From assembly GCF_014201835.1 (NCBI RefSeq), contig NZ_JACHFH010000012.1, positions 1 through 64,000 of the forward strand: a stretch of 64,000 bases of DNA. The letters are read 5' to 3'. Under the pieces are notes generated by a model that ran no database searches, was not told where the DNA came from, and saw only the letters and a program-made list of their open reading frames with translations. Of this stretch, positions 1-64,000 are shown piece after piece. Positions within the stretch are counted from its first letter, which is position 1; every line of letters begins with the position of its first letter. The DNA is from Pectinatus brassicae (GTDB lineage: Bacteria; Bacillota; Negativicutes; Selenomonadales; Selenomonadaceae). Made by a program: the position numbers and the translations under genes.

Positions 1-94
1 CACGGTGGACACCCTTGCCTTGAGCTATGTGCTTGGCACTATTAACCCACACTCGGGACTTTCACCCGTTAGACTGCGCCCATGCCGGGCGCAC
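1..94 (-). mobile_element. 5' end of a group IIC intron (partial, runs off the window)
   Basis: Read on the minus strand from position 94, the sequence starts GTGCGCCCGGCATGGGCGC, followed by GGGTGAAAGTCCCGA and, near the window edge, GCAAGGGTGTCC. This is the domain I beginning of bacterial group IIC introns; I recognise it by its close match to my memory of the Oceanobacillus iheyensis intron. The 5' splice site falls at 94/95. The intron lies only a few bases behind the terminator hairpin of rqcH (101-137), which is the usual class C target: these introns insert downstream of terminator stem-loops. The rest, including any reverse transcriptase/maturase gene, would lie to the left of base 1 and is not visible. 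Whether it is full length cannot be judged here. Confidence 0.85.
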
Positions 95-100
95 CTAAGC

Positions 101-137
101 AAGAAGGCTGTTCCCATATTTTAGAAACAGCCTTCTT
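101..137 (-). terminator. rqcH terminator hairpin, split from its U-tract by the intron
   Basis: A 12-bp perfect stem (101-112 with 126-137) with a 13-base loop starts four bases past the rqcH stop codon on the minus strand. The run of T expected after the stem is missing: only GCTTAG separates the stem from the intron boundary. The T-run may lie in the 3' exon beyond the intron, outside the window. Confidence 0.75.
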
Positions 138-140
138 AAT

Positions 141-1898
141 TTATTCAATATTATTTTGTTTTAATAATTTAGCCATTTTTTCTTTGTCCGGCGTAATATA
201 CAACGTTTTATTATTAGTAAAAATTACAAAACCTGGTTTTGCACCAGCTGGTTTTTTTACAAATCGGCATTTTGTATAATCAACCGGCACATTTGATGAA
301 TCCTTAGCCTTGGAAAAATAAGCCGCCAAGTTTGCTGCTTCTTCAATTACAGCATCTTCTAGTTCTATTCCCTGTGTACGAATAATAACATGCGAGCCGG
401 GAATGTCTTTAGTATGAAGCCATATATCTGAAGAATGTGCTGTTTTCATGGTTATTTTATCATTTTGGTAATTGTTTTTTCCCACAAGCACTTCTGTACC
501 ATCACTTAATATAAACTTAAATGGTTTTGATGGTGTGATAGCCATACGCTTGCGTTTCTCCATCTGCATATATCCGCCCGCAATCAACTCATTTTTTACA
601 TCAGCCAGCTCAGAAATTGATGATGACGAAAACAAGGCAGCCTCTATTGTTCCTAAGTATTTGATATTTTCACTGCACTCATTAATCTGTGTTCCTAATA
701 TTTTTTCGGCCCGGCGCAGTTTATCATATTTTTGATAATATTTTTGCATATTTTGCACGACTGTCAGTTTCTTATCCATCGGTATAACTATCTGGGCACC
801 GTCAGCAGCATAAATATTGTTAACCTTAATTTCGCTGTCAATATGGTCAATAAACCGATATTGATATGTCATGATATTATCGGCTTTGATTTTTTCATCT
901 TCAGCTTGCTGCGACCTGCTCAATTCTTCCAATAGTTTATTTTTTTTACCGTTTTGTTTATTTATTTCATGCACAACGAATTTTAATAAATGCTCTTTTT
1001 CCGGCGATACATAATCATCGGTCAGTTTATGGCCCATTTCCAGCATCTCACTCATGGTAGCAAATGTCATACTTTCATCATTAGGATAGATATCGAATGC
1101 AAATGCGGCCATTGCAATAACTTTATTGTTTTTATTTTTAACCAGTGTCGGTGTAAATTCCTTTTTCTTATAAATATCAAGTAGTTCCTGCAAGGCATTG
1201 GATAGTGACACATAATCGCTTTCCTCTAAAGACTCTACGGGCATATCCTTAGGCAGTCCTGCCAGAAACAATATCTGCTTAGCCGTTATTGGTCCAAAAC
1301 CTGCTCCGGTATGCAGTACTGCTCGATATATATCTTCACCGATTTTTTCTTTTACATTAGCAATAAATTCATCTTGATGTTCCAATACATCGATACTATC
1401 TTGCTGCGGCGGCGGCATATATGGCCGCTGTGGCAGAATTGTACGCACGCGGCTGCTATTTGTGCCTACACGGCGCAAAGAATCAATAACTATATCCTCC
1501 TGCGTTAATATTATATTACTGTATTTTCCCATTAATTCGATGTATAATTTTTTTGTCACTATTAAACCGCCAGCCCCCAAGGTATCTATTTCCATGATGG
1601 CTGCTCTATCCCTGCCCAACTGATATATCTGGGCAATACGTCCGCCTTCAAGCTGTTTGCGCAGCAGCATGCAAAAAACCGGTGGTTCTGGTGGATTTTC
1701 TATCTGCCGTTTTGTAACTGTCATCGTTGGCATTGCCGGATCTATTGACACATGCAGTACATGCGTCATCCCCGGCAGTCTTACAGAAATATAAATATCA
1801 CTTTTACGCGGCTGAGCGATCTTATCAATACGTCCACCGCTTAAAAGTCTGTTCATTTCATCTATTGATGCATAAAGGGAAAAACCATCCATTCCCAT
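141..1898 (-). CDS. rqcH: RqcH/NFACT ribosome quality-control protein
   Basis: Bacterial homologue of Rqc2/NEMF, formerly annotated as fibronectin-binding protein FbpA/YloA. RqcH binds obstructed 50S subunits carrying peptidyl-tRNA and recruits tRNA-Ala to add C-terminal alanine tails that mark the stalled chain for degradation. The 585 residues show an NFACT-N domain beginning GFSLYASIDEMNRLL, the tRNA-binding Asp-Arg pair at D97-R98 (the position used in B. subtilis), a charged coiled-coil middle at about 270-430, and an NFACT-R domain with DIWLHTKDIPGSHVII at 491-506. Length is normal for the family. A promoter precedes it (1929-1958), divergent from hisD. Its 3' end carries the terminator that a group IIC intron has invaded. 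Function is firm by homology. Confidence 0.93.
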   Translation of the reverse strand: MGMDGFSLYASIDEMNRLLSGGRIDKIAQPRKSDIYISVRLPGMTHVLHVSIDPAMPTMTVTKRQIENPPEPPVFCMLLRKQLEGGRIAQIYQLGRDRAAIMEIDTLGAGGLIVTKKLYIELMGKYSNIILTQEDIVIDSLRRVGTNSSRVRTILPQRPYMPPPQQDSIDVLEHQDEFIANVKEKIGEDIYRAVLHTGAGFGPITAKQILFLAGLPKDMPVESLEESDYVSLSNALQELLDIYKKKEFTPTLVKNKNNKVIAMAAFAFDIYPNDESMTFATMSEMLEMGHKLTDDYVSPEKEHLLKFVVHEINKQNGKKNKLLEELSRSQQAEDEKIKADNIMTYQYRFIDHIDSEIKVNNIYAADGAQIVIPMDKKLTVVQNMQKYYQKYDKLRRAEKILGTQINECSENIKYLGTIEAALFSSSSISELADVKNELIAGGYMQMEKRKRMAITPSKPFKFILSDGTEVLVGKNNYQNDKITMKTAHSSDIWLHTKDIPGSHVIIRTQGIELEDAVIEEAANLAAYFSKAKDSSNVPVDYTKCRFVKKPAGAKPGFVIFTNNKTLYITPDKEKMAKLLKQNNIE

Positions 1899-1928
1899 AT
1901 TATCACTACCTTATTAAAGAATAGGTTG

Positions 1929-1958
1929 AGTATATCATACTCCATAAATAACGGTCAA
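1929..1958 (-). promoter_or_regulatory. Probable rqcH promoter
   Basis: On the minus strand TTGACC (1953-1958) is followed after 18 bases by TATACT (1929-1934), about 30 bases upstream of the rqcH start. It is a good sigma-A-type match, called by eye. Confidence 0.55.
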
Positions 1959-2057
1959 ATAAGCAAACATTCTATAATAATCACTTGCAATAATTGATAA
2001 TAAAGCTTATTATATATAATAACGATTTTACTTTTTAAATAGATAAAGGATAAAAGG

Positions 2058-3329
2058 GTGATATCATTGAAAACATTAAAGTCCGCCGCACATATAACTT
2101 ATAATCGAACCGCTGAACTCAGTCAAAATGTTGCCAATATAATTAATACAGTACGCCAAAACGGTGACAAGGCACTATGGGAATTTGGCAAAAAATTTGA
2201 TGGATGTGACACACCGAACTTACGTATTACACCCACACAAATCGAAAATGCTTATAAACAGGTATCTTCCGAAACGGTAGAGCAGCTGCAGTTTGCTGCC
2301 AAACAAATTAAATTCTATGCCCAGCAGCAAATGAATTGCCTTAAGGAATTAGAAGTTCCCAGCAATGTGCACGGTGTTACTTTAGGTCATAAATTAATCA
2401 CTGTAAAATCCTGCGGTGCTTATGTACCAGGAGGGCGCTATCCGCTTCCCAGTACTGCGTTAATGCTATCCATTCCCGCCAAAATTGCCGGTGTTGATCG
2501 AATTGTTGCCGTCAGCCCTGCCAATAAAAAATATGGCGGCATTCATCCAGCGGTTCTTGTTGCTATGGATATTGGCGGTGTCGATGAAATATACTGCACC
2601 GGTGGTGCTCAGGCTATTGCCGCGCTAACTTACGGCACAGATAGTATTGTGCCGGTTGATATGATTGTCGGACCTGGCAATAAATTTGTTACTGAAGCAA
2701 AACGTCAGGTTTTGGGCGAAGTCGGTATTGACAGTTTAGCTGGCCCCAGCGAAGTAATGATTGTTGCCGATGGCACTGCTAAACCCGAATACGCTGCTAT
2801 TGATTTGCTCGCCCAAAGCGAGCATGATGCCAATGCCCGGGCTATTCTTATAACGACTGATGAAGTTTATGCCCAAAAAGTCCAGGATAAACTGCTTGAC
2901 TTTGTAAAGCAGCTGCCTACAGGTGAAACAGCTTATAAATCGTGGCTTGATAATGGCACTATATTAATTGCCGCTGATGATGCAGAAATGATCGCAGCTG
3001 CCAATGAAATGGCTCCGGAACACTTGGAAGTGCACACTAAAAACAGCCTTGAATTCAGCAAAAATCTAAACAATTACGGCTCATTATTCATTGGTGAATA
3101 TACGCCTGTAGCCTTTGGCGATTATTGCTCTGGTACCAACCACACTTTACCCACAATGCGTACAGCACGCTACTCCAATGGCTTATATGTTGGTACCTTC
3201 ATTAAAACATCTTTTTATCAGCATATTACCGCGGAAGGCTGTCAAAACTTATCTGCACCGTGTATGCATTTAGCTGAAGTTGAAGGTCTTATGGCACATA
3301 AGCAGTCTGTTGCTGAACGCCTAAAATAA
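2058..3329 (+). CDS. hisD: Histidinol dehydrogenase
   Basis: Catalyses the last two oxidations of histidine synthesis, L-histidinol to L-histidine with two NAD+. Of 423 residues, the zinc ligands are visible as Q253 and H256 (AQSEH), D355 (FGDYCSGTNHTLPT) and H414, and the catalytic pair as E321-H322 (APEHLEVH). GPGNKFVTEAKRQV and GIDSLAGPSEVMIVAD are the family signature. The start is uncertain: GTG at 2058 has AAAGGA seven bases upstream, while TTG at 2067 is also possible. No other his gene is adjacent and a terminator follows, so this is a stand-alone hisD rather than part of a his operon; the rest of the pathway should be elsewhere. The enzyme call is firm. Confidence 0.95.
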   Translation: MISLKTLKSAAHITYNRTAELSQNVANIINTVRQNGDKALWEFGKKFDGCDTPNLRITPTQIENAYKQVSSETVEQLQFAAKQIKFYAQQQMNCLKELEVPSNVHGVTLGHKLITVKSCGAYVPGGRYPLPSTALMLSIPAKIAGVDRIVAVSPANKKYGGIHPAVLVAMDIGGVDEIYCTGGAQAIAALTYGTDSIVPVDMIVGPGNKFVTEAKRQVLGEVGIDSLAGPSEVMIVADGTAKPEYAAIDLLAQSEHDANARAILITTDEVYAQKVQDKLLDFVKQLPTGETAYKSWLDNGTILIAADDAEMIAAANEMAPEHLEVHTKNSLEFSKNLNNYGSLFIGEYTPVAFGDYCSGTNHTLPTMRTARYSNGLYVGTFIKTSFYQHITAEGCQNLSAPCMHLAEVEGLMAHKQSVAERLK

Positions 3330-3356
3330 ATTAATTCATCCTCTAAATATAAACCC

Positions 3357-3398
3357 AAAGACTGTTAGTGTAATTATTTTACGCCGGCAGTCTTTTTT
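3357..3398 (+). terminator. hisD terminator
   Basis: AAAGACTG (3357-3364) pairs with CAGTCTTT (3388-3395) across a 23-base loop and is followed by a T-run. It separates hisD from dapF. Confidence 0.7.
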
Positions 3399-3499
3399 AT
3401 CATTATAAATACTATTTTATTTTACTAATATGTTGCAATAATACGAAATAAATATTACAATTACTATGTATGACTATAAGGTCAGGAGGTTATTATTAT

Positions 3500-4339
3500 A
3501 TGAACTTCAAATTTACTAAATGGCATGGATGTGGCAATGACTTTGTCATTATCAATGGGCTAGAAGAAAACATTGAAACCATCCAGCCTCAAGCCGCTGC
3601 TATCTGCAATAGAAACTTCGGTATTGGTGCAGACGGTGTAATTACAGTGTGTCCCTCAGAAAATGCCGATTTTTGCATGCGTATTTTTAATTCTGATGGA
3701 TCAGAAGCTGAAATGTGCGGCAATGGCATTCGCTGCTTTGCCCGCTATGTATACGAAGCAAAATTAACTACAAAATCAGAGATGACAATAGAAACAAAAG
3801 CTGGTATTATGAAGCCCAAAATTATTGCTTCTGGTGACGATGTATTAGTTACAGTAAATATGGGCAATCCTGTTTTACAGGCCGATAAAGTTCCTGTGGC
3901 TGGCTTTGCTGATAAAACAATTATCTCCGAAGAAATAATTGTTGATAATGAAAATTTCCATATTACCTGTGTATCAATGGGAAATCCGCATTGTATTATC
4001 TTCGTTGACGATATTAATGCTGTTGATATTAATAAATGGGGACCTGTTTTAGAAAAGCACCAGATTTTCCCTAATAAAACTAATGTGGAATTTGTCCAGG
4101 TACTAAATCGGTCCAAGTTACGCATGCGTGTCTGGGAACGTGGTGCAGCCATTACGCTCGCCTGTGGAACCGGCGCCTGTGCTACACTTGTAGCAGGTGT
4201 TCTAAATAATTTATGTGACCGACAAGCTTCATTACAGTTAGATGGTGGGTTATTATCTATCGAATGGAATGAATCTGATAATAATGTGTATATGACTGGG
4301 CCAGCAACTAAAGTATTTGAAGGTAAATATAGTGGATAA
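3500..4339 (+). CDS. dapF: Diaminopimelate epimerase
   Basis: Converts LL- to meso-diaminopimelate for lysine and peptidoglycan, without cofactor, using two active-site cysteines. Both are visible: C73 in EAEMCGNGIRC and C222 in ITLACGTGACAT. The protein is 279 residues, the usual length. I place the start at the ATG at 3500, which has AGGAGGT (3484-3490) nine bases upstream and gives the usual N-terminus MNFKFTKWHGCGNDF; a longer reading from 3470 has no good ribosome site. It opens a co-directional run with yicC, remA, gmk, rpoZ and coaBC and overlaps yicC by a few bases. Confidence 0.95.
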   Translation: MNFKFTKWHGCGNDFVIINGLEENIETIQPQAAAICNRNFGIGADGVITVCPSENADFCMRIFNSDGSEAEMCGNGIRCFARYVYEAKLTTKSEMTIETKAGIMKPKIIASGDDVLVTVNMGNPVLQADKVPVAGFADKTIISEEIIVDNENFHITCVSMGNPHCIIFVDDINAVDINKWGPVLEKHQIFPNKTNVEFVQVLNRSKLRMRVWERGAAITLACGTGACATLVAGVLNNLCDRQASLQLDGGLLSIEWNESDNNVYMTGPATKVFEGKYSG

Positions 4340-5264
4340 AATAAACATAGATGAACTCAATGTACGCAGTATGACAGGTTTCGGTACAGCCGTTTGTGAA
4401 AAAGACACTTATAAAATGAGTATTGAAATTAAATCAGTAAATAATCGCTTTAAAGATGTCTATGCTCATTTGCCTGCCGGACTACGCTCATTGGAAAGTA
4501 TTATAAACGAACATTTGAATCAATATGCATTACGTGGTAAAATAGATCTTTACGTTAACTACACTGATAACATTGGTAACAACAGCTCACTGGTAATTGA
4601 TAAAGATCTTGCTCTTGCTTATCGTGACGCTTTAAATAATTTATCACAGATAGTTAACAACAGCGATATACATTCAGCTGATGAAAAATTTTCTTTAAAT
4701 AATCTGATAAGCTTATCCACTTATCCCGGCATTTTAATTAAAGAAGATAAATTTCCTGATGTACAGGATTTGCAGGATGATTTTACGCACACTTTAGATT
4801 GCGCCATAGAATTGTTCATTCAAATGAAAACCGCAGAAGGCAAGAATCTGTGTAAAGATATTTTATATCGCATTAATGTTATTCGCAAAATAACTGATGA
4901 CTTATGTCAGCTTGCGCCAACAATTGTTGAAAAATATCGGCAAAATCTTGTAGCTGCTTTAGGAGAATATCTTAATGCCAATGACCTTGACCAAACCCGC
5001 ATAATTCAGGAAACTGCCATTTATGCCGAAAAAACCAATTATACGGAAGAAACAACCAGGTTAAAAAGTCATCTTTCACAATTTGAACAAACGGTAATAA
5101 ACGGTGGCAATATTGGACGAAAATTAGATTTCATTGTCCAGGAAATGAACCGTGAAATCAATACCATCGCTTCTAAGGCTAATTCAGCTGATGCTGGACA
5201 GCTTGTGGTCGATGTTAAAGGCGAGATAGAAAAAATTCGTGAACAAATACAAAACATTGAATAA
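4332..5264 (+). CDS. yicC: YicC/YloC-family endoribonuclease
   Basis: YicC-family protein: an N-terminal YicC domain with the conserved RSMTGFG opening and a C-terminal DUF1732 region ending IQNIE. Members have been reported to act as endoribonucleases (B. subtilis YloC, E. coli YicC); the physiological substrate in this organism is unknown. The start is not obvious. GTG at 4332 has GAAGG (4319-4323) eight bases upstream and overlaps the end of dapF by 8 bases, giving 310 residues. TTG at 4317 lacks a ribosome site, and ATG at 4371 would give the shorter MTGFG start of some relatives. In many firmicutes yicC, remA, gmk and rpoZ are neighbours, as here. Confidence 0.9.
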   Translation: MDKINIDELNVRSMTGFGTAVCEKDTYKMSIEIKSVNNRFKDVYAHLPAGLRSLESIINEHLNQYALRGKIDLYVNYTDNIGNNSSLVIDKDLALAYRDALNNLSQIVNNSDIHSADEKFSLNNLISLSTYPGILIKEDKFPDVQDLQDDFTHTLDCAIELFIQMKTAEGKNLCKDILYRINVIRKITDDLCQLAPTIVEKYRQNLVAALGEYLNANDLDQTRIIQETAIYAEKTNYTEETTRLKSHLSQFEQTVINGGNIGRKLDFIVQEMNREINTIASKANSADAGQLVVDVKGEIEKIREQIQNIE

Positions 5265-5368
5265 GTTCATTTTATAATTATTTTTATATCGTTGCATATT
5301 CAATAATCCGGAGTAGTTTATCTATATGTGACAGGTTGAATTTATTCAAATAGGAAAGGCTGGTTTAT

Positions 5369-5641
5369 ATGAGTATAAAATTAATCAATATTGGTTTTGG
5401 TAATATCGTATCAGCTAATAGAATAATTGCAATCGTCAGCCCTGAATCTGCTCCCATAAAACGTATCATTCAGGAAGCGCGTGAAAAAGGTATGTTGATT
5501 GATGCTACCTATGGACGACGTACCCGCGCCGTTATAATTGTTGACAGTGACCATGTTGTTTTGTCTGCTATTCAGCCTGAAACAGTTGCCAATCGTGTAA
5601 TTGACAATAATAGTGAAATAGTAAAGGATAAAGAAAAGTAA
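5369..5641 (+). CDS. remA: RemA-like DNA-binding regulator (DUF370)
   Basis: 90-residue DUF370 protein. In B. subtilis RemA is an oligomeric DNA-binding activator of biofilm matrix and osmoprotection genes. Here the whole family pattern is present, including [20 protein letters not shown] near the N-terminus and [20 protein letters not shown] in the middle. It is preceded by an AGGAAAGG ribosome site and lies one base before gmk, an arrangement conserved widely even in species without a RemA-type biofilm regulon. A regulatory role is inferred from the family; targets cannot be read from this window. Confidence 0.9.
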
Positions 5642-5642
5642 A

Positions 5643-6257
5643 ATGTCCAGCAAAGGAAATTTAATCATTCTATCGGGTCCTTCCGGTACTGGTAAGGGAA
5701 CGGTCTGCAAAAAACTATTTGCCCAAAATTCAAATATCACCTATTCCGTGTCTGCCACAACTCGCCTGCCGCGTCCTGGTGAGGAAAACGGCCGCGAATA
5801 CTATTTTGTAAGCAAAGATGAATTTGAAAATATGATTACCCAAAATCAGCTTTTAGAATGGGCTAATGTGTATGGTAATTATTATGGAACGCCCTTAAAC
5901 AAAATCAATGAATTGCGGGCACAGGGAATTGATGTATTGTTGGAAATAGATACACAAGGTGCTTTGAATGTCATGGAAAAGGCTGCTGATGGAATATTTA
6001 TCTTTTTACTGCCGCCATCACTTGCTGAGCTTGAAAAACGCATTCGCGGCCGAGGCACTGAAACTGCTGAGGTAATAAAAAAGCGTTTAGATGCTGCTAT
6101 TGATGAAATCGCCCTAGGTCAGCATTATAATTATCTGGTAGTAAATAACAATATTGATACTGCTGTGGAACAGATAACTGCGATAATTTTAGCAGAAAAA
6201 TGCCGAACCAGCCGTAATATTGATATCATTAATAAAATAAAAACTGAGGAGATATAA
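5643..6257 (+). CDS. gmk: Guanylate kinase
   Basis: Phosphorylates GMP to GDP with ATP, an essential step of guanine nucleotide supply. The P-loop GPSGTGKGT is at residues 12-20, and the GMP-binding segment [20 protein letters not shown] follows. The 204 residues are the usual size. It begins one base after the remA stop and ends two bases before rpoZ, so translation is probably coupled through remA-gmk-rpoZ-coaBC. Confidence 0.96.
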
Positions 6258-6259
6258 TC

Positions 6260-6472
6260 ATGGATATAGTAAACCCTTCAATAGATGAATTAATGCCAAA
6301 AGTTGACAGCAAATACACACTTGTTGTCTTAGCATCAAAACGTGCCCGTCAAATTTTAGACGGTGCACCTATCCGTTCTGTAAAAACATCCACCAAAAAT
6401 GTAACCAATGCTTTAGAAGAGATCGCTGAAAACAAAATAAGCTATCAGCGCGTAAAAGTCGGACTTAAATAA
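6260..6472 (+). CDS. rpoZ: RNA polymerase omega subunit
   Basis: Small RNA polymerase subunit that helps fold and assemble beta prime. The 70 residues carry the omega core ([20 protein letters not shown], then KRARQI). GAGGAG lies upstream of the ATG. Its TAA stop overlaps the ATG of coaBC (TAATG), and gmk-rpoZ-coaBC is a classic firmicute order. Confidence 0.95.
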
Positions 6473-7677
6473 TGCTTACAGGGAAAAATATTTTACTGGG
6501 TGTATGCGGTGGTATCGCTGTATATAAAGCCGTTGACATTGCCAGTCGTTTAAGAAAAGCCGGTGCCAATGTTGATGTAATCATGACAAAATCGGCAACC
6601 AAATTTGTAACACCCTTAACTTTTCAGGAAATAACCGGCAATCCCATCAGCTGTGATATGTGGGAAAAAGTTCATACCTGGAATGTCGAGCATATTGCCT
6701 TGGCACAAAAAGCTGATTTAATATTAATTGCACCTGCTACAGCCAATATGGTTGGTAAATTAGCAAATGGCATTGCTGACGATATGCTCTCTACTACAGT
6801 ACTGGCATCGTTAGCCCCTGTTTTTCTTGCCCCGGCAATGAATACTAATATGTATAACAATCCTATTTTTCAGCGTAATTTACAAACACTCAGGCAAGTT
6901 GCGAATTATAATATAATAACACCAGCAGAAGGTCATTTAGCCTGCGGCACCAGCGGTATCGGACGTCTGCCTGAACCTGCTGATATTGTACGTACTGTAG
7001 AAAACTATTTTACACCAGTGCAACAGGATTTTAAGAATGTAAAAATATTAATTACTGCCGGCGGCACCCGTGAGCCAATTGATCCAGTCCGCTATATCGG
7101 CAATCGTTCCAGCGGAAAAATGGGTTATGCCATTGCTGAGGCTGCAGCAAAAAGAGGTGCTGCAGTAACTTTAATCTCAGGTGTTACTACACTAACTGCC
7201 TCTGCTGGTATTAAAGTTATAAAGGTAGAAACTGCTAAAGAAATGCAGCAGCATGTTGAAGCAAATTTTGCATCTAATGACGTTATTGTAATGGCAGCTG
7301 CCGTTGCTGATTATGCTGTTGCCGAAGTATCTGAGCAAAAGATAAAAAAAGCCTCAGAAAAGCTTTCGCTTGAGCTTGTAAAAAATCCTGATATTCTGCT
7401 GGGACTAGGGCAGAAAAAACAGCAAAATCAATTACTCATTGGTTTTGCCGCTGAAACACAAAATTTACTTAAATACGCTCAGGATAAATTGCAGCGCAAA
7501 AATCTTGATATGATAATTGCCAATGATGTCAGCAAGGTCAACGCCGGCTTTAATGTTGACACAAATATCGTTAAAATCATCGGCAAGAACAATTTAGTTG
7601 AAGATATTCCGTTAATAAAAAAGACTGCCTTAGCCTCTATTATTCTCGATAAAATCAATAAACTAAAAACTCATTGA
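6472..7677 (+). CDS. coaBC: Bifunctional phosphopantothenoylcysteine decarboxylase / phosphopantothenate-cysteine ligase
   Basis: Two consecutive steps of coenzyme A synthesis: the CoaB part joins cysteine to 4'-phosphopantothenate using CTP, and the FMN-dependent CoaC part decarboxylates the product. CoaC occupies about residues 1-180, with the active-site H74, N124 in PAMNTNM and C158 in ACGTSGIG. CoaB follows from about 189 with ITAGGTREPIDPVRYIGNRS. 401 residues is normal for the fused enzyme. It ends the dapF-to-coaBC run. The -35 element of the metK promoter overlaps its stop codon. Confidence 0.96.
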   Translation: MLTGKNILLGVCGGIAVYKAVDIASRLRKAGANVDVIMTKSATKFVTPLTFQEITGNPISCDMWEKVHTWNVEHIALAQKADLILIAPATANMVGKLANGIADDMLSTTVLASLAPVFLAPAMNTNMYNNPIFQRNLQTLRQVANYNIITPAEGHLACGTSGIGRLPEPADIVRTVENYFTPVQQDFKNVKILITAGGTREPIDPVRYIGNRSSGKMGYAIAEAAAKRGAAVTLISGVTTLTASAGIKVIKVETAKEMQQHVEANFASNDVIVMAAAVADYAVAEVSEQKIKKASEKLSLELVKNPDILLGLGQKKQQNQLLIGFAAETQNLLKYAQDKLQRKNLDMIIANDVSKVNAGFNVDTNIVKIIGKNNLVEDIPLIKKTALASIILDKINKLKTH

Positions 7678-7702
7678 CATTTATTCTCAAAAATAGTAAT
7701 AT
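7674..7702 (+). promoter_or_regulatory. Probable promoter of the SAM riboswitch-metK unit
   Basis: TTGACA (7674-7679) is consensus and overlaps the coaBC stop codon. After 17 bases comes TAATAT (7697-7702), a weaker -10 element. The riboswitch aptamer begins about 24 bases downstream. Confidence 0.5.
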
Positions 7703-7725
7703 GTATATTGTAAATGAATATGGAA

Positions 7726-7868
7726 CTCATCAAGAGCAGCTGAGGGACTGGCCCTATGACGCTGCGGCAACCATGATTTTATTATCAAACGGTGCTAATT
7801 CCTTTAGGATTAATCCTAGAAGATGAGAGTAAGCTTATAAAAAGCCCTCTTTTCTTAGAGGGCTTTTA
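7726..7868 (+). promoter_or_regulatory. SAM-I (S-box) riboswitch with intrinsic terminator
   Basis: The leader has the S-box core in order: CTCATC (7726-7731), AGAGCAGCTGAGGGACTGGC, GACGCTGCGGCAACC, GGTGCTAATTCC, then GATGAG (7822-7827), which pairs with the first segment as P1. The terminator stem AAAGCCCTCT (7841-7850) pairs with AGAGGGCTTT (7857-7866) and ends in T residues. The segment around 7817-7828 can partly pair with the left half of the terminator, so SAM binding would release the terminator and stop transcription before metK. Class and target match a known and common arrangement. Confidence 0.95.
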
Positions 7869-7903
7869 TTTATTTACAAATTTTTCTAATCATGGAGGAA
7901 CTT

Positions 7904-9094
7904 ATGAACGCAAAACGTATATTATTCACATCTGAATCAGTTACTGAAGGCCATCCCGATAAAATTGCCGATCAAATCTCTGATAGTATTTTAGATGCAA
8001 TTTTGGAACAGGATCCTAACGGACGCGTTGCCTGTGAAACACTAATAACCACTGGCCAGGTACACATTGCTGGCGAAATTTCCACCACTTGCTATGTAGA
8101 CATTCCTAAAATAGTACGCAACAAAATCAAAGAAATCGGTTATACCCGTGCTAAATATGGTTTTGATGCTTCAACCTGCGGTATTTCCGTTTCTATAGAC
8201 GAACAATCACCTGACATAGCTTTAGGCGTGGATAAAGCCCTAGAAGCTAAAAAAGGCAATATGGAAATTGAGGATGCTATTGGTGCTGGTGATCAGGGTA
8301 TGATGTTTGGTTATGCTACCAATGAAACACCGGAATTTATGCCTTTTCCTATTGCTATGGCACATCGCCTCTCCCGTCGCTTAACTGAAGTACGTAAAAA
8401 GAAAGAACTTGATTATTTACGTCCCGATGGGAAAACTCAGGTAACTGTCGCTTATGAAGATGGCAAACCAGTTCACATTGAAGCTATTGTTGTTTCTACC
8501 CAGCACGGTCCTGAAGTATCCTTGGAAACAATTGAAAAAGATATTAAAGCCAAAGTCATTGCTCCTATTGTTCCAGAAAATATGGTTGATGAAAACACAA
8601 AATACTTTATTAACCCTACCGGTAAATTTGTCATTGGCGGCCCTCAGGGTGACTGTGGACTTACTGGCCGTAAAATCATCGTTGATACCTATGGCGGTAT
8701 GGCTCGTCATGGCGGCGGTGCTTTCTCTGGTAAAGATGCTACCAAAGTTGACCGTTCAGCTGCTTACGCAGCCCGCTACGTTGCTAAAAACGTAGTTGCT
8801 GCTGGTCTTGCTGATAAATGCGAGATACAGCTTGCTTACGCTATTGGTGTTGCTTATCCTGTATCTATCAGGGTTGAAACCTTTGGTACCGCTAAAATTG
8901 ATGAAGATAAAATCTCTAAGCTGATAAGTGATAACTTTGACCTGCGTCCAGCCGGCATCATAAAAATGCTTGATTTACGCCGTCCTATTTACGCACAGAC
9001 TGCTGCTTACGGTCATTTTGGCCGTACCGATATTGATTTACCTTGGGAACACACCGACAAAGCTGCTCTTTTAAAACAGCAGGCCGGGTTATAA
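7904..9094 (+). CDS. metK: S-adenosylmethionine synthetase
   Basis: Makes S-adenosylmethionine from methionine and ATP. Family signatures are clear: [15 protein letters not shown] near the N-terminus, [15 protein letters not shown] near 115-130, and [19 protein letters not shown] in the C-terminal half. The protein is 396 residues. The ATG at 7904 is chosen because GGAGG (7894-7898) lies five bases upstream; an in-frame ATG at 7892 would overlap that site. Expression is controlled by the upstream SAM-I riboswitch, so the product feeds back on its own synthesis. Confidence 0.97.
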
Positions 9095-9120
9095 TCTACA
9101 TTAAAATCTTATTTTACTAA

Positions 9121-9172
9121 ATACGACGAGGCTGCTGCACGTTAATAAAAACGTACAGCAGCCTCGTATTTT
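9121..9172 (+). terminator. metK terminator
   Basis: CGAGGCTGCTG (9127-9137) pairs perfectly with CAGCAGCCTCG (9156-9166), with further weaker pairs inside, followed by TATTTTAT. Confidence 0.8.
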
Positions 9173-9180
9173 ATGTTTTA

Positions 9181-9300
9181 AAACCGTCCCTTCAAGAAGA
9201 ATAGCACTAGCAATGACTGAAAAAGGGGGCTACTAATTAATATTATAACCCCTCAGTCAGCTAAAGCTGCCAGCTCCCCTACAGGGGAGCCATAAGGAAG
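9181..9300. repeat. Degenerate intergenic repeat, copy 1
   Basis: The stretch contains AACCGTCCCTTCAAG, then AACCCCTCAGTCAGC, AAGCTGCCAGCTCCCC and a small ACAGGGGAGC end. The same blocks recur in shortened form at 60990-61125. It resembles GC-richer intergenic repeats common in firmicute genomes. No reading frame of note crosses it, and it stands out from the AT-rich surroundings. The remainder of the gap to 9398 holds nothing I recognise. Confidence 0.5.
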
Positions 9301-9398
9301 ATAAAGCATTAATATAGCATGCATATGACAGCCTCTTTTTTCTTTACAGTAGTTATGTATTAAAAACAAACTTTATTAAATAATAATAATCAATTTTA

Positions 9399-10193
9399 TT
9401 ATTCTTCATCTAATATTTTTCCATTAGCATCAATTTCCACTTTAATCGTTTTAGTAAAATACACCCCACAACCACTAGGTTTATAAACTCCACTTTGATG
9501 GTTTTTTACTGCAAGTGGCTGCTGAAAATCTTTTTTATTATCTGGCTTAATCAACTTTAACTCTACTGCTTTTTTTATCACTATATCAAATGCTGCTTTT
9601 TGTGCCATATGTGCTGCAACAGTTGCTTTCCTATCAATATTGTCGGCACTTTCATAATATCCATATCCCTCGGCCTCAATTGTCCACACCTTACCTATAT
9701 GATCAACTTTTTTTATGACAGCTGGTCTTATACTTATCTCCTTTTCTATAAATGGATTGAATTTATTACTATCGAATTTTTTCTGACGAAAAATTACAAT
9801 CATATAGTCTTTTACTTTTCCATTTATTTCTTTATTCTCAATTTTTTCCGATATTTCCTGCACTGGAATATCATTTGCTGATACCGAAAAAATATTATTA
9901 TCCAACCCCAAATTTTCTTTATAAATTTGGGCTTCATATTTTCTTGCAAGATCAAACTGAACCTTAAATTTTGCAAATTCACGAGCTCTTTCTTTTGTAC
10001 AATTATCTAATAAAACTGTAGCCTCGGTATCTTGTTTATGGATATCAGCATCAACAAAAGTTTTATTAAAAGCTCGTGCTTTTTCTCCATTTGAATCAGA
10101 TAGTGCAAAAGCACTACCTGTTGAAATTATTAATCCTTGAAATAGCATAATAGCAGTTATTACAAGAATTATTTGCGCCTTTAATTTATTCAA
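9399..10193 (-). CDS. Secreted protein of unknown function
   Basis: 264 residues with a clear Sec signal peptide: a Lys-bearing start, a hydrophobic stretch at about 8-30 and likely cleavage near GSAFA or FALS. The mature part is hydrophilic and Lys-rich. A segment near 170-215 (VWTIEAEGYGYYES followed by regularly spaced alanines in ATVAAHMAQKAAFDI) vaguely recalls the LPP20/FlgT-like fold, but I do not claim membership. There is no lipobox. Start and stop are clear, and it sits alone between the metK terminator and a glyoxalase-fold gene. It is probably an envelope protein, given the signal peptide; the role is unknown. Confidence 0.7.
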   Translation of the reverse strand: MNKLKAQIILVITAIMLFQGLIISTGSAFALSDSNGEKARAFNKTFVDADIHKQDTEATVLLDNCTKERAREFAKFKVQFDLARKYEAQIYKENLGLDNNIFSVSANDIPVQEISEKIENKEINGKVKDYMIVIFRQKKFDSNKFNPFIEKEISIRPAVIKKVDHIGKVWTIEAEGYGYYESADNIDRKATVAAHMAQKAAFDIVIKKAVELKLIKPDNKKDFQQPLAVKNHQSGVYKPSGCGVYFTKTIKVEIDANGKILDEE

Positions 10194-10252
10194 TATATTC
10201 TCTCCTAAGTAAACTATACTGTTCCTTTATTATATAAATTATATGTTAATAC

Positions 10253-10633
10253 TTACTTATCATAAAAAAAGTTTTGTGGCAGTATCTCTATTTTATAATT
10301 ATCAGGATCATTTATAAAATAAATTCCAGCCTTTTCATTAATAACAGCAATACAATTCATAGCTTTATGTTTTTGCAGTGCATGGTCATAATCATCGACC
10401 TGCATAGCAATATGGAATAATTCTTTTTCTAATAAATTTTCTGCCGCTAACGGTTTTTTTAAATATTTTAACTCCAACTCTAAATTATTTTTATTATCAG
10501 TTAAATAAACCATTATAAATTCAGGAAAATCCAAGCGCCTTATTTCCTTTAAGTCTAAAGCTTCCCTATAAAACTCAAGCGATTTTTCTAAATCAGAAAC
10601 GCATAAATTTACATGTAAAAACTCAAATTTCAT
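10253..10633 (-). CDS. Glyoxalase/VOC-superfamily protein
   Basis: 126 residues with the paired beta-alpha-beta-beta-beta modules of the vicinal oxygen chelate fold. The metal-ligand pattern of glyoxalase I is present: H7 in the first strand (FLHVNLCVSDLEKSLEFY), a Glu in LELEL, H in LFHIAMQVDD and E in YKIEILP near the end. The reaction could be lactoylglutathione lyase-like, but the family is broad and the substrate cannot be told from sequence. It lies just past the terminator of the fab operon and is transcribed in the same direction as its secreted-protein neighbour. Confidence 0.8.
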   Translation of the reverse strand: MKFEFLHVNLCVSDLEKSLEFYREALDLKEIRRLDFPEFIMVYLTDNKNNLELELKYLKKPLAAENLLEKELFHIAMQVDDYDHALQKHKAMNCIAVINEKAGIYFINDPDNYKIEILPQNFFYDK

Positions 10634-10676
10634 TTTATTTTCCTTACAATTATTTACCTTCTTGGCATAATATAAT

Positions 10677-10721
10677 AGCTGATAAAAAGACTGCCATGCT
10701 ATGACAGTCTTTTTATCAGCT
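10677..10721. terminator. Terminator ending the fab-rnc operon
   Basis: A 17-bp perfect inverted repeat (10677-10693 with 10705-10721) with an 11-base loop. Both arms contain A5/T5 runs. It closes the minus-strand fab operon directly behind rnc and could act in both directions. Confidence 0.8.
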
Positions 10722-10740
10722 ATTAGTTAGGAATAAATCC

Positions 10741-11448
10741 TTATATTATGTTATATCTCTGTAAAGTAGCAAAAGCCGCGCGCTGTTCAGCTTCTTTTTT
10801 GCTTTTTCCATCGCCTGTACCTTCAGGCTTTCCCTCTACAATAACAGCAAAGGAAAAAATTTTGGCATGATCAGGTCCATTTTCGGAAATAAGCTTATAT
10901 TCAATACACTGTCCGCGACCTTGCACCACTTCCTGCAAAATGGTCTTATAATCTTTAAGGTTGTATCCCTGTTCAATAGAAATAAGATCAGCTTGCAGCT
11001 TATTTAATACATACTCACAGGCAATCTGCCAGCCTTGATCCATATATATGGCACCGATAATGGCCTCAAAAGCATCAGCAAGTATTGAGGGACGCCTACT
11101 GCCACCCGTCAAACGTTCACCTTTTCCCAATAGGAGATAATCTCCCACCTTCATCTGTGAGGATAGATTAGCCAACGTTGTTTCACAAACAACTGAAGCA
11201 CGGGCCTTAGTCATTTCACCTTCAGGCATTTCAGGGAATTTATTAAATAAATACGTACTTGATGCTAACTCCAGTACTGCATCACCTAAAAACTCCAATC
11301 GCTCATTATGAACAATATTGTTTTTGGATTCATTAGCATAAGATGTATGCGTAAGCGCTGTATCTAATAAGCTGATATCTTTAAAATTGACGCCTAAGCT
11401 TTTAGCCAATTGTGTAATTTTTTTCGTACGTTCCTGCGAAAGCTCCAT
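10741..11448 (-). CDS. rnc: Ribonuclease III
   Basis: Double-strand-specific endoribonuclease that processes rRNA and structured mRNAs. The signature NERLEFLGDAVLE is at 48-60, with metal-binding residues E52, D56, D125 and E128 all present. A double-stranded RNA-binding domain fills about 160-233, ending AEQRAAFATLQ. 235 residues is typical. It is the last gene of the fatty-acid operon, 13 bases after fabF. That operon carries a 19-bp perfect hairpin behind acpP, a plausible target of the enzyme. Confidence 0.96.
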   Translation of the reverse strand: MELSQERTKKITQLAKSLGVNFKDISLLDTALTHTSYANESKNNIVHNERLEFLGDAVLELASSTYLFNKFPEMPEGEMTKARASVVCETTLANLSSQMKVGDYLLLGKGERLTGGSRRPSILADAFEAIIGAIYMDQGWQIACEYVLNKLQADLISIEQGYNLKDYKTILQEVVQGRGQCIEYKLISENGPDHAKIFSFAVIVEGKPEGTGDGKSKKEAEQRAAFATLQRYNII

Positions 11449-11461
11449 TATAAAACCTGAT

Positions 11462-12703
11462 TTACTTAAATTTTTTCAAAAGGACTGCGGCATTATGACC
11501 ACCAAACCCTAATGAATCAGAAATAGCTGCGTTAATAATTTTCTTACGTGCTACATTTGGCACATAATCTAAATCTAATGCTTCATCAGGTGTTTCTAAA
11601 TTTATCGTAGCAGGCATTATATCATTTTTAACGGTAAGTGCCGTAGCAATACATTCTATTCCACCTGCTGCCCCCAATAAATGTCCAATCATGGATTTTA
11701 TTGAGCTGATTGATAATTTATAGGCATGATCGCCAAAGGCACGTTTAATTGCCATGGTTTCCGTTTTTTCATTAAGCTGTGTTGATGTACCATGAGCATT
11801 GATATAATCAATATCTTCCATATTAAGACCAGCATCTTTTACTGCCAATGAAAAACATCTTGCCGGCTGAACAGCCTCAGGATCTGGACTGGTTATATGA
11901 TATGCATCAGAAGTTGCAGCATAGCCGCCTACTTCAGCATAAATTTCAGCACCACGAGCTAATGCATGTTCCAAGCTTTCTAAGATAACAACACCAGAAC
12001 CTTCACCCATTACAAAACCACTGCGATTTTTATCAAATGGACGTGATGCTTTTTCTGGATTGTCATTCATGTCTGTGCATAATGCTTTCATGGAAGCAAA
12101 ACCAGCAACAGGCAATGGTGAAATACATGCTTCTGTACCGCCAGCAACCATCATATCAGCTTCACCGCGTTGAATTACACGCATGGCATCACCAATAGCA
12201 TTAGTTCCTGTAGCACAAGCCGTAATTGGACAGCTGCTTGGTCCCTGCAAGCCAAATGTAATGGATGCCTGACCAGTAGCCATATTGGCTATCATCATTG
12301 GTACACAAAAAGGACTGATACGATTAGGGCCTTTTTTAAACAATACATCATATTGGTCATGCATTGTTCCAATGCCGCCAATACCAGTACCAATAAATAC
12401 ACCGATACGTTCTTTATCTTCTTTGTCCAAATCAACAGCTGCATCTTCAAATGCCATTCTAGTAGCAGCTATTGCAAACTGTGTATATCTATCCATCCGC
12501 TTTGCTTCTTTTTTATCAATAAAATCAGATGGTTCAAAATCATTAATTTCAGCAGCAACCTGTGCTTTAAAATCAGTTGCATCAAATTGGGTTATCTTAC
12601 CAATACCAGATTTTCCAGCCAACAGCCCTTCCCAAAACTTACCTTTACCAATACCAATAGGCGTAACTGCACCGAGACCGGTAATAACTACTCTATTTGC
12701 CAA
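11462..12703 (-). CDS. fabF: 3-oxoacyl-ACP synthase II
   Basis: Condensing enzyme that elongates acyl-ACP with malonyl-ACP. Counting from the chosen start, the catalytic triad is C163 (TACATGTNA), H304 (NAHGTSTQLNEKTE) and H341 (IKSMIGHLLGAAGG), with K336 also in place. 413 residues is exactly the common FabF length. I choose TTG at 12703, which has GAGGTG upstream at a sensible distance. A GTG at 12721 also opens the frame, but it lies inside the ribosome site and would add six residues. Confidence 0.95.
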   Translation of the reverse strand: MANRVVITGLGAVTPIGIGKGKFWEGLLAGKSGIGKITQFDATDFKAQVAAEINDFEPSDFIDKKEAKRMDRYTQFAIAATRMAFEDAAVDLDKEDKERIGVFIGTGIGGIGTMHDQYDVLFKKGPNRISPFCVPMMIANMATGQASITFGLQGPSSCPITACATGTNAIGDAMRVIQRGEADMMVAGGTEACISPLPVAGFASMKALCTDMNDNPEKASRPFDKNRSGFVMGEGSGVVILESLEHALARGAEIYAEVGGYAATSDAYHITSPDPEAVQPARCFSLAVKDAGLNMEDIDYINAHGTSTQLNEKTETMAIKRAFGDHAYKLSISSIKSMIGHLLGAAGGIECIATALTVKNDIMPATINLETPDEALDLDYVPNVARKKIINAAISDSLGFGGHNAAVLLKKFK

Positions 12704-12723
12704 AATAATACTACACCTCACCT

Positions 12724-13668
12724 TTAATTTGCTACAGCAGCTTCTTGCTTAAGCCGTGCAAATATTTCTTTTACGGGCAATATTTCCTTTATCTTATGAA
12801 TATATTCCCCTGCAAAAACTAAACCGTTTTCCACGTCACCTTGTTGAGCACGCTCCAACGCTTTTATTATACAAAAATTATGTTTACAACTTTTTAAACA
12901 ATTATTGCAATGCGTTATTGGCACACTGCCCTGCATTATTTTTTCTGAAAATGGATTTCTTACGGCACGACCTGGAAGTCCTACCGGACTTTTTATTACA
13001 ACAATATCTTCAGGTTTTGCCTTTAAATAAAATTCTTTAAGTGCCGGTGCTGCATTAGATTCTTCGCTTGCAGCAAAACGAGAGCCCATTTGGACTCCAT
13101 TAGCACCCATATTTATAAAATCAACAATATCCTGACCACTTAACACCCCGCCAGCTGCAATAATAGGTATATCAACAGCAGCCCGTATTTCAGGTATTAA
13201 TTTCTTTATAGAAATTGATGTACCTAAGTGTCCACCTGCTTCTGTGCCTTCAACAACAACAGCAGCAGCGCCAAGATTTTGAGAAATTTTCGCCAATTTA
13301 GCCGAAGATACGATTGGAACTATTGGTGTACCAGATTCCTTGCCCAGACCAAACATATCCCGAGAAAAGCCTGCACCAGCAACTACCAAATCTATACCTT
13401 CTTGTATAGCCGTCTTTATTAATTCGCTGAATTTTTTTGCAGCGACCATTATATTGATTCCAATAACCCCAGATGTCAAAGAACGTGCTAAGCGAATTTC
13501 ATACCGTAGTTCGTCATTTGTCATACCGGACGCAGCGATTAAACCAATACCGCCTTCATTTGCTACAGCTGCAGCCAGACGTGCTGTCGAAAGCCTTATC
13601 GCCATGCCGCCTTGAATAACCGGTACTTTTGCGATTTTATCGCCAATCTTAAGCTCCGGAAGCTTCAA
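12724..13668 (-). CDS. FabK-like flavin oxidoreductase with C-terminal Cys cluster
   Basis: Nitronate monooxygenase/FabK-superfamily TIM barrel, 314 residues, with the FMN-binding pattern VPVIQGGMAIRLST at the N-terminus, VVVEGTEAGGHLG near 137-150 and IIAAGGVLSGQDI near 170. It differs from the true FabK four genes upstream by a cysteine cluster, C254-x2-C257-x3-C261-x4-C266, which looks like a metal or Fe-S site. It may be a second enoyl-ACP reductase, a nitronate monooxygenase or an uncharacterised flavoenzyme; I cannot decide. TTG at 13668 follows AGGAGG by seven bases. Position between acpP and fabF argues for a role in fatty-acid metabolism. Confidence 0.8.
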   Translation of the reverse strand: MKLPELKIGDKIAKVPVIQGGMAIRLSTARLAAAVANEGGIGLIAASGMTNDELRYEIRLARSLTSGVIGINIMVAAKKFSELIKTAIQEGIDLVVAGAGFSRDMFGLGKESGTPIVPIVSSAKLAKISQNLGAAAVVVEGTEAGGHLGTSISIKKLIPEIRAAVDIPIIAAGGVLSGQDIVDFINMGANGVQMGSRFAASEESNAAPALKEFYLKAKPEDIVVIKSPVGLPGRAVRNPFSEKIMQGSVPITHCNNCLKSCKHNFCIIKALERAQQGDVENGLVFAGEYIHKIKEILPVKEIFARLKQEAAVAN

Positions 13669-13697
13669 AATAACTCCTCCTATCAATTTCGCTTGTA

Positions 13698-13739
13698 TTA
13701 GTTTAAGGAACCTTTATCAATAAAGGTTCCTTAAACTAA
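13698..13739 (-). other. Long intercistronic stem-loop behind acpP
   Basis: A perfect 19-bp inverted repeat (13698-13716 with 13721-13739) enclosing a four-base loop lies between the FabK-like gene and acpP. No T-run follows on the minus strand, so it is not a classic terminator. It probably forms a very stable RNA hairpin in the operon transcript, downstream of the FabK-like start region's antisense neighbour acpP being upstream of it in no case: in transcription order acpP ends about 270 bases later, so the hairpin sits between the FabK-like reading frame start (13668) and the acpP stop (13749). Confidence 0.8.
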
Positions 13740-13748
13740 ATAAGTATC

Positions 13749-13979
13749 TTATTTAGTCTGTTCTATATAGGTCACAACATCATGAACTGTTTTGATTTTT
13801 TCAGCAGCTTCATCAGGAATTTCAATGCTGAATTCTTCTTCAAAAGCCATGATTAATTCGACTATATCAAGAGAATCAGCACCTAAATCATCAATAAAAG
13901 TAGAATCAATATTGACATCATCTGCTTCAACGCCTAATTGTTCAACAACAATATCTCTAACTTTTTCGAATGTCGACAT
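13749..13979 (-). CDS. acpP: Acyl carrier protein
   Basis: Small acidic carrier that holds growing acyl chains on a 4'-phosphopantetheine arm. The attachment serine is in the DSL motif of [20 protein letters not shown]. 76 residues is typical. ATG at 13979 is chosen because GGAGGTGA lies seven bases upstream; the longer frame to 14000 reads through that site. In transcription order it follows fabG and precedes a 19-bp hairpin and the FabK-like gene, an arrangement that could raise acpP mRNA relative to its neighbours. Confidence 0.97.
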
Positions 13980-14015
13980 ATGTTGCTCACCTCCTCCCAT
14001 AAAGTTACTTTTTTA

Positions 14016-14759
14016 TTACATCGCCATGCCACCATCAACATTAATAACCTGACCAGTTATATAAGCGGCATTATCAGAAACCAAAAACATTACTGCATTG
14101 GCTACATCCTGCGGTTCGCCCATTTTTCCTAACGGTATATTATGTAATATATTTTCTTTAGCTTTATCTGGAATTACTGATGTCATATCAGTAGAAATAA
14201 ATCCTGGAGCTACAGCATTAACTGTTATATTACGTGCTGCTAATTCTTTCGCCAATGATTTAGTAAAACCAATGACACCAGCTTTAGCAGCTGCATAATT
14301 AGCCTGACCGATATTACCGGTTAAACCAACTACTGAAGCCATATTTATTATCTTTCCGGCGCGTTTTTTCATCATTAACTTAGTTACAACTTTAGTACAA
14401 TTAAAAACACCGGATAAATTTGTATTTATAACAGCATCCCAATCCTGCTGTTTCATGCGGGCAAATAAGGTATCACGAGTTATTCCGGCATTATTAACCA
14501 AAATATCTATCGTACCAAATTTTGACACAACTTTATTAATCATTTCTTCTGCTGCCTGAGCGTCCGCTACATCAGCCTGAACTATCATGGCTTTACCGCC
14601 ATTAGCAATAATTTCATTTTGTACTGTTTCAGCAGCAGCAGTATTACCAGCATAATTTATTGCAACACTGGCACCTTCATTAGCTAAGCTGATAGCTATT
14701 TCTCTGCCAATACCACGAGAAGCTCCAGTAACTAATGCAATCTTGCCTTCTAACAGCAT
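14016..14759 (-). CDS. fabG: 3-oxoacyl-ACP reductase
   Basis: NADPH-dependent short-chain dehydrogenase that reduces 3-oxoacyl-ACP in each elongation cycle. The Rossmann motif TGASRGIG is at 11-18, NNAG at 89-92 and the catalytic S142, Y155 and K159 are all present; the C-terminus ends in the common INVDGGMAM. 247 residues. ATG at 14759 is chosen: AGGAGG lies upstream and the start is one base past the fabD stop. A longer frame to 14810 overlaps fabD and lacks a ribosome site. Confidence 0.97.
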
Positions 14760-14760
14760 T

Positions 14761-15705
14761 TTAACGAACCTCCTGGAAATAATCAAGCGTTTTTTGCAAA
14801 GAAGCTTCATCTTCTACATTTAAAGATTTTAGAGTTTTATCAATACGGCGATTAAAACCACATAAAACCTTACCTGGACCAGCTTCTACATAAGTGTCAG
14901 CACCAAATTCTTTCATTGAAGCAACACAGTCTTCCCATTTTACCGGGCTGGCTGCTTGTTTAATTAAGCTTGCCTTAATATCAGCAGCGCTTGTCAGTGC
15001 CTTGCCTGTAACATTAGCTACAACTGGTATTTTAGCATCACAAACATCTATTTTATCGAGTTCCACTGCTAATTTTTCAGCAGCTGGAGCCATCAATTTG
15101 CTATGAAAAGGTGCACTTACTGGCAGCAATACGCATTTTTTGGCTCCAGCTTCTTTTAATTTATCAACAGCTGCATTTACGCCTGCTGTCGTTCCTGCTA
15201 TAACTACCTGACCCGGACAATTAAAATTAACAGCCTGTACCAATGATATATTATCGGTAATCTGCTGACATATGTCAACAATTATATTTCTGTCAAGACC
15301 AATTACAGCCGCCATACCGCCTTCACCAACTGGAACAGCTTCCTGCATATAAGAACCACGCCTATTAACAAGATACACGGCATCAGCAAATTTCATAGCG
15401 CCGGCGACGACTAATGCTGAGTATTCGCCCAAGCTATGACCGCCGACTATCTGCGGTACTATGCCTTTTTCCTGTAAAATAGTTGCAGCGATAACGCTGA
15501 CCGTTAATATAGCTGGCTGAGTATTAGCCGTTAATTTTAAATCTTCCTCTGGACCATTGAAACACATATCCATTATGGAATAACCCAAAGCATCATCAGC
15601 TTCTTTGAACATTTTTTTAGCAACATCATAATTATCAAAGAATTCTTTGCCCATTCCTACTGTTTGTGAACCTTGTCCAGGAAAAATGAATCCAAGTTTA
15701 TTCAT
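14761..15705 (-). CDS. fabD: Malonyl-CoA:ACP transacylase
   Basis: Moves malonyl groups from CoA to ACP to supply elongation. [12 protein letters not shown] opens the protein, the nucleophile S91 is in [11 protein letters not shown], and H201 is in [10 protein letters not shown]. 314 residues, normal length. It lies between fabK and fabG, with its stop nearly touching the fabG start. Confidence 0.97.
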
Positions 15706-15744
15706 AAATAAATTATCCTTTCATATTCCGTTCAAATAAAATAG

Positions 15745-16692
15745 TTACCGACAACTATTTTGAACATTATCCAAAGCATTTTGCATTTGATCTACTATAT
15801 CAGTAATAATTTTTTGTACTGGTTTTATTTCAGAAAGCATTCCACTGATTTGACCAATCATAACTGAACCATTTTCAACATCACCTTTATGTGTTGCTAA
15901 ATTCAGTTTACCAGCACCAAGTTTTTCAAGTTCTGCAGTGCTTACACCTGATTTTTCCATCTCTTGGAATTTACGTGTCAATTTATTGGATAAAACGCGT
16001 ACAGGATGACCTGTTGTCCGGCCTGTTACCACGGTAGAACGATCTTTTGCTTTTAAAACTACATTTTTATAATTGTCATGAGCGATACATTCTTCTGATA
16101 AAACAAACCGTGTTCCCATTTGAACGCCAGCTGCTCCCAACGAAAATGCAGCTACCACACCACGACTGTCCGCAATACCACCAGCAGCTATAACTGGTAC
16201 ATCAACAGCATCAACAATCTGCGGCACAAGTGACATTGTAGTAATTTCGCCAATATGTCCGCCGCTTTCCAAACCTTCAGCAATAACGGCATCTACACCT
16301 GTTCTTACTAATCTTTTAGCCAACGCCACCGAAGCTACTACGGGAATTACTTTGCTGCCAATTTCTTTTAATGCGGGAATATATTCAGCTGGATTGCCGG
16401 CACCAGTTGTAATAACCGGTACTCGTTCTTCAACTACAACCTGCATTACTTCTTTTACGAACGGTGACATCAACATTATGTTAACACCAAAAGGTTTATC
16501 AGTCCATTTTTTTGTTTTTTGAATTTCTATGCGTAATAAATCTGGCGGCATATGTCCAGCACCAATTATTCCTAAACCACCAGCATTTGATACAGCAGCT
16601 GCTAATTCAGATGTGCCAATCCAAGCCATACCACCCTGAAATATCGGATATTTTATATTAAGCAGTTTACAAAGCTTATTATTCTCAAACAT
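15745..16692 (-). CDS. fabK: Enoyl-ACP reductase II (FabK)
   Basis: FMN-dependent enoyl-ACP reductase, the last step of each elongation cycle, used by many anaerobic and lactic firmicutes in place of FabI. Sequence closely follows pneumococcal FabK: YPIFQGGMAWIGTSELAAAV, KPFGVNIMLMSPFV, VITTGAGNPAEY, VIAEGLESGGHIGEITTMSL and VPVIAAGGIAD. 315 residues. It starts one base after fabH ends. FabK enzymes are insensitive to triclosan; that this one shares the property is inference from the family. A diverged paralogue sits at 12724-13668. Confidence 0.93.
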   Translation of the reverse strand: MFENNKLCKLLNIKYPIFQGGMAWIGTSELAAAVSNAGGLGIIGAGHMPPDLLRIEIQKTKKWTDKPFGVNIMLMSPFVKEVMQVVVEERVPVITTGAGNPAEYIPALKEIGSKVIPVVASVALAKRLVRTGVDAVIAEGLESGGHIGEITTMSLVPQIVDAVDVPVIAAGGIADSRGVVAAFSLGAAGVQMGTRFVLSEECIAHDNYKNVVLKAKDRSTVVTGRTTGHPVRVLSNKLTRKFQEMEKSGVSTAELEKLGAGKLNLATHKGDVENGSVMIGQISGMLSEIKPVQKIITDIVDQMQNALDNVQNSCR

Positions 16693-16693
16693 C

Positions 16694-17695
16694 TTATTCC
16701 CCCTTAGCCCATTTCATTACACATGATGCCCATGTAAGACCAGCACCAAATCCTGAAAATGCTAATACATCACCTTTTTTGAAGTGATTATTATGCGCAG
16801 CTTCCGCTAATGCGATAGGAATAGAGGCTGCCGATGTATTACCATATTTATCAAGGTTTATAATCACCTTATCCATTGGCATCTTTAACCGTTTAGCTCC
16901 GGTTTGGATAATGCGGATATTTGCTTGATGCGGTACCAGCCAGTCAATATCTTCTCTTTGCAACGCAGCTTTTTCCAACGAACGAAGAACTGTTTCGCCC
17001 ATCGCTTTTACGGAAAAGCGAAAAACTTCTTTACCGTTCATCTGCATATAATGCATACGTTCATTCACTGTTTCCAAAGACGCTGGATGTAAACTCCCAC
17101 CAGCAGGTATCTGCAGATTATCTCCGCCAGGACCATCAGCACCAAGATCAAATCCCATCATACCATAGCCAGCTTCAACCTGTCCATAGACAGCAGCACC
17201 TGCTCCATCACCAAAAAGCACGCAGGTATTTCTATCCTGCCAATCAACAATTTTTGATAAGGTTTCAGCACCGATTACTAATATTTTTTTATATACACCT
17301 GACTCAATAAACTGACAGGCAATCGCTGAAGCATAAACAAATCCAGAACATGCTGCCGTTAAATCAAAGGCTCCGGCATTTTTGGCTCCTAATTTATCTT
17401 GTAAAATACAAGCCGTCGATGGAATTATTCTGTCTGGTGTAATTGTTGCTACAATTATTAAGTCGAGCTCTTCTGCTGTAGTATTAGCATCTTTCAATGC
17501 CATTTCAGCAGCTTTAACCGCCAAACTTGAGGTAGCCACATCTTTCGCTACTATGCGACGTTCATGTATACCAGTCCGTTCTACTATCCAGTCATCACTG
17601 GTATTAACCATTTTTTCAAGATCAAAATTCGTCAGTTTTTTTTCTGGCAAACAATATCCTGTGCCAAGTATACCGGCGCTATTTTTCTTGGTCAT
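16694..17695 (-). CDS. fabH: 3-oxoacyl-ACP synthase III
   Basis: Starts fatty-acid synthesis by condensing an acyl-CoA primer with malonyl-ACP. The triad is C116 (DLTAACSGFVYA), H256 (VPHQANIRII) and N286 (YGNTSAAS). 333 residues. Its start overlaps the 3' end of plsX by 17 bases, so translation is likely coupled. Primer preference (straight or branched) cannot be read from the sequence. Confidence 0.97.
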   Translation of the reverse strand: MTKKNSAGILGTGYCLPEKKLTNFDLEKMVNTSDDWIVERTGIHERRIVAKDVATSSLAVKAAEMALKDANTTAEELDLIIVATITPDRIIPSTACILQDKLGAKNAGAFDLTAACSGFVYASAIACQFIESGVYKKILVIGAETLSKIVDWQDRNTCVLFGDGAGAAVYGQVEAGYGMMGFDLGADGPGGDNLQIPAGGSLHPASLETVNERMHYMQMNGKEVFRFSVKAMGETVLRSLEKAALQREDIDWLVPHQANIRIIQTGAKRLKMPMDKVIINLDKYGNTSAASIPIALAEAAHNNHFKKGDVLAFSGFGAGLTWASCVMKWAKGE

Positions 17696-18704
17696 TAGCC
17701 AGCATCTCCTCTTTTTGCATATTTTCTCGAATGCGGCTTACAACATCGCGTTTCACATACTCACAAGCCACACCAATTGCGCTTTTTATTGCTTTTTTAT
17801 TTGAACTTCCATGCGCTATTATATAACATCCATCTATACCAAGTAAAGGAGCACCCCCATACTCAGCATAATCAATTTTTTTGGCAATTTTCTTTAAAGT
17901 AGGAGCTAACAACAATGCACCAAGCTTTGCCAAAAAGCCACCATTTTTTATGGCTTCTTTTATCAATTTCAGCAAGGTTTTCGCCAAGCCTTCAGCAAAT
18001 TTCAAAACAATATTGCCGACAAAGCCATCACAAACTACAACATCAACTGTACCGTTCGTAATATCGCGGCCTTCAGCATTACCGATAAAATTAATTGTAT
18101 GCATATTCTCTAATAACGGATATGTACTTAAAACCTGTTCATTGCCTTTTGTTTTTTCTTCACCAATATTTAAAAGTCCCACGCGTGGTCGCTCTACGCC
18201 AAATACACATTCAGAATAAATCGACCCCATCAAAGCACTTTGTTGTAAATGTTTGGGCTTGCTGTCAACATTGGCTCCCGAATCCAAAAGGAGCGTCACT
18301 CCATGTCCTGTTGGAATAGGTGTTGCAATAGTTGGACGAGCTATTCCTGCAATACGTCCCAATATAAACAGTGCTGAGGTTACGGCGGCTCCAGTGCTGC
18401 CAGCCGAAATAACTGCATCACATTCACCAGTTTTTACTAATTGTGCTGCCACAACTAAAGAAGAATCTTTTTTCTTTCTTACGGCAGCTGCGGGATGTTC
18501 TCCCATCTCTATAACCTCAGTTGCATGATGCACTGTAATTTTTAAGTTCTCCCAATTTGGGAATTTATCTAACTGTGCCTGTATTTTATCTTGATCACCA
18601 ACAAGCACTATTTCACAATCAAAACATTGGGCCGCATCAATCGCGCCAGCAACTATCTGTTCAGGTGCATAATCGCCACCCATTGCATCCAGCGCTATTT
18701 TCAT
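17679..18704 (-). CDS. plsX: Phosphate acyltransferase PlsX
   Basis: Converts acyl-ACP to acyl-phosphate, the donor that PlsY uses for the first acylation of glycerol-3-phosphate, linking fatty-acid and phospholipid synthesis. It opens with the family pattern MKIALDAMGGDYAPEQIVAG and contains VISAGSTGAAVT and LLDSGANVDSKP. 341 residues from ATG 18704, which has GGGAGG just upstream; a frame to 18719 includes that site and is rejected. It is the first gene of the fab operon, behind a good promoter at 18763-18791. No FapR gene or recognisable FapR box is in the window. Confidence 0.96.
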   Translation of the reverse strand: MKIALDAMGGDYAPEQIVAGAIDAAQCFDCEIVLVGDQDKIQAQLDKFPNWENLKITVHHATEVIEMGEHPAAAVRKKKDSSLVVAAQLVKTGECDAVISAGSTGAAVTSALFILGRIAGIARPTIATPIPTGHGVTLLLDSGANVDSKPKHLQQSALMGSIYSECVFGVERPRVGLLNIGEEKTKGNEQVLSTYPLLENMHTINFIGNAEGRDITNGTVDVVVCDGFVGNIVLKFAEGLAKTLLKLIKEAIKNGGFLAKLGALLLAPTLKKIAKKIDYAEYGGAPLLGIDGCYIIAHGSSNKKAIKSAIGVACEYVKRDVVSRIRENMQKEEMLANDQEK

Positions 18705-18762
18705 ATTCAGCCTCCCCATTGTTTGCTAAAATATAATCTCTAATTTGAATCATCGTTTTGTT

Positions 18763-18791
18763 ATTATACTGGCTTTAATATAAAATAGCAA
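18763..18791 (-). promoter_or_regulatory. Probable promoter of the plsX-fab-rnc operon
   Basis: On the minus strand TTGCTA (18786-18791) and TATAAT (18763-18768) are separated by 17 bases. The transcript would start near 18756, about 50 bases before plsX. Confidence 0.65.
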
Positions 18792-19059
18792 GTAAAAGAT
18801 ATAATTTTTCCGCTGTTATGTCAATGTTTGTTAGTTTTACGATATATTTTTCAGTTATCCATCATTTTTCATTACGATAGAAAATATATTTTTATGCTGT
18901 TTTATTTCTATATTTATGAATAATTCTCAAGCGAATTTTGTTTTTTGTATATGCAAATAAGTTTTGTACTTTATAACATAAATAAACTCCCGAATACTAA
19001 AATTTAATTTCAATACTCAGAAATCTCAAGTTTCTACTTTATGTATAAATTATTCTTCC
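18792..19059. other. AT-rich intergenic stretch with nothing recognised
   Basis: About 270 bases between the fab operon promoter and the rpmF terminator. I see no plausible reading frame with a ribosome site, no long inverted repeat and no known RNA motif. A small RNA cannot be excluded by reading alone. Confidence 0.4.
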
Positions 19060-19107
19060 CTAAAATAAAAAGAATGAGCAAGATATAGACAAATATACCT
19101 TGCTCAT
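19060..19107 (-). terminator. rpmF terminator
   Basis: ATGAGCAAG (19074-19082) and CTTGCTCAT (19099-19107) form a 9-bp stem with further weak pairs inside; on the minus strand it is followed by TCTTTTTATTTT. Confidence 0.8.
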
Positions 19108-19114
19108 CAGAACT

Positions 19115-19294
19115 TTATTCCGCAGCGGAAACAACTTCCTTTCCATCATAGTATCCACATTCTGTACAAACATGATGTGGCATTTTAGGTTCGTGGCATT
19201 GCGGGCATGATACGAAACCTGGAGTTTCTAATTTCCAATTAGCACGGCGCTTATCACGGCGAGCTTTAGACATTTTACGCTTTGGTACTGCCAT
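19115..19294 (-). CDS. rpmF: 50S ribosomal protein L32
   Basis: A 59-residue zinc-ribbon ribosomal protein. Translation gives [20 protein letters not shown] at the start, then two cysteine pairs, C30-x2-C33 and C43-x2-C46, which bind one zinc. ATG at 19294 has AAGGAGGTG at the right distance. It follows yceD on the same transcript, the usual yceD-rpmF pairing that in many bacteria leads into plsX and fab genes. Here a terminator and about 350 bases separate it from plsX. Confidence 0.97.
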
Positions 19295-19328
19295 TTAAAA
19301 CACCTCCTTAAACCGACCCAATATTAAA

Positions 19329-19832
19329 CTAATCCTTTTCCAGCAGTTTTTTTAATACCGTTAAACGAGCATCTATTATCGTTGTATCACAATCACACTG
19401 CTGTTCATTAAGATTTATGCCGCATTTAGGGCACAAGCCTCTGCAATCCGGTTTACATAAATTAGCCATAGGCTGTGCAACAATAACAACATCGTGAACT
19501 AAATCAGTGATATCAACAAAATCGCCACTAAACAGGTTAACATCTTTTTGAGTTTCAGGGGCATCTACTGCGTAAATCTCATCAAAATCATTAACCTGAT
19601 CTTCGGTAATTTTTCCCAAGCAGCGATCACATATAAAATGCCGTTGGCATTTCACACTACCTTGCAAATGATATCCAGTTCCAGTATTTTCAGCTATACC
19701 GCTTACTTCTATTGTTCCTATAATCTGATAATCATCTGTCGGAAAATTAAATTCGTCGGCAGGTAAATTAAAAGCAAATCTATAATTCCTACCACTGGCA
19801 TTGTTTACATCGGATAATTTTATTTTCATCAT
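19329..19832 (-). CDS. yceD: YceD/DUF177 family protein
   Basis: 167-residue DUF177 protein. Relatives, including plant homologues, are needed for normal 23S rRNA accumulation and L32 handling, and the gene nearly always precedes rpmF, as here. Four CxxC-like cysteine groups are visible: CDRC near 76, and CKPDCRGLCPKC with a later CDCD, suggesting metal binding in this lineage. The exact biochemical activity is not established. ATG at 19832 has GAGG ten bases upstream; the next codon is also ATG. A consensus promoter lies immediately upstream. Confidence 0.88.
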   Translation of the reverse strand: MMKIKLSDVNNASGRNYRFAFNLPADEFNFPTDDYQIIGTIEVSGIAENTGTGYHLQGSVKCQRHFICDRCLGKITEDQVNDFDEIYAVDAPETQKDVNLFSGDFVDITDLVHDVVIVAQPMANLCKPDCRGLCPKCGINLNEQQCDCDTTIIDARLTVLKKLLEKD

Positions 19833-19851
19833 AAGATAACAACCTCAATTT

Positions 19852-19880
19852 ATTATAGCGGGCACTATATATTTTGTCAA
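19852..19880 (-). promoter_or_regulatory. Consensus promoter of yceD-rpmF
   Basis: TTGACA (19875-19880) and TATAAT (19852-19857) on the minus strand are both perfect sigma-A elements with 17-base spacing. Transcription would begin near 19845, leaving a leader of only about 13 bases before yceD. Confidence 0.85.
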
Positions 19881-19970
19881 ATTAGTTTTTAATTTTTTTT
19901 TATTTTATGCTTTTTTCTTTTCAATATACTATAATATACCTAAAATAACAATAAATTGAAAGGAATTTTT

Positions 19971-21197
19971 ATGAAAATCTTTGGTATTATTGCTGAATTC
20001 AATCCCTTCCATAACGGTCATAAATATTTAATAGACTCCATACGCAAAAAATTCCCCGATGCTGTTTTTGTAATAATTATGAGTGGCAGTTTTGTCCAAA
20101 GAGGGGAACCTGCTATTTTTGACAAGTGGCAGCGTGCCCATATGGCTCTATTAGGTGGTGCTGACCTTATTATAGAGCTTCCTACAGTTTTTTCTCTGCG
20201 AAGTGCTGAAGGATTCGCCCAAGGAGCTGTCAAATTATTAGCATATTTAAATTGTATCGACTATATTTGTTTTGGCAGTGAAACCTCTGATATTACTACA
20301 TTAATAAAAATTGCTGATTTTTTAAATAATGATTTACAAATTAACAGCCTGCGCGAAAAATTACAGCAGGGCAGCTCTTATGCCGCTGCTATCAGTGAAC
20401 TAATAGCACAGTATCTTCCCTCTGCCAAGGGATTACTGCAGGAACCTAATATTATCTTAGGTATAGAATACTTAAAAACCATGCAGCAAATAAATGCTGC
20501 TTTTTCGCCCATCATTATAAAAAGACAAATATCTCATCACAATGATACAACTATAAACGGTACAATTTCCAGTGCTACCTCTATCAGAAATCTTTTGCAC
20601 TCTTTACAATATAATAGGAAGGATTTACAAACAGTTCTTCCGGCAGACTGTTTTGCTTTAATCACTGCCAACTTGGATATTGCTGACAACAACAGACTTT
20701 TTCCAATTTTAACTGCCAAACTGCGCTGCACTAATACCGAAGAATTAAAAAAATATGCCCAAATAAACAACGGTCTTGAATTTAAATTTTTGCAAGCCGC
20801 CTCTACTGCCAAAAATATCAATGAGCTTGTCGATAAAGTAAAAAGCAAACACTATCATCACAGCAGGCTTAGACGTAATCTAATGCATATTCTTTTAAAT
20901 ATTTCAGCTGACAGCTTAAATAATTTTACGGCACTCGGCCCACAGTATGCACGTGTTTTAGGTTTTAACGGGCAGGGACAGACTATTTTAAAAAAAATTA
21001 AAAAACAAGCGCAAATTCCGGCTATCATAAAGACAACACAATTTTTATCACAAAAACAATTATGGAAGCATCCCTTGTCCGGTCTGCAAAAAATGCTGGC
21101 TGTGGATATCCATGCCACTGATTTGCAGGCACTTTGTTATCCACAGCCAAAGAATGCCGGCCGTGATTTTTATACATCGCCAATTTACTTAAAATAA
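19971..21197 (+). CDS. tmcAL: tRNA(Met) cytidine acetate ligase
   Basis: TmcAL (B. subtilis YlbM) acetylates the wobble cytidine of elongator tRNA-Met using acetate and ATP, which secures AUG decoding. The nucleotidyltransferase-like motif FNPFHNGH is near residue 11-18, followed by VIIMSGSFVQRGEPAIFDKW, AHMALLGGADLIIELP and SRLRRNLMHILL. 408 residues. ATG at 19971 follows GAAAGGA; a TTG at 19956 also opens the frame but lies before that site. It diverges from yceD-rpmF, a common neighbourhood for ylbM. Confidence 0.93.
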   Translation: MKIFGIIAEFNPFHNGHKYLIDSIRKKFPDAVFVIIMSGSFVQRGEPAIFDKWQRAHMALLGGADLIIELPTVFSLRSAEGFAQGAVKLLAYLNCIDYICFGSETSDITTLIKIADFLNNDLQINSLREKLQQGSSYAAAISELIAQYLPSAKGLLQEPNIILGIEYLKTMQQINAAFSPIIIKRQISHHNDTTINGTISSATSIRNLLHSLQYNRKDLQTVLPADCFALITANLDIADNNRLFPILTAKLRCTNTEELKKYAQINNGLEFKFLQAASTAKNINELVDKVKSKHYHHSRLRRNLMHILLNISADSLNNFTALGPQYARVLGFNGQGQTILKKIKKQAQIPAIIKTTQFLSQKQLWKHPLSGLQKMLAVDIHATDLQALCYPQPKNAGRDFYTSPIYLK

Positions 21198-21302
21198 TAA
21201 TAATTAATTTTACATTGCTATTATACTATCATTGTTATTTTGATAATGTTATTATAATATTAATTATTTTTATTACTAATTTTAGAAAGAGGTGTTTACT
21301 CC

Positions 21303-21869
21303 ATGCCTAAGATAACAATAAAAACCATAGTGTTCATATTCATGCTATTACTTATTACCACCACGGTATCGGCGACCAGTAAAGAAGATCAAAGAACTGC
21401 CTTACTGCATAAAACCGTTACCACACTACAAGAACTTTATAGCAAACAGCCTAAGGCAAAATCTGTAATTGAGCATTCTGCCGGCTATGCCGTATTCAAT
21501 AATACTGGTTTTAAACTATTGCTGTTAGGACATTCACATGGACAGGGGGTTGCTGTTAACCGCCGAACCGGCAAAAAAATATTTATGCGCATGCAGGAAT
21601 ATCAAGCAGGCCTCGGTTTAGGGGTCAAGGAATATGCCGTTATTTTTGTTTTTTCTAATGAAGATGCTTGGAATTCCTTTGTTGAAAAGGGCTGGACTTT
21701 TGGCGCACAGGCAACTGCTGCCGCTACCGATGGTGTAAACGGCGATGCCTTAGAAGGTGCTGTCCCCATATCGCCTGGTGTCTGGATCTATCAGATGACC
21801 ACTAAAGGACTTGCTGCTGAACTTGCTGTAAAAGGCACCAATTATTACAAAGACAAAGATCTCAATTAA
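21303..21869 (+). CDS. Secreted YSC84/Las17-binding-domain protein
   Basis: 188 residues with a Sec signal peptide (hydrophobic 8-23, cleavage probably after VSA near 25). The mature part matches the bacterial YSC84 domain: AKSVIEHSAGYAVFNNTG, then GQGVAVNRRTGKKIFMRM, EYQAGLGLGVKEYAVIFVF and a C-terminal VWIYQMTTKGLAAELAVKGT. Eukaryotic relatives bind lipids or actin; bacterial ones are envelope proteins of unclear job. It is flanked by its own terminator and seems monocistronic, with AGAAAGAGGTG upstream of the ATG. Confidence 0.8.
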   Translation: MPKITIKTIVFIFMLLLITTTVSATSKEDQRTALLHKTVTTLQELYSKQPKAKSVIEHSAGYAVFNNTGFKLLLLGHSHGQGVAVNRRTGKKIFMRMQEYQAGLGLGVKEYAVIFVFSNEDAWNSFVEKGWTFGAQATAAATDGVNGDALEGAVPISPGVWIYQMTTKGLAAELAVKGTNYYKDKDLN

Positions 21870-21886
21870 ATACGCTCTATTATATA

Positions 21887-21918
21887 AGAACCGCTATTTA
21901 TGCGGTTCTTTTTTTTAT
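21887..21918 (+). terminator. Terminator behind the YSC84-like gene
   Basis: AAGAACCGC (21887-21895) pairs with GCGGTTCTT (21902-21910), seven-base loop, followed by a T-run. Confidence 0.85.
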
Positions 21919-22006
21919 TGCTATATAATTCCGCTTCCTAATATATGTTTTATTTCATTGCGAAATTAGTGCTTATCCTAGTAATAAACTAAAATTATAG
22001 TTTTAA

Positions 22007-22034
22007 GTCAACTTTTAAAATCAATGAGTTGACA
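22007..22034 (+). promoter_or_regulatory. Inverted repeat upstream of bioH/bioC, possible BirA site
   Basis: GTCAACT (22007-22013) and AGTTGAC (22027-22033) form a 7-bp inverted repeat with a 13-base spacer, about 62 bases before the bioH-like start. The right arm overlaps a consensus -35 (TTGACA, 22029-22034). Known BirA operators are GTTAAC-like half-sites with a spacer of about this size, so repression by biotin is plausible. Spacing and sequence are close to, not identical with, the consensus I remember. Confidence 0.4.
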
Positions 22035-22095
22035 ATAAATTAATATTAGGTTATTTTAACAATAGTCCATCTTTACTATTATAGGAGAATAAAAC

Positions 22096-22770
22096 ATGAT
22101 ATTATTTCTTAGCGGCTGGGCCGCAAATAAGGATATTTTTCCCAATCCTCCAAAAGTCTCCCCCCTGCATCGCCACGATTTTTCCGAAAAGGTCAGCGCG
22201 AAAAGTTTGTCGGAGTCGCTGTTACATATCTGTCCCCAGGGTGGGCTTCACTTGATTGGCTGGTCATTAGGCGGCATGATGGCTTTAGAATTAGCCGCTA
22301 AATATCCAGAAAAAATAAAGGAATTAACGCTTATTAGTTCCACCGCTAAATTTATCAATGACAAAAATTATAATGCTGGTATTCCAGCCAGCAGCCTGAA
22401 ATGGCTGAAGCGGCAAGTTAACCATAATGCATCTACTGCCCAGCTGGCCTTTTATCAAACTATGTTTTCAGCAAAAGAAAAAGCTGCTGCTGATATTTTT
22501 GCCGCCAGAGAGCCTATGATCAAAAGCACAGCAGCATTACTGGCTGGTCTGGAGTATTTGCAATATAGCGACCTGCGCAGTCTTTTGAGTGCAATTACAG
22601 TAAAAGTCAAAATCATTCATGGCTCAGCTGATACTATTTGTCCGCTGACAGCAGGAATATACCTAGCTGAACATCTGCCTAATTGTGAGCTTTTCACTTT
22701 ACCTGATTGTGGTCATATTCCTTTTTTAACTGAAAATAATCTTTGCAATAAAATCATATGGGGTAATTAA
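22096..22770 (+). CDS. bioH: BioH-like alpha/beta hydrolase
   Basis: 224-residue alpha/beta hydrolase with the triad S57 (HLIGWSLGGMMA), D179 (IIHGSADTICP) and H207 (DCGHIPFL). BioH removes the methyl group from pimeloyl-ACP methyl ester, ending the BioC-initiated pathway to the biotin precursor. The assignment rests on fold plus context: bioC begins four bases after its stop. BioG or another carboxylesterase with the same job is an equal possibility, since such gate-keeper esterases replace each other. ATAGGAG precedes the ATG. Confidence 0.75.
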   Translation: MILFLSGWAANKDIFPNPPKVSPLHRHDFSEKVSAKSLSESLLHICPQGGLHLIGWSLGGMMALELAAKYPEKIKELTLISSTAKFINDKNYNAGIPASSLKWLKRQVNHNASTAQLAFYQTMFSAKEKAAADIFAAREPMIKSTAALLAGLEYLQYSDLRSLLSAITVKVKIIHGSADTICPLTAGIYLAEHLPNCELFTLPDCGHIPFLTENNLCNKIIWGN

Positions 22771-22774
22771 TATT

Positions 22775-23569
22775 ATGCTAAACAAGCTACGACTGACTGA
22801 ACATTTTTCCCAAGCCGCTGCCGAATACGATGAATACGCTAATGTTCAAAAAAAAATGGCAGATTATCTTATCTCTTTAAGCAGCCCGTCAAAAAAAATC
22901 ACCACCATATTGGAGATCGGCTGCGGTACTGGTTTATTGACAAAAAAAATAGCAGCAGCTTTTCCAGCTGCAGCAATTTTAGCTACTGACATCTCTCCAG
23001 CAATGCTGGCTTATGCTAAAAAACAATTGTCCAATTATGACAATATCCAATTTCAAGTACAGGATGGCGAAAAAATCAGTGACAGCAATAAATATGACCT
23101 AATTATCTCCAATGCTGTTTTCCAGTGGTTTACTAATTATGAAACTGCCTTTACTGCTATTTATAACAGTCTAAAACCAAAGGGACAATTATTTTTCTCT
23201 ACGTTTGGCCCCAACACCTTTAAAGAATTGCATCACTCTTTTCATACCGCTTGTGCGCAAAATTTATTTTCCCAACAATGGAAGATAAGTCCCGATTTTT
23301 ATTCAATAAACGATTTAGCCTACTATTTGAAAAATGCTGGCTTTACTAACAGCTTTGAAACACTAACATATACTGAATATTTTTCGACTGTCCGGGAATT
23401 TTTACGTTCTGTGAAAAAAGTTGGTGCTAACAACTCTTCTAAAAGTAGTTATATTCATACCAATCGTAAAATTATGCTGGATATGCTGCAATTATATGAA
23501 ACAAATTATAAATTTCATGATAAAGTTCCCGCGACATATGAAACTATTTTTGTTCATTCACAAAAATAA
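22775..23569 (+). CDS. bioC: Malonyl-ACP O-methyltransferase BioC
   Basis: SAM-dependent methyltransferase that caps malonyl-ACP so that the fatty-acid machinery can build the pimeloyl chain for biotin. SAM motif I ILEIGCGTGLL is at 45-55, LIISNAVFQWF follows at about 110-120, and the BioC-specific blocks LFFSTFGPNTFKELHHSF and REFLRSVKKVGANN distinguish it from generic methyltransferases. 264 residues, typical. It follows the BioH-like gene by four bases. The rest of biotin synthesis (bioF, A, D, B) is not in the window. Confidence 0.88.
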   Translation: MLNKLRLTEHFSQAAAEYDEYANVQKKMADYLISLSSPSKKITTILEIGCGTGLLTKKIAAAFPAAAILATDISPAMLAYAKKQLSNYDNIQFQVQDGEKISDSNKYDLIISNAVFQWFTNYETAFTAIYNSLKPKGQLFFSTFGPNTFKELHHSFHTACAQNLFSQQWKISPDFYSINDLAYYLKNAGFTNSFETLTYTEYFSTVREFLRSVKKVGANNSSKSSYIHTNRKIMLDMLQLYETNYKFHDKVPATYETIFVHSQK

Positions 23570-23610
23570 TTTCTTCTATTAAATAAATTATATAAAAATT
23601 ATTAAGTAAA

Positions 23611-23660
23611 AAAAATGGGGCCGCCACATATCAATAAAACATGTGACAGTCCCATTTTCT
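23611..23660. terminator. Convergent terminator between bioC and the DUF1292 gene
   Basis: An imperfect stem pairs AAAATGGG and GCCACAT on the left with ATGTG and CCCATTTT on the right. A-rich and T-rich flanks suit termination in both directions. Confidence 0.65.
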
Positions 23661-23678
23661 AAAACTAATATATAATTT

Positions 23679-23951
23679 TTACTCATCCATCAATTTTTCA
23701 TAGGCCTCTACAGCTTTATCAAACTCGTCATCATCAGGCGAATAATATTCTTCTTCGCCTTCATCATTTACTATAACGCGGACAATTGTATTATCGTCTT
23801 CGGTAAGCTCTTCATCCTCACCCACAGCACTAAGCAGGGCATAACGTTTGCCATCAACTTCAAACTGCATTTCCTCATAAAAATAATGCACTTGATCGTC
23901 TTCATCCACCATCTCAATTATATCTTTTTCATTTTGCTGATTATCTTCCAT
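23679..23951 (-). CDS. DUF1292 protein (YrzB-like)
   Basis: Very acidic 90-residue protein of the DUF1292 family, with the typical FEVDGKRYALLSAVGEDEE core and YYSPDDDEFDKAVEAYEKL end. Function is unknown across the family. Elsewhere it usually lies beside ruvX and a Fur-type gene; here it follows the beta-CASP hydrolase by about 19 bases and ends that operon, so the context differs from the common one. Confidence 0.85.
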   Translation of the reverse strand: MEDNQQNEKDIIEMVDEDDQVHYFYEEMQFEVDGKRYALLSAVGEDEELTEDDNTIVRVIVNDEGEEEYYSPDDDEFDKAVEAYEKLMDE

Positions 23952-23970
23952 TTCAGTACTCCTTATAAAT

Positions 23971-25587
23971 TTAATTTATGCCAAAGTCCTTAAACATTCG
24001 TTTCATATAGCGCCAGCCTTTTTGTGTTTGTCTCATTGTATTTTCCATAATTTGCGGCTCACGCAGTACAGCTGCCAATATTTTTTTCCGCCATTGCTGA
24101 TAATCTGAATCTATCAGCTGCAAAAATTCCTCCATTTCACGTTCGACCGCAACAGCAGGAATATCAGCTTTTTCTATAATGCATCGAGCATCATCTATAA
24201 TTGCTGTATCGCCATAAAACGGTGCATATACATCATATTTATATGATTTTTTTATTTCTTCCTGCAAAGCTTTAATTGCCAAAGATTCCCCATGTACTAA
24301 AAACACCTTGCCATTTTTAGTTATATTTATATGCTCCAGCCATGCCAGCAGCTGATCATGATCGGCATGCGCCGAAAAACCATCAAGCTTTGTAATATGG
24401 GCACGAACAATAATTTCTTCGCCTAAAATTCTGACTCGCTTTATCTCCTCTAATAATCGTCTTCCTAGTGATCCTTCTGCCTGATAACCAATAAACAGTA
24501 TTGTTGACTCAGGCCGCCATAGATTATGTTTTAAATGATGCAGAATTCTGCCAGCATCACACATACCACTGGCTGAAATAATTATTGCCGGCCCCGCCAT
24601 ACTATTTAACTCCCGCGACTGCTGAGCCGTTTCACTGAATTTTAACTGCGGCATTTCATATAGTTTTCCGCTTTTTTGTAATAATTCTACAGCTTGCTCG
24701 TCAAAAGTATTCATGTTAGCAGCAAAAACTCTTGTTGCAGCAATAGCCAATGGGCTATCAATAATTATAGGGATTTCCTCAATGCGATTTTGCTTCCACA
24801 GTCTATAAATATAATACAACAATTTTTGTGTTCTTCCAACAGCAAATGCAGGAATTATAAGATTGCCACCACGTGCTGCTGTATCATTTATAATTTCAGC
24901 CAAGGCTGTTTCTTTGTCGTACAAACGATGTGTCCTACCGCCATAGGTTGATTCCATCAGCAGATAATCAGCATTATTTATATATTCCGGATCTTTTATT
25001 ATTGGCTGGTCCAGTGCTCCTAAATCACCGGAAAACACAATTTTAATTGGCTTTTTATTAATCTCTGTAATATAAATTTCAACTATTGCTGAGCCTAATA
25101 TATGCCCAGCATCTAAAAAAACAACTTCAATATTATCCGTAACTGCCGTCTTAAACTTATAATCAGCCGGTGAAAAAAATGCTAATGATTTTTCCGCATC
25201 TTCAATTGTATATAAGGGTGTTATTGGCATTCTGCCAAGACGCATTCCCTTGCGATTTATTATCTCAGCATCACTTTCTTGGATATGGGCACTATCAGGC
25301 AGCATAATAGCTGCCAAATCGCAAGTGGCTTTTGTCGCATATATTTTACCTTTAAATCCCTCACGGCATAATTTAGGGATAAGACCGCTATGATCAATAT
25401 GGGCATGCGACAAAATTACCGCATCAATTTCCTTAGGATTAAAACGAAAATCTGCATAATTGCGATCACGCAACTGATGTCCGCCTTGATACATACCGCA
25501 GTCAATAAGTACCTTATGTCCTGTTGTTTCCAACAAATAACAAGATCCTGTTACTGTGTGTGCAGCTCCTAAAAATTGCAATTTCAT
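23971..25587 (-). CDS. Beta-CASP metallo-beta-lactamase-fold ribonuclease-like protein
   Basis: 538-residue MBL-fold protein of the YSH1/COG1236 type. The metal motif H61-x-H63-x-D65-H66 (SHAHIDHSG), GHILGSAIVEI, FSGDLGALDQP, and the late GFSAHADHDQLLAWL and VHGES show both the lactamase core and the beta-CASP insert. Archaeal and eukaryotic relatives cut RNA 3' ends; in bacteria substrates are largely undefined. It is shorter than, and distinct from, RNase J. A hydrophilic extension of about 80 residues follows the core. It lies 41 bases after dnaE in the same direction. Confidence 0.88.
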   Translation of the reverse strand: MKLQFLGAAHTVTGSCYLLETTGHKVLIDCGMYQGGHQLRDRNYADFRFNPKEIDAVILSHAHIDHSGLIPKLCREGFKGKIYATKATCDLAAIMLPDSAHIQESDAEIINRKGMRLGRMPITPLYTIEDAEKSLAFFSPADYKFKTAVTDNIEVVFLDAGHILGSAIVEIYITEINKKPIKIVFSGDLGALDQPIIKDPEYINNADYLLMESTYGGRTHRLYDKETALAEIINDTAARGGNLIIPAFAVGRTQKLLYYIYRLWKQNRIEEIPIIIDSPLAIAATRVFAANMNTFDEQAVELLQKSGKLYEMPQLKFSETAQQSRELNSMAGPAIIISASGMCDAGRILHHLKHNLWRPESTILFIGYQAEGSLGRRLLEEIKRVRILGEEIIVRAHITKLDGFSAHADHDQLLAWLEHINITKNGKVFLVHGESLAIKALQEEIKKSYKYDVYAPFYGDTAIIDDARCIIEKADIPAVAVEREMEEFLQLIDSDYQQWRKKILAAVLREPQIMENTMRQTQKGWRYMKRMFKDFGIN

Positions 25588-25628
25588 AATAGTGCCCCTC
25601 CTTCACGACTACAATAAATATTAATATA

Positions 25629-28600
25629 TTATGTAGTTTTTACAGCCTCTGCCCCAACAAGTTCCTTTATTGCTGCAACAGCCTGTTCACTGCCATCAAT
25701 CCAGTACTGGGGCTGGGTTTTTATTTTCTTTTTATCAGTTAGAAAATAAAAGCACACTACATAATCACCATGATGTTGTACTAATATATCTTTTAATTTC
25801 TCGAGAAAATCGGGTTTTTCCTGCATAGCATTTATCTGTATCCAATAAGTTTGTTTATAATTGGATAATGACTTTATTTGACGGGCTATTATTTTAAAAC
25901 CATTGTCCTGCAAATTTACTGTACCAGAAATCATAATAGCCTCTTCCGGCATTATAATATTCACTGATTCATAAAAAACATTGGGAAAAACAACAACTTC
26001 AACTGTCTGCGTAAAATCTTCCACTTGTAAAATACACATCGTATCGCCCTTACGGGTATTCATCTTTTTTACACCGACTATAACGCCTGCTATTTTTGTG
26101 TAAGAATTATCGCGTACTTTTTCTTCGGTTAATTGTGCCAATGATTTTGTGCCGCCCAATTTCTCCCGGTACAAATCGAGGGGATGCCCAGTGATATAAA
26201 ATCCCGTTATTTCTTTTTCCGAGCTCAGCATTTCCATCCGTGACAATTCTGGAATATCCGGCAATTTTATTTCATCTTGTGCTGGTGCCTCACCAAATAA
26301 TGATAATTGTCCACTGGCAATATCTTTTTGTTTCATACTGGCAGTTTCAATAACCTGATCCATTACGGCTAATAATTGTGATCGTTTATTGCCTAAGGAA
26401 TCAAATGCTCCTGCCCGTATCAAATATTCCAGGCCTCGCTTATTGACAATACGGCTGTCAACGCGGCTGCAAAAATCGACTAACGATTTAAAAGCCCCAT
26501 CTTGCTGCCGTATTGCAATTATTTCATCCATAGCTGACTCACCAACATTTTTTATAGCTGCCAAACCAAAACGAATGCCTTTTTCCTTGGCATCAGCCGT
26601 AAACGCCGCCCCACTTAAATTAATATCCGGTGGCAGTATTTTAATCCCCATATATTGGCACTGTTCAATATAATTTTTAATTTTATCGGCATTAGTCATA
26701 AAGCTGGTAAGCATTGCCGCCATATATTCCTGCGGATAATGAGCCTTTAAATATGCCGTCTGATAAGCAACCAAAGCATAAGCTGCACTATGCGATTTAT
26801 TAAAACCATAATCAGCAAAGCTAACCAATAAATCGAATATTTTTTCCGCTAATTTATCATCAATATTTTTTTCTCTGGTACCTTTTATAAAATTTTCCTT
26901 TTGCGCTACAAGTACAGCATGCTTCTTTTTCCCCATGGCTCGTCGTAAAATATCAGCTTGTCCCAAGGTAAAGCCTGCTAAAACCTGCACAATCTGCATA
27001 ACCTGTTCCTGATACAAAACGACGCCAAAAGTTTCCTTTAAGATTGGTTCTAATAAAGGATGCATATAACTTACCTTACTTTTACCATGACGTCCGTTTA
27101 TAAAATCAGTTACCATACCGCTGCCCAAAGGTCCCGGACGATATAGTGCCACTAAAGGAATTAAATCAGCAAACTCTTTGGGCTGTAGATCTTTTACAAG
27201 CGTAGTCATACCAGAAGATTCCATCTGGAAAACACCACAGGTATCGCCACTGCACAGCATTTTAGCAGTTTTTTCATCATCTAAAGGAATACTGCTTATA
27301 TCGATAATATTTCCAGTATTATTTTTTATATTTTTAATGGCATTACTTATTACCGTGAGTGTTCTAAGTCCCAAAAAGTCCATTTTTAAAAGTCCGAGTT
27401 CTTCCACGTAATCCTTATCATACTGGGTTACCAAAGTGCCTTCTGAGGTTTGAACCGGCAGATAATCAGTCAATGGCTGCCTAGCAATAACTACTCCGGC
27501 GGCATGGGTAGAAGAATGTCTTGGCATACCCTCAATATCACGGGCAAAATCTATCATACGATGAATAGTAGCATCATTTTCATAGGCACTACGAAATTCC
27601 TTAGATTCCTTTAATGCCTTATCTAATGTCATTCCCAAGTCTGTTGGTACCATTTTGGCTATTTTATCAACATCATTATAAGGAATATCCATGACTCTTC
27701 CTACATCGCGCAAAGCTCCTCTAGCCGCCATCGTTCCAAAAGTTATTATCTGGGCCACATGGTCTTCACCATAACGGCGCTTTACATACTCAATAACTTC
27801 TTCACGCCTGATATAGCAAAAATCAATATCAATATCCGGCATTGTAACACGTTCTGGATTTAAGAAACGTTCAAACAGTAACTCATAAGCTAACGGATCA
27901 ATATCCGTTATACGCAGCAAATAGGCAACTATACTGCCCGCTGCCGAACCACGTCCCGGCCCAACCACAATGTCATTTTCCCGTGAAAAATTTATAAAAT
28001 CCCAAACAATAAGAAAATAACTGTCATAGCCCATCTTATGTATTATTTTTAATTCATATTCTAAGCGCTCTCTTATTTCCTCAGTAATTTCTTTATATCG
28101 TTTATTTAAATTGTCTTCACATAAATTACGTAAATACTGCTGATCAGTCATACCGTCAGGCAGCGGAAAATACGGCAGATGCAGATGACCAAATTCAAAA
28201 TCAACATTACATCTTGCGGCTATTTTCAGCGAATTAGTTATTGCCTCCGGTGTTGAACTAAACAACGACTTCATTTCCTCAGCTGACTTTAAATAATAAT
28301 CATCACTGGAAAATTTCATGCGTTCGCTGTCATTTAATGTCTTACCGGTTTGAATACATAATAATACATCATGAAATTCACTGTCTTGTTTCTTTAAATA
28401 ATGGATATCATTAGTTGCAATAAGTCCGATATCATGTTTATGGGCTAATTCAATAAGGACTTTATTCGCTTTTATTTCTTCCGGCAAATTATGATTTTGT
28501 ATTTCCAAAAAGAAATTATCCTTACCAAATATTGCCAAATATTCCTGCAGTACCTTTTCGGTTTTTTCTGCATCATCATGTAAAATTGCCTGCGGTATCT

Positions 28601-29072
28601 CTCCGGCGACGCAAGCACTAAGGGCAATAATCCCTTCATGATACTCTTGCAAAATTTCCTTATCAACACGCGGCTTATAATACATGCCCTCGATGTTAGC
28701 TAAAGACACCAGCTTTACGAGATTTTTGTAGCCTAGTTCATTTTCTGCCAATAATATCAAATGATAATATCTGACGCCATTTATTTCAAAATTTTCATGA
28801 CGGTCGCGCGGTGCAACATAAACCTCACAGCCAATAATCGGTTTAATGCCCTCGGCCTTGGCCGCTTTATAAAATTCCACCGCTCCATACATATTTCCAT
28901 GATCAGTTATCGCGACAGCTGGCATATTCATGGCTTTAGCCTCTGCTACCAGATTTTTTATCCGGCTGGCACCATCAAGCAGACTATACTGTGTATGTAC
29001 ATGAAGGTGGACAAAGCTACTATGTAAATTATTATTTTCTCTTGTGTTATCTGGATTTTCTATAGTTGTCAT
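25629..29072 (-). CDS. dnaE: DNA polymerase III alpha subunit (DnaE)
   Basis: Replicative polymerase subunit of the DnaE type. The PHP domain starts at HVHTQYSLLDG (24-34). The palm carries D413 and D415 in PDIDIDF and a third Asp in LLKMDFLGLRTLTV. A helix-hairpin-helix and an OB-fold region occupy the last third, with GVIVGVKKMNTRKGDTM. 1147 residues is the usual DnaE1 length. ATG at 29072 follows GGGGGTGAT. The first 20 or so residues (NTRENNNLH) are unconserved and arise from a local 32-base duplication described separately. It heads the dnaE-hydrolase-DUF1292 unit. Confidence 0.96.
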   Translation of the reverse strand: MTTIENPDNTRENNNLHSSFVHLHVHTQYSLLDGASRIKNLVAEAKAMNMPAVAITDHGNMYGAVEFYKAAKAEGIKPIIGCEVYVAPRDRHENFEINGVRYYHLILLAENELGYKNLVKLVSLANIEGMYYKPRVDKEILQEYHEGIIALSACVAGEIPQAILHDDAEKTEKVLQEYLAIFGKDNFFLEIQNHNLPEEIKANKVLIELAHKHDIGLIATNDIHYLKKQDSEFHDVLLCIQTGKTLNDSERMKFSSDDYYLKSAEEMKSLFSSTPEAITNSLKIAARCNVDFEFGHLHLPYFPLPDGMTDQQYLRNLCEDNLNKRYKEITEEIRERLEYELKIIHKMGYDSYFLIVWDFINFSRENDIVVGPGRGSAAGSIVAYLLRITDIDPLAYELLFERFLNPERVTMPDIDIDFCYIRREEVIEYVKRRYGEDHVAQIITFGTMAARGALRDVGRVMDIPYNDVDKIAKMVPTDLGMTLDKALKESKEFRSAYENDATIHRMIDFARDIEGMPRHSSTHAAGVVIARQPLTDYLPVQTSEGTLVTQYDKDYVEELGLLKMDFLGLRTLTVISNAIKNIKNNTGNIIDISSIPLDDEKTAKMLCSGDTCGVFQMESSGMTTLVKDLQPKEFADLIPLVALYRPGPLGSGMVTDFINGRHGKSKVSYMHPLLEPILKETFGVVLYQEQVMQIVQVLAGFTLGQADILRRAMGKKKHAVLVAQKENFIKGTREKNIDDKLAEKIFDLLVSFADYGFNKSHSAAYALVAYQTAYLKAHYPQEYMAAMLTSFMTNADKIKNYIEQCQYMGIKILPPDINLSGAAFTADAKEKGIRFGLAAIKNVGESAMDEIIAIRQQDGAFKSLVDFCSRVDSRIVNKRGLEYLIRAGAFDSLGNKRSQLLAVMDQVIETASMKQKDIASGQLSLFGEAPAQDEIKLPDIPELSRMEMLSSEKEITGFYITGHPLDLYREKLGGTKSLAQLTEEKVRDNSYTKIAGVIVGVKKMNTRKGDTMCILQVEDFTQTVEVVVFPNVFYESVNIIMPEEAIMISGTVNLQDNGFKIIARQIKSLSNYKQTYWIQINAMQEKPDFLEKLKDILVQHHGDYVVCFYFLTDKKKIKTQPQYWIDGSEQAVAAIKELVGAEAVKTT

Positions 29073-29124
29073 ATGTCAATCACCCCCGTTTTTATGTAAA
29101 CTATTATTTTCTCTTGTGTTATCT
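29021..29124. repeat. 32-base direct duplication at the dnaE 5' end
   Basis: Positions 29021-29052, inside the first codons of dnaE, recur at 29093-29124 upstream of the start with 31 of 32 bases identical (T to C at one site). The offset of 72 bases is 24 codons. The upstream copy is closed by a stop before the true ATG, so it does not extend the protein. Confidence 0.9.
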
Positions 29125-29512
29125 ATTTCTAACTCTCTCTTTTCTGACATTAATTTTGCTGCAAAAGTACTCTCATATGATTATTTATGACAGCCCCTTT
29201 TTAATCTTTCATACCTACCAATATTTTCTATAAAAGTTAATGTATAATCTATCCCTATTGACTTTCTTTCTTTTATTATATGAAGGAAACATTTATTAAT
29301 TCATTAACTTGTATTCCTAATTATTTCATTAGATCACCGTATTGTCAATTTTTCTATTTAATTCATAATGATCATTATGAATTAAATTTTATACGGCGTG
29401 TTTGCCAATGCATTATTTCTTACTTAAAGACAACACTAATATGTCTTTTTAATACTCGTTAGTTATTACAGAGCTAACGCTTGTAGATATTATTTTATAT
29501 TTCTTTTCACTA
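29125..29512. other. Gene-free region with a 32-bp perfect palindrome
   Basis: The gap between dnaE and the nitroreductase terminator contains no convincing gene. Its one striking element is a 32-bp perfect palindrome at 29356-29387, with arms ATTTAATTCATAATGA and its complement meeting without a spacer. A second short inverted repeat, CGTTAG/CTAACG, is at about 29457-29479. Confidence 0.6.
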
Positions 29513-29562
29513 ACATAAAAATCCCCCACTAACAGTTTAGTAACCTATTATTGGAGGATTTT
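29513..29562 (-). terminator. Terminator of the flavoprotein-nitroreductase unit
   Basis: An imperfect 15-bp stem (13 of 15 paired) with A/T flanks; read on the minus strand it ends in TTTTTAT. Confidence 0.6.
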
Positions 29563-29675
29563 ATATCATTCAGTTATGATTTTTATTACTTATTTACGTT
29601 TATCGATTTCATGTTTTTAATTTTAGCTGCTATTTTTATAATAAATTAAGTGAGATGGAGATTATATTACTTGAT

Positions 29676-30173
29676 CTAGTCTTTGTAATAAATTCGTTTT
29701 TCATCAAACCTATTTTGCTGAGGCTGCTTATTTTGTGGATAACCAATAGGAATTATAGCAAAAGTTTCCAGTTCTTTTGGTAATGAGAGTATTTTATTGA
29801 CTTTATCCATTCTTTCTCTCAATGGAGCTATACCTAACCAAACTGCACCCAGTTCTATTGCTTCTGCAGCTAATAAAATATTTTCTACAGCAGCACTCAT
29901 ATCTATATCTGCGCATTCAGGCATATTTAAGCGATTTTTATTATAGCAGGCTATTATTGCTGCTGGTGCGTTTTTTACACATCCAGCATACGGGCTTGAC
30001 TGCGATAATTTTTCTAGCAAATGTACATTTGTTACTACACAGAATTCCCAAGGTTGCTGATTACCTGCTGATGGAGCTGCCATTGCAGCTTTTAAAAGTA
30101 ATGTTAACTTATCTTTCTCAATTTTTTCTTCTTTATAAGTTCTTACACTAGTTCTCGTAAATATTTCTTTCAT
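29676..30173 (-). CDS. Nitroreductase-family protein
   Basis: 165-residue FMN-dependent nitroreductase. SVRTYKEEKI at the N-terminus and APSAGNQQPWEF near 33-44 are the FMN-binding signature, and a C-terminal GAVWLGIAPL and IIPIGYP complete the fold. It is a short form of the family. Physiological substrate unknown; relatives reduce nitro groups, quinones or flavins. It follows the iron-sulfur flavoprotein gene by about 77 bases in the same direction, so the two probably share a redox role. Confidence 0.85.
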   Translation of the reverse strand: MKEIFTRTSVRTYKEEKIEKDKLTLLLKAAMAAPSAGNQQPWEFCVVTNVHLLEKLSQSSPYAGCVKNAPAAIIACYNKNRLNMPECADIDMSAAVENILLAAEAIELGAVWLGIAPLRERMDKVNKILSLPKELETFAIIPIGYPQNKQPQQNRFDEKRIYYKD

Positions 30174-30250
30174 AGTTTTTCTCCCATAGTAGTAAAAAAT
30201 CCATAATAATTTTTCATACTTAAAGATACAAAAAAATATTATGGAATGAT

Positions 30251-30880
30251 TTATCGTACAAAATTTGTTAAAATTTTATCCTCAGGACTGGGTTCAATAA
30301 GTCCATTTTTTTTACCATTTTCTATTAAGTTTAAAAGCCATACCATATTATTACCCAAAACGCGCATTATCTGCAATCCTTCAGCATCTTGTTTGGATTC
30401 ATCAGCTTCTAAGCCATGGATTACATTCCAATAATTACTTGTCGGCAAAATCATCTCTGCATAATGTAAATAATGATTCAACTGATCAAAAGTAGTTACC
30501 CCACCAGATCTTCTTACTGCAACAACAGCAGCGCCTACTTTATGTCTAAAAATGCCATTATTGGCTAAATAAAATACTCGGTCTAAAAATGATTTCATAG
30601 TTCCTGAAATTCCTGAGTAATGTACTGGTGATCCCAATAAAAACCCATCAGAATATTTCATTTTTTGTACACATTCATTAACCACATCATCTATTACACA
30701 ACGCTCATTTTGATTTTTAAAACATGCATTACAAGCCATACAGCCACGAATAGTTTTGTTTCCAATATGAAGGAATTCCACTTCAATTCCATTCTTTTCT
30801 AATTGTTCAGTTACTGTTTTCAATGCTGTATAGGTATTACCATTCTTATGAGGACTACCATTTATAGCTATAATTTTCAC
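30251..30880 (-). CDS. Iron-sulfur flavoprotein / NADPH-dependent FMN reductase family
   Basis: 209-residue flavodoxin-fold protein. INGSPHKNGNTYTAL at the N-terminus binds the FMN phosphate, and GSPVHYSGISGTMKSFLDR is the second flavin loop. Four closely spaced cysteines, C47-x2-C50-x2-C53-x7-C61, match the compact 4Fe-4S motif of Isf-type proteins, which carry electrons from ferredoxin in anaerobes. Electron donor and acceptor here are unknown. Its promoter (30913-30941) has a 12-bp palindrome between -35 and -10. Confidence 0.83.
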   Translation of the reverse strand: MKIIAINGSPHKNGNTYTALKTVTEQLEKNGIEVEFLHIGNKTIRGCMACNACFKNQNERCVIDDVVNECVQKMKYSDGFLLGSPVHYSGISGTMKSFLDRVFYLANNGIFRHKVGAAVVAVRRSGGVTTFDQLNHYLHYAEMILPTSNYWNVIHGLEADESKQDAEGLQIMRVLGNNMVWLLNLIENGKKNGLIEPSPEDKILTNFVR

Positions 30881-30912
30881 AGAATCATCCCGCTTTCTCT
30901 AATATTAGTATA

Positions 30913-30941
30913 ATTATACCGACATATGTCGTATAGTACAA
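30913..30941 (-). promoter_or_regulatory. Promoter of the flavoprotein gene with an embedded operator-like palindrome
   Basis: On the minus strand TTGTAC (30936-30941) and TATAAT (30913-30918) are 17 bases apart. CGACATATGTCG (30920-30931) is a perfect palindrome in the spacer, the expected place for a repressor. The cognate regulator is not identified. Confidence 0.5.
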
Positions 30942-30959
30942 GTATGCACTTTTTAGTAT

Positions 30960-30983
30960 CATAGTATCCAATTTGATACTATG
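30960..30983. promoter_or_regulatory. Inverted repeat upstream of the flavoprotein promoter
   Basis: CATAGTATC (30960-30968) and GATACTATG (30975-30983) are perfect 9-base arms with a six-base spacer. The core AGTATC occurs once more just before (30955-30960). It looks like a transcription-factor site; no regulator gene lies nearby. Confidence 0.45.
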
Positions 30984-31048
30984 GTTCAGTTAATTGTCAA
31001 TCTAGTGAAGAATTTGCTAATAAAATTATTTTACAATTAGAAAAATAA
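30977..31048 (+). pseudogene. Possible C-terminal remnant of a flavodoxin-like gene
   Basis: A short open stretch on the plus strand encodes YYGSVNCQSSEEFANKII and ends QLEK-stop. An in-frame TGA lies immediately upstream, and there is no ribosome site or start. The text resembles the last helix of flavodoxin-like proteins. It could be the remains of a gene lost by deletion next to a related flavoprotein gene, or chance. Evidence is weak. Confidence 0.25.
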
Positions 31049-31143
31049 TAATTTGTGCCAGATCCCTTCTATAGTTTTGAATGATGTCAATTTCAAAAAA
31101 ACGTTTAATGCTATACAGCTAACAAATAACTTTTCTATGTTTC

Positions 31144-31172
31144 TTGACTTTCAATATTACAAACAGTATAAT
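31144..31172 (+). promoter_or_regulatory. Promoter of the T-box-leuS transcript
   Basis: TTGACT (31144-31149), 17 bases, TATAAT (31167-31172). Transcription would start near 31179, just before the T-box stem I. Confidence 0.8.
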
Positions 31173-31199
31173 AAATAGCAGTTTGAATATGGCAATAAC

Positions 31200-31408
31200 A
31201 GTCTATGAGATAGAGCAGTAGATTTTATGTATTTTACAGAAAGCCAATGGTTGATGCGAATTGGTAAATACAGTTTTCGAACTCGCTATGGAGACTTCCG
31301 ATAATTTCGGCGTTGATAGCGTTAATATCTTAAGGTGGACAGTTTTACTGTCAATCAAGGTGGTACCGCGATATTTATCGTCCTTGGCTATAAGCCAAGG
31401 ACTTTTTT
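31200..31408 (+). promoter_or_regulatory. Leucine T-box leader
   Basis: Transcription-terminating tRNA sensor upstream of leuS. The stem I distal block is seen as AGAAAGCCAATGGTTGATGC with GAATTGG behind it; the specifier codon is CTC at 31282-31284 in the context GAACTCGC, which reads leucine and fits the gene. The T-box core AAGGTGGTACCGCG is at 31357-31370, with the TGGT bulge for the uncharged tRNA 3' end. The terminator stem GTCCTTGGC/GCCAAGGAC (31380-31402) ends in T6. Uncharged tRNA-Leu should favour the antiterminator and leuS expression. Confidence 0.95.
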
Positions 31409-31429
31409 ATTTATAAGGAGGAATTTTTT

Positions 31430-33898
31430 ATGGACAAATACTGCCCACAGGAAATTGAAAAAAAATGGCAGAATAAATGGGATGCTGATGGCCTTTATTC
31501 TACTGTTGATGACGATAGCAAAGAAAAATACTATGTACTTGAAATGTTTCCTTATCCATCCGGAAATTTACATATGGGACATGTCAGGAACTATTCCATT
31601 GGTGATGTCATTGCCCGCTTTAAAAGAATGCAGGGCTTTAATGTACTTCATCCCATGGGTTTTGATGCCTTTGGTATGCCTGCAGAAAATGCCGCTATAA
31701 AACGCAATATCAAACCAGCTGACTGGACCTATTCCAATATGGATAATATGATCCGTCAGCAAAAAGAAATGGGTATTGCCTATGACTGGAACCGGCTTGT
31801 CCAGACCTGTCATCCTGACTACTATCGCTGGACCCAGTATTTATTTGAACAATTTTATAAAAAAGGTCTTGCTTATAAGAAAAAAGCTACTGTAAACTGG
31901 TGTGATTCCTGTAATACTGTTTTAGCCAATGAACAGGTAATTGACGGCTGCTGCTGGCGCTGTGATTCTCCAGTTATAAAAAAGGACCTTTCACAATGGT
32001 TCCTTAAAATTACCGATTATGCCGATGTATTACTCAAAGATTTAGATAAACTGCCCGGCTGGCCATCCCGCGTAAAAACAATGCAGGAAAATTGGATTGG
32101 CCGCAGCGAAGGTGCTGAAATAATCTTTGATATTCCTGCTTTTAACGAAAAAGTAACTGTTTATACTACTCGTCCTGATACTGCTTTTGGTATCAGTTAT
32201 ATGGTATTAGCTGTTGAACATCCATTAGTTGATAAACTTATCAAGGGCACTGCTAATGAACAAAAAATTCGTGATTTCATCGACCATGTCCATAATCAAA
32301 GTGAACTTGACCGTACTTCCGATAAATCAGAAAAAGAAGGTATCTTTACTGGTGCCTACGCCATTAATCCATTTAATGATGAAAAAGTACAAATCTGGGT
32401 TGCCAACTATGTATTATTTGAATATGGTACCGGCGCTGTCATGGGCGTACCAACTCACGACAGTCGTGACTGGATGTTCGCTGACAAATATGGTATCGAT
32501 AAAAAAATTGTCATCACTCCTGCTGATAAAACATTAACTTTAGATGAAATGAACGATGCCTATACTGATGAAGGCATTTTAATCAATTCCGGTGAATTTA
32601 ACGGCATGAATAATCGCAAAGCGATTCCGGCTATGATTGACTGGCTGGAAAAAAATAATTGCGGTAAACGCCGCATCAATTACCGCCTGCGTGACTGGCT
32701 CATTTCCCGTCAGCGTTACTGGGGTGCTCCTATTCCTGTAATTTACTGCGATAAATGCGGTACTGTTCTCGTTCCGGAAAAAGACCTGCCGGTTAAACTG
32801 CCTGAAGATGTAAACTTTGAACCTGGCAGTGTCTCACCTTTAGCCCAAAGCGAAGAATTTGTCAATTGCACCTGTCCGAAATGCGGTGGTCCTGCTCATC
32901 GTGAAACCGATACTATGGATACATTTATCTGTTCTTCCTGGTATTATATGCGCTATGCTGATGCTAAAAATACTACAGCGCCATTTAGCAAAGAACTCGT
33001 AAACAAATGGCTGCCGGTTGATCAATACATCGGCGGTATTGAACATGCTATTTTGCACCTTTTATATTCCCGTTTCTTTACTAAAGTATTAAAAGATGTC
33101 GGCTTAGTCGACTTTGATGAACCATTTAAAAATCTTTTGACCCAGGGCATGGTTATAAAAGACGGCTCAAAAATGAGTAAATCACTTGGCAACGTTGTCT
33201 CCCCGGAAGAAATCATTGGCAAATACGGCGCTGATACGGCGCGCCTATTCATATTATTTGCTGCTCCACCGGAACGCGATTTAGAGTGGAGTGACCAAGG
33301 CGTTGATGGCGCTTGGAGATTTTTAAATCGTGTTTGGCGTATAGTTGAACAATATTTGCCAACTATAAAAGAAAATAAAAAAACAGATGTGGCCGCTCTT
33401 ACTTCTGCTGAAAAAGAACTGCGCCGCGTGCTTCACACTACTATCAAAAAAGTTACTGAAGATATCGCTGAACGTTCTAATTTCAATACAGCTATAAGTT
33501 CTATCATGGAGCTTGTCAATGCTTTTTATGCTGTAAATGATAAGGAAATACAAGCCGGTCTTATCAATGAAACAGCTACTTCATTATTATTACTGCTGGC
33601 ACCATTTGCGCCGCATATCACTGAAGAACTTTGGCAGGAACTAGGACACACTAACAGCATCCATATAGCTGATTGGCCGCAATATGATGAAAAAGCAACT
33701 GTTGCCGATGAAGTTGAAATTGTTGTTCAGGTAAACGGCAAAGTACGTGAAAAGATCACTATTTCCGCTCAGGCTGCACCAGAAGATGTAAAAAAACAAG
33801 CGACTGAACTTGACCGTATTCAGGAAATTACTGCTGATAAAAACATTGTTAAAGTTATTTATGTACCGAAAAAACTAGTTAATATAGTTATAAAATAA
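31430..33898 (+). CDS. leuS: Leucyl-tRNA synthetase
   Basis: Class I synthetase that charges tRNA-Leu and edits mischarged products. HMGH (48-51, in [14 protein letters not shown]) and KMSKS (581-585) are the two ATP-site motifs. The CP1 editing domain lies between (about 220-410, with TTRPDTAFG). Two CxxC pairs, around 175-195 and 445-495, suggest zinc-binding insertions. 822 residues, complete. AAGGAGG precedes the ATG. Controlled by the leucine T-box. Confidence 0.97.
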
Positions 33899-33914
33899 TT
33901 ATATATCTGCATAA

Positions 33915-33955
33915 CAAAGCCCCTTATTACCGATACTGTGTAATAAGGGGCTTTG
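33915..33955. terminator. Convergent terminator between leuS and zur
   Basis: A 16-bp perfect stem (33915-33930 with 33940-33955), nine-base loop. It lies between converging genes. T-runs are short on both sides, but the stem is strong. Confidence 0.75.
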
Positions 33956-33966
33956 CTTCGTAAAAT

Positions 33967-34404
33967 CTATTTCGGTTTATTTATGATCTTCTGACATTCC
34001 CGGCAATAGCCATATAATTCCAAACGATGATCTGTAACTGAAAATTCCGTTGTTTTTTCCACATTCTTTTCAAATTCATGTAAAGGACATTCATCCAATA
34101 ATATCATTTTTTTGCAGCGCAGACATATTAATTGATGCTGATGCAATTGTGGTGTCAGTGAATATGCCGCCATTTTATCATTCATTACAGTCTTCGTTAT
34201 AATATTTTTTTCCGTAAATTTTTCCAAAATTCTATAGACTGTAGATAGATTTATTATTTTATCACTTTTCTTTGCTTCCAGATAGATATTTTCAGCCGAT
34301 TGTGCTGCCATACTATCTTTCAGAATATTAAGCAGCAAATTTCTCTGTTTAGTGCTCTTTATTCCATATTTATTAAGATATTTTTTATAATCTATCTTAC
34401 TCAT
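33967..34404 (-). CDS. zur: Fur-family zinc regulator (Zur-like)
   Basis: 145-residue Fur-superfamily repressor. A winged helix fills about 1-85, with the recognition region INLSTVYRILEKF. The dimerisation half has HQHQLICLRC near 88-97 and CREC near the C-terminus; the two CxxC pairs form the structural zinc site. Zinc specificity is inferred from its position as third gene behind znuC-znuB and from the dyad in the divergent promoter region, not from sequence alone; PerR, Fur and Mur are less likely because of context. Confidence 0.85.
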   Translation of the reverse strand: MSKIDYKKYLNKYGIKSTKQRNLLLNILKDSMAAQSAENIYLEAKKSDKIINLSTVYRILEKFTEKNIITKTVMNDKMAAYSLTPQLHQHQLICLRCKKMILLDECPLHEFEKNVEKTTEFSVTDHRLELYGYCRECQKIINKPK

Positions 34405-34434
34405 ATCTATCCTTCCTTTTGTTTTATTATATTA

Positions 34435-35253
34435 TTATTCCTGTATAATTCGTTTTTTATTACTGCGGATTTTATGCTTATAAAAAAGCACTATAAGTAA
34501 AAGAATTACTGAATTTATCGCAATAATACCGCCAGGTGCTGCATCGAGCCAATATGATAATACAATGCCGGAAAATATATCAATATAGCTGAATAATATA
34601 CCGTACCATAAAGTCTGCTTAAAGCTTTTTTCCAGCTGCAACGATGCTGCAATTGGCAAAGCAATAAGTGAACTTATGACTAAGATACCTACAATCCGTA
34701 TTGATATTGATATTGTAGCTGCTACTAATACCGCAAAAAGGTAGTTTATTAATTTTACATTAGCTCCGGCAATAACAGCGCCTTCCTCATCAAAAACGAT
34801 AAACATCAGTTCAGCATAATACCGATAAACAAGAAATAGTGATATTACACTGAAAAACAGCACCCAGTAAAAGTCTGATTTAGTGACGGTCAAAATACTG
34901 CCAAACATCAACGAATCAATATTGGCATGTACCAAACCTGAGCTTAATAAAGTAATTGCAATACCTATGGAAAGTGACAATACTATTACTAAAATAAGCT
35001 CAGCATAAGTGCGGAAATGTTTTCGCAGCCACTCTATTATAATACTGAACATAGAAACAACTATAAATGAACTGAGAACAGGATTCTGATTAGCCAACAT
35101 ACCAATAGATATGCCCGCTAATGATGCATGTGACAAAGTATCCCCCATCATTGAATAACGGCGCAAAACAAGGAACATGCCGATAACTGGACACAAGGCT
35201 GCAATAAAGAATGAAATTAAAAAGGCATTTTGCATAAAACTGTATTCTAGCAT
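34435..35253 (-). CDS. znuB: Zinc ABC transporter permease
   Basis: 272-residue ABC-3-family membrane protein with about eight hydrophobic segments. The typical MGDTLSHASLAGISIGML sequence lies near 35-53, and GAVIAGANVKLINYLFAVL follows in the middle. It is the channel of the metal importer. Its start overlaps znuC by seven bases and zur follows by about 30. Zinc rather than manganese is inferred from the Zur-type neighbour. Confidence 0.92.
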   Translation of the reverse strand: MLEYSFMQNAFLISFFIAALCPVIGMFLVLRRYSMMGDTLSHASLAGISIGMLANQNPVLSSFIVVSMFSIIIEWLRKHFRTYAELILVIVLSLSIGIAITLLSSGLVHANIDSLMFGSILTVTKSDFYWVLFFSVISLFLVYRYYAELMFIVFDEEGAVIAGANVKLINYLFAVLVAATISISIRIVGILVISSLIALPIAASLQLEKSFKQTLWYGILFSYIDIFSGIVLSYWLDAAPGGIIAINSVILLLIVLFYKHKIRSNKKRIIQE

Positions 35254-35915
35254 TTTATATCTCCTAAATCATTTTTGATATATTCCTGAGCATAACGCTC
35301 CGGCAAGCACATATGTCCGTGACCTTTTTTTATATGATATAATAATGTCGAATTTTTTACTGCTGCCTGTAAATTATGCTCAACGCAAATTATTGACATT
35401 TTTTTTGATTTATTAAGATTTGCCAATAATTCATATATTTCATCTCTGCTCTTTACATCAATGCCATTTGATGGCTCATCTAATACCAATAAATCTGGAT
35501 TTCCCAATAATGCTCTGGCGATAAACACCTTTTGACATTGTCCGCCGGATAATTGCCCGATCAAGGTCTGTTCTTTTTCTTTAAGATTTAATAAGTTTAA
35601 TACTTCTGAAATATCCTGACAACCATTGTGCCGTACTTTTTTATATGAAGCAAGGACTTCCCTAACTGTAATTGGAAAATGAATATTAAGCTGGTTAAAG
35701 CGCTGTGGCACATATGCCATATTTTTAAAAGTATTATTTATAGTGCCGTCAGTAGGTTCTATAAGTTTTAAAATAAGCCGGATAAGCGTACTCTTACCCG
35801 AGCCGTTTGAACCAATAATAGATATATATTCACCATCATTAAGCGTAAAATTAATATCGGTCAGTAGATTTTTTACATTATTATACGAAAAATATAAGTG
35901 GTCAATTTTTAACAT
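35247..35915 (-). CDS. znuC: Zinc ABC transporter ATP-binding protein
   Basis: 222-residue ABC ATPase powering the importer. Walker A GSNGSGKST is at 35-43, the signature LSGGQCQKVFIARALL is near 132, and Walker B LLVLDEPSNGID follows. It is the first gene of znuC-znuB-zur, with a good promoter (35954-35982) whose -35 overlaps the shared dyad. Confidence 0.93.
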   Translation of the reverse strand: MLKIDHLYFSYNNVKNLLTDINFTLNDGEYISIIGSNGSGKSTLIRLILKLIEPTDGTINNTFKNMAYVPQRFNQLNIHFPITVREVLASYKKVRHNGCQDISEVLNLLNLKEKEQTLIGQLSGGQCQKVFIARALLGNPDLLVLDEPSNGIDVKSRDEIYELLANLNKSKKMSIICVEHNLQAAVKNSTLLYHIKKGHGHMCLPERYAQEYIKNDLGDIKC

Positions 35916-35953
35916 AAAATCTCCTATCTCCAGCTTGACATTTCTTTTTTATT

Positions 35954-35982
35954 ATTATATCTTTATATTAGCTTAAATGCAA
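35954..35982 (-). promoter_or_regulatory. Promoter of znuC-znuB-zur
   Basis: On the minus strand TTGCAT (35977-35982) and the consensus TATAAT (35954-35959) are separated by 17 bases. The -35 overlaps the Zur-like dyad by three bases. Confidence 0.75.
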
Positions 35983-36002
35983 ATGCAAATTATTTGCATT
36001 TG
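35980..36002. promoter_or_regulatory. Probable Zur operator between znuC and znuA
   Basis: A perfect 11-1-11 dyad, half-site CAAATGCAAAT around a central T. It has the size and symmetry of Fur/Zur operators, contains TGCAAAT-T-ATTTGCA as a 7-1-7 core, and lies between the two divergent transcription units. An extra half copy (AAATGC) precedes it at 35975-35980. Confidence 0.75.
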
Positions 36003-36061
36003 AGTTAATTATTTATGTTTTATTTAACTTATTTATTATATAAGAAGGGCGGAAATTTTTA

Positions 36062-36976
36062 ATGAAAAAAGTTCTATCAATCTGTTTAATACTATGCCTA
36101 AGTATATTTATGCTTGCCGGATGCAGCAAACAAGAAACAAAAACTACTAATGCACCATCTCCGGATAAGCTGCATGTTGCAGTATCCTTTAGCGCTATAA
36201 AAGAATTAACTAAAGCTATTGGTAAAGATCATGTTGCGATCAGCCTTATCATTCCAGATGGCACTGAACCACATAATTTTCAGCCAACAATCAAAAATCT
36301 AAAAGCGCTTAATAATGCCAAATTATTTATCTATAATGGCTTTGGTCTTGAAGATGCTTGGCTTGATAAGGTTTCTTCAGCCGCCGACAGCAATGCTCTG
36401 GTAAAAGTAGATGCGTCTAAAGGTGCTGCTCCTATTTTACTGCAAGGTGATGAAGCTGAAGGGAAAAAAGTAAATGATCCTCATTTATGGCTTAGTCTTA
36501 ATGGTGCTGAATTAGAAAGCAAAAATATCGAAACGGCACTAATAACCGCTGATCCTGCTCATAAAGATGATTATGAAAAAAATTATCAGGAATTCCGCCA
36601 AAAACTTGAAGACTTAAAAACAGAATACGCTGCTAAATTTGCTAAGAGCAAACGCAAAGACTTTATAACCGGTCATGCCGCCTTTGGTTATTTAGCTAAA
36701 GATTTTAACTTAGAACAAAAAAGTGTATCTGATGCCCTGTTATCCGGTGAACCAAGTGCTAAAAAACTAAAAGAACTGACAGATTACTGCAAAGCCAATA
36801 AAGTCACAACTATTTTTGTTGAAGATATGGTCAGTCCTAAGGTTTCAGAAACACTAGCCAATGAAGTAAATGCTAAAGCTGTAAAAATTTACACTTTGGA
36901 AAGTCTTCCTGAAAACATGACCTATATTGACGCTTTAAAATACAATTTAGAAAAAATATATGCAAGCCTTAATTAA
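36062..36976 (+). CDS. znuA: Zinc-binding lipoprotein of the ABC importer
   Basis: 304-residue cluster A-I substrate-binding protein. The lipobox LAGC puts the lipidated cysteine at C21. Metal ligands are visible as H71 (DGTEPHNFQP), H141 (NDPHLWLS), H205 (ITGHAAFGYLA) and an acidic residue near 254-255 (FVEDMVSPK). The His-rich loop of many ZnuA proteins is absent, so manganese could also be carried; the Zur-type regulator favours zinc. It is divergent from znuCB and preceded by AGAAGGGCGG. Confidence 0.9.
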   Translation: MKKVLSICLILCLSIFMLAGCSKQETKTTNAPSPDKLHVAVSFSAIKELTKAIGKDHVAISLIIPDGTEPHNFQPTIKNLKALNNAKLFIYNGFGLEDAWLDKVSSAADSNALVKVDASKGAAPILLQGDEAEGKKVNDPHLWLSLNGAELESKNIETALITADPAHKDDYEKNYQEFRQKLEDLKTEYAAKFAKSKRKDFITGHAAFGYLAKDFNLEQKSVSDALLSGEPSAKKLKELTDYCKANKVTTIFVEDMVSPKVSETLANEVNAKAVKIYTLESLPENMTYIDALKYNLEKIYASLN

Positions 36977-37028
36977 TCTACTATAGACAAAAATACTTTA
37001 TTAGTATAAAATAAGTCAGGATTGTTAT

Positions 37029-37071
37029 AAGTCAGCCAATGATTTATTATCGTAACATCATTGGCTGACTT
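37029..37071. other. Stem-loop behind znuA without a T-run
   Basis: A 15-bp perfect inverted repeat (37029-37043 with 37057-37071), 13-base loop. No T-run follows on either strand, so I list it as a hairpin and not a confident terminator; it may still protect the znuA mRNA end. Confidence 0.6.
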
Positions 37072-37115
37072 AGTGTGTTGTTGCTTTCAAATTTTTTTAA
37101 GAAGGTTTTTATTGT

Positions 37116-37709
37116 ATGAAGCGTCGAGAATTCTTATATCTTACACTTACTGCTATATCCAGCTTATTTTTTACATCTAATATTGCTTTTGAAGATCTTG
37201 CTTCTGCATCATCAAAGCACCTTATCCCATCGCCTGAGATTAAGGAAACTAATTTAAAATTTGTATTGCCCTTAGAAAACCGCACCGAAACTGATATTTT
37301 GATTATTCATCATATTGGCGAAATAAATCGTGATGTATCTGCTGCCGAAATTCATCAATGGCATTTAGCTAATGGCTGGGCCGGTATTGGCTATCACTAC
37401 GTTATTCGTAAAGATGGCTCCATTGAACGTGGTCGTCCCCGTGATACTATTGGTGCTCATTGTTATGGTCATAATAAGAATTCCATCGGCATCAATGTTG
37501 TTGGTAATTTCGAAATAGCTGAGCCAACAGCCGCGCAAACTGCTTCTTTAAAAAATCTCTGTGCCTGTTTATCCCAGATATATCAGCTTGATATCCCCAC
37601 AAAAACCATTTGGGGGCATAAAGATTTCAATGACACGTTATGCCCTGGCAGTAATCTTTATGCAGCCTTGCCCACACTGCGTAAACAAGTTTCCAGTGAG
37701 CTAGATTAA
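37116..37709 (+). CDS. Exported N-acetylmuramoyl-L-alanine amidase (PGRP/Amidase_2 type)
   Basis: 197 residues. The zinc amidase domain (about 50-195) has ILIIHHIGEI with H65, WGHKDFNDTLCPG with H168 and C176, and GYHYVIRKDGSIERGRP between them: the Amidase_2 ligand set His-His-Cys. It should cleave the bond between muramic acid and the stem peptide. The N-terminus MKRREFLYLT carries a twin-arginine-like RRxFL followed by a hydrophobic stretch, so export may be by Tat; a Sec route is possible. Role in wall turnover or recycling is inferred. Confidence 0.88.
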   Translation: MKRREFLYLTLTAISSLFFTSNIAFEDLASASSKHLIPSPEIKETNLKFVLPLENRTETDILIIHHIGEINRDVSAAEIHQWHLANGWAGIGYHYVIRKDGSIERGRPRDTIGAHCYGHNKNSIGINVVGNFEIAEPTAAQTASLKNLCACLSQIYQLDIPTKTIWGHKDFNDTLCPGSNLYAALPTLRKQVSSELD

Positions 37710-37740
37710 TTATTAATTACATATATTTTAAACTAAATTT

Positions 37741-37777
37741 CAGAACCCCCCTTTCTCCTAAAAGAAAGGGGGGTCTG
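37741..37777. terminator. Terminator behind rpoC, convergent with the amidase gene
   Basis: ACCCCCCTTTCT (37745-37756) pairs with AGAAAGGGGGGT (37762-37773). Flanking CAGA/CTG adds pairs. Weak T-runs. Confidence 0.75.
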
Positions 37778-37809
37778 TTTATTAAGCATTATAACATATT
37801 TTATAGTAT

Positions 37810-40800
37810 TTAATTAGAAGATGAATCTTCTGCAGCATCATCGCTAGCAGTTAAATCTTCAACTTCGATATTACGGTAACGACTCATACCTGTACCTGCT
37901 GGAATAAGTTTACCAATAATAACATTTTCTTTTAAACCGATAAGCGGATCGACTTTACCCTTGATAGCGGCATCTGTAAGAACACGTGTTGTTTCCTGGA
38001 AAGATGCTGCTGACAAGAAGGAATCTGTAGCCAATGACGCTTTGGTAATACCAAGCAATATCGGACGAGCTACCGATGGCATACCATCATGCGCTATAGC
38101 TTTAGCATTAGCAACTTCAAAGGTATTTATATCGATATATTCACCTGGTAAAAATTCTGTATCACCGGCATCTTCAATTTTAACTTTATGAAGCATCTGG
38201 CGAACCATAACCTCAATATGTTTATCATTGATTTCAACACCCTGTGATTTATAAACTTTTTGCACTTCATATACAAGATAACGCTGAGTTTCTTTTAAGC
38301 CACAGACACGTAATATATCATGTGGATTAATCGAGCCTTCAGTCAGTTTATCACCTGGTTTTACTGTCATGCCTTCACGAACAACTAAGCGTGCACCATA
38401 AGGAATCGGATATTCACGTGCTTCACCTTCAGCTGGTGTTATTACAACTACGCGCAGACCTTTATCCTCAGTCATGGAAACCTGACCTTCGATTTCACCA
38501 ATGATGGCATGATGCTTAGGTTTACGTGCTTCAAATAATTCTTCGACACGCGGCAGACCCTGGGTAATATCTTCCCCTGCTACACCACCAGTATGGAATG
38601 TACGCATTGTAAGCTGTGTACCTGGTTCACCGATTGACTGCGCTGCAATAATACCAACAGCTTCACCGATGTTAACTTCAGTAGCATTTGCCAAATCACG
38701 ACCATAACATTTAATACAAACACCAAACTGAGATTTACAGGTAAGTACACTTCTTATCGATACGGTTTCACGAACAGCACAAATTGCATCTGCTAATTCA
38801 TCAGTGATATTTTCATTCAAGGACGCTATTGTTTCACCTGTTTCAGGATTTATTATATCTTCAGCTAAAACACGACCTACAATACGTTCTTTAAGTGATT
38901 CGATGACACCAGTACCTTCTTTGATAGCTTCAACTTCAATACCACGAACAGTATTATTACGTACTTTTACTTCTTTGGCGTCACTGTTTAGTATTTTTTC
39001 GATATCAGCTTCAGTTAATGGCGTACCATTTGTCAGCAACACCTTGCCGTCACTAGTACGTACATCTGCAGTAATGCTTTTGCCAAGCATTTCATGCATC
39101 ATCGCTTTTTTGATTGCTTTACGAACATTTTCTTCTGGTGCACCTAAAGCAATTTTTTCGCTGGAAACAGCACTGCCGGATATTTCCATGTTAGAAGATC
39201 CTTTTACTACTATTTCAGCTACACCGGCTTCACCAATAAGCTTAAGATTTTCTTCAGTAAGTACTGTATCTGCGCTTACAATAATATCTGCTGTTTTTGG
39301 ATCAGTCGCATCCTGCGCTAAAATGCGGTCAACAAGCGTAGGGGCCAGCATTATTATCGCATTTGATGATGAAGTAGCAAGTTTTGCTCTTTCACGTACA
39401 AGATTAATACCAACAATATCACAATCATCTTCACGAACAATAACATCCTGTGCAACGTCAACGAGACGACGGGTAAGATACCCAGAATCGGCTGTACGAA
39501 GCGCTGTATCAGCAAGACCTTTACGAGCACCATGTGATGAAATAAAGTAATCTGATACGGTAAGACCTTCACGGAAGTTCGCTTTGATTGGTAATTCGAT
39601 GATATTACCTGATGGATCAGCCATCAAGCCACGCATACCAGCAAGCTGACGCATCTGCTGTTTGTTACCGCGCGCCCCAGAATCGGCCATCATGAAAATA
39701 GGATTAAATTGACTCATATTATTCATCATCGCATCAGTTATGCTGTCAGTAGCTTCAGTCCAAAGGTCACAAACCTTTTTATGACGTTCTTCTTCTGTTA
39801 TTAAACCACGGCCAAATTGACGCTCAACTTTATTGACAACGCCTTCAGTAGCTGTGAGGATTTCTTTCTTTTCTGGCGGAACGATAATGTCAGAAATAGC
39901 AACTGTCATGCCAGCTATACAAGCAAAATGATAGCCCAGATTTTTAACATTATCAATAACGACAGCAGTTTGACTGCCACCTAATTTTTCGTAGCATTTA
40001 GCAACTAATTTACCAAGTTCTTTTTTGTCCATACGGATGCCCAGACACCATTCATCAGTCTTCTTGTCTTTATAGAAATACTGAACTTCTTCAGGCAATA
40101 TTTCATTAAATATCATACGACCTAATGATGTTCTTACCATACCATATTTTTCAAAGCGAACTTTTATTTCAGCCTGCAATGCCAGTTCTTTTTCCTGATA
40201 AGCAAGTAATGCTTCGTTGATACCAGTAAATACTTTGCCTTCGCCCTGAGCACCTGGACGTAATATGGTCAGGTAATATGAACCTAAAACCATATCCTGA
40301 GTAGGTACGATAATAGGGCGACCATCTTTTGGTGCCAAAATATGATTTGCTGCCAGCATTAAAATACGTGCTTCGGCTTGCGCTTCGGCTGATAACGGCA
40401 GATGAATAGCCATCTGGTCACCATCAAAGTCAGCGTTATATGCTGTACATGCCAACGGATGAAGTTTCAAAGCACGACCTTCGGTAAGAACAGGTTCAAA
40501 CGCCTGAATACCAAGACGATGCAAGGTCGGTGCACGGTTCAATAATACCGGATGTTCCTTGATTACTTCTTCGAGTACATCCCAAACTTCCGGACGTACA
40601 CGTTCCACCATGCGTTTAGCTGATTTAATATTATGAGCAATTCCTGCATTAACAAGTTTTTTCATTACAAACGGTTTGAATAATTCCAGAGCCATTTCTT
40701 TTGGCAAACCACACTGATGCAGTTTAAGTTCAGGTCCTACTACGATAACGGAACGACCGGAATAGTCAACACGTTTACCAAGTAAGTTCTGACGGAAACG

Positions 40801-41775
40801 TCCCTGCTTACCTTTAAGCATATCACTTAAAGATTTTAATGGACGATTTCCCGGTCCTGTTACAGGACGACCACGGCGACCATTATCAATAAGGGCATCG
40901 ACAGCTTCCTGCAGCATACGTTTTTCATTTCTGACAATAATATCAGGTGCTCCCAAATCCAATAAACGTTTCAAACGATTATTACGATTTATAACACGAC
41001 GATATAAATCATTAAGGTCAGAGGTAGCAAACCGTCCACCATCAAGCTGAACCATTGGGCGTAATTCCGGTGGTATAACCGGAACTACATCCATAATCAT
41101 CCAGGATGGTTTATTGCCTGATTTACGAAATGCCTCTACAACTTCTAAGCGACGAATAGCACGGATTTTTCTTTGTCCACTAGAAGAATTTAGTTCAGCA
41201 CGTAAATCTACACTCATTTTTTCTAAATCGAGTTCATCCAGAAGCTGTTTTACAGCTTCTGCCCCCATGCCGACTTTAAAATTACTGCCATATTTAACAC
41301 TATATTCGCGATACTCACTTTCAGTCAAAAGCTGTTTTTTCATGAGCGGCGTATCACCAGCATCAAGTACTATATATGAAGCAAAATACAATACTTTCTC
41401 TAAAGAACGCGGTGATACATCAAGGATAAGCCCCATACGACTAGGGATACCCTTAAAGTACCAAATATGTGACACTGGCGCTGCAAGTTCAATATGGCCC
41501 ATACGTTCACGACGTACTTTTGCTCTTGTAACCTCAACGCCACAACGATCACAAATAACACCTTTATAACGAATGCGTTTATATTTTCCGCAGTGACATT
41601 CCCAATCACGAGTTGGCCCAAATATTTTCTCGCAAAATAAGCCATCACGTTCTGGTTTTAGTGTACGGTAATTTATAGTTTCCGGTTTTTTGACTTCACC
41701 ATGAGACCATTCTCTAATTTTTTCTGGTGAAGCAATCCCTATGCGCATGGAATCAAAATTATTGACATCCAACAA
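37810..41775 (-). CDS. rpoC: RNA polymerase beta prime subunit
   Basis: Catalytic subunit. The magnesium-binding NADFDGDQM is in the first half. A first zinc ribbon is [19 protein letters not shown] near the N-terminus and a second is in [13 protein letters not shown]. 1321 residues, with a continuous family-like sequence. The start is TTG at 41775, preceded by GGAGTG; the next codon is also TTG. It follows rpoB by 18 bases and is closed by a terminator. A short acidic tail ([11 protein letters not shown]) ends it. Confidence 0.97.
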
Positions 41776-41793
41776 AGGGTATTCACTCCCCTC

Positions 41794-44700
41794 TTATTCA
41801 TTATAATCGTCATTATCATCTGCTGAATCAATCTCGGATAAATCGATCGTATCAGCTTCATCTGTATCATCTTCAGTAGTCATATTGCCAAGTTCAGCAA
41901 TAATATCACTATCACTTATATCTTCGTTAGCATTGTCATTTTCCTGATCATCAGCATTGTCCGCCTGCTCGTCATCATGTTTATGATGTGACTGCTCAGT
42001 ATCTGAAGCAGCCCCTAATCTTTCAATACCATTATCATTCATTTCCTCTTCGGTATCATGGATCATGATTTCCTGAGCATCTTCTGATAATACTTTGATA
42101 TCAAGGCCAATACTTTGTAATTCTTTTATCAAAACCTTGAAGGATTCAGGTACACCTGGCTCTGGAATATTTTCGCCTTTAACAATTGATTCATATGTTT
42201 TAACACGACCGACTACATCATCTGACTTAACAGTAAGAATTTCCTGCAAGGTATAAGCCGCACCATATGCTTCCAGTGCCCAAACTTCCATTTCCCCAAA
42301 GCGCTGTCCACCGAATTGTGCTTTACCACCAAGTGGCTGCTGAGTAACTAAGGAATATGGACCAGTGGAACGTGCATGAATTTTATCATCAACAAGATGA
42401 TGCAATTTAAGCATATACACACAGCCGACAGTTACTGGATTTTCGAATGGATCACCAGTACGACCATCATAAAGAATGGTTTTACCGTCATCAGAGAATC
42501 CTGATGCATGCAAGGTTTTAAATACTTCATTTTCTTTGGCACCATCAAATACTGGTGTAGCAATATGAAGACCTGCTACATCGGGCTTAGGCATGCCATA
42601 TGTTTCATAGTCATAACCCATAGCCTGCAAACGATCTTTAACTGTAGTGTCACCTGCTTTTATCTGCATACCTAGTTCACGTACAGCCATACCAAGATGT
42701 GTTTCCAGCACCTGTCCGATGTTCATACGCGACGGAACACCTAATGGGTTAAGAACAATGTTTACAGGCGTACCATCTGGTAAAAACGGCATATCTTCTT
42801 CGCGCATTACACGAGAAACTACCCCTTTATTACCATGACGACCTGCCATTTTATCCCCTACAGAAATTTTACGTTTCTGGGCAATGTATACACGTACAAG
42901 ATGATTTACGCCTGGTGGCAATTCATCATTGTTTTCACGGCTGAAAATCTTAACATCAACAATCTTACCAGCCTCACCATGTGGAACACGCAATGAAGTA
43001 TCACGCACCTCACGAGCTTTTTCCCCGAAAATAGCACGTAAGAGTCTTTCTTCAGCGGTAAGCTCAGTTTCACCTTTTGGTGTAACTTTACCAACAAGGA
43101 TATCGCCTGGACGCACTTCAGCACCAATACGGATAATACCTTGTTCATCAAGATCTCTAAGCGCATCCTCAGCAACATTTGGCATATCGCGGGTTATTTC
43201 TTCAGCCCCAAGTTTTGTATCACGGGCATCACATTCATATTCTTCAATATGAATAGAAGTATAGACATCTTCTTTTACAAGCTTTTCGCTTAATAAGATA
43301 GCATCTTCATAGTTATAACCTTCCCATGGCATAAATGCCACAATAACGTTATAACCTAAAGCAAGTTCACCGTGGTCAGTTGCCGGACCGTCAGCAATAG
43401 GCTGTCCCTTATAAACGCTGTCACCTTTATTAACGATTGGCACCTGATTAATACAGGTTCCCTGATTTGAACGCAGATATTTCTGCAATTTATATATATC
43501 AAAATCGCCATTTTCTTTGCGGATAATAATCTGATCAGCTGTTACTTTGCTGATTGTTCCAGCATTTTTAGCCAAAATCATAACACCGGAGTCACAGGCT
43601 GCCTTATATTCCATACCAGTACCTACTAAAGGTGCCTGAGTACGAAGGAGCGGTACAGCCTGACGCTGCATGTTTGCCCCCATTAGAGCACGGTTAGCAT
43701 CATCGTTTTCTAAGAACGGAATCATTGCTGTTGCAATAGATACAACCTGTTTTGGTGAAACGTCCATATAATCAACTGAATCAGCTGGCATAAGACTTGT
43801 TTCTTCATGGAAACGAGCTGTTACACGATCTTTTACAAACCAATCATTTTCTAGTTTTTCATTGGCCTGTGCTATTACAATATCATCTTCCTCATCAGCG
43901 GTAAGATACTGTACATCATTAGTAACATTTTTATTTAATTTATCCACTTTACGATATGGTGTTTCCATAAAACCAAAGCGGTTAACACGAGCATATGTTG
44001 ATAGTGAACCAATAAGACCGATATTCGGTCCTTCTGGGGTTTCAATCGGACACATACGACCATAATGGGAGTTGTGAACATCACGAACTTCAAAACCAGC
44101 ACGTTCACGTGACAAACCACCAGGTCCCAACGCACTAAGACGACGTTTATGGGTAAGTTCACTAAGTGGATTATGTTGATCCATGAACTGTGACAACTGA
44201 CTTGATCCAAAGAATTCTTTTATTGATGCCACTACCGGACGAATATTTATTAATGCCTGCGGTGTGATTGCCTCATTATCCTGAATTGTCATACGCTCTC
44301 TGACAACACGTTCCATACGTGACAGACCAATACGGAACTGATTTTGCAATAATTCACCAACAGAACGAACACGTCTGTTGCCTAAATGGTCAATATCATC
44401 AGTGTTGCCTGCACCATCCATAAGATTTAGCAGATAATTTATTGAAGCCATTATATCCTCAATAGTCACTGTACGATGAGAGTATTCCAAAGTTGATGAA
44501 CAAATCATCTTCATTGGTTTATCAGTATTCGTTTTAACATAGAAAGAAATCATATCGGTTTCACCAAAAATATTTCTTTCCTGTTCAGGCGTAATTGCTT
44601 CCAGCATTGTCATATCAATAACAGTATCAGCCGGCACAACAATTTCACCTGTAGTACGGTCAACTAATGGTTCAGTTAATTCATGACCAGCAAGACGACG

Positions 44701-45540
44701 CTTCCAGCCCAGTTTCTTAGTTATTTTATAACGACCAACTGTAGCTAAATCATAGCGTTTGGGGTCAAAAAACAATCCATCTAAAAGTGCCTGTGAATTT
44801 TCAACTGTAGGTGGTTCACCTGGACGCAGACGCTTATAAATTTCTACTAAGGCTTCTTCTTTTGATACAGCATTATCGCGTTCCATGGTATTTATAATAC
44901 GTGGGTCATCGGCAAACAACTCACTAATAGCCTGATTGGAACTTATCCCTAGTGCACGAATAAGAATAGTCGCCGGCAATTTACGTGTACGGTCTATTCT
45001 GACAGAAATGATATCATTGGCATCATTTTCCAATTCTATCCATGCTCCACGATTAGGAATAAGCGTGGAATTATAAAGTTTTTTACCAGTTGCATCGGTA
45101 GCTACCCCGTAATATGCTCCTGGTGAACGTACTAACTGACTTACAATAACACGTTCAGCACCATTTATAATAAATGTTCCCGTTTCTGTCATGAGCGGGA
45201 AATCACCCATAAATACTTCTTGTTCTTTTATTTCGCCAGTTTCATTATTGATGAGACGCACATTTACACGCAATGGTGCAGCATAAGTAGTATCACGTTC
45301 TTTACATTCATCAATAGAATATTTTGGATCGCCTAAAGAAAAGTTTTCAAACGATAATACGAGATTTCCCGTAAAATCCTGAATAGGAGAGATATCCTGA
45401 AAAATTTCTCTCAAGCCATCTTTCATAAACCATTCATATGAATTTCTCTGGATATCGAGCAAATGCGGCATATCCATAACTTCTTTAATTTTGGCGTAGC
45501 TATACCTTGTTCTTTTTCCTACCGGAACAGGTTTAAACAA
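41794..45540 (-). CDS. rpoB: RNA polymerase beta subunit
   Basis: 1248 residues from TTG 45540, which lies just behind GAGGGGTG; a GTG at 45549 is in frame but falls inside that site. The rifampicin-pocket region is normal ([28 protein letters not shown]), as is the C-terminal [20 protein letters not shown]. After about residue 1170 a long acidic, low-complexity tail follows, with a small SHHKHDD patch. Upstream lie a good promoter and a leader of about 170 bases; rplL is not adjacent. Confidence 0.97.
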
Positions 45541-45561
45541 AATTTTCACCCCTCAGCACAT

Positions 45562-45615
45562 TTAAACAATAATAAGCAATGACATTAAAAAGGCAAGGCA
45601 GTTATCGTTTTTCAT
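45562..45615 (-). CDS. Possible 17-residue leader peptide of rpoB
   Basis: The rpoB leader contains an AGGAG eight bases before ATG 45615, opening a frame MKNDNCLAFLMSLLIIV and stop. The frame overlaps a terminator-like hairpin (45593-45622), so its translation could affect that hairpin. The ribosome site is good, but such short frames occur by chance. No conservation evidence is available here. Confidence 0.3.
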   Translation of the reverse strand: MKNDNCLAFLMSLLIIV

Positions 45616-45622
45616 ACCTTGC
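45593..45622 (-). terminator. Terminator-like hairpin in the rpoB leader
   Basis: GCAAGG and CCTTGC (45617-45622 with 45593-45598) form a six-pair stem with an 18-base loop, followed on the minus strand by CTTTTT. The stem is weak for a full terminator but placed like an attenuator 50 bases ahead of rpoB. Confidence 0.4.
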
Positions 45623-45716
45623 TCTCCTAATTTCATAATATTTCATTGTCACCCCGCCTGATATATTTTATCTGTAATTTTAGCTTTACAGATAATTAGC
45701 CATTCTGTAAAATCCA

Positions 45717-45745
45717 ATTATAGCACAGCTTTTTTTATTAGTCAA
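45717..45745 (-). promoter_or_regulatory. Promoter of rpoB-rpoC
   Basis: TTGACT (45740-45745), 17 bases, TATAAT (45717-45722), on the minus strand. Transcription would begin near 45710. An 8-bp stem (45670-45677 with 45686-45693) lies early in the leader. Confidence 0.8.
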
Positions 45746-45788
45746 TATCATTTTTATTATAAATATAATCATTACGGTGTGTTAAAAG

Positions 45789-45826
45789 AAAAAGGCTTTC
45801 CATCCAAAATGAAAGAAAGCCTTTTT
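45789..45826. terminator. Terminator between sepF and rpoB
   Basis: A 12-bp perfect stem AAAAAGGCTTTC/GAAAGCCTTTTT with a 14-base loop and flanking A/T runs. It separates the sepF transcript from rpoBC. Confidence 0.8.
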
Positions 45827-45857
45827 CATAAATCCAATACAATATCAAAATAGCAAT

Positions 45858-46367
45858 TTAGCTGGCCATATCTTTTTTAAAGATACCATCCGAGCCGCGA
45901 ACAATTCCATTACTAATAGTCATATCATCTGGCACATATAAGACCATCGTATCAGAAACGCGTTTTACTTCGCCTTCCAATACATAACAAACCCCATTTA
46001 GAAAATCACACATTCTTTTTTGCGTTTCAGTATCAACTTTTTCATAATTCAAAACTACTGCCTGCTTAGATTTCAAAGCATCAGCAGCTCGTTTTACTTC
46101 ATCGAATGCATTTATTTCAAATACCTGTATATTCATTTTATTAGTATGTACAGATAAATGTGCTCTTCCATTTGATGTTGAAGAAGGTTTAAGTGATGTT
46201 TTTGGTGGTACTGCTTTTTCAGTAATTGGCTTTTCTTCAGTAAAATGTCGTTGTTTCATATCATCAGCTACGGTCTGCTGTGTTGATATATTCTCAACCG
46301 GCATTTCGATTTCTTCAACCTCTTCAATTGGCATTAGTAAATTAGCTATTCTATCCATCATTTTCAA
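45858..46367 (-). CDS. sepF: Cell-division protein SepF
   Basis: 169 residues. A short N-terminal helix (LKMMDRIANLL) of the kind that anchors SepF to the membrane is followed by a flexible charged linker and the SepF core at about 80-165: VFEINAFDEVKRAADALKSK, AVVLNYEKVDTETQKRMCDF and LEGEVKRVSDTMVLYVP. SepF links FtsZ filaments to the membrane. TTG at 46367 has GGGGGTGAT upstream; ATG at 46361 is an alternative, and a longer frame to 46424 lacks a ribosome site. It follows typA and not the usual ylm/ftsZ cluster. Confidence 0.92.
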   Translation of the reverse strand: MKMMDRIANLLMPIEEVEEIEMPVENISTQQTVADDMKQRHFTEEKPITEKAVPPKTSLKPSSTSNGRAHLSVHTNKMNIQVFEINAFDEVKRAADALKSKQAVVLNYEKVDTETQKRMCDFLNGVCYVLEGEVKRVSDTMVLYVPDDMTISNGIVRGSDGIFKKDMAS

Positions 46368-46452
46368 AAAAATCACCCCCATACAACATACTTTTTTTAT
46401 AGTTATTAGAGCTATTCTATGCAAAACTATAAAATCCTTCTAAAAGCATCTA

Positions 46453-48267
46453 TTATTTTGCATTTTTTTTCATACGACCACGTTGCTGTTTATCCAGCAC
46501 CGTTTTGCGCAAACGAACACTTTCCGGTGTAACTTCTACTAATTCGTCTTTATTAATATATTCTAAAGCCTGCTCCAAGCTCAAAATACGTGGTGGAGTA
46601 AGTCGAATAGCTTCATCAGAAGAACTGGTACGCATATTAGATACATTTTTCTTTTTGCAAGGATTGATATCAATGTCAATATCACGACTGTTTTCACCAA
46701 CAATCATGCCTTCATAAACATGCTGATTAGGTGAAATAAACATTGTTCCTCTATCCTGCAAGGTATAGATACCATAGGAGGTTGTTTCGCCCTGTTCAAA
46801 AGCAACGAGTGAACCACGAGCACGACCTGGGATATCACCTTTATAAGGAACATAGCCATGGAATACATGGTTCATAATACCATTACCCTTAGTATTGGTT
46901 AAAAATTCTGATCTAAAACCAATAAGACCGCGAGCCGGAATAGTGAATTCCATTCTAAGATAGCCAGACAGCTCAACCATATTAGAAAGTTCTGCCTTAC
47001 GGGTACCAAGGGATTCCATTACTGTTCCCATAAACTCTTGTGGTACTTCAATAGAAAGATTTTCAATTGGTTCGCAAAGTTGTCCATTAATAGTTTTATA
47101 AATAACTTCTGGTTTACCAACCTGTAATTCAAAGCCTTCACGGCGCATTGTTTCAATCAATATTGAAATATGAAGTTCGCCGCGGCCAGAAACCCTGAAA
47201 GTATCTGCTGAATCTGTTTCTTCTACTTTTAAGCTTACATTAGTTTCTGTTTCTTTAAATAATCTGTCACGCAAATGACGAGAAGTTACAAATTTACCTT
47301 CTTTACCAGCAAAAGGACTGGTATTTACGCCAAAGGTCATTGATAAGGTTGGTTCATCAATATTTATCATTGGTAATGCTTCTGGTTGTTCAGCATCAGC
47401 GACAGTTTCACCGATGCTGATGTCACCAAGACCTGTTACAGCAACAATCTCACCTAATCCGGCTTCTTTTACTGCAACTCTTTTAAGTCCCTGATATTCA
47501 AGTACTTGACCAATTTTTGCTTTTCTTTGGTCATCACCGCTTATAACTACAACGTTTTGACCTTCTCTAGCACTGCCACGAATGATACGACCGATAGCAA
47601 CGCGGCCTACATATTCATCAGAATCAAGTGTAGTTACCATCATCTGCAGCGGACCATCAGCTTCCCCTTTTGGTGCCGGAATTTCTTTTATTAGAAGATC
47701 CATAAGTGGCTGCAAGCTGTCACTTTCATCTTCCATTGCCATTTTAGCAATACCATCGCGAGCAGTAGCATACACTACCGGGAAATCAAGCTGATCATCA
47801 TCAGCACCTAGTTCCATGAAAAGTTCTAACACTTCATCATAAACATCATCAACACGTTGGTCAGGACGGTCTATTTTATTTATTACAACAATTGGTTTTA
47901 ATTTTTGTTCCAGTGCTTTCCTGAGAACATATTTAGTTTGCGGCATAGGGCCTTCAAATGCATCTACTAATAAGAGTACCCCATCAACCATGTTTAAAAC
48001 ACGTTCAACTTCACCGCCAAAATCAGCATGGCCCGGTGTATCTACTATATTTATCTTTATGTCCTTATACATAACAGCTGTATTTTTCGATAAAATAGTA
48101 ATACCGCGTTCACGTTCCAAATCATTGGAATCCATAACGCGTTCCGCCACTTTTTCATTAGCACGAAATACATGGCTTTGTCTCAGCATGGCATCAACCA
48201 ATGTTGTTTTGCCATGGTCAACGTGGGCAATTATGGCAATGTTTCTAAGTTTTTCATTAATGTTCAT
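46453..48267 (-). CDS. typA: GTPase TypA/BipA
   Basis: Ribosome-associated translational GTPase of the EF-G family, connected to 50S assembly and stress adaptation. G1 IIAHVDHGKTTLVD is at the N-terminus, G3 DTPGHADFGGEVERV and G4 VINKIDRPD follow, and the BipA-specific C-terminal part includes GRARGSLVAFEQGETTSYG and RTSSSDEAIRLTPP. 604 residues. A TTGACA promoter is upstream; about 85 bases separate it from sepF, so the two may be co-transcribed. Confidence 0.96.
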   Translation of the reverse strand: MNINEKLRNIAIIAHVDHGKTTLVDAMLRQSHVFRANEKVAERVMDSNDLERERGITILSKNTAVMYKDIKINIVDTPGHADFGGEVERVLNMVDGVLLLVDAFEGPMPQTKYVLRKALEQKLKPIVVINKIDRPDQRVDDVYDEVLELFMELGADDDQLDFPVVYATARDGIAKMAMEDESDSLQPLMDLLIKEIPAPKGEADGPLQMMVTTLDSDEYVGRVAIGRIIRGSAREGQNVVVISGDDQRKAKIGQVLEYQGLKRVAVKEAGLGEIVAVTGLGDISIGETVADAEQPEALPMINIDEPTLSMTFGVNTSPFAGKEGKFVTSRHLRDRLFKETETNVSLKVEETDSADTFRVSGRGELHISILIETMRREGFELQVGKPEVIYKTINGQLCEPIENLSIEVPQEFMGTVMESLGTRKAELSNMVELSGYLRMEFTIPARGLIGFRSEFLTNTKGNGIMNHVFHGYVPYKGDIPGRARGSLVAFEQGETTSYGIYTLQDRGTMFISPNQHVYEGMIVGENSRDIDIDINPCKKKNVSNMRTSSSDEAIRLTPPRILSLEQALEYINKDELVEVTPESVRLRKTVLDKQQRGRMKKNAK

Positions 48268-48323
48268 GATAAAAATACATTCCTCCAGGAAATAATCTCA
48301 TTATTTAATTGTTTATCTTCATA

Positions 48324-48352
48324 AGCATAGTATAAAAAACGATTACTGTCAA
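48324..48352 (-). promoter_or_regulatory. Promoter of typA
   Basis: TTGACA (48347-48352), 17 bases, TATGCT (48324-48329), minus strand, with a transcript start near 48317 and AGGAGG-like bases before the ATG. Confidence 0.75.
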
Positions 48353-48441
48353 TTACAATTATTTCTCAGATATATTTTTCTCAACAAAAATAAAAAATGC
48401 CATAAAAAAAACACCACACTACTAACAATCTATATAAAATT

Positions 48442-48484
48442 AAAAAGGCTGACGTACACTTTTAATAATGTGCGTACAGCCCTT
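48442..48484 (-). terminator. Terminator of the glycine-zipper gene
   Basis: GGCTGACGTACAC pairs imperfectly with GTGCGTACAGCC; on the minus strand TTTTTAATTTT follows. Confidence 0.75.
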
Positions 48485-48513
48485 ATAGAACATTCACATG
48501 GCAGCAGTGTCAA

Positions 48514-48780
48514 TTAGGTATTATGCGCAATGGCGCCGCCAACTACAGCACCAATAGCTGCATCAGTAATAGCATGGGCAGTTTTATGTTTTTTGCTCTT
48601 ACTTCCCATTATAGCTCCAGCTGCACCACCAACTACAGCCCCCGTAGTAGCCTTACTGTAATTAACTGACTGTGCTGTATTTCCTGTATAAGTCATTCCT
48701 GACTGCATAACAGCATTACTGGAAATCCCGGCAACTAATAAGCATGAAAATACTAATGGCAATATTTTGTTTAATTTCAT
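48514..48780 (-). CDS. Small exported glycine-zipper protein
   Basis: 88 residues. A Sec signal peptide (about 1-23) is followed by two glycine-zipper segments, ATTGAVVGGAAGAIMGSKSK and AAIGAVVGGAIAHNT, with the GxxxG spacing of membrane-associating zippers. Between them is a basic SKSKKHKTAH patch. Outer-membrane or envelope location is likely but unproved. Function unknown. It is monocistronic with its own terminator. Confidence 0.75.
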   Translation of the reverse strand: MKLNKILPLVFSCLLVAGISSNAVMQSGMTYTGNTAQSVNYSKATTGAVVGGAAGAIMGSKSKKHKTAHAITDAAIGAVVGGAIAHNT

Positions 48781-49142
48781 CTATATCACAATCCTTTATT
48801 TTATTTTCTGTGAAAATATAAACTGTTGATACACTGCCATGTGAATATTATATATTATATATCCTAAAAACTAATTTATTAATATGATATACTATATTTT
48901 TTATAAAAATGTGTCTTTTTTATGTTATTTCGTAGATTTTCATCACAGTCTTGCAAAAAAAGAATTAACCATGTTACAATAATTACCCAGTCCATTTTAA
49001 TAGCCAAACTATTATTTTATTCACTGTATTTTTTTCAATGAAGGAGGGATATTAGTTTTACGCCACTCTGGATAGTGCACAACACTATCTGTCTTTCGAG
49101 CTCAACGTATTACATATATTTTAAGAAAGAGGTACATAATTA
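48781..49142. other. Intergenic region between divergent envelope genes
   Basis: About 360 AT-rich bases carry the two divergent promoter regions. GATAGTG/CACTATC (49071-49089) forms a short hairpin, and AAGGAGG at 49041 stands without an in-frame ATG, GTG or TTG at useful distance. I see no gene. Confidence 0.5.
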
Positions 49143-50168
49143 ATGGAACAAAAAAAACGTATTTTATTTATAGCAATTGGTTTAATCATTGTATTAGGCA
49201 TAATCTCAGCGGCTGGCTATTTTCTCTATTACAAAAAAACACCTGCCTACTCTTTAAATCTGATTCGCAAATCAGTACAAAATCATGATTGGGATACTTT
49301 CCAAAAGCATGTTGATATTGATCAAACTTTATCAGCTGCTATTGACGATGTAACAGCAACACAAAATCAAAAAAATGCTTCACTGCTTGGTAATGGATTA
49401 GTAAAAATGCTTAAACCAGTAATTATATCCGAAGTAAAAAGCAAACTTAAATCTTACATTGAAAACACTTCATCACAAAAAGATGATTCCGATAAAGCAA
49501 AATCAAATGATTTATCTTCAAACCGCATGACCAAAAAACTTACAGCTACTACCGGCTTAGAAGTCACTGAATTTAAGGGTATTGCCTACACCAAAAAAGA
49601 AAACGGCACTGCTACTGTCGGGTTATCTCTATACAATAAAGATCTTGATAAAACATTTGTACTCGATTTAAAAATGCACCAGCTAGATGACGGTACCTGG
49701 CAAATAATAAAAATTGACAACCTCAATAAATATATTGAAGAAATAAAAACTGCTGAAAAAGAAAAATTGGTACAGCTCAATAAATCTTTACAGGACCAGC
49801 TTAATAAGACTGTTGATTTCGGTAAAATAACGCCAAGCATCACAGATGGTACAGGCTTAATGTTTGGTAAAATACTGCATTTAGAATTTCCTGTCACCGT
49901 TACTTCTGATAAAGAACTGCTGGGATTTCAGGCCCAGCTTACTATTACCGATAAAAATGGTACAATATTATCGGAACGTAAAATATCCGGTCGTATCCCT
50001 GCTGGTCAAACAAGCTTTAATAAAAAAATCAGTATCCCTTTAAACAATGATTCACCATTATTAAAAGCTGATTTAAATACAGTAAAAGTAACCCTTAATA
50101 CTTCAGCAATTGCTGACAAAAATAAAAAGGTAACTAAATTACGTACCAGCCTTTTCGACAAAAACTAA
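49143..50168 (+). CDS. Membrane-anchored protein, DUF2939-like
   Basis: 341 residues. One N-terminal membrane segment (about 7-29) anchors a hydrophilic domain facing outside. The part TPAYSLNLIRKSVQNHDWDT followed by FQKHVDIDQTL resembles DUF2939. A C-terminal beta-rich module, LGFQAQLTITDKNGT and then PAGQTSFNKKISIPL, looks like a small immunoglobulin-type fold. Function unknown. AAGAAAGAGG precedes the ATG and a strong terminator follows. Confidence 0.75.
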   Translation: MEQKKRILFIAIGLIIVLGIISAAGYFLYYKKTPAYSLNLIRKSVQNHDWDTFQKHVDIDQTLSAAIDDVTATQNQKNASLLGNGLVKMLKPVIISEVKSKLKSYIENTSSQKDDSDKAKSNDLSSNRMTKKLTATTGLEVTEFKGIAYTKKENGTATVGLSLYNKDLDKTFVLDLKMHQLDDGTWQIIKIDNLNKYIEEIKTAEKEKLVQLNKSLQDQLNKTVDFGKITPSITDGTGLMFGKILHLEFPVTVTSDKELLGFQAQLTITDKNGTILSERKISGRIPAGQTSFNKKISIPLNNDSPLLKADLNTVKVTLNTSAIADKNKKVTKLRTSLFDKN

Positions 50169-50169
50169 C

Positions 50170-50214
50170 AAAAATGGTTGTCCACACGTTGTAACAGTGT
50201 GGACAACCATTTTT
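50170..50214. terminator. Convergent terminator
   Basis: A stem of about 18 bp (50170-50187 with 50197-50214), nine-base loop, A-run and T-run on either side; it serves the DUF2939-like gene and the converging ferritin-like/VIT1 gene, whose stop codon it touches. Confidence 0.85.
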
Positions 50215-51086
50215 TATACATTTACACCTAGAAAATATTTAGCGGCAATACCAATAGCAAAGGACAATGCTGCAACGCCAAGACTGATTAATGCCATTTC
50301 GAAGAACTTAGGCCAAAACTCAGTTGCCTGTACTACTGCAATATAATAATTAAACGAAAATATTATAAACACGGCCACTGCAATCATGATAATAAATGCT
50401 GAAATATAATACCCATCTGGTAAAACCAAATAAGGCAACACCAGTAATACAACCGTTATAAGATAGGCACTGCCTGTATATATACTAGACCTTAAAGCAT
50501 CATCTCTTTTTTCCGCCCTTTGTGCCAGATAATTGGAAGCCGCCATTGATAAGGTTGCTGCTCCTCCCGTGACTATAGCTGCTAACGCCACTAACCGTGT
50601 ATTCATCAAGGCAAATGTTATCCCGGCAATTGTGCCTGTCAACTCTACCAAAGCATCATTTAACCCCAATACCACTGACCCCACGTACTTAAGCTCCTCA
50701 TCAATCATGGCAATTAAGCGCATTTCGTGTTCTTCTTCCTGCAAAATTATCGTCTTTGCCACAGGAATCTGCTCACTTATCTGCTGCAATTCCATCTGAG
50801 TGTATTTTTCTTTTCGTTCCATATATCTTATAATAAAAGTCTGTCCTAAAATAAAGAATAACACATTATAAATCATTACGGTAAACCAATCTGGCTTTAC
50901 TTCCTTTTGCGTAAAATCGTACCATATTTTATAATGCTCATATTCAGCTGCAGCAAATTCCAACAATGCCATTTTTTTACTATCATCTTTTATCTTTTGC
51001 GCTATTTTTTTATATAAAATACTTGCCGTTATTTCATCACGCTGAAATTTAATAATTCTTTTATAATTTGTTTGCGATAATTTCAT
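50214..51086 (-). CDS. Ferritin-like/VIT1 fusion membrane protein
   Basis: 290 residues. The N-terminal 130 or so look like an erythrin/ferritin-like diiron domain with Glu/His pairs in QRDEITASILYKKIA, AAAEYEHYKIW and LQEEEHEMRLIAMIDEE. The rest is a VIT1/CCC1 transporter domain of about five membrane segments, with GLNDALVELTGTIAGITFAL as the characteristic start. The combination resembles MbfA-type proteins, which export iron. Manganese export is an alternative. No ribosome-site anomaly. Confidence 0.85.
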   Translation of the reverse strand: MKLSQTNYKRIIKFQRDEITASILYKKIAQKIKDDSKKMALLEFAAAEYEHYKIWYDFTQKEVKPDWFTVMIYNVLFFILGQTFIIRYMERKEKYTQMELQQISEQIPVAKTIILQEEEHEMRLIAMIDEELKYVGSVVLGLNDALVELTGTIAGITFALMNTRLVALAAIVTGGAATLSMAASNYLAQRAEKRDDALRSSIYTGSAYLITVVLLVLPYLVLPDGYYISAFIIMIAVAVFIIFSFNYYIAVVQATEFWPKFFEMALISLGVAALSFAIGIAAKYFLGVNV

Positions 51087-51262
51087 AATATATGGTGTAT
51101 ATTGTTAAAACACCAACACCTCATTTCTATTATTTAACTTCGTATTATAACATAAAAATGACAATCTACATCATTATTTTTTATTTCCGATCTTGTCAGA
51201 GGAAATAGTTTCCATAATATTGAATATAAAAAAAGCTTTATTTTGTATTTTCGAGGTGCTAT

Positions 51263-52812
51263 ATGTATTTTCCTAGAATCTTTTTTATTATTTTATGTCT
51301 ATTTAGTTTTTTTACCTTAATCAGCGTATGCATAATCGCCTGGGAAAAAAGAAATATCCCGTTCAGTAAATGTGTGCTTTTCTTAACCTCATCTGCTGCC
51401 ATATACGCATTAGGTTATACCTGTGAATTATCCAGCAACAGCCTTACTGCTATAAAATTTTGGCTGCATATCGAAAATATAGGTGTATCCTTTATTCCTA
51501 CGGCCTGGATAATTCTTTCCCTGCAGCATACCGGACTACGTTTTAAATATAATAAATTACTAATAGCCTTTTTACTTATTTTCTCCTCCATTACACTTAT
51601 ATTGAGTGTAACAACCGACCTGCATAATTTGTATTATAAATCTGTGACACTTAATACTGCTGCCCCATTCCCCATCGCTAAAATAAAGGCTGGCCTTTGG
51701 TATGATATTCATATAGTATTCAACAATGCCGCTGTGTTATTAGGCAATATCTTTTATCTAATTTATTGGCGAAAATCAGTCTACCCGGAAAATCAACCTG
51801 CCCTTATATTTTTTTTAAGTTCACTCTTCCCCTGGATAATAGCACTTATCTACACATGCGGCTATATTCCTTGGGGGCTTGATCCTTCGCCTGTTTCTTT
51901 TCTAGTGCCTAGTATTGTATATGGCTGGGCTATATATAGTTTAGATTTATTTGAAATCATCCCTCTAGCACAAAAAAAATCTTCGAAACATTATCTGATG
52001 CTATCTTAATATTTGATAAAAACGGGATTTTAGCTGATTTCAACAAGGTCTGTAAAAATATTTTCCCATACCTAAGAGAACGACAAATAGGTAAATCGGG
52101 CCTTATTCTATTTTCCCACAATACCATCATGCTTAAGCTAATGAAAAGTGCGCCTGAGCTCATATTAGAAATGGAAATCAAACGAAAACCCCGACAAAAA
52201 TATCAGGCCAAGCGAATCAACTTGATGAATGGGAAAAAACTTATTGGCTTTATTATAACCCTGCATGATATTACATTTTTTTCCAATAAACTTGACACGC
52301 TGCAAAGCAAAGCCTCAACTGATCCTTTGACCGGCATTGCCAATCGCCATAAATTACAAGAGGACATTGCTTTATTACTTGAAATGTCACCTGATGAAGA
52401 CATGGATTTATCTCTTTTGCTTATTGATGTTGACAATTTTAAAATTATTAATGGTAAATGTGGCCATCTCGGCGGTGATACTGTTTTAAAGACTTTTTCC
52501 AGGATCTGTGAGAACAATCTGCGTCCAAATGATATTTTAGGCCGTTATGGCGGGGATGAATTCATTATTATTCTTCCCGCTGCAAGCATTGATACCGCCT
52601 TGGAAATTGCTGAAAAAATTTGCTGTTCAATCGCAGCCAAAAATGTGTTTATAAATAATTCTCTAACTATAAATATAACAGCAAGCATCGGCATCGCGCA
52701 TACCACTAATGCAAAAACACCACTTGATATTAAAAATTTAATAAACAATGCAGACATTGCCTTATATAATGCCAAAAAAGCAGGCCGTAACTGTGTACGT
52801 CTCTACCAATAA
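51263..52812 (+). CDS. 7TM-PAS-GGDEF diguanylate cyclase, interrupted by a frameshift in an A8 run
   Basis: Two reading frames make one protein. The first (51263-52009) encodes seven hydrophobic segments of the HisKA_7TM type. The second, open from 51979 to 52812, encodes a PAS-like segment beginning IFETLSDAILIFDKNGILAD and a GGDEF domain with DPLTGIANR, the inhibitory-site RPND five residues before the motif, and an intact GGDEF. The frames differ by -1 and meet at eight A residues (51972-51979); in the first frame these read CAA AAA AAA, a perfect A-AAA-AAA slippery heptamer. If joined, the product is about 516 residues. GAGGTG precedes the ATG. Either programmed slippage, phase variation, a real mutation or a homopolymer sequencing error. 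Confidence 0.8.
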
Positions 52813-52971
52813 AAATTACACTTCAACCATGATAAAATCAACATGTTTGAGCTGTATGCCATTATTCTACTTGCAAGCGAAGTAACTATATTATATACTT
52901 AGTAGATGAATAAATGATAGTTTAGTATGAGACTATATAGTTTCAGCGAAATCACAGGAGGAATAAATTTT

Positions 52972-53301
52972 ATGTTCAATCCTATGGGCGGCAATATGGC
53001 CGGCATGATGAAAAAAGTACAGAAACTGCAGCAGGACATGGCAAAAATGCAGGATGATTTAAAAAAACAAACAGTCGATGTCTCCAGCGGCGGCGGTGTA
53101 GTTAAAATCGTTATGAACGGTGAAAAACAAGTCGTTTCCCTAAAAATAGACCCGGCTGCCATTGATCCAGAAGATGTTGATATGCTCGAGGATCTTATTT
53201 CTGCGGCTATAAACGAAGCTGTAAAAAAAGTTGATGATATGATGGCTTCTGAGATGGGCAAACTTACTGGCGGTCTTAATTTACCACCAGGAATGTTTTA
53301 A
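52972..53301 (+). CDS. ybaB: YbaB/EbfC nucleoid-associated protein
   Basis: 109-residue DNA-binding dimer, usually paired with recR. The helical [17 protein letters not shown] and the strand region [20 protein letters not shown] are typical. ATG 52972 has AGGAGG ten bases upstream; the frame from 52927 adds unrelated residues. Its TAA overlaps the recR ATG. dnaX, the usual third partner, is not upstream. Confidence 0.95.
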
Positions 53302-53897
53302 TGCAGTATATTGAACCTCTGGCCAAATTAATCGAACATTTACGCGCGCTGCCGGGAATTGGCTCCAAAACGGCAGCGCGTCTTGCATATCATATCCTTG
53401 ATATGGAACCAGCCAAAGCTAAAGCATTAGCCCAGGCCATAATTGAAGCCAAGGAAAAAATCGGCTTTTGCAACACCTGTTTCAACTTAAGTGATACCAA
53501 CCCCTGCAGTATCTGTTCATCGGCAAACCGTGACCACTCAATTATCTGTGTTGTGGAACAGCCGCGTGATGTCGCTGCGCTGGAGCGGATGCGTGATTAT
53601 AAAGGTGTTTATCATGTGCTGCATGGCGTTTTATCACCACTTGAAGGTATCGGCCCAGAGGATATAAGAATAAGAGAACTGCTGCTTCGTTTACAAAACA
53701 CTACGGTTAAGGAACTTATAATGGCTACAAACCCTAATATTGAGGGAGAAGCTACCGCCATGTACATAGCTCGTCTGGTAAAACCAGCCGGCATAAAAGT
53801 ATCCCGTATTGCCCACGGCTTGCCAGTAGGCGGCGATTTAGAATATGCCGATGAAGTTACATTAGCCAAAGCTTTGGAAAACCGCCGTGAAATTTAA
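53301..53897 (+). CDS. recR: Recombination protein RecR
   Basis: 198 residues. RecR forms a clamp with RecO/RecF that loads RecA on gapped DNA. Helix-hairpin-helix [16 protein letters not shown] is near 15-30, a zinc finger [17 protein letters not shown] is at about 56-72, and the Toprim domain starts [15 protein letters not shown]. Translation coupled to ybaB by a TAATG overlap. Confidence 0.96.
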
Positions 53898-53926
53898 TCT
53901 ACTAATTTTCAAAGGATATTTATAAT

Positions 53927-54181
53927 ATGATAAGTGCAAATCTAGTGATAGCTTTTTGTATCGGCTTGCTTATATTATGCCTGATAACAAAAATATTATC
54001 TCTGCCAGTAAAAACTTTATGGAAACTTATTTACAACAGCATCATCGGTGCTATCTGCCTTTGGCTTGTAAATCTTGTTTTAGGTCTGGCAATTCCTATA
54101 AATTTTGTAACAGCTTTAGTTGCTGGTACTTTAGGGATTCCTGGTGTACTGCTGGTAGTAATTTATTACTTAATTAAATAA
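53927..54181 (+). CDS. BofA-family membrane protein
   Basis: 84 residues, almost all hydrophobic, with three likely membrane segments. The C-terminal NFVTALVAGTLGIPGVLLVV is the BofA family signature. BofA in B. subtilis inhibits pro-sigma-K processing during sporulation, and the gene lies behind recR there too. No sporulation genes are visible here, so the role in this organism is open. A ribosome site AAAGGA precedes the ATG. Confidence 0.85.
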   Translation: MISANLVIAFCIGLLILCLITKILSLPVKTLWKLIYNSIIGAICLWLVNLVLGLAIPINFVTALVAGTLGIPGVLLVVIYYLIK

Positions 54182-54195
54182 TAATGTTTTATGCC

Positions 54196-54244
54196 AAAAG
54201 AGGTAACAGCCACACAATAAATTTGTGGTTGTTACCTCTTTTTT
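54196..54244. terminator. Convergent terminator between the BofA-like and RsmJ-like genes
   Basis: AAAAGAGGTAACA and CCACA on the left pair with TGTGG and TGTTACCTCTTTT on the right, with a T-run after. Confidence 0.85.
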
Positions 54245-54251
54245 CATCAAT

Positions 54252-55028
54252 CTATATATTCATAACACCATAATGGACATTGCTATAACGTCCACCAGCT
54301 ATCTTAGTAAATCCCAAGCGAGAAAATTCCCGGCTTTTACTATTTTCCTTAAAAACAACTTTTTTTCTGGCGACACGCCGCGCCTGGACTATACTTTCTG
54401 CATCTACTGCTGATATATCAGCTAATTGCCGCAATGGCTGTAAATGAATGCTGTCTTGCAGTGGATGACGAAACATCGGATCAAAGTAAACAATATCAAA
54501 ACTATCATCCGGCAATTGCCGTAAATAATCTTTATAATTGATATTTATAACTTTAATATTGCGCATAGCTTCATCCATTGCCGTTATGCCCGAATTATAG
54601 TTTTTAAGGCCATCGCTTATTACCAATGATAACAGCTCATCTGTCTCTAATCCTACTACCTGTATTTTACTTATAAATGAACTCACTAAGGCATCAGCAG
54701 CAAATCCCAATGTGCAGTCAAGCACTGTCATCCCTGCTTTTAATCCCATAGCCTCAATCATATTATCCGGCTCTTTTTTTAATAATTTTTTTATGCGCAA
54801 TTGTGCCATATTAGGATGGAAAAATAATTCGCCCACAGCTGTCACTATAACTATTTTCGTTTTTTTTACCAATAAAATTTTATCCAGCTGCTGTTCTATT
54901 TTTAACTGTTCTAGCGATTTGCCATCTCTTTCTACAAAAGGCATCTGACATTTTTCAGCTAATTGCTGTGCTTTTTTATAGCTTTTTTCATCTATTTTGC
55001 GGCCGGTAGTTATAAAAAACTTATCCAT
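54252..55028 (-). CDS. RsmJ-like SAM-dependent methyltransferase
   Basis: 258 residues from ATG 55028. The class I methyltransferase region has VLDCTLGFAADAL as motif I near 101-113, VVGLETDELLSLVI, and the catalytic-type FDIVYFDPMFRHPLQDS. This matches the SAM-dependent family to which RsmJ, a 16S rRNA m2G1516 methyltransferase, belongs. Activity on 16S rRNA is inferred only. The start could also be the ATG at 55046; MDKFFITTGRK looks more like family N-termini, though its AGCAGG spacing is short. Separated from mutL by a terminator. Confidence 0.8.
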   Translation of the reverse strand: MDKFFITTGRKIDEKSYKKAQQLAEKCQMPFVERDGKSLEQLKIEQQLDKILLVKKTKIVIVTAVGELFFHPNMAQLRIKKLLKKEPDNMIEAMGLKAGMTVLDCTLGFAADALVSSFISKIQVVGLETDELLSLVISDGLKNYNSGITAMDEAMRNIKVININYKDYLRQLPDDSFDIVYFDPMFRHPLQDSIHLQPLRQLADISAVDAESIVQARRVARKKVVFKENSKSREFSRLGFTKIAGGRYSNVHYGVMNI

Positions 55029-55063
55029 ATTTCCTGCTTTTCTCATTTCTTATACTTCTCAGT

Positions 55064-55094
55064 AAAAATCAGCCAGCACTGCTGGCTGATTTTT
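55064..55094. terminator. mutL terminator
   Basis: A 14-bp perfect stem (55064-55077 with 55081-55094) with a three-base loop, overlapping the mutL stop codon; A- and T-runs on both sides. Confidence 0.85.
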
Positions 55095-57003
55095 ATTGTA
55101 TTCTTTTAAACATCTTTGCTAAATCACGATGCTCAAATTTTATAATTGTCGGACGTCCGTGCGGACATGTATAGGGCAGCTTGGTATTAGCCAATTCATC
55201 CAAAATTATCTTCATCTGCTTAGTAGTCAGTTTATCGCCAGCTTTTATAGCCGCTCTGCAAGCCGCTGTTGCCAAGCAGGTATGCCGTATTTCCTGTGGT
55301 GTTGGCATATGCATATCTTCTAGTGATGCCAATATTTCTCGAAGAGTGTTTTCGGCATCCTCTATCGGTATATCAGCAGGGACTTCACTTAAACGAAATT
55401 TACCCGGACCAGCTGCGTTTATGCCAAATCCCAGTTTATACAGTGCCTCCTGATTATTTTCCAAAAGCTCATATTCAGTCGGTGCCAAATCCAGCAGTAA
55501 ATGAACTAATAACTGCTGGGTAACAACCCTGTCTTTAGCCAGACCAAACCTGTCATAAAGGATTCTTTCATGCGCGGCATGCTGATCAATAATATACATG
55601 CCGTCTTCCCCCTGAGCTATAATATAGCATAAATCAATCTGACCCAACGGCTGCAAATCGCCTTCTGGCACTTCTATTTCCGACTGTATCTGTACAACCT
55701 CTTCTTGAACCACAGCTTCAGTATTTTGGGCAATAAAGGACTTATTTTTCATTGCATATACTTCTTCTTTTGCCAATGAAAAATCGACTGACGGCTCATT
55801 AACAGTCGTATGATAGTCTTGTTTATTTTTATATAAATTACCCAGACTGTATTTATTTTTTTCTGGCAATCTTTCCTTTATTGTTTCAGTAATTTCATCA
55901 TATTTTTGCGAATCAATTTTCGGCTGTGGCTCTAAGATAGTTTCCTCATAATGAGGCTTGATATAATTAGCCGGAGCCGCAAATGATTCCAAACTTGAAG
56001 ATTGCTTAATATCATCGGATGGTCGTACGGCATCAAGAACAGCTTTATATACAGCTTTAAACACCGTCCCCTCATCAGCAAACTTCATTTCAATTTTCTG
56101 TGGATGCACATTTATATCAACACTATCTTTTGGTACCTCAATATTAAGTACTGCCAATGGATAACCCGACTTTGGCAGCAATGAATGATAGGCATTATCT
56201 ATGGCCTTGCTTATCATGTGGTTAGTAATTATCCTGCCATTAACAATAAAAGTCTGCCAGCTGCGGCTGCTGCGTATTACTGCCGGTTTCGTTATAAAAC
56301 CGCTGATTTTTATATCTTCATTATTGAGTTCAAGCGATAATAACTGTTCTGATACATTTTTGCCATATACACTGGCAATAGCATCACTGAGCAGTCCATT
56401 TCCCGGTGTGGTCACTGTAAATTTATTATTATTGATAAACTTTACGGCTATCTGCGGATTGGAAAAAGCCAGCTTTATGACATAATCATTAATTTTATTG
56501 GACTCGGTATTATTGGTTTTTAAAAATTTCTTGCGGGCAGGAGTGTTAAAAAACAAATCTTCAACTTTTATCGTCGTCCCAATATTACAGCCCGCATCTT
56601 CAATATCTTCCAAATGTCCACCTGTTATTTTTACACTTGTTCCCAGTTCTTCCTCGGGGCGACGGGTAAGTATCGAAAACCTTGATACTGCTGCTATTGA
56701 TGGTAAAGCTTCACCACGAAACCCCAAGGTTGATATTTTCCCCAAATCGCCTACCGCTGTTATCTTGCTGGTAGCATGACGCAAAATAGCTACTTGTACA
56801 TCTTCCCGACTCATACCATGACCATTATCTGTTATACGGATATAACTTGTGCCACCCGCCATTATCTCTACTTCTATCTTATCTGACTGCGCATCAATAG
56901 CATTTTCCATGAGCTCTTTAACCACTGATGATGGTCTCTCTACTACTTCTCCTGCTGCAATCTTATTTATGGTATTTTCATCGAGCACATGGATATTACT
57001 CAT
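55093..57003 (-). CDS. mutL: DNA mismatch repair protein MutL
   Basis: 636 residues. N-terminal GHKL ATPase: NTINKIAAGEVVERPSSVVK, ITDNGHGM and GFRGEALPSIAAVS. C-terminal endonuclease domain: DQHAAHERILYD, where the last acidic position of the DQHA(x2)E(x4)E motif is Asp and not Glu, then ACRAAIKAGD and CPHGRPT. The start overlaps mutS by four bases (ATGA). A variable, poorly conserved linker lies at about 340-440. Confidence 0.96.
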   Translation of the reverse strand: MSNIHVLDENTINKIAAGEVVERPSSVVKELMENAIDAQSDKIEVEIMAGGTSYIRITDNGHGMSREDVQVAILRHATSKITAVGDLGKISTLGFRGEALPSIAAVSRFSILTRRPEEELGTSVKITGGHLEDIEDAGCNIGTTIKVEDLFFNTPARKKFLKTNNTESNKINDYVIKLAFSNPQIAVKFINNNKFTVTTPGNGLLSDAIASVYGKNVSEQLLSLELNNEDIKISGFITKPAVIRSSRSWQTFIVNGRIITNHMISKAIDNAYHSLLPKSGYPLAVLNIEVPKDSVDINVHPQKIEMKFADEGTVFKAVYKAVLDAVRPSDDIKQSSSLESFAAPANYIKPHYEETILEPQPKIDSQKYDEITETIKERLPEKNKYSLGNLYKNKQDYHTTVNEPSVDFSLAKEEVYAMKNKSFIAQNTEAVVQEEVVQIQSEIEVPEGDLQPLGQIDLCYIIAQGEDGMYIIDQHAAHERILYDRFGLAKDRVVTQQLLVHLLLDLAPTEYELLENNQEALYKLGFGINAAGPGKFRLSEVPADIPIEDAENTLREILASLEDMHMPTPQEIRHTCLATAACRAAIKAGDKLTTKQMKIILDELANTKLPYTCPHGRPTIIKFEHRDLAKMFKRIQ

Positions 57004-59612
57004 AGTCGGCCAGCCTCCTTCTTTGCCTGCTGCTGTAATTTATATAATGTATTCATCGCCTCAAGCGGCGTCATCGTCAATACATCCAGTTTTTGAATTT
57101 CTTCACTCAAGGTTGAGCCAAATAATGTCGGCATTGCCGGCTCAATCACTGGATTTTCTTGTGCTGTTTCTGTTTTACTGACAAATTTTCCATTTTTACC
57201 AGCCAAATCACTATTTTCTAAATCAATAAGTATTTTTTCAGCCCTGTCAGTAACATTTTTCGGCAGACCAGCTAATTTGGCCACATGAATACCATATGAC
57301 TTATCAGCACTGCCGGCTATTATTCGCCGTAAAAAGAGAACTTTACTGCCTTTTTCCTTGACAGCAATACAGTAATTTTTTACATGTTTATCATCAGCCA
57401 AATCGGTGAGCTCATGATAATGCGTAGCAAATAACGTTTTCGCTTTTACCTTGTCACGGATATGTTCAATAACTGCCCTGGCAATGCTCATACCATCAAA
57501 CGTACTTGTACCGCGGCCGATTTCATCCAAAATTATCAAACTATTTTTAGTAGCATATTTCAAAATATGTGCTACTTCATTCATTTCTACCATAAAAGTA
57601 CTCTGTCCGCTGGCTAAGTCATCACTGGCCCCAATACGGGTAAAAATTCTGTCTACCGGCGAAATAAAAGCTTCTCTTGCCGGCAAAAATGAACCTGCCT
57701 GTGCCATTAATGTTAAAAGTGCTGTCTGGCGCATATAGGTTGATTTACCAGCCATATTAGGACCAGTAATAATCAATATCTCATTTTGCTGATTATCAAG
57801 TTCCGTATCATTAGGCACAAATAAATCTCTGGTTAAAATACGTTCAATTAAAGGATGGCGTCCATCACGAATTAATATTTTCCCATCACCATTGAGTGAC
57901 GGTCGTACATAATTATATTGCTGTGCCGCTTCGGCAAAAGAAGCAATAACATCAAGTGCGGCGATATTTTGCGCAGTTTTCTGCACACTGGGAATATATT
58001 TTTTTACTTCTTCCCTTACCTCACTGAATAACCTGTATTCTATCTGCAGGATTTTCTCTTGTGCCCCTAAAATTTTAGTCTCAAACTCTTTTAATTCCTG
58101 CGTGATATAACGCTCTGTATTAACAAGAGTTTGTTTTCTTATATATGTTTCGGGCACCTGGTCGATATTAGTCTTACGTACTTCAATAAAATAACCAAAA
58201 ACTTTATTGTAGCCAACCTTTAATGATTTTATTCCCGTCAGCTGCTTTTGTTCTTCTTCCATCTTCTGCAATAATGATTGACTGTCTGATGCTAAGGTCC
58301 TATATTCATCAAGTTCCTTATCAAAACCATCTTTAATTATGCCGCCATCACGCAGCAGCAAGCCAGGATTGTCATCAATAGCTCTTTCCAATAAATCTGC
58401 CAATTCGTCATAAGTAGCTATATTTTTATCAATTGCCTGTAAAAAACCAGTCTTTACATTTTCTAAGGCGTTTTTTACTATTGGTAATGCATATAATGAT
58501 TTTTTTAGAGCCAGCATATCACGGGCATTGGCACTACCCACTTCTACACGTGTCAAAAGTCTTTCAAAATCATAGACATCTTTTAACTGTTCTTTTATTG
58601 CATCACGCCGGGAGAAATCAACGGTAAGTTCTTCCACGGCATCAAGTCTTTGTCCTATCTTATAACGATCAAGGAGCGGGTATTCCAGCCACTTAGCCAA
58701 TTTTCTGCTGCCCATAGCCGTATTAGTAAAATCAAGCACCGAAAATAATGTTCCCTTTTTACCGCCATCATGCAGATTATGTGTTATCTCCAAATTACGC
58801 AGTGTATATGTATCAATTACGAGATTTTCCGAGGCATCGATATAGGTCAGATGATTTAAATGAGTTAAATCTGTTTTGACCGTATTATGCAGATAATCAA
58901 GCAAAGTTGCTATGGCTTCTTTATCAGCCTTCCCTGTTGGACGGTCAGCTGCCGCAAAATGTTCAACGATCCGATTATCCACATCAGCTGAAGCATCGGC
59001 AATTTCTGTAATAACACATTTTGCTATATGCAGATCTAAAAACTCTGCCAGTTGTTCTTTATACGACAACGCACCTACTATTATGAGCTCAGCCATCATC
59101 AGGCGATACAGCTCATCGCACAATATCTGGCAGCGGTCAGCCCCCTTATATATGCCATAAAAACATTCGCCAGTAGAAATATCCGCCCCAGTTAAAATAA
59201 GTTCTTCGCCCGCTTCATAAATAAGTGCTATATAGTTGTTCTGCACTCCCGGCAAAGCCGATTCATTCATTACTGTTCCCGGCGTAATTATTTTTATAAT
59301 ATCACGCTTGGTAAGCCCCTTGGCCTTGGGATCGCCAATCTGTTCACAAATAGCTACTTTATAACCCTTATTGATTAATTTATTGATATAATTTTCTGCA
59401 GCATGATACGGCACCCCGCACATCGGCATTTTACTGCGTGCTGTAAGCGTAAGTTCTAATTCTTTAGAAACAATCTTGGCATCTTCTTCAAACATTTCAT
59501 AAAAATCACCAAGGCGAAAAAATAGCACAGCATCGGCGGCTTCTTCCTTCATTGCATAATATTGCTGCATCATTGGCGTTATTTCCGCAATTTTTTTATT
59601 ATTTTCATCCAT
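57000..59612 (-). CDS. mutS: DNA mismatch repair protein MutS
   Basis: 870 residues from ATG 59612. The mismatch-reading F37-Y-E39 (LGDFYEMFEEDA) is present, as are Walker A GPNMAGKSTYMRQ, DEIGRGTSTFDGMSIA, and the signal ATHYHELTDL. The start follows GGGTGATGCC and overlaps the miaB stop by eight bases; the frame extends further to 59624, but that would use GTG inside the ribosome site. Full-length and intact. Confidence 0.96.
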   Translation of the reverse strand: MDENNKKIAEITPMMQQYYAMKEEAADAVLFFRLGDFYEMFEEDAKIVSKELELTLTARSKMPMCGVPYHAAENYINKLINKGYKVAICEQIGDPKAKGLTKRDIIKIITPGTVMNESALPGVQNNYIALIYEAGEELILTGADISTGECFYGIYKGADRCQILCDELYRLMMAELIIVGALSYKEQLAEFLDLHIAKCVITEIADASADVDNRIVEHFAAADRPTGKADKEAIATLLDYLHNTVKTDLTHLNHLTYIDASENLVIDTYTLRNLEITHNLHDGGKKGTLFSVLDFTNTAMGSRKLAKWLEYPLLDRYKIGQRLDAVEELTVDFSRRDAIKEQLKDVYDFERLLTRVEVGSANARDMLALKKSLYALPIVKNALENVKTGFLQAIDKNIATYDELADLLERAIDDNPGLLLRDGGIIKDGFDKELDEYRTLASDSQSLLQKMEEEQKQLTGIKSLKVGYNKVFGYFIEVRKTNIDQVPETYIRKQTLVNTERYITQELKEFETKILGAQEKILQIEYRLFSEVREEVKKYIPSVQKTAQNIAALDVIASFAEAAQQYNYVRPSLNGDGKILIRDGRHPLIERILTRDLFVPNDTELDNQQNEILIITGPNMAGKSTYMRQTALLTLMAQAGSFLPAREAFISPVDRIFTRIGASDDLASGQSTFMVEMNEVAHILKYATKNSLIILDEIGRGTSTFDGMSIARAVIEHIRDKVKAKTLFATHYHELTDLADDKHVKNYCIAVKEKGSKVLFLRRIIAGSADKSYGIHVAKLAGLPKNVTDRAEKILIDLENSDLAGKNGKFVSKTETAQENPVIEPAMPTLFGSTLSEEIQKLDVLTMTPLEAMNTLYKLQQQAKKEAGRL

Positions 59613-60927
59613 AGATGGCATCACCCTTTAAAACCCAGGTCTGAGCATGATTAATTTTCACTTGTACTAAATCGCCTGCTTGCTCCTGTCCGCGTTTTTC
59701 CCATAAAACAATCTTATTATTAGAAGTTCTTCCAGTATAAACAGCTTCATCGGTGCGACTTGGACCTTCGACCATAACTTCAACAACACTGCCTTCAAGT
59801 TTTTTATTTATTTCCAAACTTATTTCGTTCTGCACTGCCATTAATTTATTGAGACGTTCTTTTTTTACTTTTTCCTCTACCTGATTTTCCATTGTGGCAG
59901 CTGGCGTACCAGAGCGCTTAGAATAGAGAAAAGTATAGGCGGCATCATAGCGCATTTCTTTTATAAATTCCAACATATCCTTAAAATCTTCATCCGTTTC
60001 CCCAGGGAAACCTACAATTATATCAGTGGTCAAACTGCAGTCAGGCACCGCTGTCCGCACTTTTTTTATTAGGTTACGGTAATTTTCTATTGTATAGCCG
60101 CGATTCATGGCTTTTAAAATTCTGTCACTGCCATGTTGTACTGGTAAATGAAAATGAGAACAGATATGACGGCTGTTTCTTATTACATCGATAACTTCAT
60201 CACTCAAATCACGCGGATGTGATGTCATATAACGAACCCGTTCTATACCGTCAATTTTATCAAGTTCATATAAGAGTTTAGCAAAACTTGTATCAGTTAA
60301 TTCTTTCCCATAAGAATTAACGTTTTGTCCTAGCAGCGTTACTTCTTTTACGCCGGTTTTGCTGTAATTTTGCACTTCATCAATAATTGCCGACATTGGA
60401 CGGCTGTGCTCACGACCGCGCACATAGGGAACTATACAGTATGTACAAAAATTGTTGCAGCCATAAGTAATCGGTACCCAGACTGATAAAGCATCACTGG
60501 TTGGCGGCAGGACTTCCTGCGGCATGCCGCCGTCGTCTGGAGCCAGATTTGTCATATGATGGCGGGACATTTTTATATCGTTGATAACATTATTTAATTC
60601 ATGTATTTTATTTGTTCCTAAAACAAAATCAATATGAGGCGCTTTTCTAAATAATTTCTCGCCTTCTTTTTGTGCCATACAGCCAACGACACCTAAAATA
60701 ATTTCAGGATTTTTACGTTTTAAATTCTTTATTTCACCAATTTTGCCATGTATTTTCTTTTCGGCACTTTCCCGTACACAGCAGGTGTTTATTAAAATAA
60801 TCGTGGCATCTTCCAAATTTTCCGTGCTTTTATAGCCCAATTGTTCAAGTTGTGTCCCCATTCGCAACGAGTCACTCTCATTCATCTGGCAGCCATAAGT
60901 GAAAACCTTGTATCTATTGTGTTCCAT
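59605..60927 (-). CDS. miaB: tRNA-2-methylthio-N6-dimethylallyladenosine synthase
   Basis: Radical SAM methylthiotransferase that adds a methylthio group to i6A37 in tRNAs reading UNN codons. The first cluster cysteines are C13, C49 and C83; the radical SAM cluster is C156-x3-C160-x2-C163 (GCNNFCTYCIVPYVRG). A TRAM domain ends the protein. 440 residues. First gene of the miaB-mutS-mutL unit, a common order. Confidence 0.96.
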   Translation of the reverse strand: MEHNRYKVFTYGCQMNESDSLRMGTQLEQLGYKSTENLEDATIILINTCCVRESAEKKIHGKIGEIKNLKRKNPEIILGVVGCMAQKEGEKLFRKAPHIDFVLGTNKIHELNNVINDIKMSRHHMTNLAPDDGGMPQEVLPPTSDALSVWVPITYGCNNFCTYCIVPYVRGREHSRPMSAIIDEVQNYSKTGVKEVTLLGQNVNSYGKELTDTSFAKLLYELDKIDGIERVRYMTSHPRDLSDEVIDVIRNSRHICSHFHLPVQHGSDRILKAMNRGYTIENYRNLIKKVRTAVPDCSLTTDIIVGFPGETDEDFKDMLEFIKEMRYDAAYTFLYSKRSGTPAATMENQVEEKVKKERLNKLMAVQNEISLEINKKLEGSVVEVMVEGPSRTDEAVYTGRTSNNKIVLWEKRGQEQAGDLVQVKINHAQTWVLKGDAIYG

Positions 60928-60959
60928 TAAAAATTTACTCCTAATATATAGTTTTCGTG

Positions 60960-61130
60960 TTGTGCTAGTTAATAAACTAGTGTGTCCTTAAAGCCGTCCC
61001 TGCACGGTGTGTACTGTATTTCTAAAGTGCTAAAGCACTAAGAACTACAGCATAGGGAAGGTGGCTTGACGAAGTCAAGTCGGAAGGGTTAACCCCTCCA
61101 GCTCCCCTGCAGAGAAGCCTTTCAGGCATC
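60960..61130. repeat. Degenerate intergenic repeat, copy 2
   Basis: AAGCCGTCCCTGCACGG, GGGAAGGTGGC, GGAAGGGTTAACCCCTCC and AGCTCCCCTGCAG match blocks of the copy at 9181-9300, in the same orientation, with deletions. It begins next to a short dyad (CTAGTT/AACTAG, 60965-60980) behind miaB. No coding potential seen; the remainder of this gap to 61260 holds nothing else I recognise. Confidence 0.5.
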
Positions 61131-61260
61131 TAAATTCCAATTAGCACAATGCGAATAGTTTATAATTCTTTAATTATTGCCGTTAATATCTTTTTGCTAG
61201 TGATAATTATTATAACGTACATATGATATTTCTGGCAACATTTGCCTATCGCAAAATTAC

Positions 61261-61296
61261 AAAAGGAGCTGCATCTAAGGCAGCCCCCTCTTTTTT
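61261..61296 (-). terminator. Terminator of the DUF5105-like gene
   Basis: AAAAGGAGCTGC pairs imperfectly with GCAGCCCCCTCTTTT over a seven-base loop; on the minus strand the hairpin is followed by T residues. Confidence 0.6.
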
Positions 61297-61298
61297 CA

Positions 61299-62009
61299 CT
61301 ACGATTCTACAGCCTTATTTATTTTACCGGAAAAATCAGCAAAATCCTGTGGATACCAACAATGGCCGGCGAAATGTGGCAATACATATTCACTAAGCCA
61401 ATTTTGGGCAGCCTTATTATGCTCATTATTATCTATCAATTCTTTTTTGCATTTTATAGAAAAAGTACTCATCTGGCTGGAGACTTCTGCTGCTTTATAC
61501 CCCTTTATTAACTCATCGGCCAATGCTGCTGAAAATTCTTTTGCTGTCATAGCTTCATTTTTAGCCTTTTGGGCCTTAACTGTTTTTACAGCCTTATCTA
61601 CAATTGAACTATAGTCAACCTTACTTATCGCTACAGTTGCTGTTGCTGTATCCTTATCCACTTTGACGTCACTTATTTTTATCTGCCGTTTTTTGTTCAT
61701 GACCAGCTCTGCTGCTACCAGTTCATTAAGTTTTTCATCAGACAAAGTATTTTTAAATTCCATATCAAAATAATGTTTGTTTATTTTTTGATAGTTTTGC
61801 TGCCATTCTTTAATAGTCGCATCATCACCTAGTCCAATTTCCTTGGCATCGGTAAAATCATTTTTTAAATTTATCTGGACAAATATCTTTAAAGAATCTT
61901 CAACACTTGTATCAAATAAAGAAAACCCTTTGGCACTAATGGCCACTATTATCGCTACTACAATAACACATATCAGCAACAGCGTTCGTTTATTTTTTCG
62001 CAAAATCAT
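61299..62009 (-). CDS. Membrane-anchored or lipoprotein-like protein, DUF5105-like
   Basis: 236 residues. A single hydrophobic segment (about 9-29) is followed by a Lys/Glu-rich extracellular domain with SVEDSLKIFVQINLKNDF and a helical middle rich in KAxxAK. The arrangement recalls DUF5105-type proteins, but I would not insist. No lipobox. It lies between miaB and a secreted M48 peptidase and has its own terminator. Function unknown. Confidence 0.65.
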   Translation of the reverse strand: MILRKNKRTLLLICVIVVAIIVAISAKGFSLFDTSVEDSLKIFVQINLKNDFTDAKEIGLGDDATIKEWQQNYQKINKHYFDMEFKNTLSDEKLNELVAAELVMNKKRQIKISDVKVDKDTATATVAISKVDYSSIVDKAVKTVKAQKAKNEAMTAKEFSAALADELIKGYKAAEVSSQMSTFSIKCKKELIDNNEHNKAAQNWLSEYVLPHFAGHCWYPQDFADFSGKINKAVES

Positions 62010-62086
62010 CCCTGCTTATTTTCGATTTTGCACCGATTTATATTTTATTCCTACAGTTCTCACACTATAAGTAATCGAATGCTTTC

Positions 62087-63172
62087 CTATTTTATCATAT
62101 TTAGGCGCTGAGCTAAAGTCTCCGCATCATTATCGCCTGCGACTGGTTGGCAAATATCCTGCTGCCCCATATATACATAACCATTAGAGACATACGCCGC
62201 CGGTGCTACTTTATTATTGTGATAAACGGCAGCAATTCTGCCAGCGATTAAATAAGCCCGTTCTTTACCACTCATTGCTCCGCTGTCGGCCGTAGTCATG
62301 AAATCCTTACCGTTTATTTTTATTTTACCATCTGCTACCACAACATGTTTATTACTGTATTCAGTTATTTTTTCCGAATAATTTTCCCGTCGATCACTTT
62401 CTTTAGGATGGTCTGACGGGGAAAAAATTTCACCGACAAAATTAGAGCGATTTTCGCCCATTTTTTCAATAAATCTCTGCCACACAGCAGCACCTGCACC
62501 AGGATTATACCCTGCACCTACAGCATAGCCAAAGGCCAAATTGTCAGCCTGCCATTCCTGTGGTTTAGTCACAATATTAGCGTCTGCCTGCTTAGCTAGC
62601 ACATTTATACCAACAACCTCCAAAGAGCTGCCGGCCTGTGAACCCCATACACTGGCAATAACACTTATTGGCAGTGATTTTTTTATTCCCTTTTTAGGAT
62701 GTTCTTCTTGTCCGTGTCCCATTTCATGTCCAACTACAAATGCTATTTCATCTTCATTATTGTTAAGTACATCAAACAATCCAGAATTTACACTCATATT
62801 ATGTCCCAGTGAACAAAAAGCATTAAATGTCTTTTGCTTATTTACAAAATAATTATAAGGTTTTTCTTTTATTGACGGATCAGTTTGGGCAATAGAATTT
62901 GACAGACGTGTCATAACATCAGCTAATATCGCATTTTTAACCGGGTCTTCATCCACCCCATACTGCTGCTTCATATTGTCAAAATATTCGTGACGTCCCT
63001 TATCATCACAATAATTAACAGTTGCATCTAATTGGGCATACTGGACACCTACGCCCAAAATTGCACCACCTAAATTAAGATAATTAATTGCCTGTACTTT
63101 CGGCATAGCAAAATTACTGCATAATAATGCAGCCATTACTGCTAAAATTTTCATCCTTGATAAACTCATCAT
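62087..63172 (-). CDS. Secreted M48-family metallopeptidase
   Basis: 361 residues. A Sec signal peptide spans about 1-28 (cleavage near KVQA). HEMGH (149-153, VVGHEMGHGQEEH) and E206 (QEWQADNLAFGY) supply the zinc ligands of M48 peptidases, and the Glu is the general base. A C-terminal part of about 130 residues is unconserved. Likely a periplasmic or envelope quality-control protease. ATG 63172 and 63169 both fit the AGGAGG; the longer frame to 63193 does not. Confidence 0.88.
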   Translation of the reverse strand: MMSLSRMKILAVMAALLCSNFAMPKVQAINYLNLGGAILGVGVQYAQLDATVNYCDDKGRHEYFDNMKQQYGVDEDPVKNAILADVMTRLSNSIAQTDPSIKEKPYNYFVNKQKTFNAFCSLGHNMSVNSGLFDVLNNNEDEIAFVVGHEMGHGQEEHPKKGIKKSLPISVIASVWGSQAGSSLEVVGINVLAKQADANIVTKPQEWQADNLAFGYAVGAGYNPGAGAAVWQRFIEKMGENRSNFVGEIFSPSDHPKESDRRENYSEKITEYSNKHVVVADGKIKINGKDFMTTADSGAMSGKERAYLIAGRIAAVYHNNKVAPAAYVSNGYVYMGQQDICQPVAGDNDAETLAQRLNMIK

Positions 63173-63449
63173 AGTTCCTCCTAAATTAAACATATTTTGC
63201 CTTATATTAATTAATGTCTGCGAAAATATATTCTTACTAAAATTCCTTGTACTATATAAGTATTATACAATCAGCTGTTTTCTACTTCAATATTTTTTTA
63301 TCAGCAAATATTCCCGCTTACGAATTGACATTAATCTAAAATCTTTCCCTTTATAGAATATGCATTTTTGTTATAATCTGATATAATATGTATTATATGT
63401 CGAGTATATTTATGACTTGAAATTTACTATATACAGGGGATTTTAATAT

Positions 63450-64000
63450 TGAACTTTGAAATTAATAAACTTTACCATGGTTTTAAATTAGAAAAAACCA
63501 CCCAGATAAAAGAAGTTGATTCCACAGCTTATCAATTTATCCATGAAAAAAGTGGTGCTAAACTTTTATATTTAGAAAACACTGACGACAATAAAGTATT
63601 TTCAATAAGCTTTCGCACAACTCCTACCGATGACACTGGAGTTGCCCATATTGTCGAACATTCCACCTTATGCGGCTCACGAAAATTCCGTACTAAGGAA
63701 CCATTCGTTGAATTACTAAAAGGTTCTTTGAATACCTTTTTAAATGCCATGACCTTTCCTGATAAAACAATGTACCCGGTAGCCAGCCAAAATGATAAAG
63801 ACTTCCAGAATTTAATTGATGTTTATCTCGATGCTGTATTTTATCCATTGATGACTGAAATGCCGGAAATACTTATGCAGGAAGGCTGGCATTATGAAAT
63901 TGACAGTCTTGATGCACCGCTTCGTTATAGTGGTGTTGTTTATAACGAAATGAAGGGTGCTCTTTCTTCACCAGAAGGACTCTTAGAACGCAAACTCCTC
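63450..64000 (+). CDS. M16C metallopeptidase (PreP/insulinase family), N-terminal part
   Basis: Starts with TTG at 63450 behind AGGGGA and remains open to the window end, giving 183 residues. The inverted zinc motif H67-I-V-E70-H71 (GVAHIVEHSTLCGS) and the third ligand Glu in VVYNEMKGAL identify a presequence-protease-like M16C enzyme. The usual length is near 970, so most of the protein lies beyond 64000. Relatives degrade free peptides. No disruption is seen in the visible part. Confidence 0.9.

Follow-up and report, generated by a model that had tools for sequence, protein, structure and literature searches.

Group IIC introns are known for an insertion behaviour directed at hairpins, of the kind seen at the present locus (PMC4424553; PMC8919778). 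Class C (group IIC) introns of the B.h.I1 type are described as inserting at intrinsic terminators (Robart et al. 2007, as cited in PMC8919778; reviewed in PMC4424553). Searching the literature on Pectinatus for group II introns returned nothing relevant. The first bases of the window (the whole stretch of 64,000 nucleotides analysed here) present a clean case of this known hairpin targeting. Four adjoining features carry the case:

141 to 1898, minus strand: rqcH, which precedes the hairpin in the orientation of the intron (NFACT_N, E=3.5e-108, and NFACT-R domains).
100 to 138, minus strand: insertion target, a terminator-like hairpin that rqcH shares with a convergent ttcA-like gene (fold of -24.1 kcal/mol).
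95 to 100, minus strand: end of the 5' exon, GCTTAG, with its last four bases TTAG as the presumed IBS1 (TTAG or TTGG in all four intact copies).
1 to 94, minus strand: 5' end of a group IIC intron (the beginning of domain I, 94 nt), with 93-100% identity to four copies in the same genome and 95% to 11 introns of a congener.

The sole match of rqcH in the collection of named genomes is from Pectinatus frisingensis (63% identical), which places the window in a Pectinatus-type genome. Elsewhere in the window, a SAM riboswitch (RF00162, 90.6 bits) occupies 7724-7829 on the plus strand; it is an ordinary S-box leader with a terminator-like hairpin behind it.

The first base of the intron is window position 94, and the minus strand from 94 to 1 reads GTGCGCCCGGCATGGGCGCAGTCTAACGGGTGAAAGTCCCGAG. 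The remainder of the intron is missing from contig C12 because window base 1 is also base 1 of that contig, one of 89 in the assembly, with no sequence to its left. The 94-nt repeat recurs at four further places in the same genome, each copy starting directly behind a different hairpin, a recurrence far beyond chance. In the window alone, neither the Rfam search of the window nor cmscan of bases 1-140 gives the 94 nt a significant score for a group II family. Sequence comparison nevertheless confirms them as the 5' end of an ordinary group IIC intron behind the rqcH hairpin, cut by the contig end. The preliminary description had read this strand as the beginning of group IIC domain I, and both the repeat in the same genome and the full-length introns of the congener agree with it. 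It had proposed a search for domains V-VI and the maturase gene to the left of the 94 nt, whose absence would have spoken against an intron; domain V-VI and the C-terminus of the maturase are present at contig starts of the same genome, and the refutation fails.

Full-length relatives are present in the congener (G004), where 11 copies, all of 1878 nt, extend from GTGTG to CGAT. The L052 copy matches group-II-D1D4-3 (RF02001, E=8.7e-30), D1D4-1 (RF01998) and Intron_gpII (RF00029) in Rfam. In this copy, the one of G004 for which the encoded protein was examined, the product is an RT/maturase of 460 aa with RVT_1 and GIIM domains and a TIGR04416 score of 415 bits, above the cut-off. GIIM ends at residue 407 of 460, and no Pfam domain, endonuclease or otherwise, is found past it. 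L052 combines the marks of a group II intron, namely the conserved catalytic RNA domains (I-IV core, V-VI; domain V is also found at C44) and an intron-encoded RT/maturase, with the protein devoid of an endonuclease domain that characterizes group IIC. Four of the G004 copies (L052, L055, L060 and L062) have one 5' exon in common, and three of them also have the same 3' exon, which starts an IS66-type-looking ORF; a mobile element may carry the intron along there. In L060, the 3' flank instead opens with the same 24 bases as that of L057, which suggests recombination or another repeat.

Four intact 5' ends are present in the host genome: that of the window (C12) and those at the contig ends of C32, C41 and C51. 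The fifth copy, on C37, is contig-internal and decayed, with almost all of the RT gene lost. Domain V-VI of one identical sequence is located no more than 300 bases from the start of C13, C44, C50 and C59, with an identical 3' end across all of them, so that four intact 5' halves stand opposite four intact 3' halves. At C44, which probably carries the 3' half of the window copy, domain V-VI scores 46.2 bits against RF00029. The RT and maturase families find no match in the contigs of this genome, where the intron interior is not assembled; the C-terminal 70 residues of the maturase on C13 (80% identical) are the sole assembled part of the intron middle. The near-identical copies have likely collapsed in the assembly, which would account both for the missing middle and for the break at window base 1. 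Contig C47 (L012, G000; 1-356) starts with a second group II domain V, unlike that of the present intron (54.8 bits). The end of an integrase-core (IS3-like) transposase follows directly, in the same frame, and the domain is probably part of another intron within an insertion sequence.

The hairpin at rqcH has a stem of 12 Watson-Crick bp, which rises to 17 pairs in RNA of the rqcH sense once G-U is allowed, and only 0.2% of random 50-mers from the window are as stable. Its position against the insertion point and the 12-bp stem had been described correctly beforehand, while the distance of seven bases becomes 5 nt when the 17-pair fold is taken, or 6 nt (GCTTAG). A scan for consensus terminators gives no match at the hairpin on either strand; by our reading, the tail is at fault on the minus strand and the longer loop on the plus strand. 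The hairpin carries no consensus T-tail in the rqcH sense and is a putative terminator.

In predicted folds, a hairpin precedes the intron by 0-15 nt at 20 of 20 5' exons (5 from the host genome, 11 from G004 and 4 others; four of the G004 exons are one sequence, and the 20 are not all independent). By stability, nineteen of these hairpins rank within the top 0.4% of random window 50-mers, and that of L059 within the top 4%. The insertions thereby lie directly behind terminator-like hairpins, as is typical of group IIC. In each of three species, the presumed EBS1 loop is complementary to that species' own IBS1 (UAGA/UCUA in G004, GGAAC/GUUCC in G040, AUCA/UGAU in G037), which gives the short contact of 4-5 pairs at the 5' exon that group IIC introns use, and it does not pair with the IBS1 of the other species. 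Pairing is poor in the C37 remnant. An EBS1 of CUAA fits all four intact sites of the host genome and is predicted for the window copy, whose loop is absent from the assembly. The earlier proposal that the window site follows the class C target rule is borne out by the hairpins at all 20 sites and by the EBS1-IBS1 covariation in relatives. In G040, from another family, the intron at L063 (69-500) is situated directly behind a tmRNA gene (RF00023, 185 bits) and its hairpin.

On the right flank, two relatives (G001 and G003) have ppaC directly after rqcH; in two others (G002 and G004), a convergent ttcA-like gene comes next, ahead of genes read as ppaC and pcrA. The ttcA-like product has a PP-loop domain and scores 163 bits with the TtcA model, below its cut-off of 272. 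Among the four contigs with 3' halves, C44 alone has the genes found after rqcH in relatives; C13, C50 and C59 were rejected as the other half of the window copy, being without these genes. When the C12 flank is joined to C44 after CTACTCGAT, the ttcA-like frame ends in ...YDKFIHN*, at the same length as ...YDAFMKN* in G002, and its stop codon is put back exactly at the insertion point. If the join is moved by one base, no stop follows. Because of the synteny and the restored stop codon, C12 and C44 are taken as adjacent, the start of C44 being the putative 3' half of the window copy; that introns of the group IIC kind can recombine counts against this join. By synteny, the intron would be seated between the convergent rqcH and ttcA-like genes. 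With the intron in place, the ttcA-like frame ends in ...YDKFIHKSSRS* (HKSSRS* instead of HN*), which points to a changed C-terminal tail of the protein.

In the rqcH sense, the joined empty site reads CCTTCTTGCTTAG up to the insertion point and TTGTGTATGAATTTG beyond it, with no T-run after that point. The suggestions that the intron splits the hairpin from its T-run and alters the termination of rqcH are therefore not upheld: with the intron present, rqcH retains its hairpin, and no T-run has been moved. A change in rqcH termination could also come from replacement of the sequence past the hairpin, and the bases after GCTTAG do change from TTGTGTATG to GTGCGCCC; however, there is no T-run among them in the joined empty site, the U-rich CTTCTTGCTT precedes the insertion point and is retained, and at other sites too the T-run remains upstream of the intron, which makes such an effect quite improbable. 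The gene altered would rather be the ttcA-like one, which on the evidence of the joined flanks appears to have lost its stop codon and now to end about 1.9 kb from the shared hairpin. A further and quite unlikely reading is that the intron, by landing at the shared hairpin, changed both the C-terminus and the termination of this gene, with its transcripts running antisense into the intron and perhaps regulating either of the two. The modest point is that an insertion can spare the preceding gene and yet alter the convergent one on the far side.

Since 94 nt alone are visible and C37 shows that decayed copies exist in this genome, the window copy could be a truncated or decayed remnant of that sort. 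However, its 94 nt are equal to those of C32, and C51 and C41 agree as far as they extend; C37, by contrast, has diverged (97%). A short remnant would not have broken the assembly, which is interrupted here in the same way as at the other intact copies, and the intact 3' halves equal the intact 5' halves in number, one of them at the expected neighbour; a remnant is very improbable. Assignment of the 94 bases to another RNA family or repeat has next to no probability. Its candidate, cow-rumen-3 RNA, is matched by cmscan of bases 1-140 alone (E=0.0023), yet the score of 21.9 bits lies far below the cut-off of 86.7, the match covers the host hairpin, which is outside the repeat, and the full-length relatives score as group II introns; cow-rumen-3 was rejected on these grounds.

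The whole is best explained, with a probability of about 0.96, by a retromobile group IIC intron inserted behind the hairpin shared by rqcH and the ttcA-like gene, with its 3' half on C44. Directly seen over 94 nt, the window copy is presumably full length and mobile. The intron, of about 1.9 kb and coding for an RT/maturase without an endonuclease domain, would have inserted in the orientation of rqcH, selecting the site through the hairpin and through pairing of its EBS1 with the short IBS1 (TTAG). Insertion may have proceeded by reverse splicing and reverse transcription, by analogy with known IIC introns. Near-identical copies would then have broken the assembly at window base 1, leaving the 3' half at the start of C44.

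In comparison with class C introns of the B.h.I1 type, the ribozyme domains, the RT/maturase without an endonuclease domain (PMC4424553; PMC8919778), the targeting of terminator-like hairpins, the short IBS1 and the many copies per genome are all alike, and nothing of substance differs. The window site has its own arrangement, in that the hairpin is common to two convergent genes and the insertion point falls around the stop codon of the opposite gene. The group IIC-attC introns of integrons belong to the same class and also target a stem-loop (PMC4424553), whereas the present introns sit at terminator-like hairpins behind genes, and no integron context was noticed at the sites read. In conclusion, the intron of the window is a new copy of a known kind.
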